A DNA stretch of 64,000 nucleotides from Winogradskyella sp. (GTDB lineage: Bacteria > Bacteroidota > Bacteroidia > Flavobacteriales > Flavobacteriaceae): positions 32,972 through 96,971 of the forward strand of contig PBLD01000002.1 of assembly GCA_002722255.1 (NCBI GenBank), in the 5' to 3' direction. Each line of letters opens with the position of its first letter. The first letter of the stretch is position 1. Below, in pieces: positions 1 through 64,000 of this stretch. Below the pieces are notes generated by a model that was not told the DNA's origin, searched no databases, and was given only the letters and a program-made list of their open reading frames with translations. A program made the position numbers and the translations under genes.

Positions 1-146
1 TCATCGTGTTCGCCAGGTGCTACATAAACTTTCTCAGCCTTGCTAGAAGTCATAGCACTTGAGTTTTTTGTATTGTTGTTATTGCCACAATTGACTAAAA
101 AAGCCGAGACAGCAATAGCTAATACGTATTTGCTTAGTTTGTTCAT
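1..146 (-). CDS. nosZ: Nitrous-oxide reductase, N-terminal 48 codons (runs off left edge)
   Basis: Only the first 48 codons lie in the window. They encode a signal peptide with a lipobox (AFLVNC) and then an N/S-rich linker ending in KVYVAPGEHD. That ending matches the start of the mature part of the Sec-exported (clade II) NosZ of Bacteroidota as I remember the family. NosZ reduces N2O to N2 with CuA and CuZ centres in the periplasm. The gene follows a c-type cytochrome and a fasciclin lipoprotein on the same strand, which fits a nos operon. Identification rests on about ten residues plus context, so it is probable rather than certain; the bases left of the window would settle it. Confidence 0.66.
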   Translation of the reverse strand, partial: MNKLSKYVLAIAVSAFLVNCGNNNNTKNSSAMTSSKAEKVYVAPGEHD

Positions 147-173
147 TTTTAATGATTTATTTAGTTAATAGTT

Positions 174-758
174 TTAGTTTTTTGGAAGAATAACGTCTTC
201 AATAATATGTACCCAACCGTTACTCACGTTGACTGTTGCAATAATTTTGGTGCCGCCAACGTATAAGTCACCATCTTGCTGTGTAACCTCTACATATTCT
301 CCAGAGGCCATGTAAAGTTTTCGATTTTTTTCAGCGTTCTTTTTCAGCATCTCAACAGGAAAATTACTTGGAGCTACATGGTTTGTTAGTATTAAGGCTA
401 ATTTGCCTTTGTTTTCTGGTTTTAGAAGATCGTTTAAGGTAGCTTCGTCAATTTTATTGAAAGCTGTATTGTTAGGTGCAAAAACCGTTAAAGGCCCAAC
501 ATTGACTAGTGCATTTTCTACACCAGCAGCTTGTACAGCGGTAACCAATGTTGTATGGTCTTCTGATTGCATTGCTAATTGTAACGCATTAGGTGTACCT
601 CCTTCATCTTTAATAAAGGCTTGTCCGGTTTTTTCGTTAGATGTGTCATTGGTTGTGGTTTGGCTTGCATTGTCTTCAGAGGACTTTGCTGAATTATTAC
701 ATGCTACAAAGCATCCCAAAAACGCAAAGAGTAATAGTGATTTGATTAGTGTTTTCAT
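174..758 (-). CDS. Fasciclin (FAS1) domain lipoprotein
   Basis: This 194-residue protein has a lipoprotein signal (FLGCFVAC, Cys20), a Ser/Asn/Thr-rich linker to about residue 55, and one FAS1 domain to the C-terminus. FAS1 hallmarks are visible: LVNVGPLTVFAPNNTAF and, near the end, the H2-type segment with VEVTQQDGDLYVGGTKIIATVNVSNGW..IIEDVILP split over strands. FAS1 domains usually mediate protein or surface adhesion. It lies between the cytochrome c and nosZ genes with short gaps (28 bases on each side), so it is probably co-transcribed and periplasmic or surface-exposed. Its role in N2O respiration is unknown; it may help assembly or docking of the reductase. Confidence 0.85.
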   Translation of the reverse strand: MKTLIKSLLLFAFLGCFVACNNSAKSSEDNASQTTTNDTSNEKTGQAFIKDEGGTPNALQLAMQSEDHTTLVTAVQAAGVENALVNVGPLTVFAPNNTAFNKIDEATLNDLLKPENKGKLALILTNHVAPSNFPVEMLKKNAEKNRKLYMASGEYVEVTQQDGDLYVGGTKIIATVNVSNGWVHIIEDVILPKN

Positions 759-786
759 GGTTATAACATTTAATTAAACGAGAAGT

Positions 787-1266
787 TTAGAGTGTTCTAA
801 AATATTCAAGGACAGCTCTAGCTTCATCTTTGGTTAAATTTTGATTAGCCATAGGAGATCCATTAAACTCAATTAATAAGTCTTTTGCTAAAGGATCTTC
901 TTTCACCATTTTTTCAGGTGCTAGAATCATGTTCATAATCCATTCAGGTGAGCGTCTTGATAATATCCCTTTTGGTGCAGGTCCAATATGTTTTTTGTCT
1001 GGTTTATGACATGCTGTACACATTTTCTCATATATTTCTTTTCCGTTGGCAGCCATTTCAGGGTCCACTACAAGTGCTAAATCTACTTTAGAAACTGGTC
1101 CAACACCTTTATTAGTTAATTCAACTCTCTTTGATGCTGGTTCTTTTTTTTCTGTTTTTTCAGGTGTTTTTTTAGCATAAGGATCTTCCTTTTTCTTAGT
1201 GTCACCTCCACAATTGAAAAGAAATAGCATTAAAGCTAAAATGCAAATTTTTGATATTGTTTTCAT
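787..1266 (-). CDS. Monohaem c-type cytochrome lipoprotein of the nos operon
   Basis: This 159-residue protein starts with a lipoprotein signal peptide (LFLFNCGG). A Lys/Glu/Pro-rich linker runs to about residue 55, then a small cytochrome c domain with the haem motif CTACHK near residue 91 and a likely axial Met in GSPMANQ near residue 138. It is the first gene of the presumed nos operon and is expected to pass electrons to NosZ in the periplasm. Its promoter contains the Crp/Fnr-like box at 1318-1331 and a perfect -7 element TAAATTTG. The cytochrome call is firm; the electron-donor role is inferred from position. Confidence 0.85.
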   Translation of the reverse strand: MKTISKICILALMLFLFNCGGDTKKKEDPYAKKTPEKTEKKEPASKRVELTNKGVGPVSKVDLALVVDPEMAANGKEIYEKMCTACHKPDKKHIGPAPKGILSRRSPEWIMNMILAPEKMVKEDPLAKDLLIEFNGSPMANQNLTKDEARAVLEYFRTL

Positions 1267-1287
1267 AAGATTTAAATTAAATTAAAG

Positions 1288-1362
1288 CAAATTTAGCAAG
1301 GATAGAATCGATATTTTATGATAAAAATCATATTTAAGACAAAAATATCTTTTTTATTTTTG
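1288..1362. promoter_or_regulatory. Divergent promoter pair with shared Crp/Fnr-like box (nos operon / Rrf2 gene)
   Basis: A perfect dyad ATGAT-AAAA-ATCAT at 1318-1331 (extended to 1317-1332) sits between the two divergent genes. On the minus strand 22 bases separate it from the -7 element TAAATTTG (1288-1295). On the plus strand 23 bases separate it from TATTTTTG (1355-1362). That places the dyad about 41-43 bases upstream of both expected transcription starts, the classic class II activator position. No -33 TTG is evident for the nos promoter, as expected if it depends on an activator. Confidence 0.75.
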
Positions 1363-1381
1363 CTTCTAAATATATACTTCT

Positions 1382-1813
1382 ATGTTCTCTAATACAGCTA
1401 AGTATGCTATAAAGGCTTGTCTTTTTCTTGCGGTTAATTCTAGTGAGGTAAATAAGTTAGTTATAAAAGATATAGCAGAACCAATCAATGTGCCATCTGC
1501 ATATATTGCTAAAATTTTACAAGCTCTATCCAAAAAAGATATTATATCTTCAACTCGAGGTCCAAAAGGAGGATTTTATTTAACAGGAGATCAGTTGCAA
1601 ACAAAAGTTATGCAAATCATAGAAGCGGTTGATGGTGAGGAGCGGTTAAATTCTTGCTTATTGAGCCTTGAGAAATGTAATAGTGATAATCCATGTTCGT
1701 TACATCATTTGGTTTTTGACGAGAAAAATAAGATTAACGAAAGGCTGAAAAAGACCACTCTAGAGGATTTAAGACAACATATTATGAGAGGGGAGTCTAT
1801 ATTACCTTTATAA
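1382..1813 (+). CDS. Rrf2-family Fe-S transcriptional regulator (NsrR/IscR-like)
   Basis: The protein has 143 residues, the usual Rrf2 length. The N-terminal winged helix (MFSNTAKYAIKACLFLA.., recognition helix around IDVPSAYIAKILQAL-like residues 36-50, wing STRGPKGGFYL) is typical. Three cysteines in the pattern C-x6-C-x5-C (SCLLSLEKCNSDNPC, residues about 98-112) are expected to bind an Fe-S cluster, as in NsrR and IscR. Being divergent from the nos operon suggests it senses NO or redox state and tunes denitrification genes. Its own promoter carries the shared box at 1318-1331. Family call is firm; the ligand is not known. Confidence 0.85.
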   Translation: MFSNTAKYAIKACLFLAVNSSEVNKLVIKDIAEPINVPSAYIAKILQALSKKDIISSTRGPKGGFYLTGDQLQTKVMQIIEAVDGEERLNSCLLSLEKCNSDNPCSLHHLVFDEKNKINERLKKTTLEDLRQHIMRGESILPL

Positions 1814-1918
1814 TGATTTGTTTTTAACAGCAAAGTTCTCATTATTAAAATTTAAATATCTAAATAAACATAAATGAGATGAGTTGGTTTTAGCTATGCC
1901 TTTTTAGCATCTTTAAGA

Positions 1919-3040
1919 CTATAGTGTTTTTTTGTAACTCCAAACTGCCAAGCCGTTCATAACCACAGCATAGGCTAATGTTTTTATGGCCAAGGGGAAT
2001 ACATCGTTAAAATTAGAGCCTTTGAGTAAGACCATTCGAATGATTTCCACAAAATACTTGACAGGATTAAATTCGGTAAGGATTTGTGCCCATTTTGGCA
2101 TACTTTCAATAGGTGTGAACAATCCGCTCATTAAAATAAAAATCACTACAAAAAACCATGAAATAAACATAGCCTGCTGTTGTGTGTCTGTGAAGTTTGA
2201 GATGAACAATCCCATTCCCAAAATAACTAATATGTAAACTGAAGTATAAGCATAAAGCAGTCCCAAATTTCCGAGCATGGGTGTATTAAAAATAACTTTG
2301 GAGAGAAGTAAGCCTATGGTCAACAGTCCCATTCCCAAAACCCAAAAAGGGAATAGTTTTCCAATTATAAAATGATGCTTTTTTATGGGCGTTACATTGA
2401 TTTGTTCCAAGGTGCCTATTTCTTTCTCTCTAACAATGTTCATTCCAGATAAAAACAGCGTAATCATGGTAACAAGCAAAACCAAAATACCAGGCACCAT
2501 AAATGTTTTGTAGTTCAAGGTTTGGTTGTACCAGAATAAAGGAATACTATCGATACTATTTGGTTTTTGTACAGTATCTGAAACTTGCATTAAATCTGTA
2601 GCAATATTCTTGTTGTACTTCTGAATGATTTGGGTGATGTAAACATTGATTACACCAGCTGCTGCACCATCAATGGCATCAACAAAAACGCTTATGGCAT
2701 TTGTTTTGTCTTTTTGTAAATCTCGTTCAAAATACACAGGAATATTCAAATAAGCATCAACCGTACCTTCTTGCATTGCCTGCGAAGCTTCCTTTTCCGA
2801 AGAAAATCTTTCTGAAACATTAAAATACGATGAGGCTTCAAACTGCTCTACCAAGCCTCTTGAGATACTGCTATTATCTGCATCAACATATCCAAATTGT
2901 ATGTTTTTTATTTCGTAGGTAGCCGCATTAGATAAAATAACCAATTGCAGTACTGGTAAAATAAAAATGATAGGAAGCATCCCTTTATTTCTAAAGATTT
3001 GCTTGAACTCCTTTCGGATGATATAAAGTATAATGTTCAT
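1919..3040 (-). CDS. ABC-2 type multidrug export permease (second subunit)
   Basis: This 373-residue protein has the ABC-2 permease layout: one N-terminal membrane helix (about 20-40), a large extracytoplasmic domain to about 175, then five helices. The conserved MNIVREKEIGTLEQINVTPI segment near residues 200-220 and the LFTPIESMPKWAQ loop are typical of YhhJ/YbhR-type exporters. It is last in the operon, one base after the other permease gene, with which it probably forms a heterodimeric channel powered by the two upstream ATPases. The substrate cannot be read from sequence. Confidence 0.87.
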   Translation of the reverse strand: MNIILYIIRKEFKQIFRNKGMLPIIFILPVLQLVILSNAATYEIKNIQFGYVDADNSSISRGLVEQFEASSYFNVSERFSSEKEASQAMQEGTVDAYLNIPVYFERDLQKDKTNAISVFVDAIDGAAAGVINVYITQIIQKYNKNIATDLMQVSDTVQKPNSIDSIPLFWYNQTLNYKTFMVPGILVLLVTMITLFLSGMNIVREKEIGTLEQINVTPIKKHHFIIGKLFPFWVLGMGLLTIGLLLSKVIFNTPMLGNLGLLYAYTSVYILVILGMGLFISNFTDTQQQAMFISWFFVVIFILMSGLFTPIESMPKWAQILTEFNPVKYFVEIIRMVLLKGSNFNDVFPLAIKTLAYAVVMNGLAVWSYKKTL

Positions 3041-3041
3041 C

Positions 3042-4148
3042 TTACTCCAATCTGATTTTATATTTTTTCACGCTTATACCTATAAACAATAACGTCATCA
3101 AAACAAGTATGGTGGTTTCTTTAAAAATGAAACCAATCCCAATGCCTTTTAACATGATGCCTTTTACAATGATGATAAACCATTTTGCAGGGATGATGTT
3201 ACTAATAACCTGAAGAGGTAAAGGCATACTGCTTATTGGAAAAATAAACCCAGAAAGCAATATGGTGGGCAACATTAAGCCCATCAGGGAAATCATCATA
3301 GCCGTTTGCTGTGTTGCCGAAATGGTTGAAATTAAGATGCCTAATGCTAATGAAGTGATGATAAACAACACACTTTCAATTCCCAATAAGAATAAGCTGC
3401 CGTATACAGGCACGTTAAAGACGAAAATACCCAGCAATACAATAACTATGGCATTTATAACAGATAAAAAAATGTATGGAAACACTTTACCAATAATCAC
3501 CTGAAAGGGTTTTAAAGGGGACACCAATAAAATTTCCATGGTACCTTGTTCTTTTTCACGGGTTATGGAAATGGATGTCATCATTGCCGATACCAACATC
3601 AAAATAACCGTCATCACACCAGGAACAAACATGTAAACGCTCTTTAGTTCGGCATTATAAACCATTCTGTTTTGTGGTACAATTTGGTAATCTTTGTTCA
3701 TATTCCTGTTTAATTCCTGCTGATATTTTTTAAGTATCGAAGACATATAACTACTGATGGTATTTGCCATATTAGGGTCGGTAGCATCGGTAAGAATCTG
3801 CACGGTGGCTTGCTTTTCTTTAATAAGGTTGCTTCCAAAATTGTTTTCAAATTGAAGTACTGCTTTTACCTTGCCTTTTTTGAATATGGATTCTATCGAT
3901 GATTCTTTTTGAATAATATCTACAATGCTAAAGTGTTTTGAAGATGCAATCTTATTGATGATTTCTTTGGATGTGACGTCGTTTGATTGGTCTAAAATAG
4001 CAATATTCACATTGTTGATTTCATTTGTAATCGCAAAGCCAAACAATAATATTTGGGCTATGGGCATTCCAAACAATATAAACAAGGATCGTTTATCACG
4101 GAATATGTGATAAAACTCTTTTCGTACAAAACCTACAAATCGTTTCAT
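3042..4148 (-). CDS. ABC-2 type multidrug export permease (first subunit)
   Basis: A 368-residue ABC-2 permease with an N-terminal helix (FILFGMPIAQILLFGFAI region), an extracytoplasmic domain to about residue 170 and five C-terminal helices. The cytoplasmic signature ITREKEQGTMEILLVSPLKP near 195-215 marks it as the paralogue of the next gene. Its ATG overlaps the stop of the upstream ATPase gene (ATGA), showing translational coupling. The pair resembles YbhS/YbhR of enterobacteria, which export drugs together with a HlyD-type adaptor. Confidence 0.87.
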   Translation of the reverse strand: MKRFVGFVRKEFYHIFRDKRSLFILFGMPIAQILLFGFAITNEINNVNIAILDQSNDVTSKEIINKIASSKHFSIVDIIQKESSIESIFKKGKVKAVLQFENNFGSNLIKEKQATVQILTDATDPNMANTISSYMSSILKKYQQELNRNMNKDYQIVPQNRMVYNAELKSVYMFVPGVMTVILMLVSAMMTSISITREKEQGTMEILLVSPLKPFQVIIGKVFPYIFLSVINAIVIVLLGIFVFNVPVYGSLFLLGIESVLFIITSLALGILISTISATQQTAMMISLMGLMLPTILLSGFIFPISSMPLPLQVISNIIPAKWFIIIVKGIMLKGIGIGFIFKETTILVLMTLLFIGISVKKYKIRLE

Positions 4149-4873
4149 CCTCTAGCCAGTTTTAAAAACACATCGTTCATTGTGTCCGTTTTATATTGCT
4201 CTTTCAGTTTTTTTGGCGTATCAAGGGCTTCAATTTTACCATTGACCATTATAGAAACACGGTCGCAGTATTCGGCTTCGTCCATATAATGGGTTGTTAC
4301 AAAAATGGTAGTTCCGTTGTGAGCAGCTTTGTATATCATTTCCCAAAACTGGCGTCGGGTAATAGGGTCTACGCCTCCAGTCGGTTCATCTAAAAAAACA
4401 ATTTTAGGGTCGTGCAACAAGGAAACTGAAAACGCTAATTTTTGTTTCCATCCCAAGGGCAGTGAACCCACAAGACTGTTTGTGACTTCCTGTAGCCCTA
4501 ACTCGTCAACCAATTCACATCTTTTTTGGTCTATTTGTTTTTTAGACAATCCATAAATTCCACCAAAAAATGTGATGTTCTCTTTTACGGTCAAGTCATC
4601 ATACAGGGCGAATTTTTGACTCATATAGCCAATATTTTTCTTAATGAATTCGGCTTCTTTGTACACATCAAATCCCGCAACTGTTGCCTTTCCCGAAGTA
4701 GGTGATGAAATCCCAATTAGCATTTTCATTGCTGTGGTTTTGCCTGCGCCATTAGCTCCCAAAAAGCCAAATATTTCGCCAGCCTTAACATGAAAACTGA
4801 TGCTGTTTACCGCAGCAAAATCACCAAACATCTTGGATAAATCTTCTACTTGAATGACGTTCTTATCTTTCAT
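4145..4873 (-). CDS. ABC transporter ATPase (second copy)
   Basis: A 242-residue ATPase with Walker A GANGAGKTTAMKML (about 35-48), Q-loop YMSQKFALYDDLT, a diverged signature LGSLPLGWKQKLAF in place of LSGGM(Q/K), Walker B VFLDEPTGGVD, and the switch histidine in VTTHYMDEAE. The signature loop PLGWKQ is the distinctive feature of the second ATPase in YbhF-like systems. It overlaps the preceding ATPase stop by one base (TAATG). In enterobacterial YbhF the two nucleotide-binding domains are fused; here they are separate genes. Confidence 0.88.
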   Translation of the reverse strand: MKDKNVIQVEDLSKMFGDFAAVNSISFHVKAGEIFGFLGANGAGKTTAMKMLIGISSPTSGKATVAGFDVYKEAEFIKKNIGYMSQKFALYDDLTVKENITFFGGIYGLSKKQIDQKRCELVDELGLQEVTNSLVGSLPLGWKQKLAFSVSLLHDPKIVFLDEPTGGVDPITRRQFWEMIYKAAHNGTTIFVTTHYMDEAEYCDRVSIMVNGKIEALDTPKKLKEQYKTDTMNDVFLKLARG

Positions 4874-5775
4874 TATTTCGCTAATTCCATAAACGTATCC
4901 TCTATGGTAGGTTGGGTTTTTTCTATGTAAATATCTGTAAGGTTTTGAGACACCAAATAGGCTTTTAAGCTTTCGGTATCTATCGATTCTCGTTTGTCTG
5001 TATAGTGCACAAACTCTCCAAAAGGGAAAATACTGTAGGTGTGTTCGTAGTTTGTCAAACTCTCAATAAGACCATACATATCATTGGCACGAATATTATA
5101 TAACGATTTTGGGAAGTGATTGACAATAGCTTTTGGTGTATCAATTTCCAGAATTTTGCCATCTTGAATTAATGCAATACGGTCGCATAAGGCAGCTTCG
5201 TCCATATAAGGTGTTGATACCAAAATGGTAATGCCTTTTTGCTGTAAGCGTTTTAGCATTTCCCAAAATTCCTTTCTCGACACTGGATCCACACCAGTTG
5301 TTGGTTCATCTAAAAACAATACTTTTGGTTTGTGAATCAACGCACAGCTCAATGCCAGTTTTTGCTTCATTCCACCTGAAAGTTTTCCAGCTCGTCGGGT
5401 TTTAAAGGCCTCGATTTGCACATAAATATCCTTGATTAAATCGTAGTTTTCCTCAATTGTTGTCCCAAAAATAGTGGCGAAGAAATTCAGGTTTTCTTCA
5501 ACGGTTAAATCTTGATACAACGAGAAACGTCCAGGCATATAGCCCACACTATTTCTTATTGATTTGTATTTCTTAAGTACATCGTAACCTGCTACGACAG
5601 CTTGTCCTTTGTCTGCTAGTAAAAGAGTGGTTAGAATACGGAAAAGGGTTGTTTTTCCTGCGCCATCAGGTCCAATAAGTCCAAAAAGTTCACCAGGTTT
5701 TACATCAAAAGAAATATCTGTTAATGCGGTTACTTTACCATAGGATTTTGATATGTTACTGACTGTTATGCTCAT
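4873..5775 (-). CDS. ABC transporter ATPase (first copy)
   Basis: I place the start at 5775 because its ATG overlaps the stop of the upstream HlyD gene (ATGA); a start at 5793 would only add MAKQPR. The 300-residue protein has Walker A GPDGAGKTT, Q-loop YMPGRFSLYQDLT, canonical signature LSGGMKQKLAL, Walker B VLFLDEPTTGVD and, unusually, STPYMDEA where the switch histidine is normally found (STHYMDEA). That His-to-Pro change is also seen in family members paired with a second, competent site. About 80 C-terminal residues follow the ATPase core. Confidence 0.88.
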   Translation of the reverse strand: MSITVSNISKSYGKVTALTDISFDVKPGELFGLIGPDGAGKTTLFRILTTLLLADKGQAVVAGYDVLKKYKSIRNSVGYMPGRFSLYQDLTVEENLNFFATIFGTTIEENYDLIKDIYVQIEAFKTRRAGKLSGGMKQKLALSCALIHKPKVLFLDEPTTGVDPVSRKEFWEMLKRLQQKGITILVSTPYMDEAALCDRIALIQDGKILEIDTPKAIVNHFPKSLYNIRANDMYGLIESLTNYEHTYSIFPFGEFVHYTDKRESIDTESLKAYLVSQNLTDIYIEKTQPTIEDTFMELAK

Positions 5776-6668
5776 TCTTGGTTGTTTAGCCACATTTCGG
5801 CTGGCATTCCTATTTTTAGGCTACCATCATTTTTCACAAGTACTTTAACCGCATAGACCAAGGCGATACGTTCTTCTTTGGTTTGAATGATCTTTGGGGT
5901 AAATTCTGCTTCCGAAGCAACCCAGCTTATGGTGCCTTCATAGGTTTTCATCCCTTTTTGGTCATCGATTTTAATACTTACATTTTCCCCAATAGTTATG
6001 TTTGCCAATTGGGTTTCGCTTACATACACTCGCAGTTCCATTGTGGATAAATCTGCAATCTTATAGAGAGGTTTTCCAAAAGCTACAATCTCGTTAGGTT
6101 CGGCATATTTGGATAAAACCGTTCCGTTTATTGGATTGACGATTTTGCTTTTTTCTATTTGGTCATCAATTTGTTTGATTTGCACATCAATAGATTTTAA
6201 CTCATTAACAACAGGTGCATTCTGTATTTCCACACTTCTTATTTGGCTTTTAATCACATCTATCTCGCCATCTACATCATCCAGTTGTTTTTGCGTGCCT
6301 GCGTTGTCTTTTATCAAGTTTTCTACTCTGGTTTTGTTGGTATTGGCTGTTTTTAATTTTGAATTTAAAACGGCAATTTGAGACAAAACTCCTTTGGATT
6401 TTGAACTGATTACTGCTTTTGAAACCTGTAACTGTTCCCGTTTTAATGCAAGTGCGATGGTATCTATATAACCAATGAACTGTTCTTTTTGTAGCACATC
6501 ACCTTCGTTGAGGTTAAACTGCATAAGTTTTCCGTTATTTTCTGCCGAAATGGTAATTTCAGTAGTTTCAAAATTTCCATAGCCATCGGCTTTACTATCG
6601 TTGTTATTGCAAGCGGATAGCAGCATTGTTATGGTTAGGGCAATGAGTATTGTCTTTATGTTTTTCAT
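5772..6668 (-). CDS. HlyD/EmrA-type periplasmic adaptor lipoprotein of the efflux pump
   Basis: This 298-residue protein has a lipoprotein signal (ITMLLSACNN), a split biotinyl-lipoyl domain (ISAENNGKLMQFNLNEGDVL and INGTVLSKYAEPNEIV), and a long alpha-helical hairpin between about residues 75 and 175 with coiled-coil character. A beta-barrel domain follows (ELRVYVSETQLANITIGENVSI). Adaptors of this kind join an inner-membrane ABC exporter to a TolC-like outer-membrane channel; both partners are adjacent. It lies 8 bases downstream of the TolC gene stop. Confidence 0.88.
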   Translation of the reverse strand: MKNIKTILIALTITMLLSACNNNDSKADGYGNFETTEITISAENNGKLMQFNLNEGDVLQKEQFIGYIDTIALALKREQLQVSKAVISSKSKGVLSQIAVLNSKLKTANTNKTRVENLIKDNAGTQKQLDDVDGEIDVIKSQIRSVEIQNAPVVNELKSIDVQIKQIDDQIEKSKIVNPINGTVLSKYAEPNEIVAFGKPLYKIADLSTMELRVYVSETQLANITIGENVSIKIDDQKGMKTYEGTISWVASEAEFTPKIIQTKEERIALVYAVKVLVKNDGSLKIGMPAEMWLNNQE

Positions 6669-6675
6669 CGTTCTT

Positions 6676-7935
6676 TTATTTTGTATCTCCTTTTAAGGTG
6701 TTGTAGTTGGCTTTAGCCAATTCCAATTGGGTTTTATGTTGATTGAACAGGTTTTCAGCTTCGTATAATTTGGTGAGTTCTGTAATATATTGAGAGGTTG
6801 TGATGACGCCATTTTTTAGCTGCGATTCCGAAGTTTGTACAACCTCCTGTTGTAAGTCAATAAGCTGTTCATCTATTTCAATGCTGCTTTCAAGCGTTTT
6901 AATTTCTTTAAGTTGCTCATTTAGAGCTGTGTTGGTATTCAGTTTAAAAACCTCCTCTTGATTGTTTATCAACTCTTTTGAATAATCTAGTGCCTGTCTT
7001 TGCTTTTTATTACTATTCCAGTCAAATACATTCCAGTTTAACTTTAAACCAACAATGTAGTAAGAAGTAAAATCATTTTTCAGCATATTCAATCCTGGGT
7101 TGCCATAACCACCTGTTGCAAAACCATTGAGTTCGGGAACTAAAGATTTTGATAAGATATCTTTTTGCTGCTCTATTTCTTGTTTCTGCAACTGGTACAA
7201 ACCTAACTCTGGTCTGTTTAATTCTGAACTTTCATTCATTTTTAGTAAAGGTTTTATAAACTCCGTTTCAGTTGAAATGGGAACTCCGATTAATGATGAT
7301 AATGAATTGATTAACTTTGATTTATTGTTAATGGCTTCTTGATTTTGCTGAAAAATCTTCAACAGTTCAGCTTCAATGACTTTATCTGAAGTATGTAACA
7401 ACACTCCATATTTTATTCCAGATTTTACTTCGGTTAGTTTAGTTTGCAATTGTTTTTTTCTTGCATTTAACAAAGCAGTTTGTTCCTCAATCAGAAGAAT
7501 TGAAAAATACAGTTGATTAACACGTTGTTTCAATTGATATAGGTTTACATCAACTTCTTGTTTTTTTCTTTCGGCAGCAGTGTTTTGAAGGTTTTGTGTT
7601 GCTTTTATTTTTCCTCCGTTAAAAATTAGTTGGTTAGCTGTAAGGGTGGCGCGATATTGATCATTGTTCAAGGGTTCTATACCAAAGTTTGGAAAAGGCA
7701 CTTCTGTAACCTCACTTTGGTAAGTAGCTTGAGCATTTAGATTAAGTTGCGGTAACGTTTTAGATTTAATAGCTGAAAGCTCAGTTTCATTTTGGCTATC
7801 TAAAATGGCACGTTGCTTTGCTAGTGGGTAATTGGCAATTACACCATCATAACATTCATTTAAACTAATGGTGGTTTGAGTATAACCAAAAATCGTTATT
7901 AGAAAAAAGAGTCCGAATAGATATACAGCTTTCAT
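6676..7935 (-). CDS. TolC-family outer-membrane efflux channel
   Basis: A 419-residue protein with a Sec signal peptide (LFFLITIFGYTQ) and two OEP repeats rich in long amphipathic helices (AAERKKQEVDVNLYQLKQR.., ..LNEQLKEIKTLESSIEIDEQLIDLQQEV). The strand segment LKLNWNVFDWNSNKKQRQAL is a family hallmark. It supplies the outer-membrane exit duct for the downstream ABC exporter. It starts 5 bases after the tetR stop, in the same operon. Length is typical for the Bacteroidota members. Confidence 0.87.
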   Translation of the reverse strand: MKAVYLFGLFFLITIFGYTQTTISLNECYDGVIANYPLAKQRAILDSQNETELSAIKSKTLPQLNLNAQATYQSEVTEVPFPNFGIEPLNNDQYRATLTANQLIFNGGKIKATQNLQNTAAERKKQEVDVNLYQLKQRVNQLYFSILLIEEQTALLNARKKQLQTKLTEVKSGIKYGVLLHTSDKVIEAELLKIFQQNQEAINNKSKLINSLSSLIGVPISTETEFIKPLLKMNESSELNRPELGLYQLQKQEIEQQKDILSKSLVPELNGFATGGYGNPGLNMLKNDFTSYYIVGLKLNWNVFDWNSNKKQRQALDYSKELINNQEEVFKLNTNTALNEQLKEIKTLESSIEIDEQLIDLQQEVVQTSESQLKNGVITTSQYITELTKLYEAENLFNQHKTQLELAKANYNTLKGDTK

Positions 7936-7939
7936 AGGC

Positions 7940-8551
7940 TTATTTTTTTATGGCATTAATGATGAAATCGGACACTTCTTTTTTTCGAGCTTCCAACAGC
8001 ATTTTGTAAGTCTTGTCATCAATATCTGTAAATGCTTTAATTAATGGTGAAGCCACGAAAGGGAAAATGTTTAAGGCTAGAATATTAATAAATAATTGTT
8101 CAGCACTTATGGAAACAATATTGCTTGCTTTAACTTCATTTTTTACCTGAAGTTTAAACTTGTTAATGTTTGGGAAAGCAACATTATTCTTTATTTTTTC
8201 GATGAAGTCCGGATTTCTATTGAGTTCCTGAATAATAAAGTTTGGCAAATAAGGGTGTTTTATAATAAAACTAATATAATTGTGTGTAAAATTTTTGATT
8301 TTATCTTCTAATGAAGAGTCATCATTAAGAATAGCATTGAGCTGTGGTGCTAATAAAGAAAAGGCCTTTTTAAATACAGCCTCGAACAAGAGTTGCTTGC
8401 TTCTGTAGTAATAATGCAACATTGCCTTATTGATGTTTGCTTTGTCGGCAATTTCTTGCATTCTGGCACCATCCATTCCTTTAGATTGAAATATTTTTTG
8501 TGCTGCTTTTAATATTTGTTCTTCAGTTTTATTGTCTTTATGTTTTGTCAT
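7940..8551 (-). CDS. TetR-family repressor of the efflux operon
   Basis: This 203-residue protein has an N-terminal TetR helix-turn-helix (ILKAAQKIFQSKGMDGARMQEIADKANINKAMLHYYYRSKQ, split here as one continuous HTH over residues 13-53) and a helical ligand-binding domain. It is the first gene of the seven-gene operon it probably controls. A perfect palindrome just downstream of the -7 element at 8584-8591 is the likely operator, so the gene should be autoregulated and induced when the repressor binds an export substrate. Confidence 0.88.
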   Translation of the reverse strand: MTKHKDNKTEEQILKAAQKIFQSKGMDGARMQEIADKANINKAMLHYYYRSKQLLFEAVFKKAFSLLAPQLNAILNDDSSLEDKIKNFTHNYISFIIKHPYLPNFIIQELNRNPDFIEKIKNNVAFPNINKFKLQVKNEVKASNIVSISAEQLFINILALNIFPFVASPLIKAFTDIDDKTYKMLLEARKKEVSDFIINAIKK

Positions 8552-8567
8552 AATTTAACCATTAAGT

Positions 8568-8591
8568 TTAACCATATGGTTAACAAAATTA
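8568..8591 (-). promoter_or_regulatory. tetR-efflux operon promoter with palindromic operator
   Basis: TTAACCATATGGTTAA (8568-8583) is a perfect 16-base palindrome. On the minus strand it directly follows the -7 element TAATTTTG (8584-8591), so it covers the expected transcription start, where a bound TetR protein would block RNA polymerase. A further copy of the half-site TTTAACCAT lies at 8554-8562. Confidence 0.65.
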
Positions 8592-9447
8592 CAAAAAATT
8601 ATTTAATAACAATTGTTTGGGTTTTTAAAAATATACTAATGATTTGTAAAAGTCAGATAATATGTAACTTGAAAAAATAGTGACGTTTAGTATGAAAAAA
8701 TGGAATGGGGATCTTAGTATTCAATGTTGTTCATATTAATTGGAAGCCTTTATTTGAGCAAGCATTTCGATTTTATGTTTTAAAGAATCAAGATTTGTAT
8801 TCTTGATATTAGAAAGCCTATAAAAATTAAAAAGTTACTTTTTGCATCGAAAAGTTAATGGTAACTTTTGTTTAAAGTTCATTTAACTGATTAAATTTAT
8901 TGATTTCTTGTAATAATTGGTTCGATATTTTTTCTGTACGCTCTACTAAATGCAAGTTGCACGAAAATCAATGGTTTAGTTTTACTCTAAACCGTTTTTT
9001 TATACAAATTATTTATCCATGTTTCCCTAGGGTGTTAGATCGAAGACATTCAAAAGATTAAATACAACTCTCATAGTCAAAAGTCTTCGATTAGCATGGA
9101 GGCCTTTTAAAACTCAGTACGTTTATTTCTCATATCTTAATCTAGACTGAGGCAAGCTTTATCGTATAAAGAGTGTTTATGGTAAAATCAATTAAGGACT
9201 ACATCTTTTATCTACACAAGGATCGTCTTTTAAAACAGCTAAAAGAGCAGATGGTTCATTTCAATATAATATAAAACGGTATACTTAAAAAGCAAGAATA
9301 ATTTGGATTGACAAGCAACGGATATTTTTGTTTAATAAAATATGTAATTTGTTTTTTATAAATAGCTTATTTAAGACCACTTAATTTAAAGGGTATGCGG
9401 TTTAATGAAAACACTCGTATTTGGCTAAATCCTGATTGAAAATCATT
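8592..9447. other. Non-coding stretch with hairpins between tetR and the transglutaminase-like gene
   Basis: I find no convincing gene in these 850 bases. They hold an imperfect hairpin AAAAGTTAC/GTAACTTTT (8830-8838 with 8861-8869), a terminator-like hairpin at 8973-9000, and a 9-base inverted repeat ATCGAAGAC/GTCTTCGAT (9039-9047 with 9083-9091). Short open stretches between stops around 9050-9280 hint at an eroded gene but cannot be identified. A + strand terminator with no gene upstream leaves open a short transcript. Confidence 0.4.
8973..9000 (+). terminator. Intrinsic terminator-like hairpin without an upstream gene
   Basis: GGTTTAG/CTAAACC (8973-8979 with 8987-8993) with a 7-base loop, followed by G and a run of seven or more T on the plus strand. 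No plus-strand gene precedes it within the non-coding stretch. Confidence 0.5.
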
Positions 9448-10080
9448 TTAGATTATGATATGATCCCGACCTTTAAATTTATCATATAAACTTGGATAAT
9501 TTAATTTAAACGTTTCCTTTATAAAATCGAAAGGCACATCTTCAAAATGACCATAATCTTCTATGTAGGTCATAAATTTATGGTCGTCTTTATTGTATTC
9601 TTGCATTACAGCGTCTTCGGTACCATTAAAATCTAAAACATCAACATTGTAAATGGTACAAAGTTCTTTATTAAATGCAGGTGAACATTTAACCCATTTA
9701 CCGTTATAAAATACATCTACCAACCCATGTGGTGCCAACTCATTAGTGCCAATCACTTTTTCTAAGCGTTCCGTAGCAATATGGTTAGATACTTTAGCTA
9801 AATGTAATCTTGCAGGAATATGAAATGCACGTAAACATGCGATGTATAGAATGGCTTTGTCAATACAATGTCCATCTGGCTTTTTTGCAATATTACTAGC
9901 TTTAAAATGTTCTTTAGTTAAACCAATATTAAAAGGTAAGTAACGCCAACCATCACGAACTTTTAGATATAATTGTTCTATAATATCTTGTGGAGAGGTT
10001 AAATGCTCTACGTCTTTTATTATCTTTTTAATAACAGGGTTATCGTAGTCGAAGTAATAGGTTTTTTGGATGTAATTCAT
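9448..10080 (-). CDS. Transglutaminase-like (papain-fold) protein
   Basis: A 210-residue cytoplasmic protein with the transglutaminase-like core. A catalytic Cys lies in DGHCIDKAILYIACLRA (about residue 72), followed by IPARLHLAKV. The His is in ELAPHGLVDVFYNGKWVKC (about 118). The usual Asp of the triad is replaced by SPAFN after the Trp strand, where typical members have a VDP-like segment, so the activity (protease or amidase) is uncertain. It stands alone between two non-coding stretches. A -7-like element TAAATTTG ends only a few bases before the ATG, suggesting a nearly leaderless mRNA. Confidence 0.75.
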   Translation of the reverse strand: MNYIQKTYYFDYDNPVIKKIIKDVEHLTSPQDIIEQLYLKVRDGWRYLPFNIGLTKEHFKASNIAKKPDGHCIDKAILYIACLRAFHIPARLHLAKVSNHIATERLEKVIGTNELAPHGLVDVFYNGKWVKCSPAFNKELCTIYNVDVLDFNGTEDAVMQEYNKDDHKFMTYIEDYGHFEDVPFDFIKETFKLNYPSLYDKFKGRDHIII

Positions 10081-10317
10081 ATTACAAATTTATAACATTT
10101 CAACTTTTGAAGTATTACCTGAGGATACAATATAAACCACAGCCTTTATAAAATACGGTAAATAAGATTCTCCTGAAGTATTATAATTTAAAATTTAAAA
10201 ATAGTTTTTAGTTTACTAAACGTGGTTCGCTCGCCTTCTTTAAAGCTTTTAATTAGATATAATCTCTTGTAATTAATATTTTTAAGCTAACGATTAGCTG
10301 CTTTTGGAGTTTGTTTA

Positions 10318-10443
10318 ATGTATGGACTTCAGCGTTTAAATAATTATAAAGTTAATACGTTTGCAGTAGGAGAAGTACTTAAAATATACTCAAAAAATCA
10401 GATGCTGATTTCACTTCACTTAATACAGCTATGTAAATTTTAG
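10318..10443 (+). CDS. Possible 41-residue small protein (uncertain)
   Basis: ATG preceded by GGAGTTTGTTTA, a plausible ribosome site, opens a 41-codon ORF (MYGLQRLNNYKVNTFAVGEV...). A strong intrinsic terminator follows about 50 bases after its stop on the same strand, which argues for a real short transcript. I recognise no family. It could equally be a small RNA or the remnant of a larger gene. Confidence 0.25.
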   Translation: MYGLQRLNNYKVNTFAVGEVLKIYSKNQMLISLHLIQLCKF

Positions 10444-10494
10444 ATATAAGATTTCAGGTAGGTTTAATCGTTAATAATTAAAACTATTGAGAAA

Positions 10495-10521
10495 GCCTCT
10501 TGAGTTATCAAGAGGTTTTTC
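10495..10521 (+). terminator. Intrinsic terminator
   Basis: CCTCTTGA-GTTA-TCAAGAGG (10496-10515), a perfect 8-base stem with a tetraloop, followed by five T on the plus strand. It terminates an unassigned plus-strand transcript. Confidence 0.7.
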
Positions 10522-10791
10522 TATTAACAATAATAGTCAGATTATAAATTTTATTAAGGATTTATAGTCATTATTGTATGTTGGGTTTTAAGCTTAGGAT
10601 TTACCATGCACTAAAGATGATAATTGCCTTGTGTTTTATGGCTAAACTTATGCATTACAACGAGATACATGTAGACTTTTATCTATGGTATCAAAAATTT
10701 TCGTATATTATAATAGGGATTAATTATTTGTTAGGGATCTGATTTCAGTTTTGATAATGTAGTTTCTATTGTTAACTTAATCATTCATGCT

Positions 10792-13164
10792 ATGAAAGGT
10801 CTTAAAAAAAATGAATTACCAAAAGCCGAGATTCATCTCGATAAAGGTGATTCTTACTTAGAGATATTTTACTCTAGTCCTGCAGCTAATGTTTTATCCG
10901 AATTTGATAGCGGTAAAATAATAGCAGTAAACGAATCTTGGGAAAATTTTGCTGGTTTTAAGCGTGATGAGGTTATTGGGAAAACAAGTGTAGAGCTTAA
11001 CATCGTAACCCAATCCTACTTAGAAGAATTATATACAAGTCTTAACGAATCGGATTTGCTAAAGTCTCATAAGATACAAATCCGACGAAAGTCTGGTGAA
11101 AAAGCCTTTGGTCTTGCCACATTTCAGTTGCTAGAACAAGATGGTAATTCTGTAATTCTTTCATCAATAGTAGACATAACTGACCTTGTAAAAACTAAGA
11201 GAGAGTTAAAATTAGTTACTAAATTTTCGGACTGTCTATTAGCTAGTGTTTATGAGGCTGTTTTTATTCTTGATAAATTTGGAACATGTGTAAGAGTCAA
11301 TAGAGCATTTACAAAATTAACGGGTTATACAGAAAATGATATTCTAGGTGAAAAAGCACCTTTTCCACACTGGCCACCAGAGGAGTACGAAAATATTCAA
11401 AATTACATATCAAATTACCTGAAAGGAAAATTTACTAGAGGTCAGTTAACTTTTAAAAGGGCCAATGGCGAACGTTTTGAGGTGCTTCTGACAACCACTG
11501 AAATATTAAATGAAAAAAATGAGTTAATGGGTTATGTTTCTACAGCCGTAGACATTTCGCAACAAATTAAGTTTCAAAATTCTTTGATTGAAAAGTCGCA
11601 TAAGGCTAATGAAAAAAAGAATTCGATTATAAACTTACTAAATCTTAAGGATAAAAATTTTGACGAATTTCTTAAAAATGTCACTTTAATTTCTTCAAAA
11701 GTATTAAAAGTACAACGTGTAAGCGTCTGGCGTTTCAACAAAGACTTAACTAAAATAGAATGTTTGGTCGTGTACCAAGCGGAGGGTGATAAGTTTTTGA
11801 ACCATGCAGAAATGAAAATAGATAATTACCCAAACTATTTTACTGAACTCTATAAAAATAAAATTGTAAAAGTTGATGACGTTGATAATAACAAAGCTAT
11901 AAATGAAGAGTTTAAGGAAAATTACTTAAACAAATATAATATTAAGTCTATGCTAGATGCCTACATTATAGGTATTAATGAGCCATTTGGTGTACTTTGT
12001 TTTGAAGAAGTTGGTAATGTAAGGATATGGACATCAGAAGAGGAGCAATTTGTAACCACAATTGCAAGTGTAATTTCTCTTGCGCTAGAAAACTCAAAAC
12101 GCAAAAAAATTCAAAATGAGCTAGAGCGCACAAACAAGAAATTAAAATCTACCATTTCAGAATTAAATGAGCTAAAAAAAGGATTAGAGCAGCAAAATAC
12201 TTACCTAAGGGAAGAGATAGATTTAGTGTTTAATTATGAAGATATGGTGTATGGTAGTGCATTATTTAGTAATGTACTAACTGATGTAGAACGAGTAGCT
12301 AATACTAACGCTACAGTTTTGCTTTGTGGAGAAACAGGAACCGGAAAAGAGCTTGTTGCAAGAGCCATACATAATATTAGTGATAGGGCAGATAAACCAT
12401 TAATAAAAGTAAATTGCGCTGCCATACCAAAGGAATTAATAGAAAGTGAGTTGTTTGGGCATAAAAAGGGATCTTTTACAGGAGCTTTTAGTGATAAAGA
12501 AGGTAAGTTTCAACTCGCAGATGGTGGTACTTTATTTTTAGACGAAATTGGAGAACTACCAATAGATATGCAACCAAAATTACTAAGAGCAATACAAGAG
12601 TTTGAAATTGAGCCGATAGGTAGTTCTGAAGTAAAGAAAGTAGATATTAGAATAATTGCAGCAACCAACAGAGACCTGCAAAAGGAAGTAGAAGACAACA
12701 GATTTAGACAAGATTTATATTACAGACTCCATGTATTCCCTGTTAATATTCCACCATTGCGAGATCGACCAGAAGATATTCCAATTTTAATAGAGCATTT
12801 TGTCAACAAATTTTGCAAAAAATATGGTAAAAATATAGAGCTAATATCTCAAGAAACCAGGCAAGCCTTATACAACTACGAATGGCCAGGTAATATTAGA
12901 GAACTAGAAAATCTTATAGAGCGTGCAGTAATTTTAAGCAATGATAATTCATTGTACGTACCAGGATTTATAAAAGGTGAGGACGAAACACCAATTGATT
13001 TAACGGTTCTTAGTCTTAATGAAGTTCAAAAAATGCATATAAAACAAACCTTAGATAAGTTTAAATGGAAAATAGATGGGGCTAATGGTGCAGCACAAGC
13101 TTTAGATATAAAACCTAGTACACTTAGAGATAGAATGAAAAAATTAGGAATTGCAAAAGTCTAG
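10792..13164 (+). CDS. PAS-PAS-GAF sigma-54-dependent transcriptional activator (enhancer-binding protein)
   Basis: The 790-residue protein has two PAS domains (about 20-135 and 140-260), a GAF domain (about 285-440), a short coiled coil, a AAA+ domain (about 485-725) and a C-terminal Fis-type HTH (about 745-790). The AAA+ domain carries Walker A GETGTGKE (about 512), the sigma-54 contact loop GSFTGA (about 560; usually GAFTGA) and Walker B TLFLDEIGELP. Such proteins remodel sigma-54 RNA polymerase after sensing a signal. The next operon has a sigma-54-like promoter and two upstream palindromes, and is the likely target. The sensed signal is unknown; haem, flavin or nitrogen-oxide ligands of PAS or GAF are possible. 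Confidence 0.9.
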   Translation: MKGLKKNELPKAEIHLDKGDSYLEIFYSSPAANVLSEFDSGKIIAVNESWENFAGFKRDEVIGKTSVELNIVTQSYLEELYTSLNESDLLKSHKIQIRRKSGEKAFGLATFQLLEQDGNSVILSSIVDITDLVKTKRELKLVTKFSDCLLASVYEAVFILDKFGTCVRVNRAFTKLTGYTENDILGEKAPFPHWPPEEYENIQNYISNYLKGKFTRGQLTFKRANGERFEVLLTTTEILNEKNELMGYVSTAVDISQQIKFQNSLIEKSHKANEKKNSIINLLNLKDKNFDEFLKNVTLISSKVLKVQRVSVWRFNKDLTKIECLVVYQAEGDKFLNHAEMKIDNYPNYFTELYKNKIVKVDDVDNNKAINEEFKENYLNKYNIKSMLDAYIIGINEPFGVLCFEEVGNVRIWTSEEEQFVTTIASVISLALENSKRKKIQNELERTNKKLKSTISELNELKKGLEQQNTYLREEIDLVFNYEDMVYGSALFSNVLTDVERVANTNATVLLCGETGTGKELVARAIHNISDRADKPLIKVNCAAIPKELIESELFGHKKGSFTGAFSDKEGKFQLADGGTLFLDEIGELPIDMQPKLLRAIQEFEIEPIGSSEVKKVDIRIIAATNRDLQKEVEDNRFRQDLYYRLHVFPVNIPPLRDRPEDIPILIEHFVNKFCKKYGKNIELISQETRQALYNYEWPGNIRELENLIERAVILSNDNSLYVPGFIKGEDETPIDLTVLSLNEVQKMHIKQTLDKFKWKIDGANGAAQALDIKPSTLRDRMKKLGIAKV

Positions 13165-13220
13165 TCACGGAATTCCGTGATAATTAGTTTTTTAAATATA
13201 AAGGCTCACGATATATCGTG
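13165..13220 (+). promoter_or_regulatory. Two palindromes: candidate enhancer (UAS) for the sigma-54 activator
   Basis: TCACGGAATTCCGTGA (13165-13180) and CACGATATATCGTG (13207-13220) are both perfect palindromes sharing CACG-N6-CGTG. Their centres are 41 bases apart, close to four helical turns, and lie about 152 and 111 bases upstream of the start predicted from the -24/-12 site at 13299. That is the normal placement for paired enhancer-binding-protein sites. The second one is followed by GGCTTTTAT and could double as the terminator of the activator gene. Confidence 0.5.
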
Positions 13221-13298
13221 GGCTTTTATATTTGCTCTAAAATCATAAGTATCTTAAAATCAATTAATTAAATCTTTTTTTTGTTAAAAAATCTGTAA

Positions 13299-13314
13299 TG
13301 GCACACTATTGGTA
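13299..13314 (+). promoter_or_regulatory. Candidate sigma-54 (-24/-12) promoter
   Basis: TGGCACACTATTGGTA fits the sigma-54 consensus TGGCAC-N5-TTGCW in the whole -24 block and in T, G and the final A of the -12 block; the -12 C is T here and the second T is G. Transcription would begin near 13325, 16 bases before the ATG at 13341. Confidence 0.5.
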
Positions 13315-13340
13315 ATATAGGTTTCAAACTTAAATGAACC

Positions 13341-13751
13341 ATGCCCCAAAAAATTTCATATGAGTTCGATACTGTAAGATTATGGTCAGAAAGAGGTATT
13401 CTGTTTTGCCAATTCTTAGGTGGCAATATTAATCATCAGCTTATCGAAAAAGATGTACACCAGTATTTAGAAATAATAGGTCAACTGGCAAAAGGAGAAT
13501 GTATGCCGTTGTTAGTAGATCTAAGAGATGTTGTAGGCTCATTTTCTATAGATGCAGCAAAAATACTAATCAATAATAAGTCATATCAAAAAAATATTTT
13601 ATGCGAAGCTTTTGTAACTAATAAAATCAATAACAAGCTATTAGTTCTATCGTACAAAAGAATTTATGAACCAGACAAGCAGTATAGGATTTTTAACACC
13701 TTCAAAGAAGCTTTAGAATATTGCGAGGCAGAAAAGAACGTAAAAATATGA
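13341..13751 (+). CDS. STAS-like / DUF7793-type small protein
   Basis: This 136-residue soluble protein alternates strands and helices. It has the segment MPLLVDLRDVVGSFSIDAAKIL (about 54-75), which resembles the VDLR-type core of STAS-like proteins that I associate with the DUF7793 family of Flavobacteriia. These are often encoded next to sensor kinases. It is the first gene behind the candidate sigma-54 promoter, and its stop overlaps the kinase start (ATGA), so the two are translationally coupled. It may be a partner or antagonist of the kinase, but no function is shown. Confidence 0.6.
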   Translation: MPQKISYEFDTVRLWSERGILFCQFLGGNINHQLIEKDVHQYLEIIGQLAKGECMPLLVDLRDVVGSFSIDAAKILINNKSYQKNILCEAFVTNKINNKLLVLSYKRIYEPDKQYRIFNTFKEALEYCEAEKNVKI

Positions 13752-15607
13752 GAGCTCAAAAACTTGAAAGAATAAAAATTGAAGATTACAGTCTGGAGAT
13801 TTTGAATGTGTTAGAGTCTCAACAGACAATTTCAATCATTGACAGTATAGGACGTTTAATTTATGTTAATGATAATTTTTGCAATCTAGTTGAAAAACCT
13901 AAAAAACAATTAATAGGAGAAGCTAATGATATCCTAAAATCTCACTTAGTTGCAGATAAAGTATACAAATCCTTATGGTCTGCAATTAATAAAGGTAAAT
14001 CTTGGCAAGGTGTTTTATATTATAAATTGAATGGACTTAAAGATTTTTGGTTAGAGACAGCTTTATATCCTATAAATTCTAATCAAGGCTGTCAAAAATT
14101 TTTAGTAACATATAAAGATGTTACTGCTTACAATAAATTTCAGAACAGTTTTGATAAGGTTTTTAGTACTGAAAATTCGTCTTTAAAAAATATTGATGAC
14201 TTAATATTATCAGTTAATAATAGAGCCAAAATAATAAGAGCCACTGATAAGGAGCTCACTAGAGATTATGACGAAGTAGTAGGTTTTTATATCTATGATT
14301 TTATTCCTAAAGATTATCACAAAGCCGTTAGGTCTAAGATAAAGGAAGTTTTTGTAGATAAAATTTCTAATGATTTTCAGTTTGAAAATAACCCAGATAA
14401 AGATGCAAACGAGCTTTATGTTTCAAGAATTAATCCAGTTCTTGATAAGTATGGAGATGTGTCTTATGCAAATATTACTACAGAACATAAAACAAAAAAT
14501 TTAAAAATATTAAAACAACTACAAGATATTGAGACCAAATATAAATCGGTTTTAAAATCTTGCGATTTTGGTATTATAGTAATTACGGATAGTCATGGTA
14601 TTATTAAGGAGTGGAATAAAGGGGCTAAGTTAGCTTTTGGTTACACAGAAAAAGAAGTTATAGGTAAATCTTTAAAAATGCTAATAGCAAAAGACTATCT
14701 AGATGATGGTATAGCCGAACTTCTAAAAATTAAGAATGCCTCTACATCTAACAAAAAAGGTGAAACAACAGAATTAGTGGTTCAGAAAAAAGACGGAAAA
14801 CAGTTTCCGGTAGAGCTAGCCATCCACAATTGGTATTGTGGTAAGGAACGATACTTTTCTGCAGTAATGATTGATGTTACAAAGCGTAAAAACTTAGAAA
14901 AACGATTACAGGAAAAGTCTAAAGATTTAGAGCTGTTTTTATATCGATCTGCTCACGACTTAAAAGCACCAATAACATCAGCAGAAGGTCTGATAGAACT
15001 TATAAAATTAGAAAATATAGATTCTGATACCAAACAGCTGGTAGAGATGTTAAGCACTACATTAAGCCAAGGAAAACTGCTGTTTGATAATCTTGCATTC
15101 GCTTCTTCAATTTCTCAAAAGAAGGGTGAGCTTAATATCATCAATTTTGAAAAAGAAGTACATAAAACCCTAGAGTCATTAAGTGGTTTAGATGGTTATG
15201 GAGATATAGATTTTAATGTTAGTATAAATCAAACAAAAAGATTTTTAACAAATAGAGAATTACTGTGTTCAATATTCCAAAATCTAATTCAGAATGCCAT
15301 TATATATAGCAAGCCATTAAGTGCACAATTTAAACCCAAAGTTAGTATTGATATTCAACAGTTATCTAATAAGATGCAGATAGTGATATCGGATAATGGC
15401 ATGGGAATAAGTGATGAGAATAAAGATAAAATTTTTGACATCTATTACAGAGCCAGTAATGAAGGAAAACAAGGTACAGGTTTAGGGCTTTACATTGTAA
15501 AGTGCATTGTCGAAGATTTAAACGGATCCATTTCGGTAGATACCAAATTAGGATCTGGTACCACATTTAAAATATTAGTCCCAAATCAAATAAATAACAC
15601 AAAATGA
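13748..15607 (+). CDS. PAS-domain sensor histidine kinase
   Basis: The start at 13748 is chosen because it overlaps the previous stop (ATGA); a start at 13721 would add nine residues. The 619-residue protein has no membrane helix. It carries PAS-like domains at about 20-125, 135-245 and 260-385, a HisKA segment with the phospho-acceptor in YRSAHDLKAPI (His near 402), and an HATPase domain (NLIQNAI N-box, SDNGMGI, GTGLGLYIV G-boxes). It is a cytoplasmic sensor whose partner is the receiver-only gene that overlaps its stop. Output beyond that receiver is unknown. Confidence 0.9.
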   Translation: MRAQKLERIKIEDYSLEILNVLESQQTISIIDSIGRLIYVNDNFCNLVEKPKKQLIGEANDILKSHLVADKVYKSLWSAINKGKSWQGVLYYKLNGLKDFWLETALYPINSNQGCQKFLVTYKDVTAYNKFQNSFDKVFSTENSSLKNIDDLILSVNNRAKIIRATDKELTRDYDEVVGFYIYDFIPKDYHKAVRSKIKEVFVDKISNDFQFENNPDKDANELYVSRINPVLDKYGDVSYANITTEHKTKNLKILKQLQDIETKYKSVLKSCDFGIIVITDSHGIIKEWNKGAKLAFGYTEKEVIGKSLKMLIAKDYLDDGIAELLKIKNASTSNKKGETTELVVQKKDGKQFPVELAIHNWYCGKERYFSAVMIDVTKRKNLEKRLQEKSKDLELFLYRSAHDLKAPITSAEGLIELIKLENIDSDTKQLVEMLSTTLSQGKLLFDNLAFASSISQKKGELNIINFEKEVHKTLESLSGLDGYGDIDFNVSINQTKRFLTNRELLCSIFQNLIQNAIIYSKPLSAQFKPKVSIDIQQLSNKMQIVISDNGMGISDENKDKIFDIYYRASNEGKQGTGLGLYIVKCIVEDLNGSISVDTKLGSGTTFKILVPNQINNTK

Positions 15608-16032
15608 TTAAAAATGTAATGATTGTTGACGATAATAAGGTTGACTTATTTGTCACAAAAAAGATTATTGAGAAATGTAATCCAGAGATCAAAACAAGGA
15701 ATTTTACTAGTGGAGGATCTGCATTATACTTTCTTAAGTTATGCCAGAACAATGGAGAATCCGAAATACTGGACATTCCAGATTTAATTCTGGTAGATAT
15801 TAACATGCCCCAAATGGATGGATTTCAATTTTTAGAAAACCTAAAAAAACTAAAACTTGTTAAGAAATCTAAAGTCTACATGCTTACCTCTTCGCTTTAT
15901 TCAGAAGATATATCTAGAGCTACTAATGATTCTTTTTGTTCAGGCTATCTATGTAAACCATTTACAGTAGAAAAATTCGCCAGTCTTTTAGAAGAGCATT
16001 TAAACACTAAGCAATATAAAAAAACCTCTTAA
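15604..16032 (+). CDS. Single-domain response regulator (receiver only)
   Basis: A 142-residue CheY-like receiver with the acidic pair VDDN (residues 9-10), the phospho-acceptor Asp65 in LILVDINMPQMDGF, Thr/Ser in MLTSS and the conserved Lys in CKPF. It has no output domain. The ATG overlaps the kinase stop (ATGA), so kinase and receiver are made together. It probably relays phosphate to another protein, possibly the sigma-54 activator's pathway or a phosphotransferase elsewhere. A weak AAAACCT/AGGTTTT hairpin (16021-16040) overlaps its stop codon and may partly terminate or process the transcript. Confidence 0.88.
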   Translation: MIKNVMIVDDNKVDLFVTKKIIEKCNPEIKTRNFTSGGSALYFLKLCQNNGESEILDIPDLILVDINMPQMDGFQFLENLKKLKLVKKSKVYMLTSSLYSEDISRATNDSFCSGYLCKPFTVEKFASLLEEHLNTKQYKKTS

Positions 16033-16065
16033 TAGGTTTTATTAACTCATTAAAGCTTTACAGTT

Positions 16066-18012
16066 ATGAATAAAAAATCTACTATAATAATTACTTTGAT
16101 ATTGTTATTGCAATGGCAATTACAATCTCAGATTAGTAATCAAGGCGACCTAAAAATTGTAAGTAATACCGATGTGTATTTTGCTAACAACTATGAAAAC
16201 TCAGGAAATCACAATTGTGATGGCAACCTTTATCTAAATGCTAATTTTGTAAATGATGGTACTACCAGTTCTAACAGCGGAACAACGTATTTTAAGAACA
16301 GTGTTGACGATCTTTTAGGAATTACGGGAACAACAAATCAAATTAATTTTTACAATCTTGAAGTTGATTTGAGTTCTATTACAGCAAAGGGCCTTTCTAT
16401 AGACCAGAATATTGAGCTGTATTTAGAAAATTCTCTGCATATAAAAAATGGAGATCTAAGATTAATTGGCGAATCTCAATTAATACAAGCACATTCTGGT
16501 ATTAATACAAATACAATAGGTAACGGTAAGTTACTTAAAGATCAGCAAGGAGAAAATTCTGTATATAAATATAATTATTGGTCTTCACCAGTAAATCGTA
16601 CAGGTGTTTATACTATTTCAACCTGTTTGTTTGATGGTACCGACTCAGGTGTTAATCCTTTCTCTCCTCAGTCAATTAGTTATAATACAGGCGCACCATA
16701 TAACGGTGTACCGTCTGTAACTGATGGAGGTGGTAACGTTACCACACCTCTAACAATTAATAAAGATTGGCTTTATACTTATGCTATGGGTAATGGAACT
16801 TATGCCGATTGGTTATCTATAGATGAAAACACTTCTTTAAATCCAGGACAAGGTTTTACGATGAAAGGTACAGGGACATTATCTCCAGATCAAAATTATG
16901 TTTTTTATGGTGATGCTAATAATGGTGATTACAACTTTAGTATCAATGGTGGTGAGAGTGCACTATTAGGCAATCCGTATCCATCGGCATTAGATGCTGA
17001 GCAATTTTTGCTTGATAATGTAGCTGTAGTTAATGCTCTTTACTTTTGGGTCGATGGAGGTTCTACCTCTCATTATCTAACAGATTATTTAGGTGGCTAT
17101 GCTACAAGGAATTTAACAGGAGGTGTGCCACCTTCAGTAGCCTCTCCATTAATTGATGGAGTAGGTAGTTCAGGCGCTGTTACAGCACCATCAAGATATG
17201 TGTCTGTTGGGCAAGGATTCTTTGTTGAAGCCACTGTTACTGGTAATGTTCAATTTAACAATGGTCAAAGAAGTTTTAAAACAGAAGGAGCTTCGGAGAC
17301 TACATTTTATCGAGATGCAAATAGTTCTGCAAGTGCCAATAAGTACTTAAGAGTTGGGTATGAAGATCCAGAAGGGTTTCATAGACAGATTTTGTTAGGG
17401 TTTTTACCAAATACTAATGCAGATTTAAACTATAACATTGGCTATGATGCTAAAATAAACGGGTTAAGAGATGATGATATGTTTTTTGTAATCGAAGAAG
17501 ATATTAGTTCGCCTTATGCTATACAAGGAGTTGGAGACTTTGATGAAGATATGGAGTTTGATCTTGCTTTAAAGATATCAGAATCTGGTACTCATACCGT
17601 AATGTTAGATGAATTAGAAAATTTTGATCATCCTGTTTTCTTAAGAGATAATTATAGCAATACCGAAGTGGATCTAACACTTTCTGACTACCAAATTAAC
17701 TTACAACCAGGTAATTACTTTGATAGGTATACTTTAGCATTTACACCATTATCTACATTAAGCACGGAGCAAAACGAATTGTACGAGCCCAAAGTATATT
17801 ACAATGGAGTTGATGCAATAGAAATATATAATCATCAAAGAGCTAATATAGACAAGATAGAGGTCTATAACGCAATAGGACAACTCGTTTTAACCAAAGA
17901 AAATACTAACAACGAAAGACTTCAAATACCATTTACAGGAAATACTGGAGTTTACATAGTTGTACTTAAAATAAATAACACCGAAAAATCTACCAAAATC
18001 TTAATTTATTAA
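16066..18012 (+). CDS. Secreted surface protein with T9SS type A sorting domain
   Basis: A 648-residue protein with a signal peptide (ILLLQWQLQSQ), a long Ser/Thr/Asn/Gly-rich beta-structured body with motifs such as YWSSPV and GQGFFVEATVTG that are common in flavobacterial surface proteins, and a C-terminal type IX sorting domain of about 80 residues (IEVYNAIGQLVLTKEN ... YIVVLKINNTEKSTKILIY). T9SS would carry it across the outer membrane and attach or release it. It follows the receiver gene by 33 bases and precedes another exported protein by two bases. Confidence 0.83.
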   Translation: MNKKSTIIITLILLLQWQLQSQISNQGDLKIVSNTDVYFANNYENSGNHNCDGNLYLNANFVNDGTTSSNSGTTYFKNSVDDLLGITGTTNQINFYNLEVDLSSITAKGLSIDQNIELYLENSLHIKNGDLRLIGESQLIQAHSGINTNTIGNGKLLKDQQGENSVYKYNYWSSPVNRTGVYTISTCLFDGTDSGVNPFSPQSISYNTGAPYNGVPSVTDGGGNVTTPLTINKDWLYTYAMGNGTYADWLSIDENTSLNPGQGFTMKGTGTLSPDQNYVFYGDANNGDYNFSINGGESALLGNPYPSALDAEQFLLDNVAVVNALYFWVDGGSTSHYLTDYLGGYATRNLTGGVPPSVASPLIDGVGSSGAVTAPSRYVSVGQGFFVEATVTGNVQFNNGQRSFKTEGASETTFYRDANSSASANKYLRVGYEDPEGFHRQILLGFLPNTNADLNYNIGYDAKINGLRDDDMFFVIEEDISSPYAIQGVGDFDEDMEFDLALKISESGTHTVMLDELENFDHPVFLRDNYSNTEVDLTLSDYQINLQPGNYFDRYTLAFTPLSTLSTEQNELYEPKVYYNGVDAIEIYNHQRANIDKIEVYNAIGQLVLTKENTNNERLQIPFTGNTGVYIVVLKINNTEKSTKILIY

Positions 18013-18014
18013 TT

Positions 18015-19475
18015 ATGAAAAAATTTAATTCTACACTAGTAATAATCAATTGTCTTGTTTTGATGTTGATTAGTTTTAACGCTTTTGCCCAAGTTGGTAT
18101 AGGAACGCTATCACCAGATGCTTCATCAATGCTTGATGTTAGTTCTACTTCAAAAGGAATGTTAACACCGCGAATGACCAGCGCTCAGAGACTTGCAATT
18201 AGTAGCCCTGCCAATGGACTTTTGGTCTATGATACGACTGAAAGTGTCTTTTATTTTTATAACTCTAGTCAATGGGAAAAAATTGACTCTACAACTCGAA
18301 ACAACTTTAAGTTAGTTAAAACAGTAGCAGATTTAAGTGATGAGTTAACAAGCGGAGGAGGCACTACATATTTACTTGATGAAAATACACTTTATCAAAT
18401 AAACGGAACCATAAATTTGGCTTATCCAATTGATCTTAATAATGCAGTTGTATTAGGGTTAGATACTTATGAAGATGTTTTAGTTAAAGCAGGAGGCTCT
18501 ATGTTTTCTGGTACAACAGGAGGGCTTATTAAAAATGTAACGCTTGCGGCACCTGGAGGTTCTGTGTTTAGCTTAAATGGTACGACCTCTGATAATTTAA
18601 TCCTAAGAGATGCCGTAATCGCTAATTCTAATGCTGTTGGGAGTATCTCAGGGTTTAATATGGTTTTTATGAGTGTTGTTCAGTTTGCTAATAACACTAC
18701 AGGTATAACTTTTACCGATATTACAGAATTATTGATGAGTAATACAGGTTGGCAGTCAAATAACTCAGGTGTTTATGAAACCTATACAGGTAGTTTTAAT
18801 TTCATTCAAAAGCAAGGAGGTTTTATGTTACTAGATGGTTCGGCTGTTGGTATAGATGTAAGTTCAAACCCTACAGTTTCTGATGCGGTTTTATCTGGAG
18901 TTAGCTTTTCTGGCACAAGTACTCAGTATGTAGATGGTTATACTACTGGGTCTTATGCAGGATACAACTTTAATAACTCATGGAACGTAAATTGTCCTGG
19001 TATACCAGTTGAGTCAGATGTGGTAAGTGGTGGAAATATTTATTATGATGGAGCTATTACAACTGGTTTTGTACAAACAATTACAAACAACAGTGCTTTA
19101 AATTTAAGTGGTAATAGTAATTCTAATTCTACAACATTAGTAAATGCGCTTCGCACTATGTCTACCCAAGATAACAGAATAACTTATACAGGTAAGAAAA
19201 CAAGAACTTTTCAGGTTAATGCAGCTTTATCTATTAGAGGGAATTCTGGTGTTGGTGATTATTATGCATTTTTCATTAGAAAAAATGGAACAGATACGCT
19301 TACTGAAACCAATACTTTAATGAGAGTAAATAATACTTCAGATATTTCGAGCAATGCTATCTCTGGTACTGTTGAATTGGCACCAAATGATTATATCGAA
19401 ATTTGGGGACAAAGACTCATAGGGTCTGGTTCAACATCTATAACAGTTTTTTCACTGAATTTAAGTATTAAATAA
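18015..19475 (+). CDS. Exported surface protein of unknown function
   Basis: A 486-residue protein with a signal peptide (LVLMLISFNAFAQ) followed by VGIGTLSPDASSMLDVSS..KGMLTPRMTSAQRLAI, the standard N-terminal module of many flavobacterial cell-surface proteins (tail-fibre or adhesin-like). The centre is rich in V, T, N and G with repeating short strands, suggesting a parallel beta-helix. I see no C-terminal T9SS domain. It starts two bases after the preceding gene's stop, so the two are coupled. An intrinsic terminator follows at 19545-19577. Adhesion is a guess. Confidence 0.75.
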   Translation: MKKFNSTLVIINCLVLMLISFNAFAQVGIGTLSPDASSMLDVSSTSKGMLTPRMTSAQRLAISSPANGLLVYDTTESVFYFYNSSQWEKIDSTTRNNFKLVKTVADLSDELTSGGGTTYLLDENTLYQINGTINLAYPIDLNNAVVLGLDTYEDVLVKAGGSMFSGTTGGLIKNVTLAAPGGSVFSLNGTTSDNLILRDAVIANSNAVGSISGFNMVFMSVVQFANNTTGITFTDITELLMSNTGWQSNNSGVYETYTGSFNFIQKQGGFMLLDGSAVGIDVSSNPTVSDAVLSGVSFSGTSTQYVDGYTTGSYAGYNFNNSWNVNCPGIPVESDVVSGGNIYYDGAITTGFVQTITNNSALNLSGNSNSNSTTLVNALRTMSTQDNRITYTGKKTRTFQVNAALSIRGNSGVGDYYAFFIRKNGTDTLTETNTLMRVNNTSDISSNAISGTVELAPNDYIEIWGQRLIGSGSTSITVFSLNLSIK

Positions 19476-19544
19476 GAGGACTTTGTAGAAATAATTAAGA
19501 TATTTTATAATTGTTCATAGCAATTTTAATTTTTGTGTTAGCCA

Positions 19545-19577
19545 TAAAGCTCCAATTTTATTGGGGCTTTATTTTTA
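19545..19577 (+). terminator. Intrinsic terminator ending the surface-protein operon
   Basis: AAAGCTCCAAT/ATTGGGGCTTT with a three-base loop, one G-U pair in the stem, followed by ATTTTT on the plus strand, about 70 bases after the stop at 19475. Confidence 0.75.
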
Positions 19578-19606
19578 CTCAATTATTTGGTAATCCATTA
19601 AATTAT

Positions 19607-19650
19607 CTGACTAAAATCATACTAAATTTAGATAATGATTATTAAATTTA
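19607..19650 (+). promoter_or_regulatory. Crp/Fnr-box promoter of the universal stress gene at 19655
   Basis: Box CTGAC-TAAA-ATCAT (19607-19620), 22 bases, then -7 element TAAATTTA (19643-19650). The start codon lies five bases after the -7 element, so the mRNA may be leaderless. Confidence 0.65.
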
Positions 19651-19654
19651 GAAT

Positions 19655-20488
19655 ATGAGAAATATATTATTACTTACCGACTTTTCAGATAATTCTATCA
19701 ATGCCATACACTATGCTTTAAAACTATTTAGTAGGTCTATGGTTAATTTTTTTGTATTACACGTAGAGTCTACTAATACGTTTTTAACTGATGATTTAAT
19801 GGCTGCTGGAAGTAAAAGTATCTACGATACACTTGTTAAAAAGCCGAAAAGTAGATTAAAAAAAGTCGTTTCAGATTTAGAGAAAGCATCTAAACATGAA
19901 AATTTCAATTTTGAGACGCTTATAGATCATGATGTGTTTGCAGATTCTGTAAATCAAGTTGTAGCATCAAAAGAGATTGACTTAATTGTTATGGGAACCA
20001 ATGGAGTTACAGGTGCTAAAGAAGTGCTATTTGGAAGTAATACAATCAACGTCATACGAAAGGTAACTTGTCCAACTCTGGTAATTCCAGAAGACTTTAC
20101 ATACACATCACCAAAGGAGATACTTTTACCACTGGATATTAATGATTCAATAGGTGGAGAGGCTTTTTCAAATTTGTTGACATTTGCGAATACATATTCT
20201 GAAAAATTACACCTTCTGAGAATAAAGCCCAATAGCGAAGTTTCACCAGAGGAACATAGCGATACTGAGCAGGTTCAAAAATATCTAAAGGATATCAACT
20301 ATGAATATCATGTTGTAAGTAATACACCAATGGATCATGTGGTTAATTCTTATACCCAAACGCATAGTATAGAATTAATAGCTTTATTAGTTCAAAAAGA
20401 AAGTCTTTTTGAGAGATTCTTTACCGGTTCATCAACAACAGAGATTAGTAAGAAACTTAAAGTACCATTACTGGTGTTTCATGTATGA
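19655..20488 (+). CDS. Tandem-domain universal stress protein (UspA family)
   Basis: The 277-residue protein has two Usp domains. The first (about 1-145) begins RNILLLTDFSDNS and ends with the ATP-binding loop GTNGVTGAKEVLFGSNT and CPTLVIP. The second (about 150-277) lacks the G-x2-G-x9-G(S/T) loop and probably serves dimerisation. ATP-binding Usps of this type help cells survive low oxygen, starvation or redox stress. This is the only one of the seven paralogues in the window on the plus strand; it has its own Crp/Fnr-box promoter. Confidence 0.88.
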   Translation: MRNILLLTDFSDNSINAIHYALKLFSRSMVNFFVLHVESTNTFLTDDLMAAGSKSIYDTLVKKPKSRLKKVVSDLEKASKHENFNFETLIDHDVFADSVNQVVASKEIDLIVMGTNGVTGAKEVLFGSNTINVIRKVTCPTLVIPEDFTYTSPKEILLPLDINDSIGGEAFSNLLTFANTYSEKLHLLRIKPNSEVSPEEHSDTEQVQKYLKDINYEYHVVSNTPMDHVVNSYTQTHSIELIALLVQKESLFERFFTGSSTTEISKKLKVPLLVFHV

Positions 20489-20515
20489 TATATTATCCTC
20501 AAATAGTAATATTAT

Positions 20516-21175
20516 TTAACTAATTTTCTTTTGATTACTTAATGCGATTGGGTTTAATAGTTGCTCAGCTTCTAAGGCTTCAATCATTAATTCTATATAA
20601 TCATTTACTGTTTTGTCTATAGATTGTGGATCTACTATGTTTATTGAGCCTTTCCAGAGCAATTCTCTTTCGTTGGTTGGGCAGATGCAGAATACAGAGG
20701 TTTCTGCATGATATATTGTATATTCTTCATAATACTCAGGACTATAAAAACTATCCTGATATCTTAAATAATCTTCCTTAAATTTTATAAAGGTTTCATC
20801 GTACACATCAAAGTTTTTGGTATATCCTATTTTATCCTCCGAGCCTACTACTTTTGAAAAAATGATAGTGTCAAATCCATTCTGTAAAAGCTGTTGTTCC
20901 AAACTGTCTAATTCATTTTGGTTTAGCTTTTCGGTTTTAAAAGATTTAGGAAAAACTTCAAAACTTGTGTAAGCATCTGTACCTCGCATTAAGAATTCTT
21001 CTTTTAGCTTATTCTCAAATTTTTGCTTGGCCTCAATATTAGATGTAATACCAACAACTAAAACTTTAGAAGGAGCATAGGATTCTATTTCCGGATTTTT
21101 CCAACTATCAGTTAGCTGTGTCGAGGTACAGCTGCTTATAAGTGCTGTTAAAAGTAGAATAGTCAGCTTTTTCAT
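20516..21175 (-). CDS. Lipoprotein of unknown function
   Basis: A 219-residue protein with a lipobox (LISSCTSTQL) and a body starting TDSWKNPEIESYAPSKVLVVGITSN, then EAKQKFENKLKEEFLMRGTDAYTS. This layout resembles small Bacteroidota and Gammaproteobacteria lipoproteins that begin with SSWKDP..KVLVVAL and contain a GNA1162/TolB-N-like fold; I have no functional name. It starts eight bases after the preceding gene, with which it is co-transcribed. The neighbours suggest an envelope-stress role. Confidence 0.65.
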   Translation of the reverse strand: MKKLTILLLTALISSCTSTQLTDSWKNPEIESYAPSKVLVVGITSNIEAKQKFENKLKEEFLMRGTDAYTSFEVFPKSFKTEKLNQNELDSLEQQLLQNGFDTIIFSKVVGSEDKIGYTKNFDVYDETFIKFKEDYLRYQDSFYSPEYYEEYTIYHAETSVFCICPTNERELLWKGSINIVDPQSIDKTVNDYIELMIEALEAEQLLNPIALSNQKKIS

Positions 21176-21182
21176 AATAGGT

Positions 21183-21632
21183 TTATTTCTTGTCTAATAA
21201 TCGGTGTTGCTTACCTTCTTTCATAACCATTTTAATAAGGTTAAAAAGTTTAGCCTTAATACTTCTGTAACGTTTTCTAAACTCTTCCACAAGCTCGGTA
21301 AGATTACGATGTTCTTTTTTATAGGCTGTTTCTTCTTTAATCTGGTCTATACCATCTACCATAATAGAGAGTTCTTTTTCATGAGATTTAACAGCATTGA
21401 TTAAAGTCTCGGTTTGTTCAACAATTTTAGTGAGTTTATCTATTAATCGTTTACTTTCTTCAAAATGATTGTTGTCTAAAATCTGAAGTGTATACGAACG
21501 AATTAAGTCTTCAAAAAACCATTGCTCTTCTTTGCAAAACTCTAATTCCGAAAGCCATTTTTTAGATTCAAAGTGCATCTCATCAGCACTTAACCATTCG
21601 GTATGTTTTGCATTTGTATGTGTCGTTTTCAT
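21183..21632 (-). CDS. Helical hypothetical protein
   Basis: A 149-residue, strongly charged, almost entirely helical protein with long coiled-coil-like segments (SKRLIDKLTKIVEQTETLINAV and AYKKEHRNLTELVEEFRKRY). It has no signal peptide, membrane helix or known motif. It lies between hsp20 and a lipoprotein gene on the same strand, downstream of the hsp20 terminator, so it may be expressed by read-through. A stress-linked scaffold is possible, but I do not recognise it. Confidence 0.55.
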   Translation of the reverse strand: MKTTHTNAKHTEWLSADEMHFESKKWLSELEFCKEEQWFFEDLIRSYTLQILDNNHFEESKRLIDKLTKIVEQTETLINAVKSHEKELSIMVDGIDQIKEETAYKKEHRNLTELVEEFRKRYRSIKAKLFNLIKMVMKEGKQHRLLDKK

Positions 21633-21652
21633 GATTTAAAAAATTTAAAACA

Positions 21653-21686
21653 GCAGAGTGTATAATCCATAAAACATACACTCTGC
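21653..21686 (-). terminator. Intrinsic terminator of hsp20
   Basis: GCAGAGTGTA/TACACTCTGC, a perfect 10-base stem with a 14-base loop, followed on the minus strand by TGTTTTAAATTTTTT. It lies 16 bases after the hsp20 stop. Confidence 0.75.
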
Positions 21687-21701
21687 CTTAATTAAGAGAT
21701 T

Positions 21702-22154
21702 TTAGATAACTTCAACCTTTTTAGGTTGTTGTGTTTTAGCCTCTTCTTTTTTAAGAAGATTAAGCTTAAGGATACCATTTTTATAGGTGGCCTTAACCTC
21801 TTGGTCTGTGTTAACAGATTTAGGTAGGGTTATAGATCTTTTAAAAGAGTTGTAGCTAAATTCTTTGCGTGTAAAGTCTTCTTCTTTTTCTTCTGTTTCA
21901 TGTTTTTTCTCACCACAAACGTTAAGAATGTTTTCATCTATAGTTACCTCAAAATCTTTTTTATTGAAACCTGGAGCTGCAAACTCAATTTCAAAATCAT
22001 CATCGTGTTCTTTAACATTCATAGCTGGCATTAAGCTATCTTCTTCAAAAAAGTCGTTGTTAAAGAAATCGTCGCTGCTTAAAAAATTTTTTAAGCCTTC
22101 ATTTGTCCAACTAGGGAACAAGCGTCGTCTGTTGTTAAATTTAATTAGTGACAT
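21702..22154 (-). CDS. Hsp20 (alpha-crystallin) small heat-shock protein
   Basis: The 150-residue protein has a short N-terminal arm rich in D/E/F and an alpha-crystallin domain from about 40 to 130 (PAMNVKEHDDDFEIEFAAPGFNKKDFEV.. and the A-x-x-x-N-G-I-L-x-L motif AT YKNGILKLNL). It is an ATP-independent holdase that keeps unfolded proteins soluble. Its promoter carries the Crp/Fnr-like box at 22225 rather than a visible heat-shock element, which ties it to the stress island. A terminator follows directly. Confidence 0.93.
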   Translation of the reverse strand: MSLIKFNNRRRLFPSWTNEGLKNFLSSDDFFNNDFFEEDSLMPAMNVKEHDDDFEIEFAAPGFNKKDFEVTIDENILNVCGEKKHETEEKEEDFTRKEFSYNSFKRSITLPKSVNTDQEVKATYKNGILKLNLLKKEEAKTQQPKKVEVI

Positions 22155-22194
22155 AGCTCTAAATTTTTAGTGTTAAACTTCGATTTTACTGTTT

Positions 22195-22238
22195 CTAATT
22201 TACTGAGCTAATGGTGATTCTGAAATGATTTTAATCAG
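22195..22238 (-). promoter_or_regulatory. Crp/Fnr-box promoter of hsp20
   Basis: On the minus strand: box CTGAT-TAAA-ATCAT (22225-22238), 22 bases, then TAAATTAG (22195-22202), a slightly degenerate -7 element. Transcription would start near 22189, about 35 bases before the ATG. Confidence 0.65.
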
Positions 22239-22260
22239 TTTGAAGCGTGTTGTTTTTAAA

Positions 22261-23634
22261 TTAAATAATTAGCTTTTCTACATCAGTCAACTGTGGAATT
22301 TTTACATTCCAACCATACGTGTTTTTAATTTTAGTCCTAAAGGCATCTAAAGCTGTAGGTTCTCCATGAATGAGATAAACCATTTCTGGAATGTTTTTAA
22401 TGGTTTTCATCCAATTGAGTAAATCCTCTTGATCTGCATGTGCCGATAAGCTTTCAATAGTTTTTATTGTGGCTTTAACTGGATAGTATTTTCCAAAAAA
22501 CCGAATTTCGTGCACACCTTCTTTTAGTTGTCGTCCTCTGGTGCCTTCGGCTTGATAACCGACCAAAAGTACAGTGGTTGAAGGTTCATCTATAAGTTGT
22601 TGTAAGTAGGTGAGTACGCGTCCTCCAGTTACCATTCCACTACCTGCAATAACAATTTTAGAGCGTTTGTCATCTATAGTCGCCCATGTTTCTCTGTAGG
22701 ACTGTACGATGTTTACATGATTGCACATCGCGTAGTATTCTTCAGTTGTTAATCTATGCCAGTTAGGGAAGTGTTTAAAAACATCGAGGACATTGTTGCC
22801 CATTGGACTATCTATAAAAATAGGAATGTTTGGGATTCTTCGTTGTTTATACAATTGCCATAGAATGTACATTAAAGTTTGTAAACGCTCTACTGCAAAA
22901 CTAGGTATAATGAGATTGCCTTTTCTGTTAATCGTTTCTTTGATGATGTCCTCTAAAATGGTTTCTACATCCTCTTCTGGATGTAACTTATTGCCATAGG
23001 TACTTTCAATAAACAGATAGTCTGCCCATTCTGGTGTTTTAGGGTTTTTGAGTAAGTAATCGTTAGTGCGTCCTATGTCTCCAGAAAATACAAACCGTTT
23101 ACCATCAATATCTAATTCTATAAATGTGGCACCAATGATATGACCATTGTATTGAAAGCGATATGAGATGTTTTCAGTTAATGAAATCCATTTATCATCT
23201 TCTTCTGCATGAAATAACTTAATAGTCTGTTCGGCTTCTTCAACAGTATAAAACGGTAAAGCAGGCTTGTGTTTTGTGTATTTTTCTTTATTGGCTTTTT
23301 CCGCTTCTTCTTCGTGAATTTTAGCACTGTCTTTTAGAATAATTTCGGCAATAGCAAGTGTAGGTGCTGTACCAACAATTTTGCCTCTAAAGCCTTGTTT
23401 TAAAAGTCTTGGTAAATAGCCAACGTGGTCTAAATGTCCATGCGTTAAAAGAACAATATCAATAGATTTAACATCGACAGGAAGATTAGACCAGTTAAGT
23501 TCTCTCAACGTTTTTAAACCTTGAAACATACCACAGTCTATCAAAATATTTTGCTCTGAGGTTTCTAACAAAAATTTTGACCCTGTGACTACACCAGAGG
23601 CACCTAAAAAATTAACCTTCACAAACTTTTCCAT
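22261..23634 (-). CDS. Metallo-beta-lactamase/beta-CASP family ribonuclease-like protein
   Basis: This 457-residue protein matches the YSH1/CPSF-like MBL family. The metal motif HGHLDHVG is near residue 65, the beta-CASP domain sits in the middle (ADYLFIESTYGNKLH, PSFAVERLQTLMYIL, IFIDSPMG), and the C-terminal motif SLSAHADQEDLLNWM is followed by VYLIHGEP. Relatives process or degrade RNA. The start is two bases after the ATP-cone gene's stop, so both are co-transcribed. RNA turnover under stress is a reasonable guess for its role. Confidence 0.87.
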   Translation of the reverse strand: MEKFVKVNFLGASGVVTGSKFLLETSEQNILIDCGMFQGLKTLRELNWSNLPVDVKSIDIVLLTHGHLDHVGYLPRLLKQGFRGKIVGTAPTLAIAEIILKDSAKIHEEEAEKANKEKYTKHKPALPFYTVEEAEQTIKLFHAEEDDKWISLTENISYRFQYNGHIIGATFIELDIDGKRFVFSGDIGRTNDYLLKNPKTPEWADYLFIESTYGNKLHPEEDVETILEDIIKETINRKGNLIIPSFAVERLQTLMYILWQLYKQRRIPNIPIFIDSPMGNNVLDVFKHFPNWHRLTTEEYYAMCNHVNIVQSYRETWATIDDKRSKIVIAGSGMVTGGRVLTYLQQLIDEPSTTVLLVGYQAEGTRGRQLKEGVHEIRFFGKYYPVKATIKTIESLSAHADQEDLLNWMKTIKNIPEMVYLIHGEPTALDAFRTKIKNTYGWNVKIPQLTDVEKLII

Positions 23635-23636
23635 GA

Positions 23637-24488
23637 CTATTCAGTTTTAATTGTACATAGATCTGCGATTTCTTTTAGTATTTTATCTTTTCTGGCATCA
23701 GAAATTCCTAAATGATCTAGATAGAATTTATCGTGTATTAATTCTCTGCATAAAACCACATTTTTACTTAACAAAAATTGTTTTTCTCTATTTGATAATA
23801 ATGTGGATACAGTAATTGGATATAATCCTAAACGGTCAATTCGGTCTTTTAATCCGTTGTTTTCAGGATAATCCCAACTTAATAAGTAGAGTCCACAACA
23901 TTTACTGTATTGTATGGCATCTTCTGAGAATCTGGTGTTGGTAACAACCCAACCTTTGGTTAGTATTGTTCCATTTTTGGGATTCGTATTCCAATGTGCT
24001 TTAACATCTTGGTAGCGCGAGTTAATGTATAAAGGTATTTTTACATTACAATTAATACCTTGTTCACCATGAAATTTACATTCAATGATTGTAGTTTCAT
24101 TGTCTTTGTGCGCAACAACATCAATCTCGTGCGTTACACATTTGCCTTGTAAAACTTCACCAATTTTTACTTTGTAACCAGAATATTTTAATATTGCTCC
24201 TACGAATCGCTCAAAAGGAAAACCTGTTGGGCCTAACTCATAAATTGCTTTTTTGAGTTTGTATTTAGAGGCAAAATGACTTTTCTTTTTCTTTAGTAAA
24301 GCAAAAGCTCTGTTATAAATTTCTTTAGTAGAAATACCTTGGTACAGCTCGTCTCTAACTTTATCTATAATCTGGTCTATAGTCTCTTTATCTGCACCAG
24401 TTCGTTTTAAAGAAGAACGCAACTTATTAAGTGAAAATTTTACTCTATCACCAGATGATTTGGTTATAATGATGCTTTCGTTTTCCAT
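23637..24488 (-). CDS. ATP-cone fused to a restriction-endonuclease-like (Mrr-type) domain
   Basis: The 283-residue protein begins with an ATP-cone (about 5-90; IITKSSGDRVKFSLNKLRSSLKRTG and STKEIYNRAFALL), the nucleotide-sensing module of ribonucleotide reductases. A PD-(D/E)xK nuclease domain follows (about 95-215): GPTGFPFERFVGAIL, active-site Asp in HEIDVVA and E-x-K in TIIECKFHG. About 65 helical residues end it. The fusion suggests a nuclease or nucleic-acid-binding protein gated by ATP/dATP. It is coupled to the beta-CASP gene. Fusions of this type are known in stress and ribonucleotide-reductase contexts, but the target is unknown. Confidence 0.82.
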   Translation of the reverse strand: MENESIIITKSSGDRVKFSLNKLRSSLKRTGADKETIDQIIDKVRDELYQGISTKEIYNRAFALLKKKKSHFASKYKLKKAIYELGPTGFPFERFVGAILKYSGYKVKIGEVLQGKCVTHEIDVVAHKDNETTIIECKFHGEQGINCNVKIPLYINSRYQDVKAHWNTNPKNGTILTKGWVVTNTRFSEDAIQYSKCCGLYLLSWDYPENNGLKDRIDRLGLYPITVSTLLSNREKQFLLSKNVVLCRELIHDKFYLDHLGISDARKDKILKEIADLCTIKTE

Positions 24489-24504
24489 TTTTATTCATTT
24501 AAAA

Positions 24505-24539
24505 AAAGCTGCCAAAACATAATTGGCTCTGGCAGCTTT
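24505..24539 (-). terminator. Intrinsic terminator of the universal-stress operon
   Basis: AAAGCTGCCA/TGGCAGCTTT, a 10-base stem; on the minus strand it is followed by a run of T. It lies about 65 bases after the stop at 24603 and just before the ATP-cone gene start. Confidence 0.75.
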
Positions 24540-24602
24540 ACTGACTAATAGATTTGTTGAAAAAATTCAACTAAAAATGGCTTTTAACCCAATGTCAAAG
24601 CC

Positions 24603-25457
24603 TTAATTTCTTAAATCGTGCATAGCTAAAATTGGGACATTGAGATGAAATGATATTTCCTTAACCAATGGGCTAGAAAGTATGCTGCCAAAAAACTTAT
24701 GTTTTTTATTAATAAATGCTACCATATCACTTTCTCTACTTTCAACAAATACATTGATTGCCGCTATTACTGAATTGTTAGATAAGGTATGGTGCTTATA
24801 TGTTGTACCGTCTAGTATTTCTTCTAGAAGTGCCTTATTTTCTATTTGAGAGTCATCTAATTCATCTTGCTCTTTAACATGCAAGACAATAATTGATGAA
24901 TCAGACTTTTTAGTAATATCAGTAAGGTAAACCAACTCTCTGCGTTTGTATGGTACTTCAAAACCAGTTGGAAATACTATTTCTTTTGGTAGCTTTATTT
25001 CCGCTTCTAGCGGAACTACAATTACAGGACAATTACGTACTTTTTCCATAACATAAATTGCTGTACTACCAAAGGCCGTTGCTCTAGAGTGTGTTTCGCC
25101 TTTAGTACCCATAATTATCATTTCTATATCCTTTTTGTCCACGATGTCTTTAATAGCATCAATAGTGTTATTAAACATCGAAACGGTTTTGAAATGATGT
25201 TTTGGATTGTCTTTCTTTGTTAGTACAAGCTTGTCTAAAATTTTAGCCAGTCCGTTCTCAGAATCCCATTTTTTAGATTCATATATGTCGCTTCCAGATT
25301 TTGGTTTCATTAAGCTTTCAACTAAATTTCCAGTGGCCGAAAACACATTTAGGATATAAAAATCTGTAGGTTCATTTTTAAATAGCTCGGTGGCATAATC
25401 TATAGCATGCCAAGCATTGTCCGAAAAGTCTGTTGGTAATAATATCTTATGCCTCAT
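24603..25457 (-). CDS. Tandem-domain universal stress protein (UspA family)
   Basis: A 284-residue two-domain Usp. Domain 1 starts HKILLPTDFSDNAWHAIDYA and ends with GTKGETHSRATAFGSTAIYV then CPVIVVP, where the loop is slightly diverged from the other paralogues (S-R-A-T-A before FGS). Domain 2 lacks the ATP loop. It is the last gene of a pair that begins at 26330 and ends with the terminator at 24505-24539. Among the seven paralogues it is the most divergent in domain 2. Confidence 0.86.
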   Translation of the reverse strand: MRHKILLPTDFSDNAWHAIDYATELFKNEPTDFYILNVFSATGNLVESLMKPKSGSDIYESKKWDSENGLAKILDKLVLTKKDNPKHHFKTVSMFNNTIDAIKDIVDKKDIEMIIMGTKGETHSRATAFGSTAIYVMEKVRNCPVIVVPLEAEIKLPKEIVFPTGFEVPYKRRELVYLTDITKKSDSSIIVLHVKEQDELDDSQIENKALLEEILDGTTYKHHTLSNNSVIAAINVFVESRESDMVAFINKKHKFFGSILSSPLVKEISFHLNVPILAMHDLRN

Positions 25458-25499
25458 GATTCTATGTTTTAAGTTGTTGTACTTTGAGCCAATCGTTCA

Positions 25500-26330
25500 C
25501 TAAGCTGAGGACGGAATTACAAAAAATGGTATTGTAGCATGGAAGCCTATCTTCTTAATTACAGGCTCATTAATTATGCTTTCTATAAAACTGTGCTCAT
25601 AGTTTATCATTACTAAAATGTCTATGTTAAGCTCTTCTATAAAGTCGTTTATTGCATTTTCTTTCTTTGTGTAATCTGGCATCCAATGGAAAGTATGTGG
25701 ATTATCTTCTAAATAAGCTTTTAGCATTGCCAGATTGTAATCTTGCTGGTGACTCAGATTTTTTTCTTCGTTAATATGTAATATTCTAATCTTAGAATCA
25801 TACAGTTTTGATAGGTTTTTTAGAGGAAGCAACTCTTCGCCATAAAATCGATTAAAATCTGTTGGAAATGCAATTTGTTTTGGCTCCTCAAAGTCAAACT
25901 CATGAGGAATTAAGAGAATAGGGCAAGACTTTACATGCTTTATGATTTTTACAGTGTTGCTACCCATAAATATTTCTTTGGCACCAGTAGCTCCTTTGGT
26001 TCCCATTACAATAAGATCAATCTTGTATTTAGTGATAGCCATATCAATGGCATCATCCATCGCATCCACACTGAGTAAGATTTCAAAATTATGATTAAGG
26101 TTGTCGTTTGCTCTTTCTGCCATGTCTTTGAGTTCTAGCAACTCCTGCTTTGCATTATCTGCCATAGATCTCAATAACTTGTTTGAAATGTTAGACATCG
26201 CAGAGGCTTTCATTTTATAAGAATGCAAAAAATAGAAAGTACATTCTTCCTTCTCGTAAAGTTTAAGTGCATAAACGGCTGCACACCAGGCATTATCCGA
26301 AAAATCCGTTGGTAATAGTATTTTTTTCAT
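25500..26330 (-). CDS. Tandem-domain universal stress protein (UspA family)
   Basis: The 276-residue protein begins MKKILLPTDFSDNAWCAAVYAL. I place the start at 26330 because the box and -7 element at 26355-26398 put transcription start near 26349, so an ATG at 26378 would lie upstream of the mRNA. Domain 1 carries GTKGATGAKEIFMGSNTVKI and CPILLIP. Domain 2 is degenerate and ends HSFIESII..ATIPFFVIP, a shared tail among these paralogues. It is the first gene of a two-gene unit with 24603-25457. Confidence 0.87.
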   Translation of the reverse strand: MKKILLPTDFSDNAWCAAVYALKLYEKEECTFYFLHSYKMKASAMSNISNKLLRSMADNAKQELLELKDMAERANDNLNHNFEILLSVDAMDDAIDMAITKYKIDLIVMGTKGATGAKEIFMGSNTVKIIKHVKSCPILLIPHEFDFEEPKQIAFPTDFNRFYGEELLPLKNLSKLYDSKIRILHINEEKNLSHQQDYNLAMLKAYLEDNPHTFHWMPDYTKKENAINDFIEELNIDILVMINYEHSFIESIINEPVIKKIGFHATIPFFVIPSSA

Positions 26331-26354
26331 GGCGAGTAGCTTTAGTCCATTAGC

Positions 26355-26398
26355 AAAAGTTACTGTTAACTTTTGCATTTTGAAATGATAATAATCAG
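26355..26398 (-). promoter_or_regulatory. Crp/Fnr-box promoter of the universal stress pair 25500/24603
   Basis: On the minus strand: box CTGAT-TATT-ATCAT (26385-26398), 22 bases, then TAACTTTT (26355-26362), which continues as TAACTTTTG. It lies between two co-directional usp genes and so provides a second, internal entry point. Confidence 0.68.
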
Positions 26399-26410
26399 TC
26401 TTATTTATAG

Positions 26411-27247
26411 TTATGACGGAATAACCATAAACGGAACATTAAGATGAAAACCTATGTGTTTTATATTGGATTTAAAGAATAGATTTTCAAAAAATGAATG
26501 CTTATTGTTAATCATCACCAACAAGTTGATTCTTGTTTTTATCTGAAATTCTGTAATTGCTTCTGGTATATTTTTATTTTTAATATTGTGGAAAAGATGC
26601 GCAATACCTTTAAACTTTGCTTCAAGTTTTTGTCGGTTGGTTTCTTGTCTTTTAGTTAAAGCTTCACCATAGTGCACATGCATAATATTAACACGAATGT
26701 TATACAGATTTGCAATATCTAAAAGTGGCTGTAAGTGCTGATCTTTAAAATCTATTTCATAGTCTGAAGGGAACAAGAGTTCATGTGGTTTTTCAAAATC
26801 AAAATCACTAGGAATTGCAATTACAGGACATTTAGCATTGTTAAGTACGTGCATGGTGTTAGAACCAAACAAAACTTCTTTAACGCCAGAAGCACCTTTT
26901 GTTCCCATAATTATTAGATCCATTACATTGCCTTCATACAATTCGCTTATTTCACCAGTAAGTGTATTAAATGATGAAATGGTTGTAAATTGATGGTTAG
27001 GGTTAGGGAACTCAGCTTCAATTTTTTCTACTAATTCTTGTAGCCTTTTTTTACTAGTCTCTTTAATGGTTTCCATAAGTTGAAACTGTGGTTCGCTAGA
27101 TTGCATAAATTCAACCTGATACACAATTGGAGTATATGTGTTTAGTAAAATGAAATTACATTTTACATTTTTATATAGTTGTAATGCGTATGTAATGGCA
27201 TTCCATGCATTATCTGAAAAATCCGTTGGTAATAGTATTTTTTTCAT
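26411..27247 (-). CDS. Tandem-domain universal stress protein (UspA family)
   Basis: A 278-residue two-domain Usp, MKKILLPTDFSDNAWNAITYALQLY at the start and GTKGASGVKEVLFGSNTMHVL, CPVIAIP closing domain 1. Domain 2 ends INNKHSFFENLFFKSN..HIGFHLNVPFMVIP, very similar to the protein at 33403. It starts 19 bases after the preceding usp gene with no promoter between, so both form one unit from the box at 28169. Confidence 0.88.
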   Translation of the reverse strand: MKKILLPTDFSDNAWNAITYALQLYKNVKCNFILLNTYTPIVYQVEFMQSSEPQFQLMETIKETSKKRLQELVEKIEAEFPNPNHQFTTISSFNTLTGEISELYEGNVMDLIIMGTKGASGVKEVLFGSNTMHVLNNAKCPVIAIPSDFDFEKPHELLFPSDYEIDFKDQHLQPLLDIANLYNIRVNIMHVHYGEALTKRQETNRQKLEAKFKGIAHLFHNIKNKNIPEAITEFQIKTRINLLVMINNKHSFFENLFFKSNIKHIGFHLNVPFMVIPS

Positions 27248-27266
27248 GACGATAGATTTTAAAGAA

Positions 27267-28115
27267 TTAATAGCGTCTAATGTTTTGCAGTGCCAAAAAC
27301 GGAATATCTATCCTCAGCGTTATTTCATCTAGTTTAGACTGAAAGAATATGTTTTCAAAAAACGAGTGTCTTGTATTAACCATAACAAGCATATCTACAT
27401 TATTTTCATCTATGTAATTACAAATAGCGTCTGTAATGCTCGAATCTTTAACAGTCTTAAAATTAATCTCGTTTTTGCAAAGTTCATCCTTAACAAAGCT
27501 TTGGTTATTCTGTTGTCTCATGGATAGTTTGTCACTGCTAGAAACATACAGCATATCTATAACAGCTCTGTATGGTGCAGCTAGCTCACATAGTAATTTC
27601 AGTTCTCTTCTCTTATAAGGAATAAGGTAATTGGTAGGGAAGAGGATATGTCTTGGCTGAATACCTACATAATGTTCTGGTATGGCTAAAACAGGGCACT
27701 GTACATATCTAAGAACCTGTAGCGTATGGCTTCCAAAAGTTAATTTTTTATCGTTAGTATTGCCACGAGTTCCCATAACGATAATGTCTATATTTTCTTC
27801 GTCTACAATCTTGTCTGCTTCATCTACCAACATGTTATTTGCAGAAATAATTGAATAGCTATGTCTTGGGTTTGGAGAAATTTCCTTTATGTCTTTTAAG
27901 ACCTTATCAAGATTAGATTGCGATTTGTCTGCAATGCGTTTTGTAACTTTTACAAGAGTTTCCTCCTTGATGAGTTCTTCGTCTTCAAAAATTTCATCTT
28001 GGTAAGCATGCATAATAAAAAACCTGCTTTTGTCGTATTTAAACAACTCAGAAGCGTATTTTAATGCATTCATTGCATTGGCGGAAAAGTCTGTTGGGAT
28101 TAGAATGTTTCTCAT
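27267..28115 (-). CDS. Tandem-domain universal stress protein (UspA family)
   Basis: A 282-residue two-domain Usp starting RNILIPTDFSANAMNALKYASELF. The ATP loop of domain 1 is GTRGNTNDKKLTFGSHTLQV, followed by CPVLAIP; the middle residues differ from its paralogues but the G-x2-G-x9-GS frame is changed only at the second Gly (N). Nucleotide binding may be weaker. It heads the unit with 26411-27247 and has a perfect Crp/Fnr box (28169-28182). Confidence 0.87.
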   Translation of the reverse strand: MRNILIPTDFSANAMNALKYASELFKYDKSRFFIMHAYQDEIFEDEELIKEETLVKVTKRIADKSQSNLDKVLKDIKEISPNPRHSYSIISANNMLVDEADKIVDEENIDIIVMGTRGNTNDKKLTFGSHTLQVLRYVQCPVLAIPEHYVGIQPRHILFPTNYLIPYKRRELKLLCELAAPYRAVIDMLYVSSSDKLSMRQQNNQSFVKDELCKNEINFKTVKDSSITDAICNYIDENNVDMLVMVNTRHSFFENIFFQSKLDEITLRIDIPFLALQNIRRY

Positions 28116-28138
28116 GACAAATTCATTTTATAGCTTAT

Positions 28139-28182
28139 TAAAGCTAAGGCATTTAGCATCATTTTACAATGATATTTATCAT
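28139..28182 (-). promoter_or_regulatory. Crp/Fnr-box promoter of universal stress gene 27267
   Basis: On the minus strand: perfect dyad ATGAT-AAAT-ATCAT (28169-28182), 22 bases, then TAGCTTTA (28139-28146). A TTG follows the box directly at the -33 position. Confidence 0.7.
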
Positions 28183-28218
28183 ACAATTCAACTAGGAAAT
28201 TTTAATGAGAGAAAAGGT

Positions 28219-28420
28219 TAAAAAGAAACAGGAAGCATTAACTTCCTGTTTCCGTAAAGTGTTTAATTCTATAATTCACCTCTTATTTTGAAAACCCTAA
28301 ATTCCTCTGACTACAAAGAATTATAATGGATCGCTTTTTTATTCAACCAAAGCATTAAACACTTTTTTACATTCATAACCCTTAATAAAATTATTAAGGA
28401 TTTTTATGCTTTTATCCTAA
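28219..28420 (-). ncRNA. Candidate small RNA 2 (about 200 nt) of the stress island
   Basis: The promoter at 28426-28469 predicts a start near 28420. Transcription would run to the terminator whose stem is 28225-28235 with 28242-28252. Within the transcript two nested inverted repeats occur: AAAGTGTTTAAT/ATTAAACACTTT (28256-28267 with 28354-28365) and, inside, TATAATTC/GAATTATA (28270-28277 with 28318-28325). The RNA would thus fold into a long closed arm followed directly by the terminator hairpin. A 21-codon ORF (28311-28376) starts inside but overlaps the stems, so I favour an RNA product. I do not recognise a known RNA family. Confidence 0.5.
28221..28252 (-). terminator. Intrinsic terminator of small RNA 2
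   Basis: GAAACAGGAAG/CTTCCTGTTTC, a perfect 11-base stem with a six-base loop (28225-28252), followed on the minus strand by TTTTTAACC. Confidence 0.75.
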
Positions 28421-28425
28421 CATAG

Positions 28426-28469
28426 TAAATGTAATTATTGAGTCTGTTTTAAAAAATGAGGAATGTCAG
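28426..28469 (-). promoter_or_regulatory. Crp/Fnr-box promoter of small RNA 2
   Basis: On the minus strand: box CTGAC-ATTC-CTCAT (28456-28469), 22 bases, then TACATTTA (28426-28433). One half-site position is C instead of A or G; spacing is exact. Confidence 0.58.
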
Positions 28470-28499
28470 TTTTGGTATTAAATTATCAGAATGTATGTC

Positions 28500-28580
28500 T
28501 CAAAAAAAGCCAGAGATTGCTCTGGCTTTTTTCGTGATTAATAGCACATGATATTAAATTTATGTAGGCCTTAATATCAT
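28500..28580 (-). ncRNA. Candidate small RNA 1 (about 80 nt) of the stress island
   Basis: The promoter at 28585-28628 predicts a start near 28580, and a strong terminator ends the transcript at about 28501. The RNA would consist of a 5' hairpin starting at its first bases (ATGATATTAA/TTAATATCAT, 28548-28557 with 28571-28580, 13-base loop), a linker of about 15 bases and the terminator hairpin. No ORF fits. This is a typical size and plan for a trans-acting bacterial sRNA. Its partner mRNAs cannot be read here. Confidence 0.52.
28502..28532 (-). terminator. Intrinsic terminator of small RNA 1 (near-symmetrical)
   Basis: AGCCAGAG-ATTG-CTCTGGCT (28508-28527) flanked by A and T runs that extend the stem; on the minus strand seven T follow. 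It could also end read-through from the membrane-protein gene at 28635. Confidence 0.78.
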
Positions 28581-28584
28581 ATGT

Positions 28585-28628
28585 TAAACATAATTAAGCT
28601 TTTGGTTTTAAAAAATGATAATTATCAA
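28585..28628 (-). promoter_or_regulatory. Crp/Fnr-box promoter of small RNA 1
   Basis: On the minus strand: box TTGAT-AATT-ATCAT (28615-28628), 22 bases, then TATGTTTA (28585-28592). The box lies just after the stop codon of the gene at 28635. Confidence 0.62.
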
Positions 28629-28634
28629 TTTTGG

Positions 28635-29021
28635 CTAATATGGAATTATTTGATAAACGATATTTAATAAAAACAGACCAATTAAAAATAGCAACATATA
28701 AATAAGCTGAACCATTTTAACGTTGGTTAATATTAACCACGACACTGTTTTATTTGGAAAAATAAACAGTGCCAAACCAGAAAATAGAAAAGACCATCCT
28801 ATTAAAGTAATAACCAGTTTGTAATTTAATTCCCAATAGTTATGTGAAATTACGGTAGTTAGTCCTAGCGTAATACAAATAAATGCTGCCAGAATTAAAA
28901 ACTTTTCATCTTTAAGATTGTTAAAAATCTGTTTTATGCGTTTTGGATTAAAGCTTAGTATAAAAAAGAATATGATAAGATACCAGCCCCAAAATTTTGT
29001 AAAGAATAGTGAATTTTCCAT
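28635..29021 (-). CDS. Small integral membrane protein, unknown function
   Basis: The 128-residue protein has four predicted membrane helices: around 10-25 (GWYLIIFFFILSFN), 40-58 (FLILAAFICITLGLTTVI), 68-88 (LVITLIGWSFLFSGLALFIF) and 100-125 (MVQLIYMLLFLIGLFLLNIVY). No charged motif or known family stands out. It begins eight bases after the usp gene at 29029 and shares its promoter at 29899. It may be a membrane partner of that Usp or part of a low-oxygen response. Confidence 0.6.
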   Translation of the reverse strand: MENSLFFTKFWGWYLIIFFFILSFNPKRIKQIFNNLKDEKFLILAAFICITLGLTTVISHNYWELNYKLVITLIGWSFLFSGLALFIFPNKTVSWLILTNVKMVQLIYMLLFLIGLFLLNIVYQIIPY

Positions 29022-29028
29022 GGTTTTA

Positions 29029-29877
29029 TTAATTTTTTTCGTGTAATACTAATAATGGTTTGTCTGTGTGATAGCTCACCTTTTCAACTCTGCTGTGAAA
29101 GAATATTTGTTGAAAATAGTTAAGGCTTTTTGCTACCATACATATAAGATCTATATCCCTACTTTCTACAAAACATTGCACAGCATCTTCTACTTTTTTG
29201 TTTGTGAGGTAATGAAAACTGCTTTTAATATCTGTAAAGTAGTCTTTTAATAATGTTATGTTCTGATTTAACTCTCGCTCTAAATCCCTTTTGTTTTTAT
29301 TAATATGAAGTATTCTAAGAAATGCTTTAAAGTGCTCTACGATATCTAATAATGGATGTAAAATATCTAGATTGTAGGTGAGGTTTAGATCTGAAGGAAA
29401 AGCAATCTCTTTTGGAGGAACAAATTCTGCATTCTCTGGCACTGCAAGTGTTGTACATTTAACTTTGGTAATAACATCTGCAGTGTTGGTACCAAGAATG
29501 ATTTCGTTTAAACCAGAGGCACCTTTTGTACCCATAACAATAAAATCTATTTCTTTTTCTTTTATAATTCTTCGAATAGAATCTATAAAAAAACCAGTTT
29601 CTGTGAGTACAAAGAACTTGTGCTTGTCTTTATTTGGTTTTAACTTAGAAATACGCTTTACAAAACTGCGTAACTTTTGTTTTGCTGGTTTAATGTATGT
29701 GTTTTCGAGATAGTAAGAGTCTATGGTTAAAGCCTCGTCTTGTGGAATAAAATTATTTAAACTGTTAACATGTAACAGGTAAAAACCACATTCAATAGCA
29801 TTAAAAAAATGAATGGCATACTTAATAGCATTCCATGAGTTTTCAGAAAAATCCGTTGGTAAAAGCACATTTTTCAT
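29029..29877 (-). CDS. Tandem-domain universal stress protein (UspA family)
   Basis: A 282-residue two-domain Usp starting KNVLLPTDFSENSWNAIKYAIHFF. Domain 1 ends with GTKGASGLNEIILGTNTADVI and CTTLAVP; GTNT replaces the usual GSNT. Domain 2 is degenerate and ends HSRVEKVSYHTDKPLLVLHE. It heads a two-gene unit with a small membrane protein and has its own box/-7 promoter. Confidence 0.87.
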   Translation of the reverse strand: MKNVLLPTDFSENSWNAIKYAIHFFNAIECGFYLLHVNSLNNFIPQDEALTIDSYYLENTYIKPAKQKLRSFVKRISKLKPNKDKHKFFVLTETGFFIDSIRRIIKEKEIDFIVMGTKGASGLNEIILGTNTADVITKVKCTTLAVPENAEFVPPKEIAFPSDLNLTYNLDILHPLLDIVEHFKAFLRILHINKNKRDLERELNQNITLLKDYFTDIKSSFHYLTNKKVEDAVQCFVESRDIDLICMVAKSLNYFQQIFFHSRVEKVSYHTDKPLLVLHEKN

Positions 29878-29898
29878 GATATTAATAATTTAATATCT

Positions 29899-29942
29899 TA
29901 AAATTAGGTGCTAAAAGCGGTTTATAAAATGACTAGAATCAT
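29899..29942 (-). promoter_or_regulatory. Crp/Fnr-box promoter of universal stress gene 29029
   Basis: On the minus strand: box ATGAT-TCTA-GTCAT (29929-29942), 22 bases, then TAATTTTA (29899-29906). It lies in the gap after the receiver-Crp gene. Confidence 0.68.
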
Positions 29943-29957
29943 TTTAGATAATTATGG

Positions 29958-31007
29958 TTACTTAATTTGCTTAAGACCATCAATATCTAAAACGACAATG
30001 TTTCTTCCTTCGGATTTAATCAGTCCTTGATTTTTAAAATTGGTTAATGTTCTGATAAAAGTTTCTGTTGCGATACCAGCAACACTTGCCAAGTCATTTC
30101 TGGAGATTTTTATTGGATCATTAGGTCTTCGATTAATCTTTTCGGCAAATTGAAGAATAGTATTGGCAGTTTTCTTGTTTACTGAACTATATGCCATTTC
30201 TAATAGCTGGTCTTTAAAATGTGATAAATCGTCTGTTAGGTGGTCTATTAGTGCTATGGCCAGTTTATTGTTATTCTTTAAAATTTCGGTTAATTGTAAT
30301 ATTGATAAGCCAACTAATGTGGTCTTCTTTATTGCTGTGGCAGTTTCTTTATGTGGTAAGTTGTGCGTAAAAGATGTGTAGCCAAACAGATCGTCTTCTT
30401 TGTAAAGACTTGTTGCTAATTCTTTGCCTTTAGTATCTAACTTATGGCATTTTATAGCACCTTTGGTAATGAGATAAATAAAATTAGAATGGTCGCCTTC
30501 TCTATAAATGATATCTCCCTTGTTAAACATAAACTCATTGCCATAATCGTCAAAGAAGTTCTTTAAGTCATTGAGGTTGATTAATTCATCCTTCTCAGAG
30601 TAATTATGAACGTTATCTTGTTCTTTCTCCTTAAGGATACTGGCTTTAGCTAATCTACTTTTAATGGCACTTACCAACTCGTCTTCAGTAAAAGGTTTAG
30701 TGATGTAGTCATCTGCACCAAGATTCATACCTTTTCTAACATCTTGATGTTCGGTTTTTGCAGATAAAAAGATAAAAGGTATATGTTTTGTCTTGTTGTT
30801 TTTGGTTACCTCATTTAAGACTTCATAACCATCTAGTTCTGGCATCATTATATCGCAAATTATAATATCTGGTATATTAATATTTATAGATTTTAAGCCA
30901 AGTTTTCCATTTGGCGCAGTCAGAACTTCAAAGTCTGAAAGCTCCAAAAGTTCGGCTATATTTTCTCTTAAAACCGTATCGTCCTCTATGAGTAAAACCT
31001 TAGTCAT
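29958..31007 (-). CDS. Receiver-Crp/Fnr fusion transcription factor
   Basis: The 349-residue protein joins a response-regulator receiver (1-120; acidic EDD, phospho-acceptor Asp52 in IIICDIMMPELDG, Lys in TKPF) to a cyclic-nucleotide-binding-like barrel (about 150-265, FMFNKGDIIYREGDHSNFIYLITKGAIK) and a Crp-type winged HTH (about 280-349, ISRNDLASVAGIATETFIRTLTNFKNQGLI). There are no N-terminal Fe-S cysteines as in Fnr, so control should come from phosphorylation or a barrel ligand. In the recognition helix (ATETFIRTL) the Glu and Arg that read TGA are kept and the Ser of Fnr is Ile. Its start overlaps the kinase gene by eight bases. It is the best candidate for the factor that binds the twelve boxes in this window. 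Confidence 0.9.
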   Translation of the reverse strand: MTKVLLIEDDTVLRENIAELLELSDFEVLTAPNGKLGLKSININIPDIIICDIMMPELDGYEVLNEVTKNNKTKHIPFIFLSAKTEHQDVRKGMNLGADDYITKPFTEDELVSAIKSRLAKASILKEKEQDNVHNYSEKDELINLNDLKNFFDDYGNEFMFNKGDIIYREGDHSNFIYLITKGAIKCHKLDTKGKELATSLYKEDDLFGYTSFTHNLPHKETATAIKKTTLVGLSILQLTEILKNNNKLAIALIDHLTDDLSHFKDQLLEMAYSSVNKKTANTILQFAEKINRRPNDPIKISRNDLASVAGIATETFIRTLTNFKNQGLIKSEGRNIVVLDIDGLKQIK

Positions 31008-32895
31008 GCTTTGCCTTATTAGGTATTTTTAAAGTAACTAATGTTCCTTTGTTTTCTTTACTTTCAATTTTTATAGTGCCGTTTAAATTTTCGAGATGTG
31101 TTTTTACAATATTGAGGCCAATTCCGGTACCTTGTAAATTAAGTACATTTTCAGCCCGATAATAACGAGTGAAAATATTCTCCACTTCCTTTTTTGGGAT
31201 ACCAATGCCATGGTCTTCAATCTCAAAAAAAGTGTCGTTTTTATCTTGATGAATTCTAATATCTATGGTAGAATTCTTACCTGAATATTTTATAGCATTC
31301 TGTAGAATATTAGATAAAATAATTTCTATAATTCTCTCATCTTGATACATTGCTATGTTGTCAATATCCTTAGGGTAATTGATGCGTTGTCCTTCTTTTA
31401 AAAGCATGTTGCAGTTGTAAACCACTTCATTTATAACCTTACTTAATCTAAAATCTGTAAACGTGTAATTAAAAGTGCCAGTTTCTAATCTTTCAATAGA
31501 TAAAAAATCGTTTAAAATGGTGTTGAGATAGTTTACTTTATCCTTTAAAATGGCTAAATGCTTATCACGTTTTGGCTGTTCTTCAGTTAGTCTGTATTTT
31601 TCTAACAGCATCAACGAGGTTGCTATGCCACTGAGAGGTGTTTTAAATTCATGTGATACTAGAGACAAGAACTTTGTTTTTAGTTCATTAAGTTCTTTTT
31701 CTTTGCTCAGAGCTTCTTGTAGTTGCAGTGTTCTTTCTTGTACTGTTTGTTCAAGTTTTATGGTGTAATTTTTTTGTTCGGTAATATCTACTATTATAGC
31801 CACAAACACTTTTTTATCTTTTAATAATGAAAGCTGTAAGTGCACCATTACAGGATAAGAGGATCCATCTTTTCTAATATGAATAGTTTCAAAGTCTACT
31901 TGTTCTTCTTGCTTTTTTAGAAGTTTATTAATGTAATTTTCTCTAAAAGTTTCGAGGTCTATGTTAGCTTTTAAATCTAAAGGTGTCATAGAAGTTAGCT
32001 CATCTAATGAGTAGCCAATGTTTTTTAAAGCACCTCTATTGGCATTTATAAACTTGAGTGTTTTGGCATCAAAAACATATATTTCATTTAAAGACTCGTT
32101 AAAAATTGTAGCCAAATGGTTTTTTTCTTCTTGAGCTCTAACACGTTCTGTAACATCATTTTGAACACCAATAAAATGTGTTACCACACCTCTTCTGTTG
32201 GTTATTGGAGTAATGTATAAATCGTTGTAAAATATGGTACCATCTTTTTTGTAATTTCTAAGAGTTGCTAAACAACTTTCACCATTTTTAACGGCTTTTC
32301 TAATTTTTGAAATCTCTTTTTGGTCTCTATCATCACCTTGAAGAAATCTGCAGTTTTTGTTTAAAATTTCTTTTTTAGTAAAGCCAGTTAGCCTTTCAAA
32401 AGCTGCATTGTGGTATATGATGGGATTGTCTGGTTTTAAGGCATCTGTTATTACAATTCCATTGTTAGCAGAATCTAACGCTTTTGTTCTAAGCATAAAA
32501 TTAAACTCGCTCTCTTTCTGTTTAGAAATATCTCTAATTAATGCCATAACAAAAGTTTTGTTATAGATGTTAAAAGGGTTAAGTTCAACTTCAATTGGTA
32601 TTATATCACCTATCTTTTTTAGACCATAAACATCTGCTGTTCTTCCCATTTTAGTGCGTTTATAATCTTCCATAAATTGGTCAACATTTTTCTTGTGAGA
32701 TTTATGGTAGTTAGAAGGAATAAGTATGTTAATGGATTTACCTTTAAGCTCAGATTTTTTGTATCCAAAAATATGCTCGGCCATGCCATTAGCTTCCATT
32801 ATATGTTGTTTTTCATCAACTATAATAACGGCTTCAGAGATAGCTTCTAAAAGAATGTTGAATATTTCTTGGTCTTGTTTAATCATACCAAACAA
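31000..32895 (-). CDS. Three-PAS sensor histidine kinase, possible oxygen sensor
   Basis: The 631-residue soluble kinase has PAS domains at about 10-130, 135-255 and 260-385, a coiled segment, HisKA with phospho-acceptor His near 415 (FLSLVSHEFKTPLSG) and HATPase (NILQNAIKYSG, DHGIGIP, GTGIGLNIV). The first PAS has PSNYHKSHKKNVDQF; His67 falls where FixL has its haem-binding His in a similar YRxxH segment. The FixL distal Arg is not kept. An oxygen- or redox-sensing role is therefore suggested, not shown. It is the cognate kinase of the overlapping receiver-Crp protein and has the same type of promoter. Confidence 0.88.
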   Translation of the reverse strand: MFGMIKQDQEIFNILLEAISEAVIIVDEKQHIMEANGMAEHIFGYKKSELKGKSINILIPSNYHKSHKKNVDQFMEDYKRTKMGRTADVYGLKKIGDIIPIEVELNPFNIYNKTFVMALIRDISKQKESEFNFMLRTKALDSANNGIVITDALKPDNPIIYHNAAFERLTGFTKKEILNKNCRFLQGDDRDQKEISKIRKAVKNGESCLATLRNYKKDGTIFYNDLYITPITNRRGVVTHFIGVQNDVTERVRAQEEKNHLATIFNESLNEIYVFDAKTLKFINANRGALKNIGYSLDELTSMTPLDLKANIDLETFRENYINKLLKKQEEQVDFETIHIRKDGSSYPVMVHLQLSLLKDKKVFVAIIVDITEQKNYTIKLEQTVQERTLQLQEALSKEKELNELKTKFLSLVSHEFKTPLSGIATSLMLLEKYRLTEEQPKRDKHLAILKDKVNYLNTILNDFLSIERLETGTFNYTFTDFRLSKVINEVVYNCNMLLKEGQRINYPKDIDNIAMYQDERIIEIILSNILQNAIKYSGKNSTIDIRIHQDKNDTFFEIEDHGIGIPKKEVENIFTRYYRAENVLNLQGTGIGLNIVKTHLENLNGTIKIESKENKGTLVTLKIPNKAKHD

Positions 32896-32912
32896 GTGAT
32901 TGGTGTATCTTT

Positions 32913-32956
32913 TAAAGATACGTAATTAAAAGCGATTATTGTATGATAATGATCAA
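32913..32956 (-). promoter_or_regulatory. Crp/Fnr-box promoter of the kinase/receiver-Crp operon
   Basis: On the minus strand: box TTGAT-CATT-ATCAT (32943-32956), 22 bases, then TATCTTTA (32913-32920). A second overlapping dyad ATGAT-CAAT-ATCAT lies at 32949-32962. The operon that makes the likely regulator would thus be autoregulated. Confidence 0.66.
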
Positions 32957-33084
32957 TATCATTCTTTATTTAGAGGGATTTAAATACCTTAGGTTATAAC
33001 TAATTTTTGGTTATAATGAATAAGGATCTGTTAATACATCTAAGGTGTGTGTTTTATGTCATTTCTAAGGCAGATAATAACTTA

Positions 33085-33360
33085 TCTTTTGAATAATATG
33101 TTAAGTTGTCTGAAAGCCTAAAAAAGGCGATGGTCTCTTCTTGTAGAAGCTAAACGAGACGTCATAAAAAATCAGTTTAATACATTACAAAAAGACAATG
33201 TCTCTGCAGAAAAAGTAGAGACAGCATTGTAAACTACAACGTTAATGACTGTTAATAATGATTCGGTTTATTTTGTAAATGTAAGACTATACTTATTGTT
33301 ATTAGCTTGCTCTAATTACGCTCTCTCAAAATCTCTGGTGCTGTAAACAAGAACTTTCAT
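33085..33360 (-). pseudogene. Degraded D-lactate dehydrogenase (LdhA-type) N-terminal remnant
   Basis: Reading minus from the ATG at 33360 gives MKVLVYSTRDFERA, a stop, LEQANNNKYSLTFTK, a stop, then a stretch with NAVSTFSAETLSFCNVLN and, after another stop, RLASTRRDHRLF and AFRQLN. This follows the first 90 or so residues of LdhA-type 2-hydroxyacid dehydrogenases in order (MKLAVYSTKQYD.., ..EAVCIF..DD.., ..LRCAGF..VDL..AKELG) in one frame with four stops and one small deletion. The catalytic and most NAD-binding parts are gone. It fills most of the gap between the kinase operon and the next usp gene. Confidence 0.6.
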
Positions 33361-33402
33361 GACTTTAGTTTTACATCAGTTATAATATTTTAAACAACTT
33401 TG

Positions 33403-34236
33403 TTAAGCAGGTATCACCATAAATGGTGTCTGTAAGTGCATTGCAATTTTTGAAATCGTTGGTTTAAAGAACAGATTTTCAAAAAATGTATGTTTATTAT
33501 TTATCATTACAAGCAGTTCAGATTTATGTTCTTGCTGATAATCATAGATAACATCTGCAATGTCTTTTTCTTCTAAAATATCGTATGTGGTGTTGTAATC
33601 TGTAAATGTTTCTTTGATGAATTCTTTATGTATTCTTTGTAGAGATGTAAGTCCTAATATTGAAATATGCAGAACCTTTATATTGCTCTTGTGTAGTTTT
33701 AATATTTTTAGAATTGGCTGAAAATGCTTGTTTTTAAATGCAAGATTTAAATCTGAAGGGAACAATATATTCTCCAAGCCTACGAATTTATAATCATCTG
33801 GCACTGCAATAACTGGACAACAACGTTTGTTTATAATCTGTGTGGTATTGCTACCAAAAACGACCCTGTCAGAGTCTGTTGCGCCTTTTGTTCCCATGAC
33901 AATGAGATCTATATCATTATCAGACACTGCTCTCGAAATTCGATCTGGTAAAAACCCTTTTACGACTTCAACCTCGAACTCTTGTTCCATACCATATTTC
34001 CGCATTGACGAAAGTGCAAATTCGTAAAGACGTTCTTTAGATTCTTCCTGAAGAATTTTATGTATATCCTTTCCTATGAGTCCTTTTTCTATTTGATATT
34101 CATATGAAAATATGACTGGAGGATAGCAGTGTAAAAAGTGAAATTTACAGTCTTCATTTTTATACAATTCTAAAGCATAGGTAATAGCATTTTCAGAATT
34201 TTGTGAAAAATCGGTAGGCAATAAGATAGATAACAT
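33403..34236 (-). CDS. Tandem-domain universal stress protein (UspA family)
   Basis: A 277-residue two-domain Usp starting LSILLPTDFSQNSENAITYALELY. Domain 1 ends with GTKGATDSDRVVFGSNTTQII and CPVIAVP. Domain 2 is degenerate and ends INNKHTFFENLFFKPTISKIAMHLQTPFMVIP, close to that of 26411-27247, which points to duplication. It is a single-gene unit with its own box/-7 promoter. Confidence 0.88.
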   Translation of the reverse strand: MLSILLPTDFSQNSENAITYALELYKNEDCKFHFLHCYPPVIFSYEYQIEKGLIGKDIHKILQEESKERLYEFALSSMRKYGMEQEFEVEVVKGFLPDRISRAVSDNDIDLIVMGTKGATDSDRVVFGSNTTQIINKRCCPVIAVPDDYKFVGLENILFPSDLNLAFKNKHFQPILKILKLHKSNIKVLHISILGLTSLQRIHKEFIKETFTDYNTTYDILEEKDIADVIYDYQQEHKSELLVMINNKHTFFENLFFKPTISKIAMHLQTPFMVIPA

Positions 34237-34265
34237 AATCGAAGGGTTTTATGGTTCTTAGTATT

Positions 34266-34309
34266 TAAAGTTATGACTAAGATTTAAAATTTCCCATGAT
34301 ATTTGTCAG
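34266..34309 (-). promoter_or_regulatory. Crp/Fnr-box promoter of universal stress gene 33403
   Basis: On the minus strand: box CTGAC-AAAT-ATCAT (34296-34309), 22 bases, then TAACTTTA (34266-34273). Confidence 0.68.
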
Positions 34310-34361
34310 CTAAAAAATTAATAAACAATAGTTTAAGTCTGATTTTTTATGAAATAAAAAT

Positions 34362-34383
34362 GATTGCTCAATAACGAGCAATC
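34362..34383 (-). terminator. Intrinsic terminator of the small gene at 34412
   Basis: GATTGCTC-(six-base loop)-GAGCAATC; on the minus strand ATTTTTATTTC follows. It lies 28 bases after the stop at 34412, which supports the small gene as real. Confidence 0.7.
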
Positions 34384-34411
34384 ATTGATTGTTACTTTAA
34401 TTATAATAAAG

Positions 34412-34594
34412 CTAAGCCGAATACGATTGTTTTACAACAGCATTAGAAGATCTAAATTGATATTCTGGACTGTGAAGCATTTTGTGATAAAGATGTTCGT
34501 TTACCTTAACTGGTATTTCGAGATTAGGGAATTTGATATGGTAAACATTTCCTTTTTGATTAACTAATCTAACTTCAATAGGTTGTTTCTTCAT
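34412..34594 (-). CDS. Small basic protein, unknown function
   Basis: A 60-residue protein (MKKQPIEVRLVNQKGNVYHIKFPNLE...) with a strand-rich first half and a helix-strand tail (VNEHLYHKMLHSPEYQFR). No signal peptide or known motif is visible. Composition is protein-like and a terminator follows directly, so I regard it as a real gene, perhaps co-transcribed with the lipoprotein 36 bases upstream. Function unknown. Confidence 0.55.
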   Translation of the reverse strand: MKKQPIEVRLVNQKGNVYHIKFPNLEIPVKVNEHLYHKMLHSPEYQFRSSNAVVKQSYSA

Positions 34595-34630
34595 AATCTA
34601 ATTGTTTTAAAAATTAAACCATAAAAATTA

Positions 34631-35170
34631 TTACACCTGATTTTTTTCGATTGTCTTAGTTTTCTTCTCTTTTGGTTCTGTGTTTTCTGGTGGGATAATA
34701 TATCTGTTCTTGTTGTTAAAAAAGTTTTGTCGCATAGCTTCCATTTGTTTCATTATGGCATCCATGTTCGAGAAGCCTGATGGCATGCCACTAGAAAACA
34801 AATCATCTTTAAAAAAGTCATCAGAAAAAAACTGTTTCATAATCGAATCGTGTTCTGAGAATCCATTTAGTCTTGGAGACTGTAGCATAGAAAAGCGCTT
34901 TTGTATCATAGAATTCATTTGGTTAAAAATGCTGTCGCTTTCCATATTTTTTATATTTCCAGACGATGACCAACTATAAATAGAATCGTAACGGACTATA
35001 TTACCGTTTTCGTCTACTTCTTTATTCACCTTCCATGTGCCTTTAGGCTTTAGAAGGCTGTCTTTTTGAATTTCTAAATCTGAAGAATTTTTAGAAGAAT
35101 TCTCAGTGTCTTGTGCATTACAACTTGTAGCTAAAATTGCTACAAATAAAAAGAGCATTACTTTTTTCAT
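34631..35170 (-). CDS. Lipoprotein of unknown function
   Basis: A 179-residue protein with a lipobox (AILATSCNAQ) and a low-complexity, Ser/Met/Phe/Asp-rich body with repeated short helices (SDSIFNQMNSMIQKRFSML, EHDSIMKQFFSDDFFKDDLF, SNMDAIMKQMEAMRQNFF). The C-terminus is Lys-rich. The helical repeats may bind a partner. It lies at the right end of the stress island, divergent from an RNA methyltransferase gene, without a visible Crp/Fnr box. Confidence 0.62.
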   Translation of the reverse strand: MKKVMLFLFVAILATSCNAQDTENSSKNSSDLEIQKDSLLKPKGTWKVNKEVDENGNIVRYDSIYSWSSSGNIKNMESDSIFNQMNSMIQKRFSMLQSPRLNGFSEHDSIMKQFFSDDFFKDDLFSSGMPSGFSNMDAIMKQMEAMRQNFFNNKNRYIIPPENTEPKEKKTKTIEKNQV

Positions 35171-35270
35171 TTTTTACAATTTTAAATTAGACATCTGCCA
35201 TCTAAAAATCAAAAAAAATGCCATTCCAATACGAACTTACATTTTGTCAGTATATCTTATTTTTGCAACT

Positions 35271-35729
35271 ATGACAGACAATTTTGTAAACGAATTTTTT
35301 GGTATAGGTATACAAAATGGTAAAACGCCAGAGAATCTTGGTGTACTATGGAGATCAGCACAAAACTTAGGTGCTAGTTTTATTTTTACCATTGGTAATC
35401 GGTATGCAAAACAAGCCTGCGATACACATAATGCTGTAAAATCGATGCCTTATTTTCATTATGATACTTTCGATGAGTTTTTTAATAATTTGCCTAAAGG
35501 TGCTAGGTTAGTAGGTGTAGAGTTAACAGATAACGCAGTAGATTTAGAGACATTTCATCATCCAAGACGATGTGTCTATCTTTTGGGAGCAGAAGACCAT
35601 GGGTTGTCTAAACAAGCCATAGAAAAGAGTCATTTTTTGGTAAAATTCAAATCGCAACTAAGCCTTAATGTGTCTGTAGCAGGTAGTATTGTAATGTACG
35701 ACAGAGGAATTAACAAACCTAGATCGTAA
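35271..35729 (+). CDS. SpoU/TrmH-family RNA 2'-O-methyltransferase
   Basis: The start at 35271 (MTDNFVNEFFGIGIQNGKTPENLGVLWRSAQNLG) gives 152 residues, the size of TrmL-like SPOUT enzymes; an upstream ATG at 35106 runs through the promoter. Motif 1 (NLGVLWRSAQNLGA), motif 2 (CVYLLGAEDHGLS) and motif 3 (LNVSVAGSIVMYD; usually SLNVSVA) form the SAM-binding trefoil knot. It should methylate the ribose of a tRNA or rRNA base. The -7 element TATTTTTG (35258-35265) ends five bases before the ATG, so the mRNA may be leaderless. Confidence 0.84.
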   Translation: MTDNFVNEFFGIGIQNGKTPENLGVLWRSAQNLGASFIFTIGNRYAKQACDTHNAVKSMPYFHYDTFDEFFNNLPKGARLVGVELTDNAVDLETFHHPRRCVYLLGAEDHGLSKQAIEKSHFLVKFKSQLSLNVSVAGSIVMYDRGINKPRS

Positions 35730-35737
35730 GTTTTTAT

Positions 35738-37405
35738 TTAAAACAAACCACTAATTTCACCACTGTCGCTAATGTCAATACCTTCAGATGCTGGATGCGT
35801 TGGTAAACCAGGCATACGCATTATTTCGCCAGTAATAGGAATTAAAAAACCAGCTCCAGATGCAATTTCTATCTCACGAACAGTAATTATAAAATCTTTT
35901 GGTCTGCCCAGTAATTTAGGATTATCGGATAATGATTTTTGAGTTTTTGCAATACAAATTGGTAGCTTATCTAGTTTTAGGTCTTTAATACGTTTTAGTT
36001 GCCGTTTGGCACTTGTGTTATAATCAACATGTTCAGCACCATAAATTTTTTGAGCTATGGTTTCAATCTTTGTTTCAACATCCATGTCCCAGTCATAAAG
36101 TGGTTTAAATTTTGCTTTACTTGCTTCTGCAACTTCAATAACATGTTCTGCAAGTTTTAATGCGCCTTTACCACCTTTAGCCCAAACATTGGCTACTGCA
36201 ACTCTGATATTTTTAATTTTAGCTAAGTCTTTTATGAGTTGAATTTCTTCTTTAGTGTCGGACTTAAATTTATTGATAGCGATTATAGGAGTAACACCAA
36301 ATTGCTGAATATTTTCAATATGTTTTTCTAAATTAGGAAGGCCTTGTCTCAGTGCCTCAACATTTGGTTCATTTAAAGTTTTTAAATCGGCACCTCCATG
36401 ATATTTAAGGGCACGTATTGTTGTGGTTAATATAACTGCTTTTGGAGATATGTTGGCACTTTGGCATTTAATATCAAAAAACTTCTCAGCTCCTAAGTCA
36501 AAACCAAAACCAGCTTCAGTTACAGTATAATCAGAAAAAGACATTCCCATTAAAGTGCCTATAACGGAGTTGGTACCTTGAGCAATATTAGCAAATGGTC
36601 CGCCATGAATTATAGCTGGATTACCTTCAATGGTTTGTACTAAATTGGGTTTTATAGCATGCTTTAAAAGTGTGGCCATAGCTCCAGCAACTTTTAAGTC
36701 TCTTGCATATATGGGCTGTTTCGAAAATGTGTAACCTATAAAGATATTTCCCAGTCGATTCTTGAGGTCACTAAGGTCTTTTGAAATACATAAAATCGCC
36801 ATAATTTCAGAAGCAGCAGTAATATCAAAGCCAGTTTCTCTTGGGATTCCAGAGGTTGTGCCGCCAAGACCAACAATTATACGTCTTAGTGCTCTATCGT
36901 TCATATCAACAACACGTTTCCAGGTAATTGTTCTTGGGTCTAATCCTACGGAATTTGTTTTGCTTTGTATATTATTATCTATAACTGCAGCCAAAAGGTT
37001 ATGCGCTTTTTCAATGGCTGAGAAATCACCAGTAAAGTGTAAGTTAATATCCTCTAGAGGTAATACTTGCGAATAGCCTCCACCTGTTGCTCCACCTTTT
37101 ATACCAAAAACAGGACCTAAGGAAGGTTCTCTTAAAACAACGGTTGTTTTTTTATTTAGTTGGTTTAGGGCTTCAGATAAGCCTATAGAAATTGTTGTTT
37201 TGCCTTCTCCAGCAGGAGTAGGTGAGATTGCAGAAACTAGTATAAGATTACTTTTCTTGGCTTTATTTCTATTAATGAGCGATAATGGAAGCTTGGCTTT
37301 ATCATTACCATACATTTCTATATTATTTGGATCAATACCAAACTTCTCTGCTATTTCGGTTATGGGCTTTAGTTTTACTTTTTTGGCAATCTGAAGATCA
37401 GTCAT
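35738..37405 (-). CDS. fhs: Formate-tetrahydrofolate ligase
   Basis: With the start at 37405 the protein has 555 residues, the usual size, and begins MTDLQIAKKVKLKPITEIAEKFGI as expected for the family. The ATP loop is TPAGEGKTTISIGL (about 58-71) and FTHFS motifs LREPSLGPVFGIKGGATGGGYSQV and EAGFGFDLGAEKF are intact. It makes 10-formyl-THF from formate, THF and ATP. An ATG at 37435 would lie in the -7 element of the promoter described at 37433-37476, which supports the later start. The Crp/Fnr-type promoter suggests use of formate when oxygen is low. Confidence 0.93.
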   Translation of the reverse strand: MTDLQIAKKVKLKPITEIAEKFGIDPNNIEMYGNDKAKLPLSLINRNKAKKSNLILVSAISPTPAGEGKTTISIGLSEALNQLNKKTTVVLREPSLGPVFGIKGGATGGGYSQVLPLEDINLHFTGDFSAIEKAHNLLAAVIDNNIQSKTNSVGLDPRTITWKRVVDMNDRALRRIIVGLGGTTSGIPRETGFDITAASEIMAILCISKDLSDLKNRLGNIFIGYTFSKQPIYARDLKVAGAMATLLKHAIKPNLVQTIEGNPAIIHGGPFANIAQGTNSVIGTLMGMSFSDYTVTEAGFGFDLGAEKFFDIKCQSANISPKAVILTTTIRALKYHGGADLKTLNEPNVEALRQGLPNLEKHIENIQQFGVTPIIAINKFKSDTKEEIQLIKDLAKIKNIRVAVANVWAKGGKGALKLAEHVIEVAEASKAKFKPLYDWDMDVETKIETIAQKIYGAEHVDYNTSAKRQLKRIKDLKLDKLPICIAKTQKSLSDNPKLLGRPKDFIITVREIEIASGAGFLIPITGEIMRMPGLPTHPASEGIDISDSGEISGLF

Positions 37406-37432
37406 AGTTTTTAAGATGAATTCATACAAATT

Positions 37433-37476
37433 CAAATTTAGACCATTGAAATCAGATAAATGGTGATTTTTGTCAT
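37433..37476 (-). promoter_or_regulatory. Crp/Fnr-box promoter of fhs
   Basis: On the minus strand: box ATGAC-AAAA-ATCAC (37463-37476), 22 bases, then a perfect -7 element TAAATTTG (37433-37440). Transcription would start near 37428, 23 bases before the chosen ATG. Confidence 0.65.
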
Positions 37477-37546
37477 GTGTGAAAATGTATCGGTCTATTG
37501 AGAACTTATAAACTTAAAGGTTGTAACTTTGCCAAAACTTTGATAC

Positions 37547-38428
37547 ATGCATAAAGCTGGTTTTGTAAATATTATTGGTAATCCAAACGTCGGTAAATCG
37601 ACCTTGATGAACGCTTTTGTTGGTGAGAAGCTATCCATCATAACATCGAAAGCACAAACCACAAGACATAGAATCCTTGGAATTGTTAATGGTGAAGACT
37701 TTCAAATGGTGTTGAGTGATACACCAGGTATCATAAAACCAGCCTACGAGTTACAATCCTCAATGATGGATTTTGTAAAGTCCGCTTTTGAAGATGCAGA
37801 TGTGCTAATCTACATGGTTGAAATAGGTGAGAAGGAACTCAAAGATGAAGCCTTTTTTAAGAAAATTACCAATTCTAAAATTCCTGTTTTATTACTGTTA
37901 AATAAAATAGATAACTCAAACCAAGAGCAATTAGAAGAACAAGCGGAATTATGGCAAAGTAAAGTGCCAAATGCAGAGTTTTATCCAATTTCTGCTTTAA
38001 ATGGTTTCAATGTTCAAAATGTATTTCAAAGAATAATTGAGTTATTACCAGAGTCTCCGCCATTTTATCCTAAAGATCAATTAACTGATAAGCCAGAGCG
38101 CTTTTTTGTTAATGAAGCGATTAGAGAAAAAATATTGCTTCACTATAAAAAGGAAATCCCATATTCTGTAGAGGTTGATACCGAAGAGTTTTTTGAAGAG
38201 GAAAACATTATAAGAATTCGCTCTGTCATTATGGTAGAGCGCGATACACAAAAAGGGATTATTATAGGTCACAAGGGTTCTGCTTTAAAGCGTGTTGGAG
38301 TAGAAGCTAGAAAAGATTTAGAAAAGTTTTTTGGTAAACAAATTCACTTGGAATTATACGTTAAGGTGAACAAAAACTGGAGATCGAATCAAAAACAATT
38401 AAAACGATTTGGGTATAACCAGAAGTAA
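37547..38428 (+). CDS. era: Era GTPase
   Basis: A 293-residue GTPase with G1 GNPNVGKSTL, G2 TTRHRILG, G3 DTPG, G4 NKID and a C-terminal KH domain (IGHKGSALKRVGVEARKDLEKFF). Era binds the 3' end of 16S rRNA and helps mature the small ribosomal subunit. A -7-like element TAACTTTG (37524-37531) is close upstream. Convergent with the next gene (two bases between stops). Confidence 0.95.
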   Translation: MHKAGFVNIIGNPNVGKSTLMNAFVGEKLSIITSKAQTTRHRILGIVNGEDFQMVLSDTPGIIKPAYELQSSMMDFVKSAFEDADVLIYMVEIGEKELKDEAFFKKITNSKIPVLLLLNKIDNSNQEQLEEQAELWQSKVPNAEFYPISALNGFNVQNVFQRIIELLPESPPFYPKDQLTDKPERFFVNEAIREKILLHYKKEIPYSVEVDTEEFFEEENIIRIRSVIMVERDTQKGIIIGHKGSALKRVGVEARKDLEKFFGKQIHLELYVKVNKNWRSNQKQLKRFGYNQK

Positions 38429-38429
38429 G

Positions 38430-38951
38430 TTATTCTACTGCATGTATATCTTTACTTCGCAACGTATCTCGCATAAAATGATGTAATTGATGCATTTGCT
38501 CCATACCAGCTTTTTTGCCAAGTCTTCCGCTAAAATAAAGAGCAAACCAAACAACTATCATAAGTAAGGTAACAAAAAGCTGTATGGCAAAATTATTACC
38601 CAGAGACCAATTGACGTAAGCCCAAATCCCAAATCCAAAAAAGAAAGCAGCAGCAGCAAAATGAAAGAACATAAACATGGTCCATACTGTTGGGTTAGGT
38701 CCAAATAGACCATAAATAGTGCTAAGCTTTTCATTGTCGTAATCCTCATTGATTTCAAGATGCAATTGTGGTGACCAAAAGTGCTGCTTAGCTTTGGGTA
38801 TTTTTATAAACACATGGTCATCAACACGTGTTACAATAAATTCAGATTGACTTTTACCTTCTTTTTCAAATAGTGATAACAGACTTTCATTGTCATGACT
38901 GACATTGAATTTAAATCTTGGCCTTAAAACAATTTCGTTAGAAAGTTCCAT
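38430..38951 (-). CDS. Two-helix membrane protein of unknown function
   Basis: I choose the ATG at 38951 (MELSNEIVLRPRFKFNV), giving 173 residues; the one at 38999 adds a hydrophobic stretch unlike a normal start. Residues 1-90 are soluble and beta-rich (HVFIKIPKAKQHFWSPQLHLEI), then two helices (TVWTMFMFFHFAAAAFFFGFGIW and FAIQLFVTLLMIVVWFALYF) and a His/Met-rich tail. Relatives sit between era and der in flavobacteria and are sometimes mislabelled GTP-binding proteins. No function known. Confidence 0.65.
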   Translation of the reverse strand: MELSNEIVLRPRFKFNVSHDNESLLSLFEKEGKSQSEFIVTRVDDHVFIKIPKAKQHFWSPQLHLEINEDYDNEKLSTIYGLFGPNPTVWTMFMFFHFAAAAFFFGFGIWAYVNWSLGNNFAIQLFVTLLMIVVWFALYFSGRLGKKAGMEQMHQLHHFMRDTLRSKDIHAVE

Positions 38952-39094
38952 TATAAATAATATTAATTTCAATTTACATATTTTCTTAATTAAACTCAAA
39001 ACTTAAATTCCAAATACATAAATCGTTAATCTAAAATTAAACCCTACCTTTGCTACCGCTTACAGGATATGTAATGCAGATTAAATTATAATAT

Positions 39095-40399
39095 ATGGGA
39101 AACATTGTTGCAATAGTAGGAAGACCAAATGTTGGTAAATCAACGTTTTTTAATCGTTTAATAAAAAGGCGTGAAGCTATAGTTGATGCCGTTAGTGGTG
39201 TAACCAGAGACCGTCACTATGGTAAAACCGACTGGAATGGAAGAGAGTTTTCACTCATTGATACTGGTGGCTATGTCGTTGGTAGCGATGATATTTTTGA
39301 AGCCGAAATAGATAAGCAGGTAGAACTAGCAATAGATGAAGCAGATGCCATCATCTTTATGGTAGATGTAGAAACAGGTGTTACTGGTATGGATGAGGAT
39401 GTGGCAAAACTTTTGAGAAAAGTAGAAAAACCGGTTTTCCTTGTTGTAAATAAAGTAGATAACAATAAGCGAGGTGAAGATGCTGTTGAATTTTATTCGC
39501 TTGGTTTAGGTGATTATTATACCATAGCGAGTATCAATGGTAGTGGAACGGGAGATTTATTAGATGCTGTTGTAGAAGCCTTACCAGAAAAAGAAGAAGT
39601 AGAAGAAGAGCAACTGCCAAGATTTGCAGTAGTTGGTCGTCCTAATGCTGGTAAATCATCATTTATAAATGCATTAATTGGTGAAGATCGTTACATCGTA
39701 ACAGACATTGCTGGTACTACAAGAGACTCTATCGATACAAAGTATAACCGTTTTGGATTTGAATTTAATCTGGTTGATACAGCTGGTATTCGTCGCAAAT
39801 CTAAAGTTAAAGAGGATTTAGAGTTTTACTCAGTAATGCGAAGCATAAGAGCTATAGAGCATTGCGACGTTTGTTTGTTAGTGCTAGATGCTACAAGAGG
39901 TTTTGATGGTCAGGTTCAGAATATTTTCTGGCTAGCTGAGCGCAACAGAAAAGGAATCGTAATTTTAGTAAATAAATGGGACTTGGTTGAAAAAGATAAC
40001 AAAACAGCCAAGGAATTTGAAAAACACATCAGACAAGAAATAGCACCTTTTACAGATGTGCCAATTGTATTTATTTCAGTATTAAATAAACAACGAATTT
40101 TTAAAGCAATAGAAACTGCTGTAGAAGTTTATAAAAACAGAGCTAAGAGGATTAAAACCAGTGTTTTAAACGAAACGTTATTGCCAATTATAGAACATAA
40201 CCCTCCACCAGCTTATAAAGGAAAGTACGTGAAGATAAAGTATATAATGCAGCTGCCAACTCCACAACCTCAGTTTGCATTTTTCTGTAATTTGCCTCAA
40301 TACGTTAAGGATCCTTACAGACGTTTTTTAGAAAACCAGCTTAGAGACCACTTTGATTTTAATGGAGTACCTGTAAGTGTTTACATGCGAAAAAAATAG
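39095..40399 (+). CDS. der: Der (EngA) double GTPase
   Basis: The 434-residue protein has two tandem GTPase domains: G1 motifs [10 protein letters not shown] (about 8-17) and [10 protein letters not shown] (about 181), G3 DTGG and DTAG, G4 NKVD and NKWD, and a C-terminal KH-like domain (about 350-434, [17 protein letters not shown]). It acts in 50S subunit assembly. A perfect -7 element TACCTTTG lies about 45 bases upstream of the ATG. Confidence 0.95.
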
Positions 40400-40413
40400 T
40401 ACTTTTATTCGCT

Positions 40414-42846
40414 ATGAAAATACATAAGTTGTTTTTGTTTGGTGCATTAGTACTATCATTTAGTCTATTTGCTCAAGACGCTCCGCCAGAAATTAGTGTA
40501 ACAGGTGAACAGTATTATTGTTCAGATACACCAATGAATATTGTAACATCTGTATCTATTACAGACCCAAATCCAGAAGATACAACCTTGCAACAAGTGT
40601 TTGTTCAAATAGCGGAGGGTTATGAGTTAGGTGAAGATACATTAGTTTTAAGTGGTGTACATCCAAATATTACTTCAACCTGGAATGCAGCTCAAGGACA
40701 GTTAGCGTTATTTGGACCAGCAACGTTTGCTGAGTTTGAATCTGCAATTGAAGATGTGCTTTTTCAGACCACACAAGTCAATTTTTCTGAAGACAAGCAA
40801 TTTTCGATCAACTTAGGAAATGCGAACTACTTACCAAGTACAGGACATTATTATTTTTATGTTTCTAGTCCTGGTATAACCTGGACAGAAGCAAGAGATG
40901 CAGCTGCAAATCAAAATTACTACGGATTAACAGGGTATTTAGCCACAATAACATCAGAAGAAGAAGCACAATTGTCAGGTGAACAAACCTCTGGTACAGG
41001 ATGGATTGGTGCATCTGATGCAGAAACAGAAGGAACATGGAAGTGGGAAACTGGTCCTGAAGCAGGTACTGTTTTTTGGCAGGGCGCTGCTAATGGAAAT
41101 CCAGTAAATGGGGAATTTTCATTTTGGAATTCTGGCGAACCGAATAATGCAGGAGACGAAGATTATGCACATATAACTTCACCAAGTATTGGTATACTTG
41201 GGTCTTGGAATGACTTAGCTGTTACAGGAGATACAAATCCAGGTGGAGCTTATCATCCGCAAGGCTACATTGTAGAGTTTGGTGGTTTACCTAATGAACC
41301 AGAAATAAATCTTTCGGCTAATAGTACCATCATTACACCTAGAATTTTATCTGAAGATATAACAGTTTGTGGCGTAGAGCAGGTAACTATAGCAGTAGAA
41401 TCTTCTACCAATAATGCAGATTGGTATACTTCAGAGACAGCCGCAGTGCCTGTGCATTCTGGTACAACGTATGATGTTTCTTTAACAGAAACTACGACGT
41501 ATTGGATATTGCCAGTAGTGCCAGCATGTATTGGTAATACACAGCGTTATCCTGTAACCGTTTATGTTAACGCAGTACCAGAGACTAATGATATAACAAT
41601 TATTCAGTGCGAAGATGAAGTTATAGATGGTTCTACAAATTTTAATCTGAGTGAGTATAATGATGCAATTGTAAGTGGCGATTTGTCTAATATAGAGGTT
41701 GCATACTTTTCTGATGCTGAATTTTTAAATCAGATCGATGATCAGAATTATATAAATTCATTCAATAATCAAACAATTTATGCATTAGTAACTAATGCGT
41801 TAACACAATGTAGTAATCAGGCTGAGGTAGTTTTGATTGTTAATACAGCGTTGTCTCCATCAGTTAGTATAGAAGAATGTGATAATTTAGAAGAAACAGG
41901 TTTAGTAACGTTTGATCTTACGGTAGCAGAAACAGCTATTTATGCAAACGAAGGATTCGATAAGCAAGTAGAAGGTTTTTATGAAACTTATAATGATGCT
42001 CTTTTACTTCAAAATCCTTTAAATAATAACTATAATAATAGTCAACCTTACTATCAAGTAGTTTATGCTCGTGTTCAGCAAGATGGTAATTGTCATAGTA
42101 TAGTAGAAGTGGAGTTGAATGTTGAGCCACTTCCAGAACTTATGGAAGATGAAACAGTCTATTATTGTTTGAACACATTTCCAGAGACCATTTCATTATA
42201 TGGAGGTATTATTAATGATGTACCTAACAATTATTATTATAATTGGTCTACTGGAGAGACAACAATTAATATAGATATTAACGAGCCAGGAGCTTATACC
42301 GTAGAAGTAACAAGACCTAACGGTTGCACCAATCAAAGAACTATAACGGTATTACCATCTAGTACTGCAGTGGTAGAAACTATTGAGGTGTCAGACGCTT
42401 CGGAGTATAATACAATTACAATTCTAACATCAGGTGAAGGAGAATATCTTTATGCTTTAAATGATGAAAATGGACCATACCAAGAGTCTAATACTTTTGA
42501 AGATGTAGCATCAGGTGTATACACGGTTTATATCAAAGATATAAAGGCAGATTGTGGTATTATTTCAGAAGATATATCAGTCTTAGGATTTCCTAAATTC
42601 TTTACACCTAACGGAGATACAATAAACGATACCTGGCAAATTAGTGGGTTTTCTTCTCAGTTTCCTGTAACGGCATCAGTAAAAATCTTTAATAGATTTG
42701 GGAAAATTATTACAGTTTTAAACGCGTCTAATTCGCAATGGGATGGTAGTTACAAAGGTGAAACTTTACCATCTGATGACTATTGGTTTGAAGCAGAATT
42801 AGCAGATGGAAGGACTTTCAAAGGGCACTTTACGCTAAAGCGATAG
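40414..42846 (+). CDS. C-type lectin surface protein with T9SS type B (gliding-motility) C-terminus
   Basis: An 810-residue secreted protein. After the signal peptide (LVLSFSLFAQ) comes a beta-rich module, a C-type lectin-like domain (about 145-290: YFYVSSPGITWTEARDAA, GWIGASDAETEGTWKWETG, FWNSGEPNNAGDEDYAHI), then two or three Ig-like or Cys-containing repeats and a C-terminal type B sorting domain (FPKFFTPNGDTINDTWQISG ... FNRFGKII ... WDGSYKGETLPSDDYWFEAEL). T9SS would place it on the cell surface, where EPN in the lectin domain suggests mannose-type sugar binding. It starts 15 bases after der. Confidence 0.87.
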   Translation: MKIHKLFLFGALVLSFSLFAQDAPPEISVTGEQYYCSDTPMNIVTSVSITDPNPEDTTLQQVFVQIAEGYELGEDTLVLSGVHPNITSTWNAAQGQLALFGPATFAEFESAIEDVLFQTTQVNFSEDKQFSINLGNANYLPSTGHYYFYVSSPGITWTEARDAAANQNYYGLTGYLATITSEEEAQLSGEQTSGTGWIGASDAETEGTWKWETGPEAGTVFWQGAANGNPVNGEFSFWNSGEPNNAGDEDYAHITSPSIGILGSWNDLAVTGDTNPGGAYHPQGYIVEFGGLPNEPEINLSANSTIITPRILSEDITVCGVEQVTIAVESSTNNADWYTSETAAVPVHSGTTYDVSLTETTTYWILPVVPACIGNTQRYPVTVYVNAVPETNDITIIQCEDEVIDGSTNFNLSEYNDAIVSGDLSNIEVAYFSDAEFLNQIDDQNYINSFNNQTIYALVTNALTQCSNQAEVVLIVNTALSPSVSIEECDNLEETGLVTFDLTVAETAIYANEGFDKQVEGFYETYNDALLLQNPLNNNYNNSQPYYQVVYARVQQDGNCHSIVEVELNVEPLPELMEDETVYYCLNTFPETISLYGGIINDVPNNYYYNWSTGETTINIDINEPGAYTVEVTRPNGCTNQRTITVLPSSTAVVETIEVSDASEYNTITILTSGEGEYLYALNDENGPYQESNTFEDVASGVYTVYIKDIKADCGIISEDISVLGFPKFFTPNGDTINDTWQISGFSSQFPVTASVKIFNRFGKIITVLNASNSQWDGSYKGETLPSDDYWFEAELADGRTFKGHFTLKR

Positions 42847-42939
42847 CGAAATTTTATTGTTTTTTTAAGAAATTTCATACGATTTATTCTTTTATTGCGT
42901 TAAAGCTTTAGCTATTTAATTAACCATCAATCAATCTCT

Positions 42940-45717
42940 ATGAAAAAACTAACTTTAGTTTTTGCATTGCTCTTTGCATGTTTTACTTTTTCACAAGAAA
43001 AAACTTTCGAAATTACAGGAACTTTAATAACAGAAGATTCTAATCTGCCAATAGAGTCAGCTACAGTTTACCTCGAACGACTAAAAGACAGTAGTGTTGT
43101 TTCTTATACAATTTCAGACAAAAACGGATTTTTTAAAATTGAAGGACGAACCTTTGATGAGCGTCTTAACTTCTACGCGTCTTATATTGGTTATGGTATC
43201 TATAAAAAGGAAATAGATATAACAAAAGGATCCATAGATTTAAAGACGATCTCTATGCAGCTAGATAATCAGCTAAAGGAAGTGCTTATAAAGTCTACCG
43301 CTCCAATAACTATAAAAAAAGATACTCTAGAGTTTAATGTAAAATCTTTTAAGACAAAAAAGGATGCCACAGTAGAAGATTTGCTTAAGCAATTGCCAGG
43401 TGTAGAAGTAGATGAAGAAGGTAAAATCACAGTAAATGGTAAAGAGGTAAACAAGATTTTAGTAAATGGTAAACCGTTTTTTGGTGACGATCCAACCATA
43501 ACAACAAAGAACCTTACTAAAGATATTATTGAAAAAATTCAAGTCGTTGATACCAAAACAAAGTCCGAAGCATTTACAGGAGAAGCTGGTGACAAAGAAA
43601 ATAAAACCATAAATCTAACTATAAAAGAAGAAAATAATAAAGGTGTTTTTGGTAGAGTAGCTGCAGGTGCTGGTACAGATCAGCGCTATGAATATGCAGG
43701 TATGGTTAACCTTTTTAATAATGATAGACGTATTAGTGTGCTTGCAGGTGGCAATAATATTAATTCACCAGGTTTTAGTTTTGGAGAACTTTCTAAAATG
43801 TTTGGAAACGCAAGTAGCATTTATATTAACAGTAACGGATCTTTTAGGTTTGATGGTCGCTCTTTTGGAGGTGGGCAAGGTATTACAACATCTAGAAGTA
43901 CAGGCTTAAATTATGCCGACGTAATTGGCGAAACTGTTGATATTGCAGCAGATTATTTTAATTCATCAAGTAATTCTGAAAATCAAACCATTTCTGAGCG
44001 CGAAACTATCTTAGCAGATTCAAGATTTTTTACAAATTCGCGTTCAACTTCAAATAATGATACAGACAGCCATTCTGCAAATTTAGAATTTGAGATTGAA
44101 ACAGATTCAACTTTTCAATTAAGTATTGAGCCTTCATTTGGCTATTCTAAAACCAAAACATTCTATAATAGCAATGACGAAACTTTAGATGAGGATTTAG
44201 TGCTTACCAACCAGTCTGCTGTAAACTCTGATGTAGAAAGTTATGCCAGAGAGTTTTCTACAAATATTTCTGCTACAAAACGATTTGGAAGCAAAGGAGC
44301 TTTTATAAAGGCTGAGGTAGAAACAGAAATTAACAAACAAGAAAGTGATGACTATTTAAATTCTGTTGCAGAAATTTTTGGAACAGATCCTGAAACTATA
44401 GTAAGAAATCAATTTACAGATGGTGTTAATGATAGTTATGGTGTTTCTACAGAATTAACCTATAGGTTACCAATAGTAGCAAAAAAGCTCTTTCTAAATT
44501 TTGAATACGAATATTCTAGAGACAAGGAGAATAATAGGCAAAGTACTTTTGATTATAACGACACTTCTGAAGGTTTTGATGACTTCAATACAGAACTAAG
44601 TACAGATTTTGAATATACAGACTCGAGAAGCATACCTAGAGTTGGTGTAACGTATAATGGCGAAAAGTTTTATACAAGATTAAACATAGGTTACAATATC
44701 CGCACATTAGAAAATAATGATTTATTACGACCTCAATTTAATGTTGAGCGACAATTCAAAAATTTAGAAGCGAGTTACAGAGTTAATTATAGATTTAGTC
44801 CTAAAGCATCTGTTTATGCAAGCTACTGGTTAAGTAATAATCCGCCAGGATTGCGTCAATTACAAGCATTTACAGATGTGTCAAATCCATTAAGTGTCAT
44901 TGTTGGTAATCCAAACCTAGAACCATCTAGGAGACATAGCTTTTATGCAGGTTATAATGCTTTCGATTGGCAAAAGCGAACAGGATTTTACGCTAACTTT
45001 AATTCAAATTTTACCAACAATCAAGTAGTTTCTAGAACGGTTGTAGATCCTGAAACTTTAGTAAGAACAACAACCTATGAGAACGTAGATGGTAACTATA
45101 GTTTTGGTATTTCTGGAACATATAGTAAAGAAATAAAGTTAGATACTTTAAAATCTATAAAGCTTAATTTAAGAACTCGCTTTGATAGAAGTAAGAACAT
45201 CAACTTTAATAATGATGTGCAATACGCGAGTACAGTAAATACAATAACTCCAAGATTAGGAATAGATTTTATTTGGGATAAGGTAATGGAATTAAAGCCA
45301 TATTACGAAGTTAATATTTCGAACAACGCCTTTGACATTGAAGCATTTGAAGACCGAAACTTTACACGTCATAATGCAGGATTGAGAACCGCTACCTTTT
45401 TACCTAAAAAGTTTGAATGGGAAAATGATATTAGATTTAGTTATAACCCAAATGTAGCTGAAGGCTTTCAAAAAAGTGCTTGGTTCTGGAACTCTACATT
45501 GACATACAGCATCCTAAAGGATAAAGGGTTGATATCTTTAAAAGTGTACGATTTACTCAACCAAAACACAAACGCAAGGCGTACCGCAACACAAGATTAT
45601 ATACAAGATTATCAAAGCACAGTTTTGCGTCAGTACTTTATGTTAGGCTTTAGTTATAAGTTTAATAGCTTGGGCTCTAAAGGTGAAACAGGAGATGATG
45701 ATTTCTTGATGTTCTAG
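42940..45717 (+). CDS. Outer-membrane beta-barrel protein with carboxypeptidase-like domain (TonB-receptor-like)
   Basis: The 925-residue protein has a signal peptide (LLFACFTFSQ), a CarboxypepD-regulatory-like domain (about 20-115), a plug-like segment (VEDLLKQLPGVEVDEEGKITVNGKEVNKILVNGKPFFGDDP, split at 130-180), and a large barrel ending in aromatic strands (YFMLGFSYKFNSLG). This is the OMP_b-brl_3 type common in Flavobacteriia, related to TonB-dependent receptors. The substrate is unknown. Convergent with the TPM gene; the stops are adjacent. Confidence 0.83.
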   Translation: MKKLTLVFALLFACFTFSQEKTFEITGTLITEDSNLPIESATVYLERLKDSSVVSYTISDKNGFFKIEGRTFDERLNFYASYIGYGIYKKEIDITKGSIDLKTISMQLDNQLKEVLIKSTAPITIKKDTLEFNVKSFKTKKDATVEDLLKQLPGVEVDEEGKITVNGKEVNKILVNGKPFFGDDPTITTKNLTKDIIEKIQVVDTKTKSEAFTGEAGDKENKTINLTIKEENNKGVFGRVAAGAGTDQRYEYAGMVNLFNNDRRISVLAGGNNINSPGFSFGELSKMFGNASSIYINSNGSFRFDGRSFGGGQGITTSRSTGLNYADVIGETVDIAADYFNSSSNSENQTISERETILADSRFFTNSRSTSNNDTDSHSANLEFEIETDSTFQLSIEPSFGYSKTKTFYNSNDETLDEDLVLTNQSAVNSDVESYAREFSTNISATKRFGSKGAFIKAEVETEINKQESDDYLNSVAEIFGTDPETIVRNQFTDGVNDSYGVSTELTYRLPIVAKKLFLNFEYEYSRDKENNRQSTFDYNDTSEGFDDFNTELSTDFEYTDSRSIPRVGVTYNGEKFYTRLNIGYNIRTLENNDLLRPQFNVERQFKNLEASYRVNYRFSPKASVYASYWLSNNPPGLRQLQAFTDVSNPLSVIVGNPNLEPSRRHSFYAGYNAFDWQKRTGFYANFNSNFTNNQVVSRTVVDPETLVRTTTYENVDGNYSFGISGTYSKEIKLDTLKSIKLNLRTRFDRSKNINFNNDVQYASTVNTITPRLGIDFIWDKVMELKPYYEVNISNNAFDIEAFEDRNFTRHNAGLRTATFLPKKFEWENDIRFSYNPNVAEGFQKSAWFWNSTLTYSILKDKGLISLKVYDLLNQNTNARRTATQDYIQDYQSTVLRQYFMLGFSYKFNSLGSKGETGDDDFLMF

Positions 45718-46227
45718 TTAATCCCAAAGAGCAAAAAGAGCATCTAAAGCTTTATCAACTCCTTTGTAATATTGGGTTTTTCTAAATTGAGGAACCATAA
45801 CACTATCAATTATGATTTTGCACTCATAATCTAAAATTGTTTTTTCGGTGCCTAAACCAGTATTTATGGCAATTTTTCTATCGTATCTAGAAATTGTGAT
45901 GAGTAATCCATTATCTTTTTCTTTGGTGCCAATTCCCCAATAATTTGCCACTTCCTTGCCAAATTCCATAATATCTATATGTTTTGGAATAGAATCAATG
46001 GTTAGAATAGCAGTTTGATTTGTGGTTTGCTTTTCGAATTGAATTATTTTATATGCTAATGAATCTCGTTCTGTTTTAGAAAATAATTCAGCAGTATCAT
46101 AAACAATGTTTTGGTTAGCATTTTCTGGAATATCTATACAGATACTAGATTTTGTTTCCTTACAACTTAATAACAGTAGAGAAGCAAAACATAGAATAAA
46201 TAATCTATTGCCAAAAGTCTGAAGCAT
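45718..46227 (-). CDS. TPM-domain lipoprotein
   Basis: The start at 46227 (MLQTFGNRLFILCFASLLLLSCKE) gives a lipoprotein signal and avoids a 7-base overlap with the upstream gene, so it is preferred to 46260. The 169-residue product has a TPM (YgcG/TLP18.3/Psb32) domain: VYDTAELFSKTERDSLAYKI, ..ISRYDRKIAINTGLGTEK... In plants and bacteria such domains are linked to membrane-protein repair or phosphatase activity. Third TPM gene in a row here. Confidence 0.8.
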   Translation of the reverse strand: MLQTFGNRLFILCFASLLLLSCKETKSSICIDIPENANQNIVYDTAELFSKTERDSLAYKIIQFEKQTTNQTAILTIDSIPKHIDIMEFGKEVANYWGIGTKEKDNGLLITISRYDRKIAINTGLGTEKTILDYECKIIIDSVMVPQFRKTQYYKGVDKALDALFALWD

Positions 46228-46253
46228 AAATCTAAAGAAACATATAATACAAA

Positions 46254-47090
46254 TTACCAACCACCAGAGGCACCTCCACCACCAAAGCTTCCGCCTCCGA
46301 AACCACCACCAAAGCCTCCGCCACCAAAGCTTCCACCTGATGAAGAACCGCCAAAAATGCCACCACCAGAAGATGAACCTCTAGAGTAGCTTCCACGTCC
46401 CATATTACTTAATATAATAGCTTCAAGGATGCTTCTGGCATCGTCATCTCTTCGATTACCTTTATTGCCGCCTCGTCCACCACCACGTGTTTTAGAAATG
46501 GCTATGATGAATAAGATGAAAAATATAGCTATAAAAATTATGATTTCAAACGGAAAGCGAACAGCGTTATTTTTTCGGGTCCCTTTGTATTCGCCTTGCA
46601 TTACTTGAAAGATAACATCGACGCCTCTGTTGAGTCCTCCGTTGTAATCGTTTTTCTTAAAGTAGGGTATAATCTCCCTATCTATAATACGTTTGCTCAT
46701 GGCATCAGTTAGCAAATGCTCTACACCTCTTCCTGTATTTATACCAATTTTTTTATCGTCTTTTGCAAGAAGTATAAAAATACCATTGTCTTTATCAGCT
46801 TGTCCAATTCCCCATTTATCTGCCCATCTAGCACCTAGATAATTAATATATTCGCCTCTTGTTGAGCTTATTGTAGCAATAACTATCTGTGTTGAAGTTG
46901 TGTCAGAATAACGTATAAGTTTATCTTCTAAACTATTTTTTTGTAAAGGGCTTAGTAAGTTAATCTCGTCGTAAACACTAGTTTGAAATTCTGGAACGGG
47001 TGGAATTTTATATTGTGCAAAAGTAAATGAAGAGCTAACTAATAATAACAATAGGATAAATCTCTTCAATATGTGTTTTAGCTTTGGCAT
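46254..47090 (-). CDS. TPM-domain membrane protein (YgcG-like) with Gly/Ser-rich tail
   Basis: A 278-residue protein with a signal peptide (LLLLLVSSSFTFAQ), a TPM domain (about 30-170; VYDEINLLSPLQKNSLEDKL, ILLAKDDKKIGINTGRGVE), one membrane helix (IIIFIAIFFILFIIAIS) and a C-terminal tail of Gly/Ser/Phe repeats (GGGGFGGGFGGGSFGGGG). This is the classic YgcG layout. It overlaps the preceding TPM gene by one base. The tail is low-complexity and may vary in length between strains. Confidence 0.86.
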   Translation of the reverse strand: MPKLKHILKRFILLLLLVSSSFTFAQYKIPPVPEFQTSVYDEINLLSPLQKNSLEDKLIRYSDTTSTQIVIATISSTRGEYINYLGARWADKWGIGQADKDNGIFILLAKDDKKIGINTGRGVEHLLTDAMSKRIIDREIIPYFKKNDYNGGLNRGVDVIFQVMQGEYKGTRKNNAVRFPFEIIIFIAIFFILFIIAISKTRGGGRGGNKGNRRDDDARSILEAIILSNMGRGSYSRGSSSGGGIFGGSSSGGSFGGGGFGGGFGGGSFGGGGASGGW

Positions 47091-47527
47091 TATCCTTTAG
47101 AAATTGAATTATCTAATTCGTTATGATCTCCATGTTTCCAAGGAAAATGTAAAGCAAGGACTTTACCAGCTTCAATAATACCATCTATAAGCCCTTGTTT
47201 AAAGTTGCCTTTTTTAAATTGAGAGGCTATTTTATCGCTGGTGGAATTCCAAAAATCAGAACCAACAATATCGTTAATACCTTTGTCTCCATAAATAACA
47301 AAAGCCTTATTATCTACTGCCACATAAATAAGCACACCATTTTGCTCCTTAGTATTATCCATTTTTAGATAATGAAAAACTTCCAAGGCATGTTCGTAAA
47401 TCTCCATGTTGCATTTTTGTTCTATGTGTACACGGATTTCGCCAGAAGTTTCACGTTCTGCAATACGAATGGCTTCAATGATTTCCTGTTCTTCTTGCTG
47501 TGTCAGGAAATCTTCAATGTGTGGCAT
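47090..47527 (-). CDS. Soluble TPM-domain protein
   Basis: A 145-residue protein without signal peptide: TQQEEQEIIEAIRIAERETSGEIRVHIEQKC, NGVLIYVAVDNKAFVIYGDKGI, FKQGLIDGIIEAGKVLALHFP. It is the cytoplasmic TPM member found next to LemA and YgcG-like genes in many Bacteroidota. It starts 11 bases after lemA and probably works with the exported paralogues, though the function of the group is not settled. Confidence 0.82.
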   Translation of the reverse strand: MPHIEDFLTQQEEQEIIEAIRIAERETSGEIRVHIEQKCNMEIYEHALEVFHYLKMDNTKEQNGVLIYVAVDNKAFVIYGDKGINDIVGSDFWNSTSDKIASQFKKGNFKQGLIDGIIEAGKVLALHFPWKHGDHNELDNSISKG

Positions 47528-47538
47528 GATGTGTTGTT

Positions 47539-48123
47539 TTAAAAGTTGAATTCTACATCCACAGGTTTTTCAGCGCCATCCTCAGACTCAAAATAAGCCT
47601 TTTTGTCGAATCCAGCGATTTTTGCAATTAAACTTTTGGGAAAAGTTCTTATATAACTGTTGTAGGGTTTAACAGCTTCGTTAAAACGAGTTCTGGCAAC
47701 ATCAATTCTGTTTTCAGTGCCTTCTAATTGACTTTGAAGTTCTATAAAGTTTTGATTAGCTTTTAAATCAGGGTAACGTTCAACAGTTACTAATAGACTT
47801 TTTAAAGCACCTGAAAGGCCACCTTGAACCTTATTAAATTCAGCTAATTGTTCTGGTGTAACATTGTTTGGATCAATATTAATTGAAGTGGCTTTTGCTC
47901 TTGCTTCAATTACATCTGTTAAAGTGCTTTTTTCAAAATCTGCAGCTCCTTGTACGGTTTTTACCAGATTACCTATTAAATCATTACGTCTTTGATAGCT
48001 ACTTTCTACATCTGCCCATGCTTTACCAACATTTTCATCTAATTCTACAGCGCTATTATATACACCAATTCCCCAGAATAAAGTAACGGCAATGAGTACT
48101 AGAGGGATTAACCATTTTTTCAT
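47539..48123 (-). CDS. lemA: LemA family membrane protein
   Basis: The 194-residue protein has an N-terminal membrane helix (WLIPLVLIAVTLFWGIGVY) and the helical LemA domain (VESSYQRRNDLIGNLVKTVQGAADFEKSTL, LTVERYPDLKANQNFIELQSQLEGTENRI, NEAVKPYNSYIRTFP). LemA usually travels with TPM genes, as here. Length and motifs are standard. Function unknown; envelope maintenance is suspected. Confidence 0.92.
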   Translation of the reverse strand: MKKWLIPLVLIAVTLFWGIGVYNSAVELDENVGKAWADVESSYQRRNDLIGNLVKTVQGAADFEKSTLTDVIEARAKATSINIDPNNVTPEQLAEFNKVQGGLSGALKSLLVTVERYPDLKANQNFIELQSQLEGTENRIDVARTRFNEAVKPYNSYIRTFPKSLIAKIAGFDKKAYFESEDGAEKPVDVEFNF

Positions 48124-48135
48124 AATTGATAAGTT

Positions 48136-48465
48136 TTAAAGTTGTGTTTTTATCTTAATGAGCTGTGCTTTAATGCTTTCCAGCTTTTCAATAATTTCAA
48201 ATTTTTCGAGCGATTGTTTACGTTCTTCTTTTAGATGAGTTTTGGCTCCTTCAAGTGTAAACCCTCTTTCTTTTACAAGATGGTAAATAAATTTAAGATT
48301 CTTAATGTCTTCTGGAGTAAATTTCCTATTACCCTTGGCATTTTTTTTAGGCTTAATAATGTCAAATTCCTTTTCCCAAAATCGAATTAAAGAAGCATTT
48401 ACCTTAAAAGCCTTAGCAACTTCACCAATACCGTAATAGCGTTTTTCTGGAAGATCTATATGCAT
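48136..48465 (-). CDS. MerR-family transcriptional regulator
   Basis: A 109-residue protein with an N-terminal MerR HTH (YYGIGEVAKAFKVNASLIRFWEKEF, then GNRKFTPEDIKNLKFIYHLVKERGFTLEGAKTHL), followed by a short coiled coil and no effector domain. The gene sits between an M23 peptidase and lemA in many flavobacteria. It is one base from the peptidase gene end, so the unit reads peptidase, merR, lemA, tpm genes. Ligand and targets unknown. Confidence 0.87.
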   Translation of the reverse strand: MHIDLPEKRYYGIGEVAKAFKVNASLIRFWEKEFDIIKPKKNAKGNRKFTPEDIKNLKFIYHLVKERGFTLEGAKTHLKEERKQSLEKFEIIEKLESIKAQLIKIKTQL

Positions 48466-48466
48466 A

Positions 48467-49438
48467 TTAATCTAGGGATTGGTTTTCTAACGATGCCTTT
48501 CTTAGTAACTCATTAAATTCTGTGGCAGATAGGTTGCCATAATAGAAGTTTATTGGGTTTATACGCTCGTCATCTTTAAATACTTCGTAATGTAAGTGTG
48601 GTGCTTCTGAGCGTCCTGTGCTGCCTACATATCCAATTATATCGCCTCGTTTTACACGCTGATTAACACGAACATTGTATTTGTACAAGTGTGCGTACAG
48701 AGATACATAACCATAACCATGGTCTATACGAATGTGTTTCCCATACCCAGATGAACTGTTATCTGCACGTTTTACAATACCGTTTCCTGTTGCGTAAACA
48801 GGTGTACCTCTTGGAGCAGTAAAATCCATACCAAAATGAAACTTACGCACTTTAGTAAATGGATCTGTTCTATAACCATAACCCGAAGCCATACGAGTAA
48901 GATTTTCATTTCGTACAGGTTGTATTGCAGGTATAGCTTCAAGAAATTTTTCTTTGTCTTCAGCTAATTTAGCAATCTCATCCAATGATTTGGATTGAAC
49001 AACAATAGCCTTTTCAAGTATGTCTAGTCGTTTATTACTTTCTGCAATGAGTTGTGAGTTATCGTAGCCTTCAAACTTTTTGTAGCGGTTTACACCACCA
49101 AAACCAGCACGTCGTTGCTCTTCAGGAATCGGATTTGCTTCAAAATATAGTCTGTAAATGGCATTATCACGCTCTTCAACATTTTCTAAAGCAGCAATGG
49201 CATCATCCATACGTTTGTTTAATAACTCGTATTGCAATTGCATATTTTGTAATTCTCTGGCTAGTTGACGCTCTTTAGGTGAATCTATATACTGGTTAGA
49301 AATAAAATTAAACAATAAGGCAAAAAGTGCTGCTGCAAGTAAGAAGACAAAAGCATATTTAAACGTTGTTGCTTTTTTACGCTTTATCTTACGATACGAA
49401 AGCGTCTCAGCGTCATAATAATATTTTACCTTAGCCAT
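48467..49438 (-). CDS. M23-family (LytM-type) peptidase, inner-membrane anchored
   Basis: The 323-residue protein has a membrane helix near 28-48 (YAFVFLLAAALFALLFNFI), a coiled coil (about 50-165) and a C-terminal M23 domain (about 185-300) with HFGMDFTAPRGTPVYATGNG (metal His and Asp) and HLHYEVF (HxH). It should cleave or regulate cleavage of peptidoglycan cross-links, or act as an activator of amidases. It is divergent from alaS with 130 bases between. Confidence 0.9.
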   Translation of the reverse strand: MAKVKYYYDAETLSYRKIKRKKATTFKYAFVFLLAAALFALLFNFISNQYIDSPKERQLARELQNMQLQYELLNKRMDDAIAALENVEERDNAIYRLYFEANPIPEEQRRAGFGGVNRYKKFEGYDNSQLIAESNKRLDILEKAIVVQSKSLDEIAKLAEDKEKFLEAIPAIQPVRNENLTRMASGYGYRTDPFTKVRKFHFGMDFTAPRGTPVYATGNGIVKRADNSSSGYGKHIRIDHGYGYVSLYAHLYKYNVRVNQRVKRGDIIGYVGSTGRSEAPHLHYEVFKDDERINPINFYYGNLSATEFNELLRKASLENQSLD

Positions 49439-49568
49439 GTTCTAATTTATACTATTTTTGCACCTAATATGACTACAAAACAGGTGTCTTTTATTAGCGT
49501 AACGACCAAAGATATAAATTGTTTTGTAAATGTGGTAATTAAAACTAAACAAGCTATAATTTCTGTAT

Positions 49569-52184
49569 ATGACGTCTCAAGATATTCGTACTAAGTTTTT
49601 AAAATTCTTTGAAAGTAAGGAACATCTCGTAGTGCCTTCTGCACCAATGGTCTTAAAAAATGACCCTACCTTAATGTTTGTCAATTCTGGTATGGCTCCT
49701 TTTAAGGAGTTTTTTCTTGGTAATAGTGATCCAAAAAGTAACAGAATCGCAGATTCTCAGAAATGTTTAAGAGTTTCAGGTAAGCATAACGATTTAGAAG
49801 AAGTGGGTTATGATACGTATCACCACACACTTTTTGAAATGCTCGGCAACTGGAGTTTTGGTGACTACTTTAAGAAAGAAGCCATTGCTTGGGCTTGGGA
49901 GTTGCTAACCGAAGTTTATGGTATAGATAAAGATATTTTATATGTCACTGTTTTTGAAGGTAGCGATGATAACGATAACCTAAAAATGGACCAAGAGGCT
50001 TACGATATTTGGAAACAATACATTTCTGAAGATCGTATTCTTATGGGAAATAAGAAGGATAATTTTTGGGAAATGGGAGACCAAGGACCATGTGGACCAT
50101 GTAGTGAGATACATGTAGATATTCGTTCGGCTGAAGAAAAAGCAAAAGTTGATGGCAAGTCTTTGGTAAACATGGATCATCCTCAGGTTGTAGAAATCTG
50201 GAACTTGGTATTTATGCAATACAACCGTAAAGCCAATGGAACTCTAGAGGTATTGCCAAACAAACATATCGATACAGGTATGGGCTTTGAGCGTTTGTGT
50301 ATGGTGTTACAAGGTGTGCAATCTAATTACGATACAGATGTGTTTACACCAATAATTCGTGAGATTGAAACCATTACCAACAAGGATTATGGTAAGGATG
50401 AAAAAATAGATGTAGCTATTAGAGTTATTTCAGACCACGTAAGAGCCGTAGCGTTTTCTATAGCAGATGGTCAGCTACCAAGTAATACTGGAGCAGGTTA
50501 CGTTATACGTCGAATTTTACGTAGAGCAGTGCGATATGGCTTTACATTTTTAGATAAAAAAGAACCATTTATTTACCGTTTGGTAGATGTGTTGAGCAAA
50601 AAAATGGGAACTGCTTTTCCAGAAATTAAAGCTCAAAAACAATTGATTGAAAACGTAATTAAGGAAGAAGAAGCCTCTTTTTTAAGAACATTAGAGCAAG
50701 GTCTTATTTTGTTAAATGGTATTGTTGAAGAAACAAAAGGCGATACAGTTTCGGGCGAAAAGGCATTTGAATTGTACGATACTTATGGTTTTCCTATAGA
50801 TTTAACGGCTTTAATTCTATCTGAAAAGAATTTAAAATTAGATGAAAAAGGATTTGAAGAGCAACTTCAAATTCAAAAAAATCGTTCGCGCAAAGCAAGT
50901 GAAACTTCTACAGAAGATTGGACGATTTTAGTTGATGATGCTGAGCAAGAATTTATCGGTTACGACGCTCTTGAAGCCAACGTAAAAATTACACGCTACA
51001 GAAAAGTCACTTCAAAAAAAGAAGGAGACATGTATCAGTTGGTGTTTAATCTCACTCCATTTTATGCCGAAGGTGGTGGACAAGTTGGTGATAAAGGGTA
51101 TTTGCAAGATAACCATGGTGATACAGTTTATATTGTAGATACTAAGAAAGAGAACAATGTCATTATTCACTTTGCTAAAAATTTACCAGACGATTTAAAT
51201 GATACTTTTAAAGCTGTTGTAGATCAAAAACAACGCTTTAGAACCGAGTGTAACCACACAGCAACACACCTATTGCACCAAGCGTTACGTGAAGTGTTAG
51301 GAACGCATGTTGAGCAAAAAGGTTCTGCAGTACACTCTAAATATTTACGATTTGATTTCTCTCATTTTTCTAAACTAACAGTTGAAGAATTAAGAGACGT
51401 AGAAAACTTCGTAAATGCACGTATCGACGGAAAATTAGCATTAGAGGAGCAAAGAAATGTACCAATGGATCAAGCAATTTCTGATGGTGCAATGGCGCTT
51501 TTTGGTGAAAAATATGGTGACACAGTTCGTACTGTTAGATTCGGACAATCCATAGAGCTTTGTGGTGGTACGCATGTAAAGAATACGGGAGATATTTGGC
51601 ATTTTAAAATTGTATCTGAAGGTGCAGTTGCAGCCGGAATTCGTCGTATAGAAGCTATTACTTATGATGCGGTTAAAGACTTTTATTTTGAAAATAACAG
51701 AGCGTATTTTGAAATGAAAGATCTATTAAACAATGCTCAAGAACCTGTAAAAGCACTTCAGAATTTACAAGACGAAAATGCGAGTTTAAAAAAGCAGATA
51801 GAACAACTATTAAAGGATAAAGCTAAGAACTTAAAAGGCGATCTTAAAAATGAAATCACAGAGCTTAATGGTGTAAATTTCATTGCCAAAAAAGTAGATT
51901 TAGATGCATCTGGAATTAAAGATTTGTGTTTTGAGTTAGGCGGTGAAGTTGATAATCTTTTTGCTCTGTTTGGTGCAGATAATAATGGTAAGGCGTTATT
52001 GTCTTGCTATATTTCTAAAAATCTGGTTGCTGAAAAAGACTTAAACGCAGGTCAGATTGTTAGGGAATTAGGTAAGCACATCCAAGGTGGAGGCGGAGGC
52101 CAGCCTTTCTTTGCAACCGCAGGAGGTAAAAATCCAGCAGGTATTGAGGAGGCTTTGAAGGCTGCTAAAGATTACTTGAGTTAA
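49569..52184 (+). CDS. alaS: Alanyl-tRNA synthetase
   Basis: An 871-residue protein of standard length. It has the class II catalytic core ([15 protein letters not shown] motif region, [34 protein letters not shown]), the editing domain with metal motifs [12 protein letters not shown] and [12 protein letters not shown], a coiled-coil linker and the C-Ala domain ending with [15 protein letters not shown]. It charges tRNA-Ala and clears Ser or Gly mischarging. Confidence 0.96.
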
Positions 52185-52186
52185 TT

Positions 52187-52387
52187 ATGGCTTTAATTTT
52201 TGTAAGTCATACCAAATGTGCAATTTGTTCTAAAGTTTTAGAAGAACAAGATAATATTTTTGGTTTGCCTCCATTAAATAAAGTTGACCATAGGTTATAT
52301 GAATTTTTTGATAGAGGCTTTCATCAAGAATGTTTTGATAATTGGGTAGAAAGAGATGAGATTTTAGAAATCTTAAACGAAGGTTAA
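52187..52387 (+). CDS. Small zinc-knuckle-like protein, unknown function
   Basis: A 66-residue protein starting two bases after the alaS stop. It contains CAICSK near residue 12 and HQECFDNW near 48, a Cys2-His-Cys arrangement that may bind zinc, similar to a minimal LIM/RING-like knuckle. It is probably translated with alaS by coupling. No family name can be given. Confidence 0.6.
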   Translation: MALIFVSHTKCAICSKVLEEQDNIFGLPPLNKVDHRLYEFFDRGFHQECFDNWVERDEILEILNEG

Positions 52388-52405
52388 ACTTTCTAAATAG
52401 TGAAA

Positions 52406-53359
52406 ATGAATCTTCAAACTAACATAAAATTTGAAAAACAACCACATCATCAAATAGATTACACGTCTAAATTGATGTTGTTAGGATCATGTTTTTCTGA
52501 GAATATTGGTAGTAAGTTTGAGTATCATAAGTTTCAATCAGAGGTAAATCCATTCGGTATTTTATTTCATCCTGTGGCTATAGAAAACTTAATTACTAGA
52601 AGTATTAATGAAGATTTCTACAGTGAAGAAGAGCTTGTACATCAGAATGAGATTTATAGTTGTTTCGATGCGCATTCAAAATTAAATGCGCTTTCTAAAG
52701 TACAATTACTTGAGAGTTTAAATACGCAATTAAGCGAAACATTAGATCAGGTTAAATCTGCATCGCATATAATTATTACACTCGGTACAGCTTGGGTTTA
52801 TAGACATAAAGCAACTGATAAAATTGTTGCTAATTGCCATAAAATACCTCAAAAACAGTTTCTAAAAGAATTATTGTCTGTTGAAGATGTTGTTGCTTCA
52901 TTAGAGCGTATAATTGCTTTAGTACGAAGTGTAAATCCTAAAGTAAATTTCATTTTCACGGTATCTCCAGTAAGGCATCTTAAAGATGGTTTTGTAGAAA
53001 ACAATAGAAGTAAAGCCCATTTATTGTCAGCAATTCATCAGGTTGTAGAACCAAGAAAGCAACTGTTTTACTTTCCATCTTATGAAATTATGATGGACGA
53101 ATTGAGAGATTACAGGTTTTACAATCAGGATATGATACACCCAAATGATTTAGCGATAGATTACATTTGGGAAAGGTTTAAAACCGTTTGGTTAGCGGAA
53201 GATGCTATTGAAACATCGCAGAAGATTGGTATTATACAAGTTAAGAAAGCGCATCGTCCTTTTAATCCAAATTCTGAAGCACATCAAAAATTTTTAGATA
53301 ACCTTCAATTAGAGATAGCGCAGATTCAGAAAGAACTTCCTCACGTTAAATTCGATTAA
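52406..53359 (+). CDS. GSCFA-domain protein
   Basis: The 317-residue protein starts at the ATG 52406; a GTG six bases earlier is possible. It has the GSCFA signature LLGSCFSENIGSKFEYHKF near residue 28 and SGNH/GDSL-like blocks (LGTAWVYRH, FIFTVSPVRHLKDG, IHPNDLAIDYIWERF with Asn-His-type catalytic residues). GSCFA proteins are probable esterases or acyl transferases acting on polysaccharides. It follows alaS and the small gene on the same strand. Confidence 0.84.
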   Translation: MNLQTNIKFEKQPHHQIDYTSKLMLLGSCFSENIGSKFEYHKFQSEVNPFGILFHPVAIENLITRSINEDFYSEEELVHQNEIYSCFDAHSKLNALSKVQLLESLNTQLSETLDQVKSASHIIITLGTAWVYRHKATDKIVANCHKIPQKQFLKELLSVEDVVASLERIIALVRSVNPKVNFIFTVSPVRHLKDGFVENNRSKAHLLSAIHQVVEPRKQLFYFPSYEIMMDELRDYRFYNQDMIHPNDLAIDYIWERFKTVWLAEDAIETSQKIGIIQVKKAHRPFNPNSEAHQKFLDNLQLEIAQIQKELPHVKFD

Positions 53360-53362
53360 ATA

Positions 53363-53809
53363 TTACCGAATAGGTCGTTTCAATCTTTCCTTTACCATTT
53401 CAAAAGACTTTTTGCTTGCACGTTCCCAACGATAAATGTTATGCTTTTTAGCTCTTTTATTCTTTTGTTTTTCCTCTTTTTCTCGAAGTCTTTTAAGCCA
53501 ATCAAAACGTTTTCTTACAATTGATTTAATCAGTTCGTCACTATCTTGTAAATGTTCTAATGTGTTTAGGGCAGCAATAGATACGTTTTTAATTTTATCA
53601 TCAATAGCAATTAATAATATTGGAATGGAAGTAGGTTGACCAACAAATTCTAAAGCTTCGGCAGCTAGCTGCCTTGTTTTATAGTTGCCATGAGTTAAAG
53701 CATATTCTAGCTTATTAACCGAGTTTGTACCAACCCAATAGTTGATAACCTTCTCTGAAGGTTGAGAAAGTTTCATTTTTAATAACCAATATGAAAATTG
53801 ATAAAACAT
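53363..53809 (-). CDS. HEAT-repeat protein
   Basis: A 148-residue helical protein with two HEAT-like repeats (NKLEYALTHGNYKTRQLAAEALEFVG and IPILLIAIDDKIKNVSIAALNTLEHL) and a very basic tail (RLREKEEKQKNKRAKKHNIYRWERASKK). It may be a small scaffold or RNA-associated protein. It is convergent with the GSCFA gene (three bases apart). Confidence 0.68.
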   Translation of the reverse strand: MFYQFSYWLLKMKLSQPSEKVINYWVGTNSVNKLEYALTHGNYKTRQLAAEALEFVGQPTSIPILLIAIDDKIKNVSIAALNTLEHLQDSDELIKSIVRKRFDWLKRLREKEEKQKNKRAKKHNIYRWERASKKSFEMVKERLKRPIR

Positions 53810-54016
53810 AACTAACGTTTTCGGTTAATTATTGGTAGTAGATTTCTGAGTTATGTTACATAAAGTTTATCAAATATTAGGTTGAATAGTTCTGTTTTGA
53901 TAAGTTAAATAATTAAAAATCAGCATTTTGAAAAAATATACGTAATTCATCGTATGGTTTGCAATCCTCTTATTGTTGAAATTTGCTTCTGTATTAACCA
54001 ATAAATTAAATCAACA

Positions 54017-54553
54017 ATGAGAACTTTAAAAAACTTTATGTTATTAGTAATGACATTATCATTAGCAACATTTACATCATGTAGCAGTGATGATGATGGT
54101 GGAAGTGGTGGTAATGCTCCATCAGGAACTTTAGTCGCAAAAGTAGATGGTACTAGCTATGAATCTTGGGAGATTTCCTCTTCTGCAACAATAGCAAACA
54201 ACGGACAAAATCTAATTATCATTGCTTCTAATAGTGATGGAAATGCGTTTTCTTTTACGGTTTGGGGTTATGACGGAGTAGGAACATACGATTTAGATGG
54301 CTCTAATATAAATAATGTAAATGTTGCTTCTTACACAGAAACAGACGTAGATATTAATAATCCGCAAGCTTCAACTACAGAAATTTGGCAGGCACCATAT
54401 GACAACTCTATGGTAGGATCATTAAGTATTTCAGAAGAAACAGAAGATAAATTGATAGGAACATTTGAGTTTACTTGCAAAAATGTTAATGGAGATCAGT
54501 CTGTTAAAACAATCACAGATGGTTCATTTAACTTAAATAAGCAAGTACAATAA
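54017..54553 (+). CDS. DUF6252-type lipoprotein
   Basis: The 178-residue protein has a lipobox (ATFTSCSSDDDGG), an acidic Gly/Ser linker and a beta-rich domain GTLVAKVDGTSYESWEISSSATI..LIIIASNSDGNAFSFTVWGYDGVGTYDLDGSN. This resembles the DUF6252 lipoproteins common in Flavobacteriia, usually surface-exposed. It is followed by the beta-propeller gene 10 bases downstream, so the two probably form an operon. Role unknown. Confidence 0.75.
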   Translation: MRTLKNFMLLVMTLSLATFTSCSSDDDGGSGGNAPSGTLVAKVDGTSYESWEISSSATIANNGQNLIIIASNSDGNAFSFTVWGYDGVGTYDLDGSNINNVNVASYTETDVDINNPQASTTEIWQAPYDNSMVGSLSISEETEDKLIGTFEFTCKNVNGDQSVKTITDGSFNLNKQVQ

Positions 54554-54563
54554 TTGATTGACT

Positions 54564-56435
54564 ATGAAAACGCTATTAACTTCAATCAATAAGGTAATGA
54601 TGTTTGTGCTCTTAATGAGTGCAACATCGTTGTTTGCTCAAGAAACACCAGATTTTAGCTATGATTTAGGAGCTAAAATTAACGATATGACTATTACCCA
54701 GAGCGGAACTGTAGTCGTAGCCACAAATGATGGTTTGGTAGGAATAAAGCCAGGTTCTAATAACCTGTTATTCAATTTTACAGATTACGGAAAAGTGAAA
54801 CCTGAAGAATTAAATTATATACCACTTTCTCCGTATGTAATGGTTGGCCAAACAGGATTTGCAAATTTATCTTCAAAGAAGGCTGTAATTGACCATGTGT
54901 CAGGAAAAATTTTGTTCACTACAGAATCAAAAGGATGGAAAAATGTATTTACATGCGATGTTATCATGCCACAAAACAAATTAGTAGTAAGTGGTTTTCA
55001 AAAAGTCGGTGATATGAAAGATAAGAATACTCCAAAAGTAGCCGTCTATGATTTAGGAACAGGTGAAGAGGATTACTCGTTTTTCTTATTAACACCAGGT
55101 AAGGTAAGTATGAAATACTACGCAGTTACAGGAAAACCTTTGTTGTTAAAAGATAAGTTGCTAATTCCAACAAGTCAAGGTATTGTAGCTAAGTCCCAAA
55201 CAGGGGAAACACTTTGGGAAAATAAGATAAAGAATGTCAATTGGATGACAAGTAATGATACAGAGAATGATATTTATGCTTTTGCAGCAACAGCAAACGG
55301 TAAAAATACCAGAATTTATAAGTTGAATGCTAATGGAGCAGAGGCTTGGGAAGATGAAAGAAAAGTGAAAGGATCTGTAGCTAATTTTCAAATATTACCA
55401 CAAGGTTTGGCTGTAGTAAGTAATGTTGTTGGCGGAAGCGGTGCTTTAGCAGCCAAGTCTGAGTCTAAAATAACAATGTTTAATGCTTCTAATGGTGAAG
55501 ATCTTTGGGAGAAGGCACCAAAAACTAAAGGATACGTTCAGCATTTTTATATTATGGAAGATGGTATTTTATTCGGAATACATTCTGGTGGAATAAATAA
55601 GATTTCTTTTGATGGTCAGTCGTTATTTAAAAAGCCATTAAAAACAGGTGAAAATATTTTAACCATGGCAGAAACACCTCAAGGCTTAATTTATATCACT
55701 TCAGAGGATGCAAATATTGTTAATTTAGAAACAGGTGAGCAAGTTTGGGATAAACCATTAAAGTTTAAACGAGCAAATAATGTAAGCTCCACGTTTGATG
55801 AGAAGAACAATAGGTATCTAATTGCAGCCGATGAGAAACTGTATAGTATAGATGCTACTTCCGGTGATTCTCAACTATTAGCAGAAGCAAGTTTTGAAGG
55901 TAAAGAGGACCCTAATCATGTAGAGATTAGAGATAATGGTATTTTGTTGACTTCAGATCAAAATATGATGCTGTTAGATTGGGATGCAAAAACCAATTGG
56001 CATGAGTACCATAGAGCACCAGGAAAAAGTGCCTTTGGAGCTGTATTAGCAGGCGTTACCGCAGTGGCTTCAACAGCTATAGCTGCATCAGCGGCTTACA
56101 GAGCTGGTGCTAATAAAAATGCTTTAGGCAAATATAATAGCTATGGTGCAGAAATGAAGCGTACACAAGATATGTTTGCTGCTATTGGTACAGCATCTTT
56201 TAACGAATTGGCAAAACGTTTTAAGGCAACATCTGCTACCCAAAATTCTCAATTTATACTTACAAAGCTCGATAGTGGAGTGGGTTTAGTAAAGCTAAAT
56301 AAAGATACAGGTGCAGTTGAAAAAGAAATTTTGCTAAAAGACAAAAAACCAGAATATAAAGTAGATGAATTTGGAGGGTATTTATACTACAAGTTAAACG
56401 ACAAGACTATCTATGCTTATGATCTTAAAAAATAA
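54564..56435 (+). CDS. Exported PQQ-like beta-propeller protein
   Basis: The start is ATG 54564; a TTG at 54558 is less likely. The 623-residue protein has a signal peptide (VLLMSATSLFAQ) and a WD/PQQ-type propeller over residues 25-480 with repeats such as ASNGEDLWEKAP, NLETGEQVWDKPL and KSQTGETLWENK. A helical insertion (AFGAVLAGVTAVASTAIAASAAYRAGANK, about 490-520) and two more blades follow. Similar proteins act as scaffolds in the envelope. The intrinsic terminator at 56460 follows. Confidence 0.77.
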   Translation: MKTLLTSINKVMMFVLLMSATSLFAQETPDFSYDLGAKINDMTITQSGTVVVATNDGLVGIKPGSNNLLFNFTDYGKVKPEELNYIPLSPYVMVGQTGFANLSSKKAVIDHVSGKILFTTESKGWKNVFTCDVIMPQNKLVVSGFQKVGDMKDKNTPKVAVYDLGTGEEDYSFFLLTPGKVSMKYYAVTGKPLLLKDKLLIPTSQGIVAKSQTGETLWENKIKNVNWMTSNDTENDIYAFAATANGKNTRIYKLNANGAEAWEDERKVKGSVANFQILPQGLAVVSNVVGGSGALAAKSESKITMFNASNGEDLWEKAPKTKGYVQHFYIMEDGILFGIHSGGINKISFDGQSLFKKPLKTGENILTMAETPQGLIYITSEDANIVNLETGEQVWDKPLKFKRANNVSSTFDEKNNRYLIAADEKLYSIDATSGDSQLLAEASFEGKEDPNHVEIRDNGILLTSDQNMMLLDWDAKTNWHEYHRAPGKSAFGAVLAGVTAVASTAIAASAAYRAGANKNALGKYNSYGAEMKRTQDMFAAIGTASFNELAKRFKATSATQNSQFILTKLDSGVGLVKLNKDTGAVEKEILLKDKKPEYKVDEFGGYLYYKLNDKTIYAYDLKK

Positions 56436-56459
56436 ATCTTGTTGTTGAGATTTGTTTTT

Positions 56460-56493
56460 GATTAAGCGTAACCAACTGTAGTTACGCTTAATC
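56460..56493 (+). terminator. Intrinsic terminator after the beta-propeller gene
   Basis: GATTAAGCGTAAC/GTTACGCTTAATC, a perfect 13-base stem with an 8-base loop, preceded by TTTTTG and followed by TTCTTAAATT. It could act in either direction. Confidence 0.75.
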
Positions 56494-56577
56494 TTCTTAA
56501 ATTGTACCTTAATCGAATAAAAGTTAGCTTACAGTTAAAAAATTTTATATTGATAATGCTATTAATCAATTTTCTCA

Positions 56578-56632
56578 AAAAAGCATCAGTTATACTATTT
56601 ACAGCAAGTAGCATATCTCTGATGCTTTTTTC
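56578..56632. terminator. Terminator-like hairpin in the leader of the TPR kinase gene
   Basis: AAAAAAGCATCAG/CTGATGCTTTTTT (56578-56590 with 56620-56632), 13 paired bases around a 29-base loop. It ends ten bases before the kinase ATG at 56643 and has T runs on both strands. It may be an attenuator of the kinase gene or the end of a short leader RNA. Confidence 0.5.
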
Positions 56633-56642
56633 TTTAAATGGT

Positions 56643-58583
56643 ATGAAGAAAAACCTACTCATCTCTTTGAGTATTTTAATGGGCATATCTGCTTATTCTC
56701 AAAATCTAGATAGTTTACTTACAGTTGCACGCAGTACAAAAAATGATTCTGTAAAAATCAGAATGTATAATAAAATTGCCTTTGGTTACATATTTAATGA
56801 TACAGATAAGGCACTTAAAGTACTTAAAGAAGGAAAAGAATCTGCCAAGGCTGCAGGTTTTAATTTCGGTCTAACAGAGTTAGTAAATACTCATGGTATA
56901 TATATGGATGTTACTGGTAAATCGGACTCTGCAGCTTATTATTTTGAAAAGGCACTAATGATGAGTAGAGATTTTGGGTTTAAAAACATTGAATCCATGT
57001 GTATCAATAACCTTGGGATGTTTAATTGGAATCGCGGAAATTATAATGAAGCATTAGATTATTTTTTTCAATCTTTAAAAATGGATGAAGCTCAACAAAG
57101 TGAAAAATCCACGTCCACATCATTGAATAATATTGGACTTATTTACCAAGAAATGAATCTTAATGAGAAAGCTCTTGAATATCATAAAAAAGCATTAAAA
57201 GTCAGAGAAAAGTATAAACTTGAAAATGAGCAAATAGCATCACATAACAACATTGGTATAAACTTAAAGGATTTAGGTAGAATAGATGAAGCGATATTGT
57301 CTTATAAAAAAGGATTAGCGTTGGCCAAAAAACTCGATAACCGAATAGAGTACTATAAGATTTTAGATAATCTGGCTAATGCATACTACGATAAAGGGAA
57401 TAAAGATTTAGCATTAGAAACATATTTAGAAGCCTTAAAAAAGAAAGAAAATTATAATGGTGATGAGCGTGGAATGCTTTCTACGTACAATAATATAGCA
57501 ACACTTTATAACGAAAAAAGTTTACCAAAAATAGCCAAACATTACGCAGAAGAAGGTTTTAATTTGGTAAAGAAATATCCAGAAATAGAATTGGTTTCCG
57601 CAGATTTGTACTTAACACTCGCAGAAAGCAATTACATGCTTGGAAACTACGACCAAGCCAGACAGCAAAAGCGAACTTATATAAAATTAAAAGACTCAAT
57701 ATTCTCAGAAAAAAATGCCCAAAAAATAGCAGATTTAGAAGTAAAATATGAAACTGAAAAAAAGGAAAAAGAGATTCTTATACAACGTGCAGAATTAGCA
57801 GAGCAAGATTTGGTCATTCAGAAGCGAAACTATCAATTATACGGATTAGCCTTGTTAACATTAATACTGGGCTTAGTAGGTTTCCTGTTCTACAACCAAC
57901 AGAAGCTAAAAAATCATCAGCTACAAAAGGAAAATGAGCTTAAAGACGCTTTAATAAAAATTGAAACCCAAAATAAGCTACAAGAGCAACGCTTAAGAAT
58001 TAGTAGAGATTTACACGATAATATAGGTGCACAATTAACTTTTATTATTTCGTCTATAGATAATCTAAAATATGGTTTTGACATTAAAGATGAAAATCTA
58101 ACTCATAAACTTGAGACGATAAGCGATTTTACATCAGGCACTATTTATGAATTAAGAGATACCATCTGGGCAATGAATAAAAGTGAAATTACTTTTGAAG
58201 ACCTTCAAACCAGAATTTCAAACTATATTGACAAGGCACATTTGTATGATGCTAATATTCAGTTTTCATTCAACGTAGATAGCAGTGTAGATACAAGTAA
58301 AACTTTCACTTCCGTTGAGGGTATGAATATTCATCGTGTTATACAAGAAGCCATACACAATAGCTTAAAATATGCTGAAGCGTCTCAGATAAAAGTTGAA
58401 GTATATAAAGAAGTTTCTAATTTGGTATTTAAAATTTATGATAATGGAAAAGGCTTTGATTTAGCCTCTGTGAAAAGAGGTAATGGCCTCACCAATATGG
58501 AAAAACGAATTGCAAATATTGGTGGAGAAATTAAAATCAACACAAAAGAAAATCAAGGAACCCAAATAATTGTTATCGTATAA
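56643..58583 (+). CDS. TPR-repeat sensor histidine kinase (HisKA_3 type)
   Basis: The start at 56643 gives a normal signal peptide (LLISLSILMGISAYSQ); an ATG at 56502 would run through a terminator-like hairpin. The 646-residue protein has about seven TPR repeats in the periplasm (35-390), a coiled coil, one membrane helix (YGLALLTLILGLVGFLFY, about 445) and a cytoplasmic kinase with RLRISRDLHDNIGAQLTFII (phospho-His) and an HATPase domain (GMNIHRVIQEAIHNSLKYA, DNGKGFD, GNGLTNM). It should pair with the LuxR-type regulator at 60562. Confidence 0.88.
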   Translation: MKKNLLISLSILMGISAYSQNLDSLLTVARSTKNDSVKIRMYNKIAFGYIFNDTDKALKVLKEGKESAKAAGFNFGLTELVNTHGIYMDVTGKSDSAAYYFEKALMMSRDFGFKNIESMCINNLGMFNWNRGNYNEALDYFFQSLKMDEAQQSEKSTSTSLNNIGLIYQEMNLNEKALEYHKKALKVREKYKLENEQIASHNNIGINLKDLGRIDEAILSYKKGLALAKKLDNRIEYYKILDNLANAYYDKGNKDLALETYLEALKKKENYNGDERGMLSTYNNIATLYNEKSLPKIAKHYAEEGFNLVKKYPEIELVSADLYLTLAESNYMLGNYDQARQQKRTYIKLKDSIFSEKNAQKIADLEVKYETEKKEKEILIQRAELAEQDLVIQKRNYQLYGLALLTLILGLVGFLFYNQQKLKNHQLQKENELKDALIKIETQNKLQEQRLRISRDLHDNIGAQLTFIISSIDNLKYGFDIKDENLTHKLETISDFTSGTIYELRDTIWAMNKSEITFEDLQTRISNYIDKAHLYDANIQFSFNVDSSVDTSKTFTSVEGMNIHRVIQEAIHNSLKYAEASQIKVEVYKEVSNLVFKIYDNGKGFDLASVKRGNGLTNMEKRIANIGGEIKINTKENQGTQIIVIV

Positions 58584-58621
58584 AAGCTAAAACAAATATT
58601 TTGTTAACCAACTAAAATTTT

Positions 58622-60494
58622 ATGAGAGTACTTATTTGTTTTCTTCTATTTAATATGTTGTGCTATGGCCAAAATGAAGAAAACCCACAAAAGCTTAATG
58701 ATTCAGCAATAAGCATTTATAAGAACAATCCTAAAAAGGCAATTTCAATTTTAGAAAAGTCTAAGACAATAGCTAAAGCACAGAATAAAATATTTGAAGA
58801 AGCTAGAGCTATTAATGGTTTAGGTTTAGTGTATCGAGATTTGGGTGATTTTAATAAGGCTGTTGAGCTGTCTAGCCAAGCTATAGAGATGTCTTCAGAT
58901 TCACTTTTGGTGGCAAGTGCCTCTAATAATATTGGAGTATGTAAAAGACAACTCGGCGAATATGAAGAAGCACTAAACCAATATTTAAAAGCACTCAATA
59001 TATATGATGCTCTAAATGAAAAATCAAAAGAGGCTACTGTAACTAATAATATTGGTATGGTGTACAGCTATTTAGGAGCTAATGATAAAGCCATAGAATA
59101 TCACCTAAAAGCCAAGGATGTTTTTGAAGAGTTAAATAATAAAAAAGGAATTTCAGAAGTATATAATAATATAGCCATTATTTATGCCAATGATGGAGAT
59201 TTGCAAAAAGCACTCGACTATTTTAAATATTCATTAGAAATTGAAAGGGAATTAGATGACAAAAAAGGTATTGCCGAGTCTGTAAATAATGTTGGTGCGG
59301 TCTTCTACTATTTGCAAGAAATAGATTCAGCTCTGGTCTATTTTAAAAAATCAGCTTTTTTAGAAAAGCAGATAGGTAACTATGCAGGTGTAGGGGCGAG
59401 TTATAATAATATGGCTCAGGTTTTAATGGAATTTGACAGAGCAAGAGAAGCAAAAAAAATATATTGATAGTGCCTATTATTATGCAACAACGTATAATGT
59501 AGCAGTGGATGTAGAAATGGCTCTGCAAAATTATTCTCAATATTATGAAGTTACTAACGATAAGGATAAAGCGTTGTCGTATTATAAAGAGTTTTCAAGG
59601 GTAAGAGATAGCGTTCTTAATATAGAAACCACAAGTAAGATAGCAGAGCTCGAAATAGAGTTTCAAACCGAAAAAAAATAAAAAGAAATCCTATCACAGC
59701 GTGCAGATCTTGCAGAAAAAGAATTAGACCTTAGTAAAAAGAATATTTACATCTTAGGTTTGGGCGCACTAGCTGTTGTTTTAGGACTTCTAGGGTATTT
59801 GTTTTACAACCAGCAAAAGCTAAAAAACCGTCAACTTCAAAAAGAAAATCAACTCAAAGATGCTTTAATAAAGATTGAAACTCAAAGTAAGCTTCAAGAA
59901 CAACGTCTTAGGATTAGTAGAGATCTGCATGATAATATAGGAGCGCAGCTCACCTTTATTATTTCGTCATTAGACAACTTAAAGTATGGTTTTAAGATAC
60001 CCGAAAAATTGGGCAATAAAATAAAAGGAATCAGCGAGTTTACAACAACAACTATTCATGAGTTAAGAGATACGATTTGGGCCATGAATAAGGATAAAAT
60101 CACATTTGAAGATTTACAAATACGTATTTCAAACTTTATAGATCAGGCAAATCTTGCAGCCCAAAACATAAAGTTTAATTTTAATGTATATGAGTCTGTA
60201 GATAATGAAATGGCTTTTACTTCTGTAAAGGGAATGAATATTTATAGAATAATACAAGAAGCTATAAATAATGCGGTAAAATACGCAGAAGCATCAGCAA
60301 TACATGTTGATATTTCTAAGCATGAAGATAGGATGATTATACGTATAAAAGATGACGGAAAAGGATTTAATGAGGCTACCATAAATCGTGGTAACGGACT
60401 TAATAATATGCGTAAACGTTCAGAAGATATAAAAGGGCAGCTAACAATTCATTCAGAGATTGATAAAGGTACAGTGGTAGAAGTGATTATATAA
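58622..60494 (+). pseudogene. Broken TPR sensor histidine kinase (paralogue of the upstream kinase)
   Basis: The first ORF (58622-59467) encodes a signal peptide (LLFNMLCYGQ) and TPR repeats. It goes out of frame in an A8 run at 59452-59459. Removing one A restores EFDRAREAKKYIDSAYYY and the following frame (to 59681). There, TAA at 59679-59681 stands where the paralogue has a Glu codon (TEKKEKEIL). After it the same frame continues unbroken through the membrane helix, RISRDLHDNIGAQLTFIIS and HATPase to 60494. Two lesions in one gene, both absent from its paralogue, mean a recently lost kinase, unless one is a sequencing error. Confidence 0.82.
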
Positions 60495-60561
60495 ATACGA
60501 TAAAATACGTATAGCATAAAATAATTATATTGAGGATATTTATAATCTAATAAACCAACAA

Positions 60562-61206
60562 ATGATAACAAGAATAGCCATAGTAGATGATAATACTTTT
60601 CTTATAAAAACGGTAGAAGAAAAGCTTTCTTTTTTTGAAGATTTAGAAGTAAGATTTACAGCTATGAACGGCAAAGATGTTCTTGAAAAATTAGAAGCAA
60701 ACAATGGTATAGATTTAATTTTAATGGATATAGAAATGCCTGTAATGAACGGTATTGAAGCCACAGAATTGGTAAAGCAAAAGTATCCACAGATTAAGAT
60801 TATAATGCTTACTGTTTTTGATAATGACGAAAATATATTTAACGCCATAAAAGCTGGCGCAGATGGTTACTTACTTAAGGAAATAAATGCAGGAGACTTA
60901 CATTCTGGTATTATAGAAACACTTAATGGTGGTGCAGCTATGAATCCTTCAATAGCATTAAAAACATTAAAGCTACTAAGAAATCCTTTTGTTGAAGAGA
61001 AGGAAAAAGAGGAAATAAAATTAACCAGTAGAGAGGTTGATGTCTTAGAACAATTAAGCAAAGGTTTAAGTTATAATGCAGTTGCAGAAAATTTAATTCT
61101 TTCTACCGGAACAATTAGAAAGCATATTGAAAATATTTATCGCAAACTACAAGTTCATAATAAGTTAGAGGCTGTACAAAAAGCTAAACGCAATAATATT
61201 ATTTAA
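60562..61206 (+). CDS. NarL/LuxR-type response regulator
   Basis: A 214-residue protein with a receiver (acidic VDDN, Asp56 in LILMDIEMPVMNG, Lys in LLKEI) and a C-terminal LuxR HTH (about 145-205; LTSREVDVLEQLSKGLSYNAVAENL and STGTIRKHIENIYRKLQVHNKLEAV). It should be phosphorylated by the upstream TPR kinase, and perhaps formerly by the broken one. Target genes unknown. Confidence 0.92.
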   Translation: MITRIAIVDDNTFLIKTVEEKLSFFEDLEVRFTAMNGKDVLEKLEANNGIDLILMDIEMPVMNGIEATELVKQKYPQIKIIMLTVFDNDENIFNAIKAGADGYLLKEINAGDLHSGIIETLNGGAAMNPSIALKTLKLLRNPFVEEKEKEEIKLTSREVDVLEQLSKGLSYNAVAENLILSTGTIRKHIENIYRKLQVHNKLEAVQKAKRNNII

Positions 61207-61220
61207 CAACAAATCATTAT

Positions 61221-61254
61221 TGTCATCCTGAACTTGTTTCAGTATTTCATGACA
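61221..61254. repeat. Dispersed palindromic repeat acting as a shared terminator
   Basis: TGTCAT-C-CTGAA-CTTGT-TTCAG-N6-ATGACA forms a two-part hairpin between two convergent genes. I recognise the core CTGAACTTGTTTCAG with flanking TCATC as a short repeat seen in many flavobacterial intergenic regions. Only one copy is in this window. Confidence 0.5.
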
Positions 61255-61270
61255 AGACAAGTTTAAATTT

Positions 61271-61729
61271 TTAAGATTTTACTCTCACGCTTTCAGGTAC
61301 TAAAACAGTGTAATCTCCATTATTTCTTATTACATCACGCACAATAGAAGATGAGATGTAAGATGTTCTCGAGGCTGTAAGTAGAAATACAGTTTCAATT
61401 TTTGAAAGTTTTCTGTTAGTGTGTGCTATAGCTTTTTCAAACTCAAAGTCAGCAGGATTACGTAAACCTCTTAAAATAAATTCTGCATCAATTTCTTTGC
61501 AAAAATCTATAGTCAACCCTTCATAGGTAACCACCTTTACTTTAGGCTCATTCTTAAAGGCTTCTTCAATAAAATGTTTACGTTCTTCTAGAGAGAACAT
61601 ATATTTTTTTTCAGAATTTACACCAATGGCAACAATAACTTCATCAAAGAGTTTTACTCCACGTTTTATAATATCGTAATGTCCATTAGTAATAGGATCA
61701 AAGGATCCAGGGAATAGTGCGCGTCTCAT
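61271..61729 (-). CDS. coaD: Phosphopantetheine adenylyltransferase
   Basis: A 152-residue protein with the nucleotidyl-transferase motif FPGSFDPITNGHYDII (T/HxGH), GLRNPADFEFEKAIAHTNRKL and ISSSIVRDVIRNNGDY. It makes dephospho-CoA from 4'-phosphopantetheine and ATP, the fourth step of CoA synthesis. It starts 35 bases downstream of the ddl stop and is probably co-transcribed with it. Confidence 0.95.
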   Translation of the reverse strand: MRRALFPGSFDPITNGHYDIIKRGVKLFDEVIVAIGVNSEKKYMFSLEERKHFIEEAFKNEPKVKVVTYEGLTIDFCKEIDAEFILRGLRNPADFEFEKAIAHTNRKLSKIETVFLLTASRTSYISSSIVRDVIRNNGDYTVLVPESVRVKS

Positions 61730-61764
61730 TTGTGTAAACTTCTTTATGACCTCAAAGATAACTA

Positions 61765-62742
61765 TTAATTCTTCATTGCTTCTTCAATGGCATTACTAAA
61801 CAGATCTTTTAAACTAATACCAGCTTTTGCAGCTTGCTGAGGTAAAATACTTTCTTTGGTTAATCCAGGTACAGTATTTACTTCGAGAAGATGAGGTTCA
61901 TCATTTTTAAAAATAAATTCACTGCGAGAAAAACCTGTCATACCTAGAACCTCGTAAATTTTCTTGGCGATAGTTTCAACTTTGGTTTTATAATCCTCAG
62001 ATATTCTTGCTGGAGTAATCTCTTGAGATTTGCCTTCGTATTTTGCTTGGTAATCAAAGAAGTCATTTTCAGATACAATCTCTGTAATTGGTAATACAGT
62101 AGTATTTCCTTTATAAGAAATCACACCAACCGAAACTTCAGTGCCGTCTAAAAACTGTTCTATAATTATTTCGTCATCTTCTTTAAAAGAGGTTTCGATA
62201 GCCGTTTTTAAATCTTCTTTTTTATACACTTTAGAAATTCCAAAACTACTACCTGCTTTATTAGCTTTTACAAAACAAGGCAGACCAACTTTTTTAACAA
62301 TGTCCTCTTCATTAATAACATCTCCAAGGTTTACATAGTAACTCTCAGCAGTTTTAATACCGAAAGGTTTTAAGGTCGCTAGCAGGTCACGTTTATTAAA
62401 CGTTAATGCTGCTTGATACATGCTACAGCTAGTTTGAGGGATATTTAAGAGTTTAAAATAGGCTTGCATAAAACCGTCTTCACCTGGTGAACCATGAATA
62501 GCATTAAATACACAGTCAAATGTTATTTTTTCAGAATTAAGTGTAATTGAAAAATCATTTTTATCTACAGGAAATTCATCATTATTTTCATTTACATAAA
62601 CCCATTTCTCCTTAAAAATATGGATAGCATAAGGTGTATATAGATTGCGATCTAATGTTTCAAAAACAACATTGCCACTCTTTAACGAAATTTTATATTC
62701 GCTAGAGTAGCCTCCCATAATTATGGCGATATTTTTCTTCAT
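61765..62742 (-). CDS. ddl: D-alanine-D-alanine ligase
   Basis: A 325-residue ATP-grasp enzyme: NIAIIMGGYSSEYKISLKSG at the N-terminus (usually SxEhxVSL-type), AIHGSPGEDGFMQAYF, the Ala-binding region, FVKANKAGSSFGISKV and LLEVNTVPGLTKESILPQQAAKAGI. It joins two D-Ala for peptidoglycan. Length is typical. Confidence 0.95.
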   Translation of the reverse strand: MKKNIAIIMGGYSSEYKISLKSGNVVFETLDRNLYTPYAIHIFKEKWVYVNENNDEFPVDKNDFSITLNSEKITFDCVFNAIHGSPGEDGFMQAYFKLLNIPQTSCSMYQAALTFNKRDLLATLKPFGIKTAESYYVNLGDVINEEDIVKKVGLPCFVKANKAGSSFGISKVYKKEDLKTAIETSFKEDDEIIIEQFLDGTEVSVGVISYKGNTTVLPITEIVSENDFFDYQAKYEGKSQEITPARISEDYKTKVETIAKKIYEVLGMTGFSRSEFIFKNDEPHLLEVNTVPGLTKESILPQQAAKAGISLKDLFSNAIEEAMKN

Positions 62743-62894
62743 TTTTAAAGCCTAAAAACTAGGTGATATAAGTTGAACAAGTTGTAATGTAAAAGTATCA
62801 TTTATTTTCAATAATCTAAATGAAACGTAGCATACGTATATTAATTTTTTAACGTTAGATTATTTATTTAGATTTGTCAACAAGTTAGCAGCCT

Positions 62895-63446
62895 ATGAGT
62901 ATAGTAAAGTTTTTAACCAGTAAAGTGTTTTTTAAGCAATTAGCATTGGCCATTGTTGCTATTGTTGTTTTAAGTTTCTTAATTCTAAAATGGTTAAACA
63001 TTACAACTAATCATGGAGAGTTTGTAACCGTTCCAGACTTAAAAGGTAAATCCCTAGAAACTGTAGAGATAGAGCTCAACGATAACGACTTAAGAATGGA
63101 GATTCAGGATTCTGCAAACTATAATCCTAATTACCCAAAATATTCAGTTATAGAACAAAACCCAATTGCAGGTGCTCAGGTAAAGGAAAACAGAAAAATT
63201 TATTTAATACTTAACCCTTCAGGTTACCGCAAAGTTGAAGTACCAAATGTCTTAAAGCGTACTTTTAGGCAAGCTAAACCACAATTGGAAGCCTTAGAAT
63301 TTAAAATTGGCGAAATTACTTATATAGATAACATTGGTAAAGACGTTGTATTAGGGCTAAAACACAAAGGCAAAACTCTTGAGCCTGGAACAATGTTACC
63401 GCTAACATCTAAGATAGATGTAGTTTTAGGAAACGGAAATCGTTAA
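62895..63446 (+). CDS. PASTA-domain membrane protein
   Basis: The 183-residue protein has a short cytoplasmic N-terminus, one membrane helix (LALAIVAIVVLSFLILKWL) and two PASTA domains (about 40-108: VTVPDLKGKSLETVEIELNDNDL..; 112-183: VEVPNVLKRTFRQAKPQLEALEF..). PASTA domains bind cell-wall peptides in kinases and PBPs; here no kinase is attached. It is divergent from ddl, with a -7-like TAGATTTG about 20 bases before the ATG. It precedes rluD by five bases. Confidence 0.85.
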   Translation: MSIVKFLTSKVFFKQLALAIVAIVVLSFLILKWLNITTNHGEFVTVPDLKGKSLETVEIELNDNDLRMEIQDSANYNPNYPKYSVIEQNPIAGAQVKENRKIYLILNPSGYRKVEVPNVLKRTFRQAKPQLEALEFKIGEITYIDNIGKDVVLGLKHKGKTLEPGTMLPLTSKIDVVLGNGNR

Positions 63447-63451
63447 TTAGT

Positions 63452-64000
63452 ATGGCAGATATTGTAGATATGTCTGAGGAGGAAGATGAACTTTATGAGC
63501 ATTACGCTTTTAAGGTAGAGAAAGGACAGCAACCCCTTCGTATTGATAAATACTTAATGAATTTTGTTGAAAATGCCACGCGAAACAAAATTCAACAAGC
63601 AGCAAAAGAGGGTTCTATTTTTGTGAACGGCACTCCTGTAAAATCTAATTACAAGGTAAAACCCAACGATCATATTACTGTAAAATTTGAGCATCCACCA
63701 CATGAGTATTTGTTGGTTGCAGAAGATATTCCAATAGATATTGTTTACGAAGATGATGATTTACTTGTAGTAAACAAACCAGCTGGTATGGTGGTGCATC
63801 CTGGTCATGGTAACTATTCTGGGACTTTAATCAATGGATTAATCTATCATTTTGAAAATTTGCCAAACAACTCTAGTAATCGACCTGGTTTGGTACATCG
63901 TATAGATAAAGATACAAGCGGACTTTTAGTTGTTGCTAAAACCGAACAAGCTATGGCACATTTATCTAACCAGTTTGCTGAAAAAACCAGTGAACGCGAG
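63452..64000 (+). CDS. rluD: RluD-type 23S rRNA pseudouridine synthase (cut by right edge)
   Basis: The visible 183 codons encode an acidic N-terminal tail, an S4 domain (LRIDKYLMNFVENATRNKIQQAAKEGSIFVNGTPVKSNYKV, about 25-65) and the start of the catalytic domain with VNKPAGMVVHPG and HRIDKDTSGLLVVAK (catalytic Asp). RluD makes pseudouridines in helix 69 of 23S rRNA. The C-terminal half lies beyond the window. Confidence 0.92.
   Translation, partial: MADIVDMSEEEDELYEHYAFKVEKGQQPLRIDKYLMNFVENATRNKIQQAAKEGSIFVNGTPVKSNYKVKPNDHITVKFEHPPHEYLLVAEDIPIDIVYEDDDLLVVNKPAGMVVHPGHGNYSGTLINGLIYHFENLPNNSSNRPGLVHRIDKDTSGLLVVAKTEQAMAHLSNQFAEKTSERE

Follow-up and report, generated by a model that had tools for sequence, protein, structure and literature searches.

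Promoter-like boxes and terminators in a spacer that carries no protein gene raise the question of what is transcribed there, under which control and to what end. The window analysed here is a stretch of 64,000 nucleotides from Winogradskyella sp., and the spacer at 28116-28634 is flanked by two minus-strand genes, one for a small membrane protein (28635-29021) and one of the usp type (27267-28115). The original prediction described, on the minus strand, a box with a -7 element and then a terminator, this order twice over, followed by the promoter of the next usp gene, and it placed a hairpin at the 5' end of the first transcript. This layout is borne out: the spacer holds two promoter-plus-terminator units on the minus strand, with predicted starts at 28580 and 28421, which are kept in relatives, the usp box at 28181 follows, and folding shows both terminator hairpins as well as the 5' hairpin of the first RNA. 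The statement that no protein gene stands behind these promoters also holds, as no minus-strand ORF of at least 40 aa was found in the gap 28116-28634. A simple scan of 26000-31000 returned 0 terminators against 1.9 expected and 24 sigma-70-type promoters against 26.1 expected, which is no excess; we think that the scan misses these elements because A-U pairs absorb the U runs and because a sigma-70-type promoter model is unsuited to this phylum. The folds, together with what the relatives show, were trusted over the simple scan. The features are as follows.

28616-28627, minus strand: Fnr/Crp-like box of sRNA1, TGATAATTATCA, centred at -41.5 (box/-7 offset comparison and window count)
28585-28592, minus strand: -7 element of sRNA1, TATGTTTA (offset comparison; TAnnTTTG corresponds to -12 to -5 in PMC9723704)
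28500-28580, minus strand: sRNA1, predicted transcript of about 80 nt (fold, match of model R1 at 28501-28579, covariation)
28535-28546, minus strand: conserved unpaired core TGCTATTAATCA, complementary to sRNA X (alignment, unpaired probability, pairing)
28501-28533, minus strand: terminator of sRNA1 (fold)
28457-28468, minus strand: box of sRNA2, TGACATTCCTCA, one half-site of which is degenerate in the window (box/-7 offset comparison)
28426-28433, minus strand: -7 element of sRNA2, TACATTTA (box/-7 offset comparison)
28219-28421, minus strand: sRNA2, predicted transcript of about 200 nt (fold, match of model R2 at 28221-28366, covariation)
28354-28364, minus strand: 5' arm of the closing stem of sRNA2, AAGTGTTTAAT (alignment and covariation)
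28257-28267, minus strand: 3' arm of the closing stem of sRNA2, ATTAAACACTT (alignment and covariation)
28220-28252, minus strand: terminator of sRNA2, AAACAGGAAG...CTTCCTGTTT, both arms conserved (pattern search)
28170-28181, minus strand: box of the next gene, usp 27267-28115, at the same spacing (offset comparison and window count)
29958-31007, minus strand: response regulator carrying Crp-type domains, a candidate for recognising the boxes (Pfam domain matches)
31000-32895, minus strand: PAS histidine kinase adjoining the response regulator (Pfam domain matches)

The spacing of the control elements is uniform: among 34 Fnr/Crp-like boxes from 12 spacers, the best -7 element lies at one identical offset in 33 (seven offsets tested), and the sRNA1 boxes of three loci held out from defining this spacing (L099, L100, L105) show the same spacing in 3/3. 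Within the window, the combination of a box and TAnnTTT at this offset was counted 9 times; over 100 simulated sequences the average count was 0.02 and the highest 1. Each other offset from 20 to 60 occurs at most once. Five of the 9 occurrences precede usp genes, and the other four stand before sRNA1, the gene of the histidine kinase, that of a c-type cytochrome and a formate-tetrahydrofolate ligase-like gene; the box of sRNA2 fails the strict pattern of this count, so that sRNA2 is not among the 9, and an Hsp20-like gene in the window is preceded by a weaker -7 element. The kinase and four of the Usp proteins were named through Pfam matches, while usp 19655 and the formate-tetrahydrofolate ligase-like, c-type cytochrome and Hsp20-like genes are presumed to be such. 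In Flavobacterium psychrophilum, TAnnTTTG sits at -12 to -5 according to PMC9723704, and the centre of the box is therefore placed at -41.5; a box near -41.5 of a TAnnTTTG-type promoter is the arrangement of a class II Crp/Fnr-type regulon. Judging from this architecture, the sRNA genes probably form part of a Crp/Fnr-type regulon that also takes in usp genes, the neighbouring histidine kinase and the c-type cytochrome gene, with the regulator and oxygen as the signal both putative.

Three boxes elsewhere in the window deserve separate mention. One at 1319-1330, with regulon spacing, stands before what we take to be a c-type cytochrome gene (787-1266), adjoining a presumably Rrf2-like gene; another at 19608-19655 (plus strand) places the ATG of usp 19655-20488 nearly at the predicted transcript start, possibly giving a leaderless usp mRNA; and a third at 37475 (minus strand), again with regulon spacing, precedes the formate-tetrahydrofolate ligase-like gene, an odd member for a stress regulon.

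By Pfam matches, the genes around the spacer code for Usp proteins, for a response regulator (cNMP-binding and Crp-type HTH domains) and for a PAS histidine kinase. Three named loci with genes for relatives of the usp protein all belong to Winogradskyella. Twenty such islands were examined, namely 12 in the first comparison plus L099, L100, L279, L282, L283, L105, L088 and L094, and the gene order kinase, regulator, usp, membrane protein, spacer, usp is kept in most of them, the exceptions being L054 without the membrane protein, the incomplete L061 without usp 29029 and L279 with a regulator fragment only, as well as L105, L088 and L094, which are short stretches. Because most islands were found via the RNAs themselves, island counts are not genus frequencies. 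The spacer aligns over most of its length at 81-85% in three relatives and over its first 135 bases only in a fourth. The further claim of two tandem sRNA genes under one Fnr-type control gains support from the folds, the fixed box spacing and this conservation, and the check set in advance, conservation of hairpins and promoters in relatives, came out in its favour, since R1 and R2 find held-out relatives, the spacing recurs in all three held-out loci and base pairs covary.

The first RNA, sRNA1, consists of a 5' hairpin, the unpaired core UGCUAUUAAUCA and a 15-pair terminator ending at about 28500. It folds at -33.5 kcal/mol (z -8.3), which 0/200 shuffles matched. The core TGCTATTAATCA is exact in 10 of 12 aligned units from 11 genomes, L051 and the first copy of L052 having altered versions, while the 5' hairpin and the terminator vary. 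The mean unpaired probability of the core ranges from 0.51 to 0.98 across 15 units, with at least 0.73 in 13. Of the cells in the sRNA1 alignment, 81.7% are paired against 74.2% in shuffles, and changes on both sides of a pair number 23 against 9.8 (0/500), while further pair types are no more frequent than in shuffles (156/500); this covariation, weaker than for sRNA2, is located in the terminator, the 5' hairpin being aligned only in part. Model R1 recovers sRNA1 in L099, L100 and L105, relatives outside the model. An sRNA1-like unit is present in 17 of the 20 islands (14 by R1, plus G106, G021 and G008) and was not found in those of G047, G001 and G009; its core is intact in 15/17 units and altered in G051 and G008. 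A putative promoter of its own, a terminator and a conserved accessible seed, the marks of a trans-acting base-pairing sRNA, are thus combined in sRNA1, with G051 and G008 as exceptions. At E up to 0.01, R1 matches occur in 54/68 genus genomes, in islands or not, a number not usable as a count of sRNA1 because 9 of 12 places read are the 3' end of apparently one small secreted-protein gene (frame checked in L095 only). The remaining 3 of the 12 places are sRNA1 units. A box at the right distance accompanies 16 of the best 30 R1 loci, by which the islands of G021 and G008 were recognised and counted in. Another island spacer in the window has a weak R1 match (E 0.003) at 24502-24591 (minus strand), perhaps to the terminator alone.

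What, then, could the core pair with? Between serS and a TPR gene, the opposite strand reads the core complement, CATTTATTTTGCTGGT, and a terminator, a conserved predicted transcript that we call sRNA X. Its stem shows base exchanges and its loop is variable, its 5' part and the upstream sequence are conserved, and its seed UGRUUAAUAGCA is complementary to the sRNA1 core. X is present in 54/68 genus genomes (search at up to 3 mismatches) and, across the family, in 113/397 genomes at E up to 0.001 and in 60/397 at E below 1e-6; the TTAATAG core stands in 28 of 30 X loci read, 25 of these outside the genus, and three loci gave no Rfam match to X at E up to 0.5. When X without its terminator was set against the first 48 nt of sRNA1, runs of 12-19 contiguous pairs (G-U allowed) were obtained in 10 of 11 genomes tested, the miss being G003, which has two sRNA1 copies: the first, on which the test was done, carries an altered core and the second an intact one. 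Duplex energies beat single-base shuffles in only part of 12 units (1 to 123/200 as good), which is a weak test because the terminators pair too in that calculation. X was found in 14 of 15 genomes with an intact sRNA1 core. The fifteenth, G021, has the intact core and no X at up to 3 mismatches, and G008 has X together with an island unit in which box, hairpins and terminator are present without the core; these two break strict co-occurrence, so that the pattern of presence and absence is by itself no proof that sRNA1 and X are linked. In G051 (86% complete), the core is decayed and X was not found at this search depth.

Conserved complementarity to the seed of another sRNA, the feature by which a sponge is recognised, is found in sRNA1. 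We consider it probable that the spacer encodes two genuine sRNAs of the Crp/Fnr-type regulon, sRNA1 acting as a sponge for X and sRNA2 being a structured RNA. Upon induction of the regulon, sRNA1 would be made from its box promoter, its unpaired UGCUAUUAAUCA would pair with the UGRUUAAUAGCA seed of X, and X, which itself would pair with mRNA 5' ends, would be withdrawn from the mRNAs bearing the same core there. The computations establish two conserved RNAs, a common promoter architecture, complementarity to X and core sites covarying with the X seed, from which we infer transcription, signal, regulator, direction (sponge rather than target) and effect on mRNAs; a sponge acting on X and an sRNA1 regulated by X would fit the data alike. 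The hairpin-seed-terminator anatomy of sRNA1 is also that of a classic trans-acting regulator, whose core would pair with UGRUUAAUAGCA RNAs (X and some 3' untranslated regions) as its targets, and antisense cores do stand beside terminators in several genomes, for example L141, L155 and L188. We regard such a role as unlikely, however, given that X is more widely distributed (54/68 in the genus, 60/397 in the family at E below 1e-6) than intact-core sRNA1 (15 genus genomes confirmed, weak R1 matches having been read only in part) and that many sense cores in mRNA leaders would be left unexplained.

These sense cores bear directly on the proposed sponge. In the genome of the window, TGCTATTAAYCA has 20 sites against 0 for the reversed control pattern, and in five relatives the corresponding numbers are 19/1, 16/2, 8/2, 12/3 and 10/2, together 65 against 10. 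Reading of 82 of the 85 sites, the 3 omitted being sRNA1 copies read separately, showed a -7 score of at least 5 at 13/82, compared with 101/4100 random positions. The G of GCTATTAAYCA falls exactly at +1 in 11 of these 13, and 8 further sites with a -7 score of 4.5 share the offset with G at +1; the other classes comprise 8 sites followed by a terminator in sense orientation, 20 accompanied by one in antisense (5 of them the X locus), 20 in long reading frames and 21 others. One predicted target of X lies in the window itself.

56557-56568, plus strand: second TGCTATTAATCA in the window, predicted X target (-7 score 4.5, offset 11)

Here the G stands at the predicted +1 of the leader of a TPR histidine kinase (gene 56502-58583), and the same position is occupied in L176 and L116. 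Other putative targets of X, judged by the first residues of their products, are presumably alanine dehydrogenase, fructose bisphosphatase, release factor 3 and an anti-sigma factor.

A natural variation in X permits a closer look at the pairing. The base of X opposite the variable core base is A in 10 genomes and G in 44. Where it is A, there are 9 C-type sites (background) and 106 T-type sites, and where it is G, 157 and 375, counts that include chance sites in reading frames; per genome, this amounts to 0.9 C-type (reversed control 1.4) and 10.6 T-type (0.6) sites with A, and to 3.6 (0.7) and 8.5 (0.3) with G. The asymmetry is as expected from G-C and G-U versus A-U pairing, and site base is associated with X base at a Fisher value of 2.4e-7 with the X locus removed, a statistic that ignores descent. 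By parsimony, the X base changed 6 times, at least 3 of them on supported branches of a serS tree covering 40 of the 54 genomes with X (41 tried, one dropped for length). Moreover, at a homologous 3'UTR site, comparable in 14 of 19 loci (the other 5 are without homologous upstream sequence), ATCA occurs in 3/3 genomes with X base A (G014, G029, G038) and ACCA in 11/11 with X base G, and that the site follows the X base in 14/14 speaks for pairing. Other core sites average 12.0 per genome where X is present and 5.6 where it was not found. Many core sites are promoter-proximal, and if TGCTATTAAYCA were the DNA operator of some transcription factor, whose specificity could differ between species, its occurrence in sRNA1 and X would be incidental. 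This we hold to be quite improbable: the register is fixed, with G at +1 in 11/13 sites of the -7 class; the core also lies in sRNA1 and in a 3'UTR, directly before terminators; T is abundant whatever the X base, whereas C rises above background only with X = G, which fits G-U wobble; and the homologous 3'UTR site tracks X without exception.

Extending the sponge reading, one can tentatively envisage, as a possibility of some substance yet still conjectural, a family-wide network in which X would recognise GCUAUUAAYCA at the first nucleotides of mRNAs, Crp/Fnr-type-induced sponges and 3'UTR decoys would free these mRNAs under stress, and tandem sRNA2 arrays would be induced by the same box; X might guard mRNA 5' ends from decay or expose them.

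Some individual core sites were observed in other settings. At L095:1295-1610 (own genome C1, about 90100), an 86-aa secreted-protein gene has a 3'UTR with core and terminator, a possible 3'UTR decoy; its homologous site is the one that tracks the X base in 14 genomes. In L141, L155, L157, L147, L188, L136 and L170, an antisense core (X-like seed) stands beside opposite-strand terminators, some of them in 3'UTRs, and may mark further X-like RNAs; with antisense cores near other terminators, the network would be wider than one X and one sponge. In L150, L177, L128, L120, L117 and L118, the core is enclosed by an inverted repeat, AGAATAAT...ATTATTCT, and lies in its loop region in six of six genomes read; this possibly forms a structured leader.

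At gathering score, Rfam gave no match at the sRNA1 and sRNA2 loci, either in the window or in seven islands, and a permissive search of the segment yielded 23 matches, all under the family scores (best Thr_leader, 30.7 bits against 55). A literature search, mostly of titles and abstracts, retrieved no paper that we recognised as describing sRNA1, sRNA2, X or a flavobacterial sponge RNA. As kinds, base-pairing sRNAs, sponges and sRNAs driven by Fnr are already known, while the sequences, the host group, the placement of pairing sites at +1 and the tandem structured RNA appear to be new. FnrS is an enterobacterial sRNA whose gene is driven by an Fnr-type box within an Fnr-type regulon; the present genes likewise carry an Fnr-type box in an Fnr-type regulon, but belong to another phylum, differ in sequence and form a tandem pair, one core of which is complementary to another sRNA. 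SroC is an example of a sponge or decoy RNA; sRNA1 resembles it in having an unpaired stretch complementary to the seed of another sRNA and differs in having a predicted regulated promoter of its own in a stress island and in sharing its core with the predicted +1 of mRNAs. For X, the comparison set consists of the FopS sRNAs and GibS of Bacteroides thetaiotaomicron as described in PMC11697453. X shares with FopS the layout of an unpaired 5' seed followed by a terminator, but FopS is reported there to bind near the start codons of SusC mRNAs, whereas X, in this comparison by description, complements mRNA 5' termini and is without an Rfam match at E up to 0.5. Like Rfp18 of Flavobacterium psychrophilum, the one Rfp RNA compared, X is a conserved flavobacterial sRNA predicted to pair with mRNAs; the pairing region of Rfp18 is described in PMC9723704 as a third stem-loop, unlike the single terminator hairpin and unpaired seed of X, a distinction drawn by description only. 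Post-transcriptional control in Bacteroidota beyond the gut genera has been little explored, and the stress island offers two conserved RNA families unmatched in Rfam, together with a control box open to testing and a path to X. If X does pair with the first bases of mRNAs and a regulated sponge titrates it, a concrete seed, targets and simple mutants are at hand.

The second RNA, sRNA2, folds into a longer structure than sRNA1 (z -5.1, 0/200 shuffles as good), with a consensus from 14 units of 10 genomes that comprises a closing stem, a 3x3 internal loop, a second stem, a variable apex and the terminator. In the alignment, 93.1% of cells pair against 84.7% in shuffles, with 35 against 10.4 both-side changes (both 0/500), a covariation score of 0.395 against 0.220 (0/500) and at most 53% paired in slid controls, the structure having been picked from the very alignment on which pairing was scored. 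Model R2 recovers units outside the model (loci L099 and L105; genomes G058 at 8e-16 and G012 at 7e-20); its matches at E up to 1e-4 extend to 20/68 genus genomes, although the weakest may be terminators alone. The terminator pattern occurs in 12/68 genus genomes, with 0 for the reversed control and a single place in the own genome. The loci of three of these 12 (L055-L057) are places without island genes where R2 reaches at most 49 bits on both strands, and they were left out as sRNA2 loci. Among the 20 islands, 15 contain sRNA2, in three copies in G057 and G001 and in two in G003.

Because of its position ahead of usp 27267 in the window, and of the corresponding gene in many relatives, sRNA2 might be taken not for an RNA of its own but for a long 5' leader, or an attenuator, of the usp gene that follows. 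This is hardly credible: between sRNA2 and the usp gene stands a box promoter that belongs to the latter; in G045, sRNA2 is lost while sRNA1 and the usp promoter are kept; and sRNA2 occurs in tandem and, in G001, G028, G032 and G053, as extra copies in 10-kb stretches without usp match. All 7 extra copies have a box and a -7 element upstream, 250-254 nt before the R2 match in six. The third sRNA2 copy of G001 has no strict box within 330 nt, and in G106 the box upstream of sRNA2 is that of sRNA1. In 3 of the 4 genomes with extra copies, what we take to be a PEP-synthase-like gene lies nearby.

A role for sRNA2 as partner of X or sRNA1 was rejected, the longest complementary stretches being 7-11 (G-U allowed) without a common register. 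Its identity with 6S-Flavo (RF01685), which is likewise rod-like, was also rejected, as the model has no match at this locus and the 6S-Flavo RNA is found at a different place in the genome. The long rod, 3x3 internal loop and closing stem might still suggest a second 6S-like RNA that binds RNA polymerase, but this is very doubtful, with the 6S-Flavo RNA scoring 103.8 bits at its own place, 6S families absent from the 23 matches that the permissive Rfam search gave for the segment, and a variable apex. By these comparisons, sRNA2 is a structured, box-associated, multi-copy RNA, and perhaps, as a guess, a ligand for a protein. In L280, L281, L284 and L285, sRNA2-like copies were seen behind variants of the box such as TGACTTGGGTCA, in tandem in L280 and L281, and near those of L280, L284 and L285 lies a gene that we again presume to be PEP-synthase-like.
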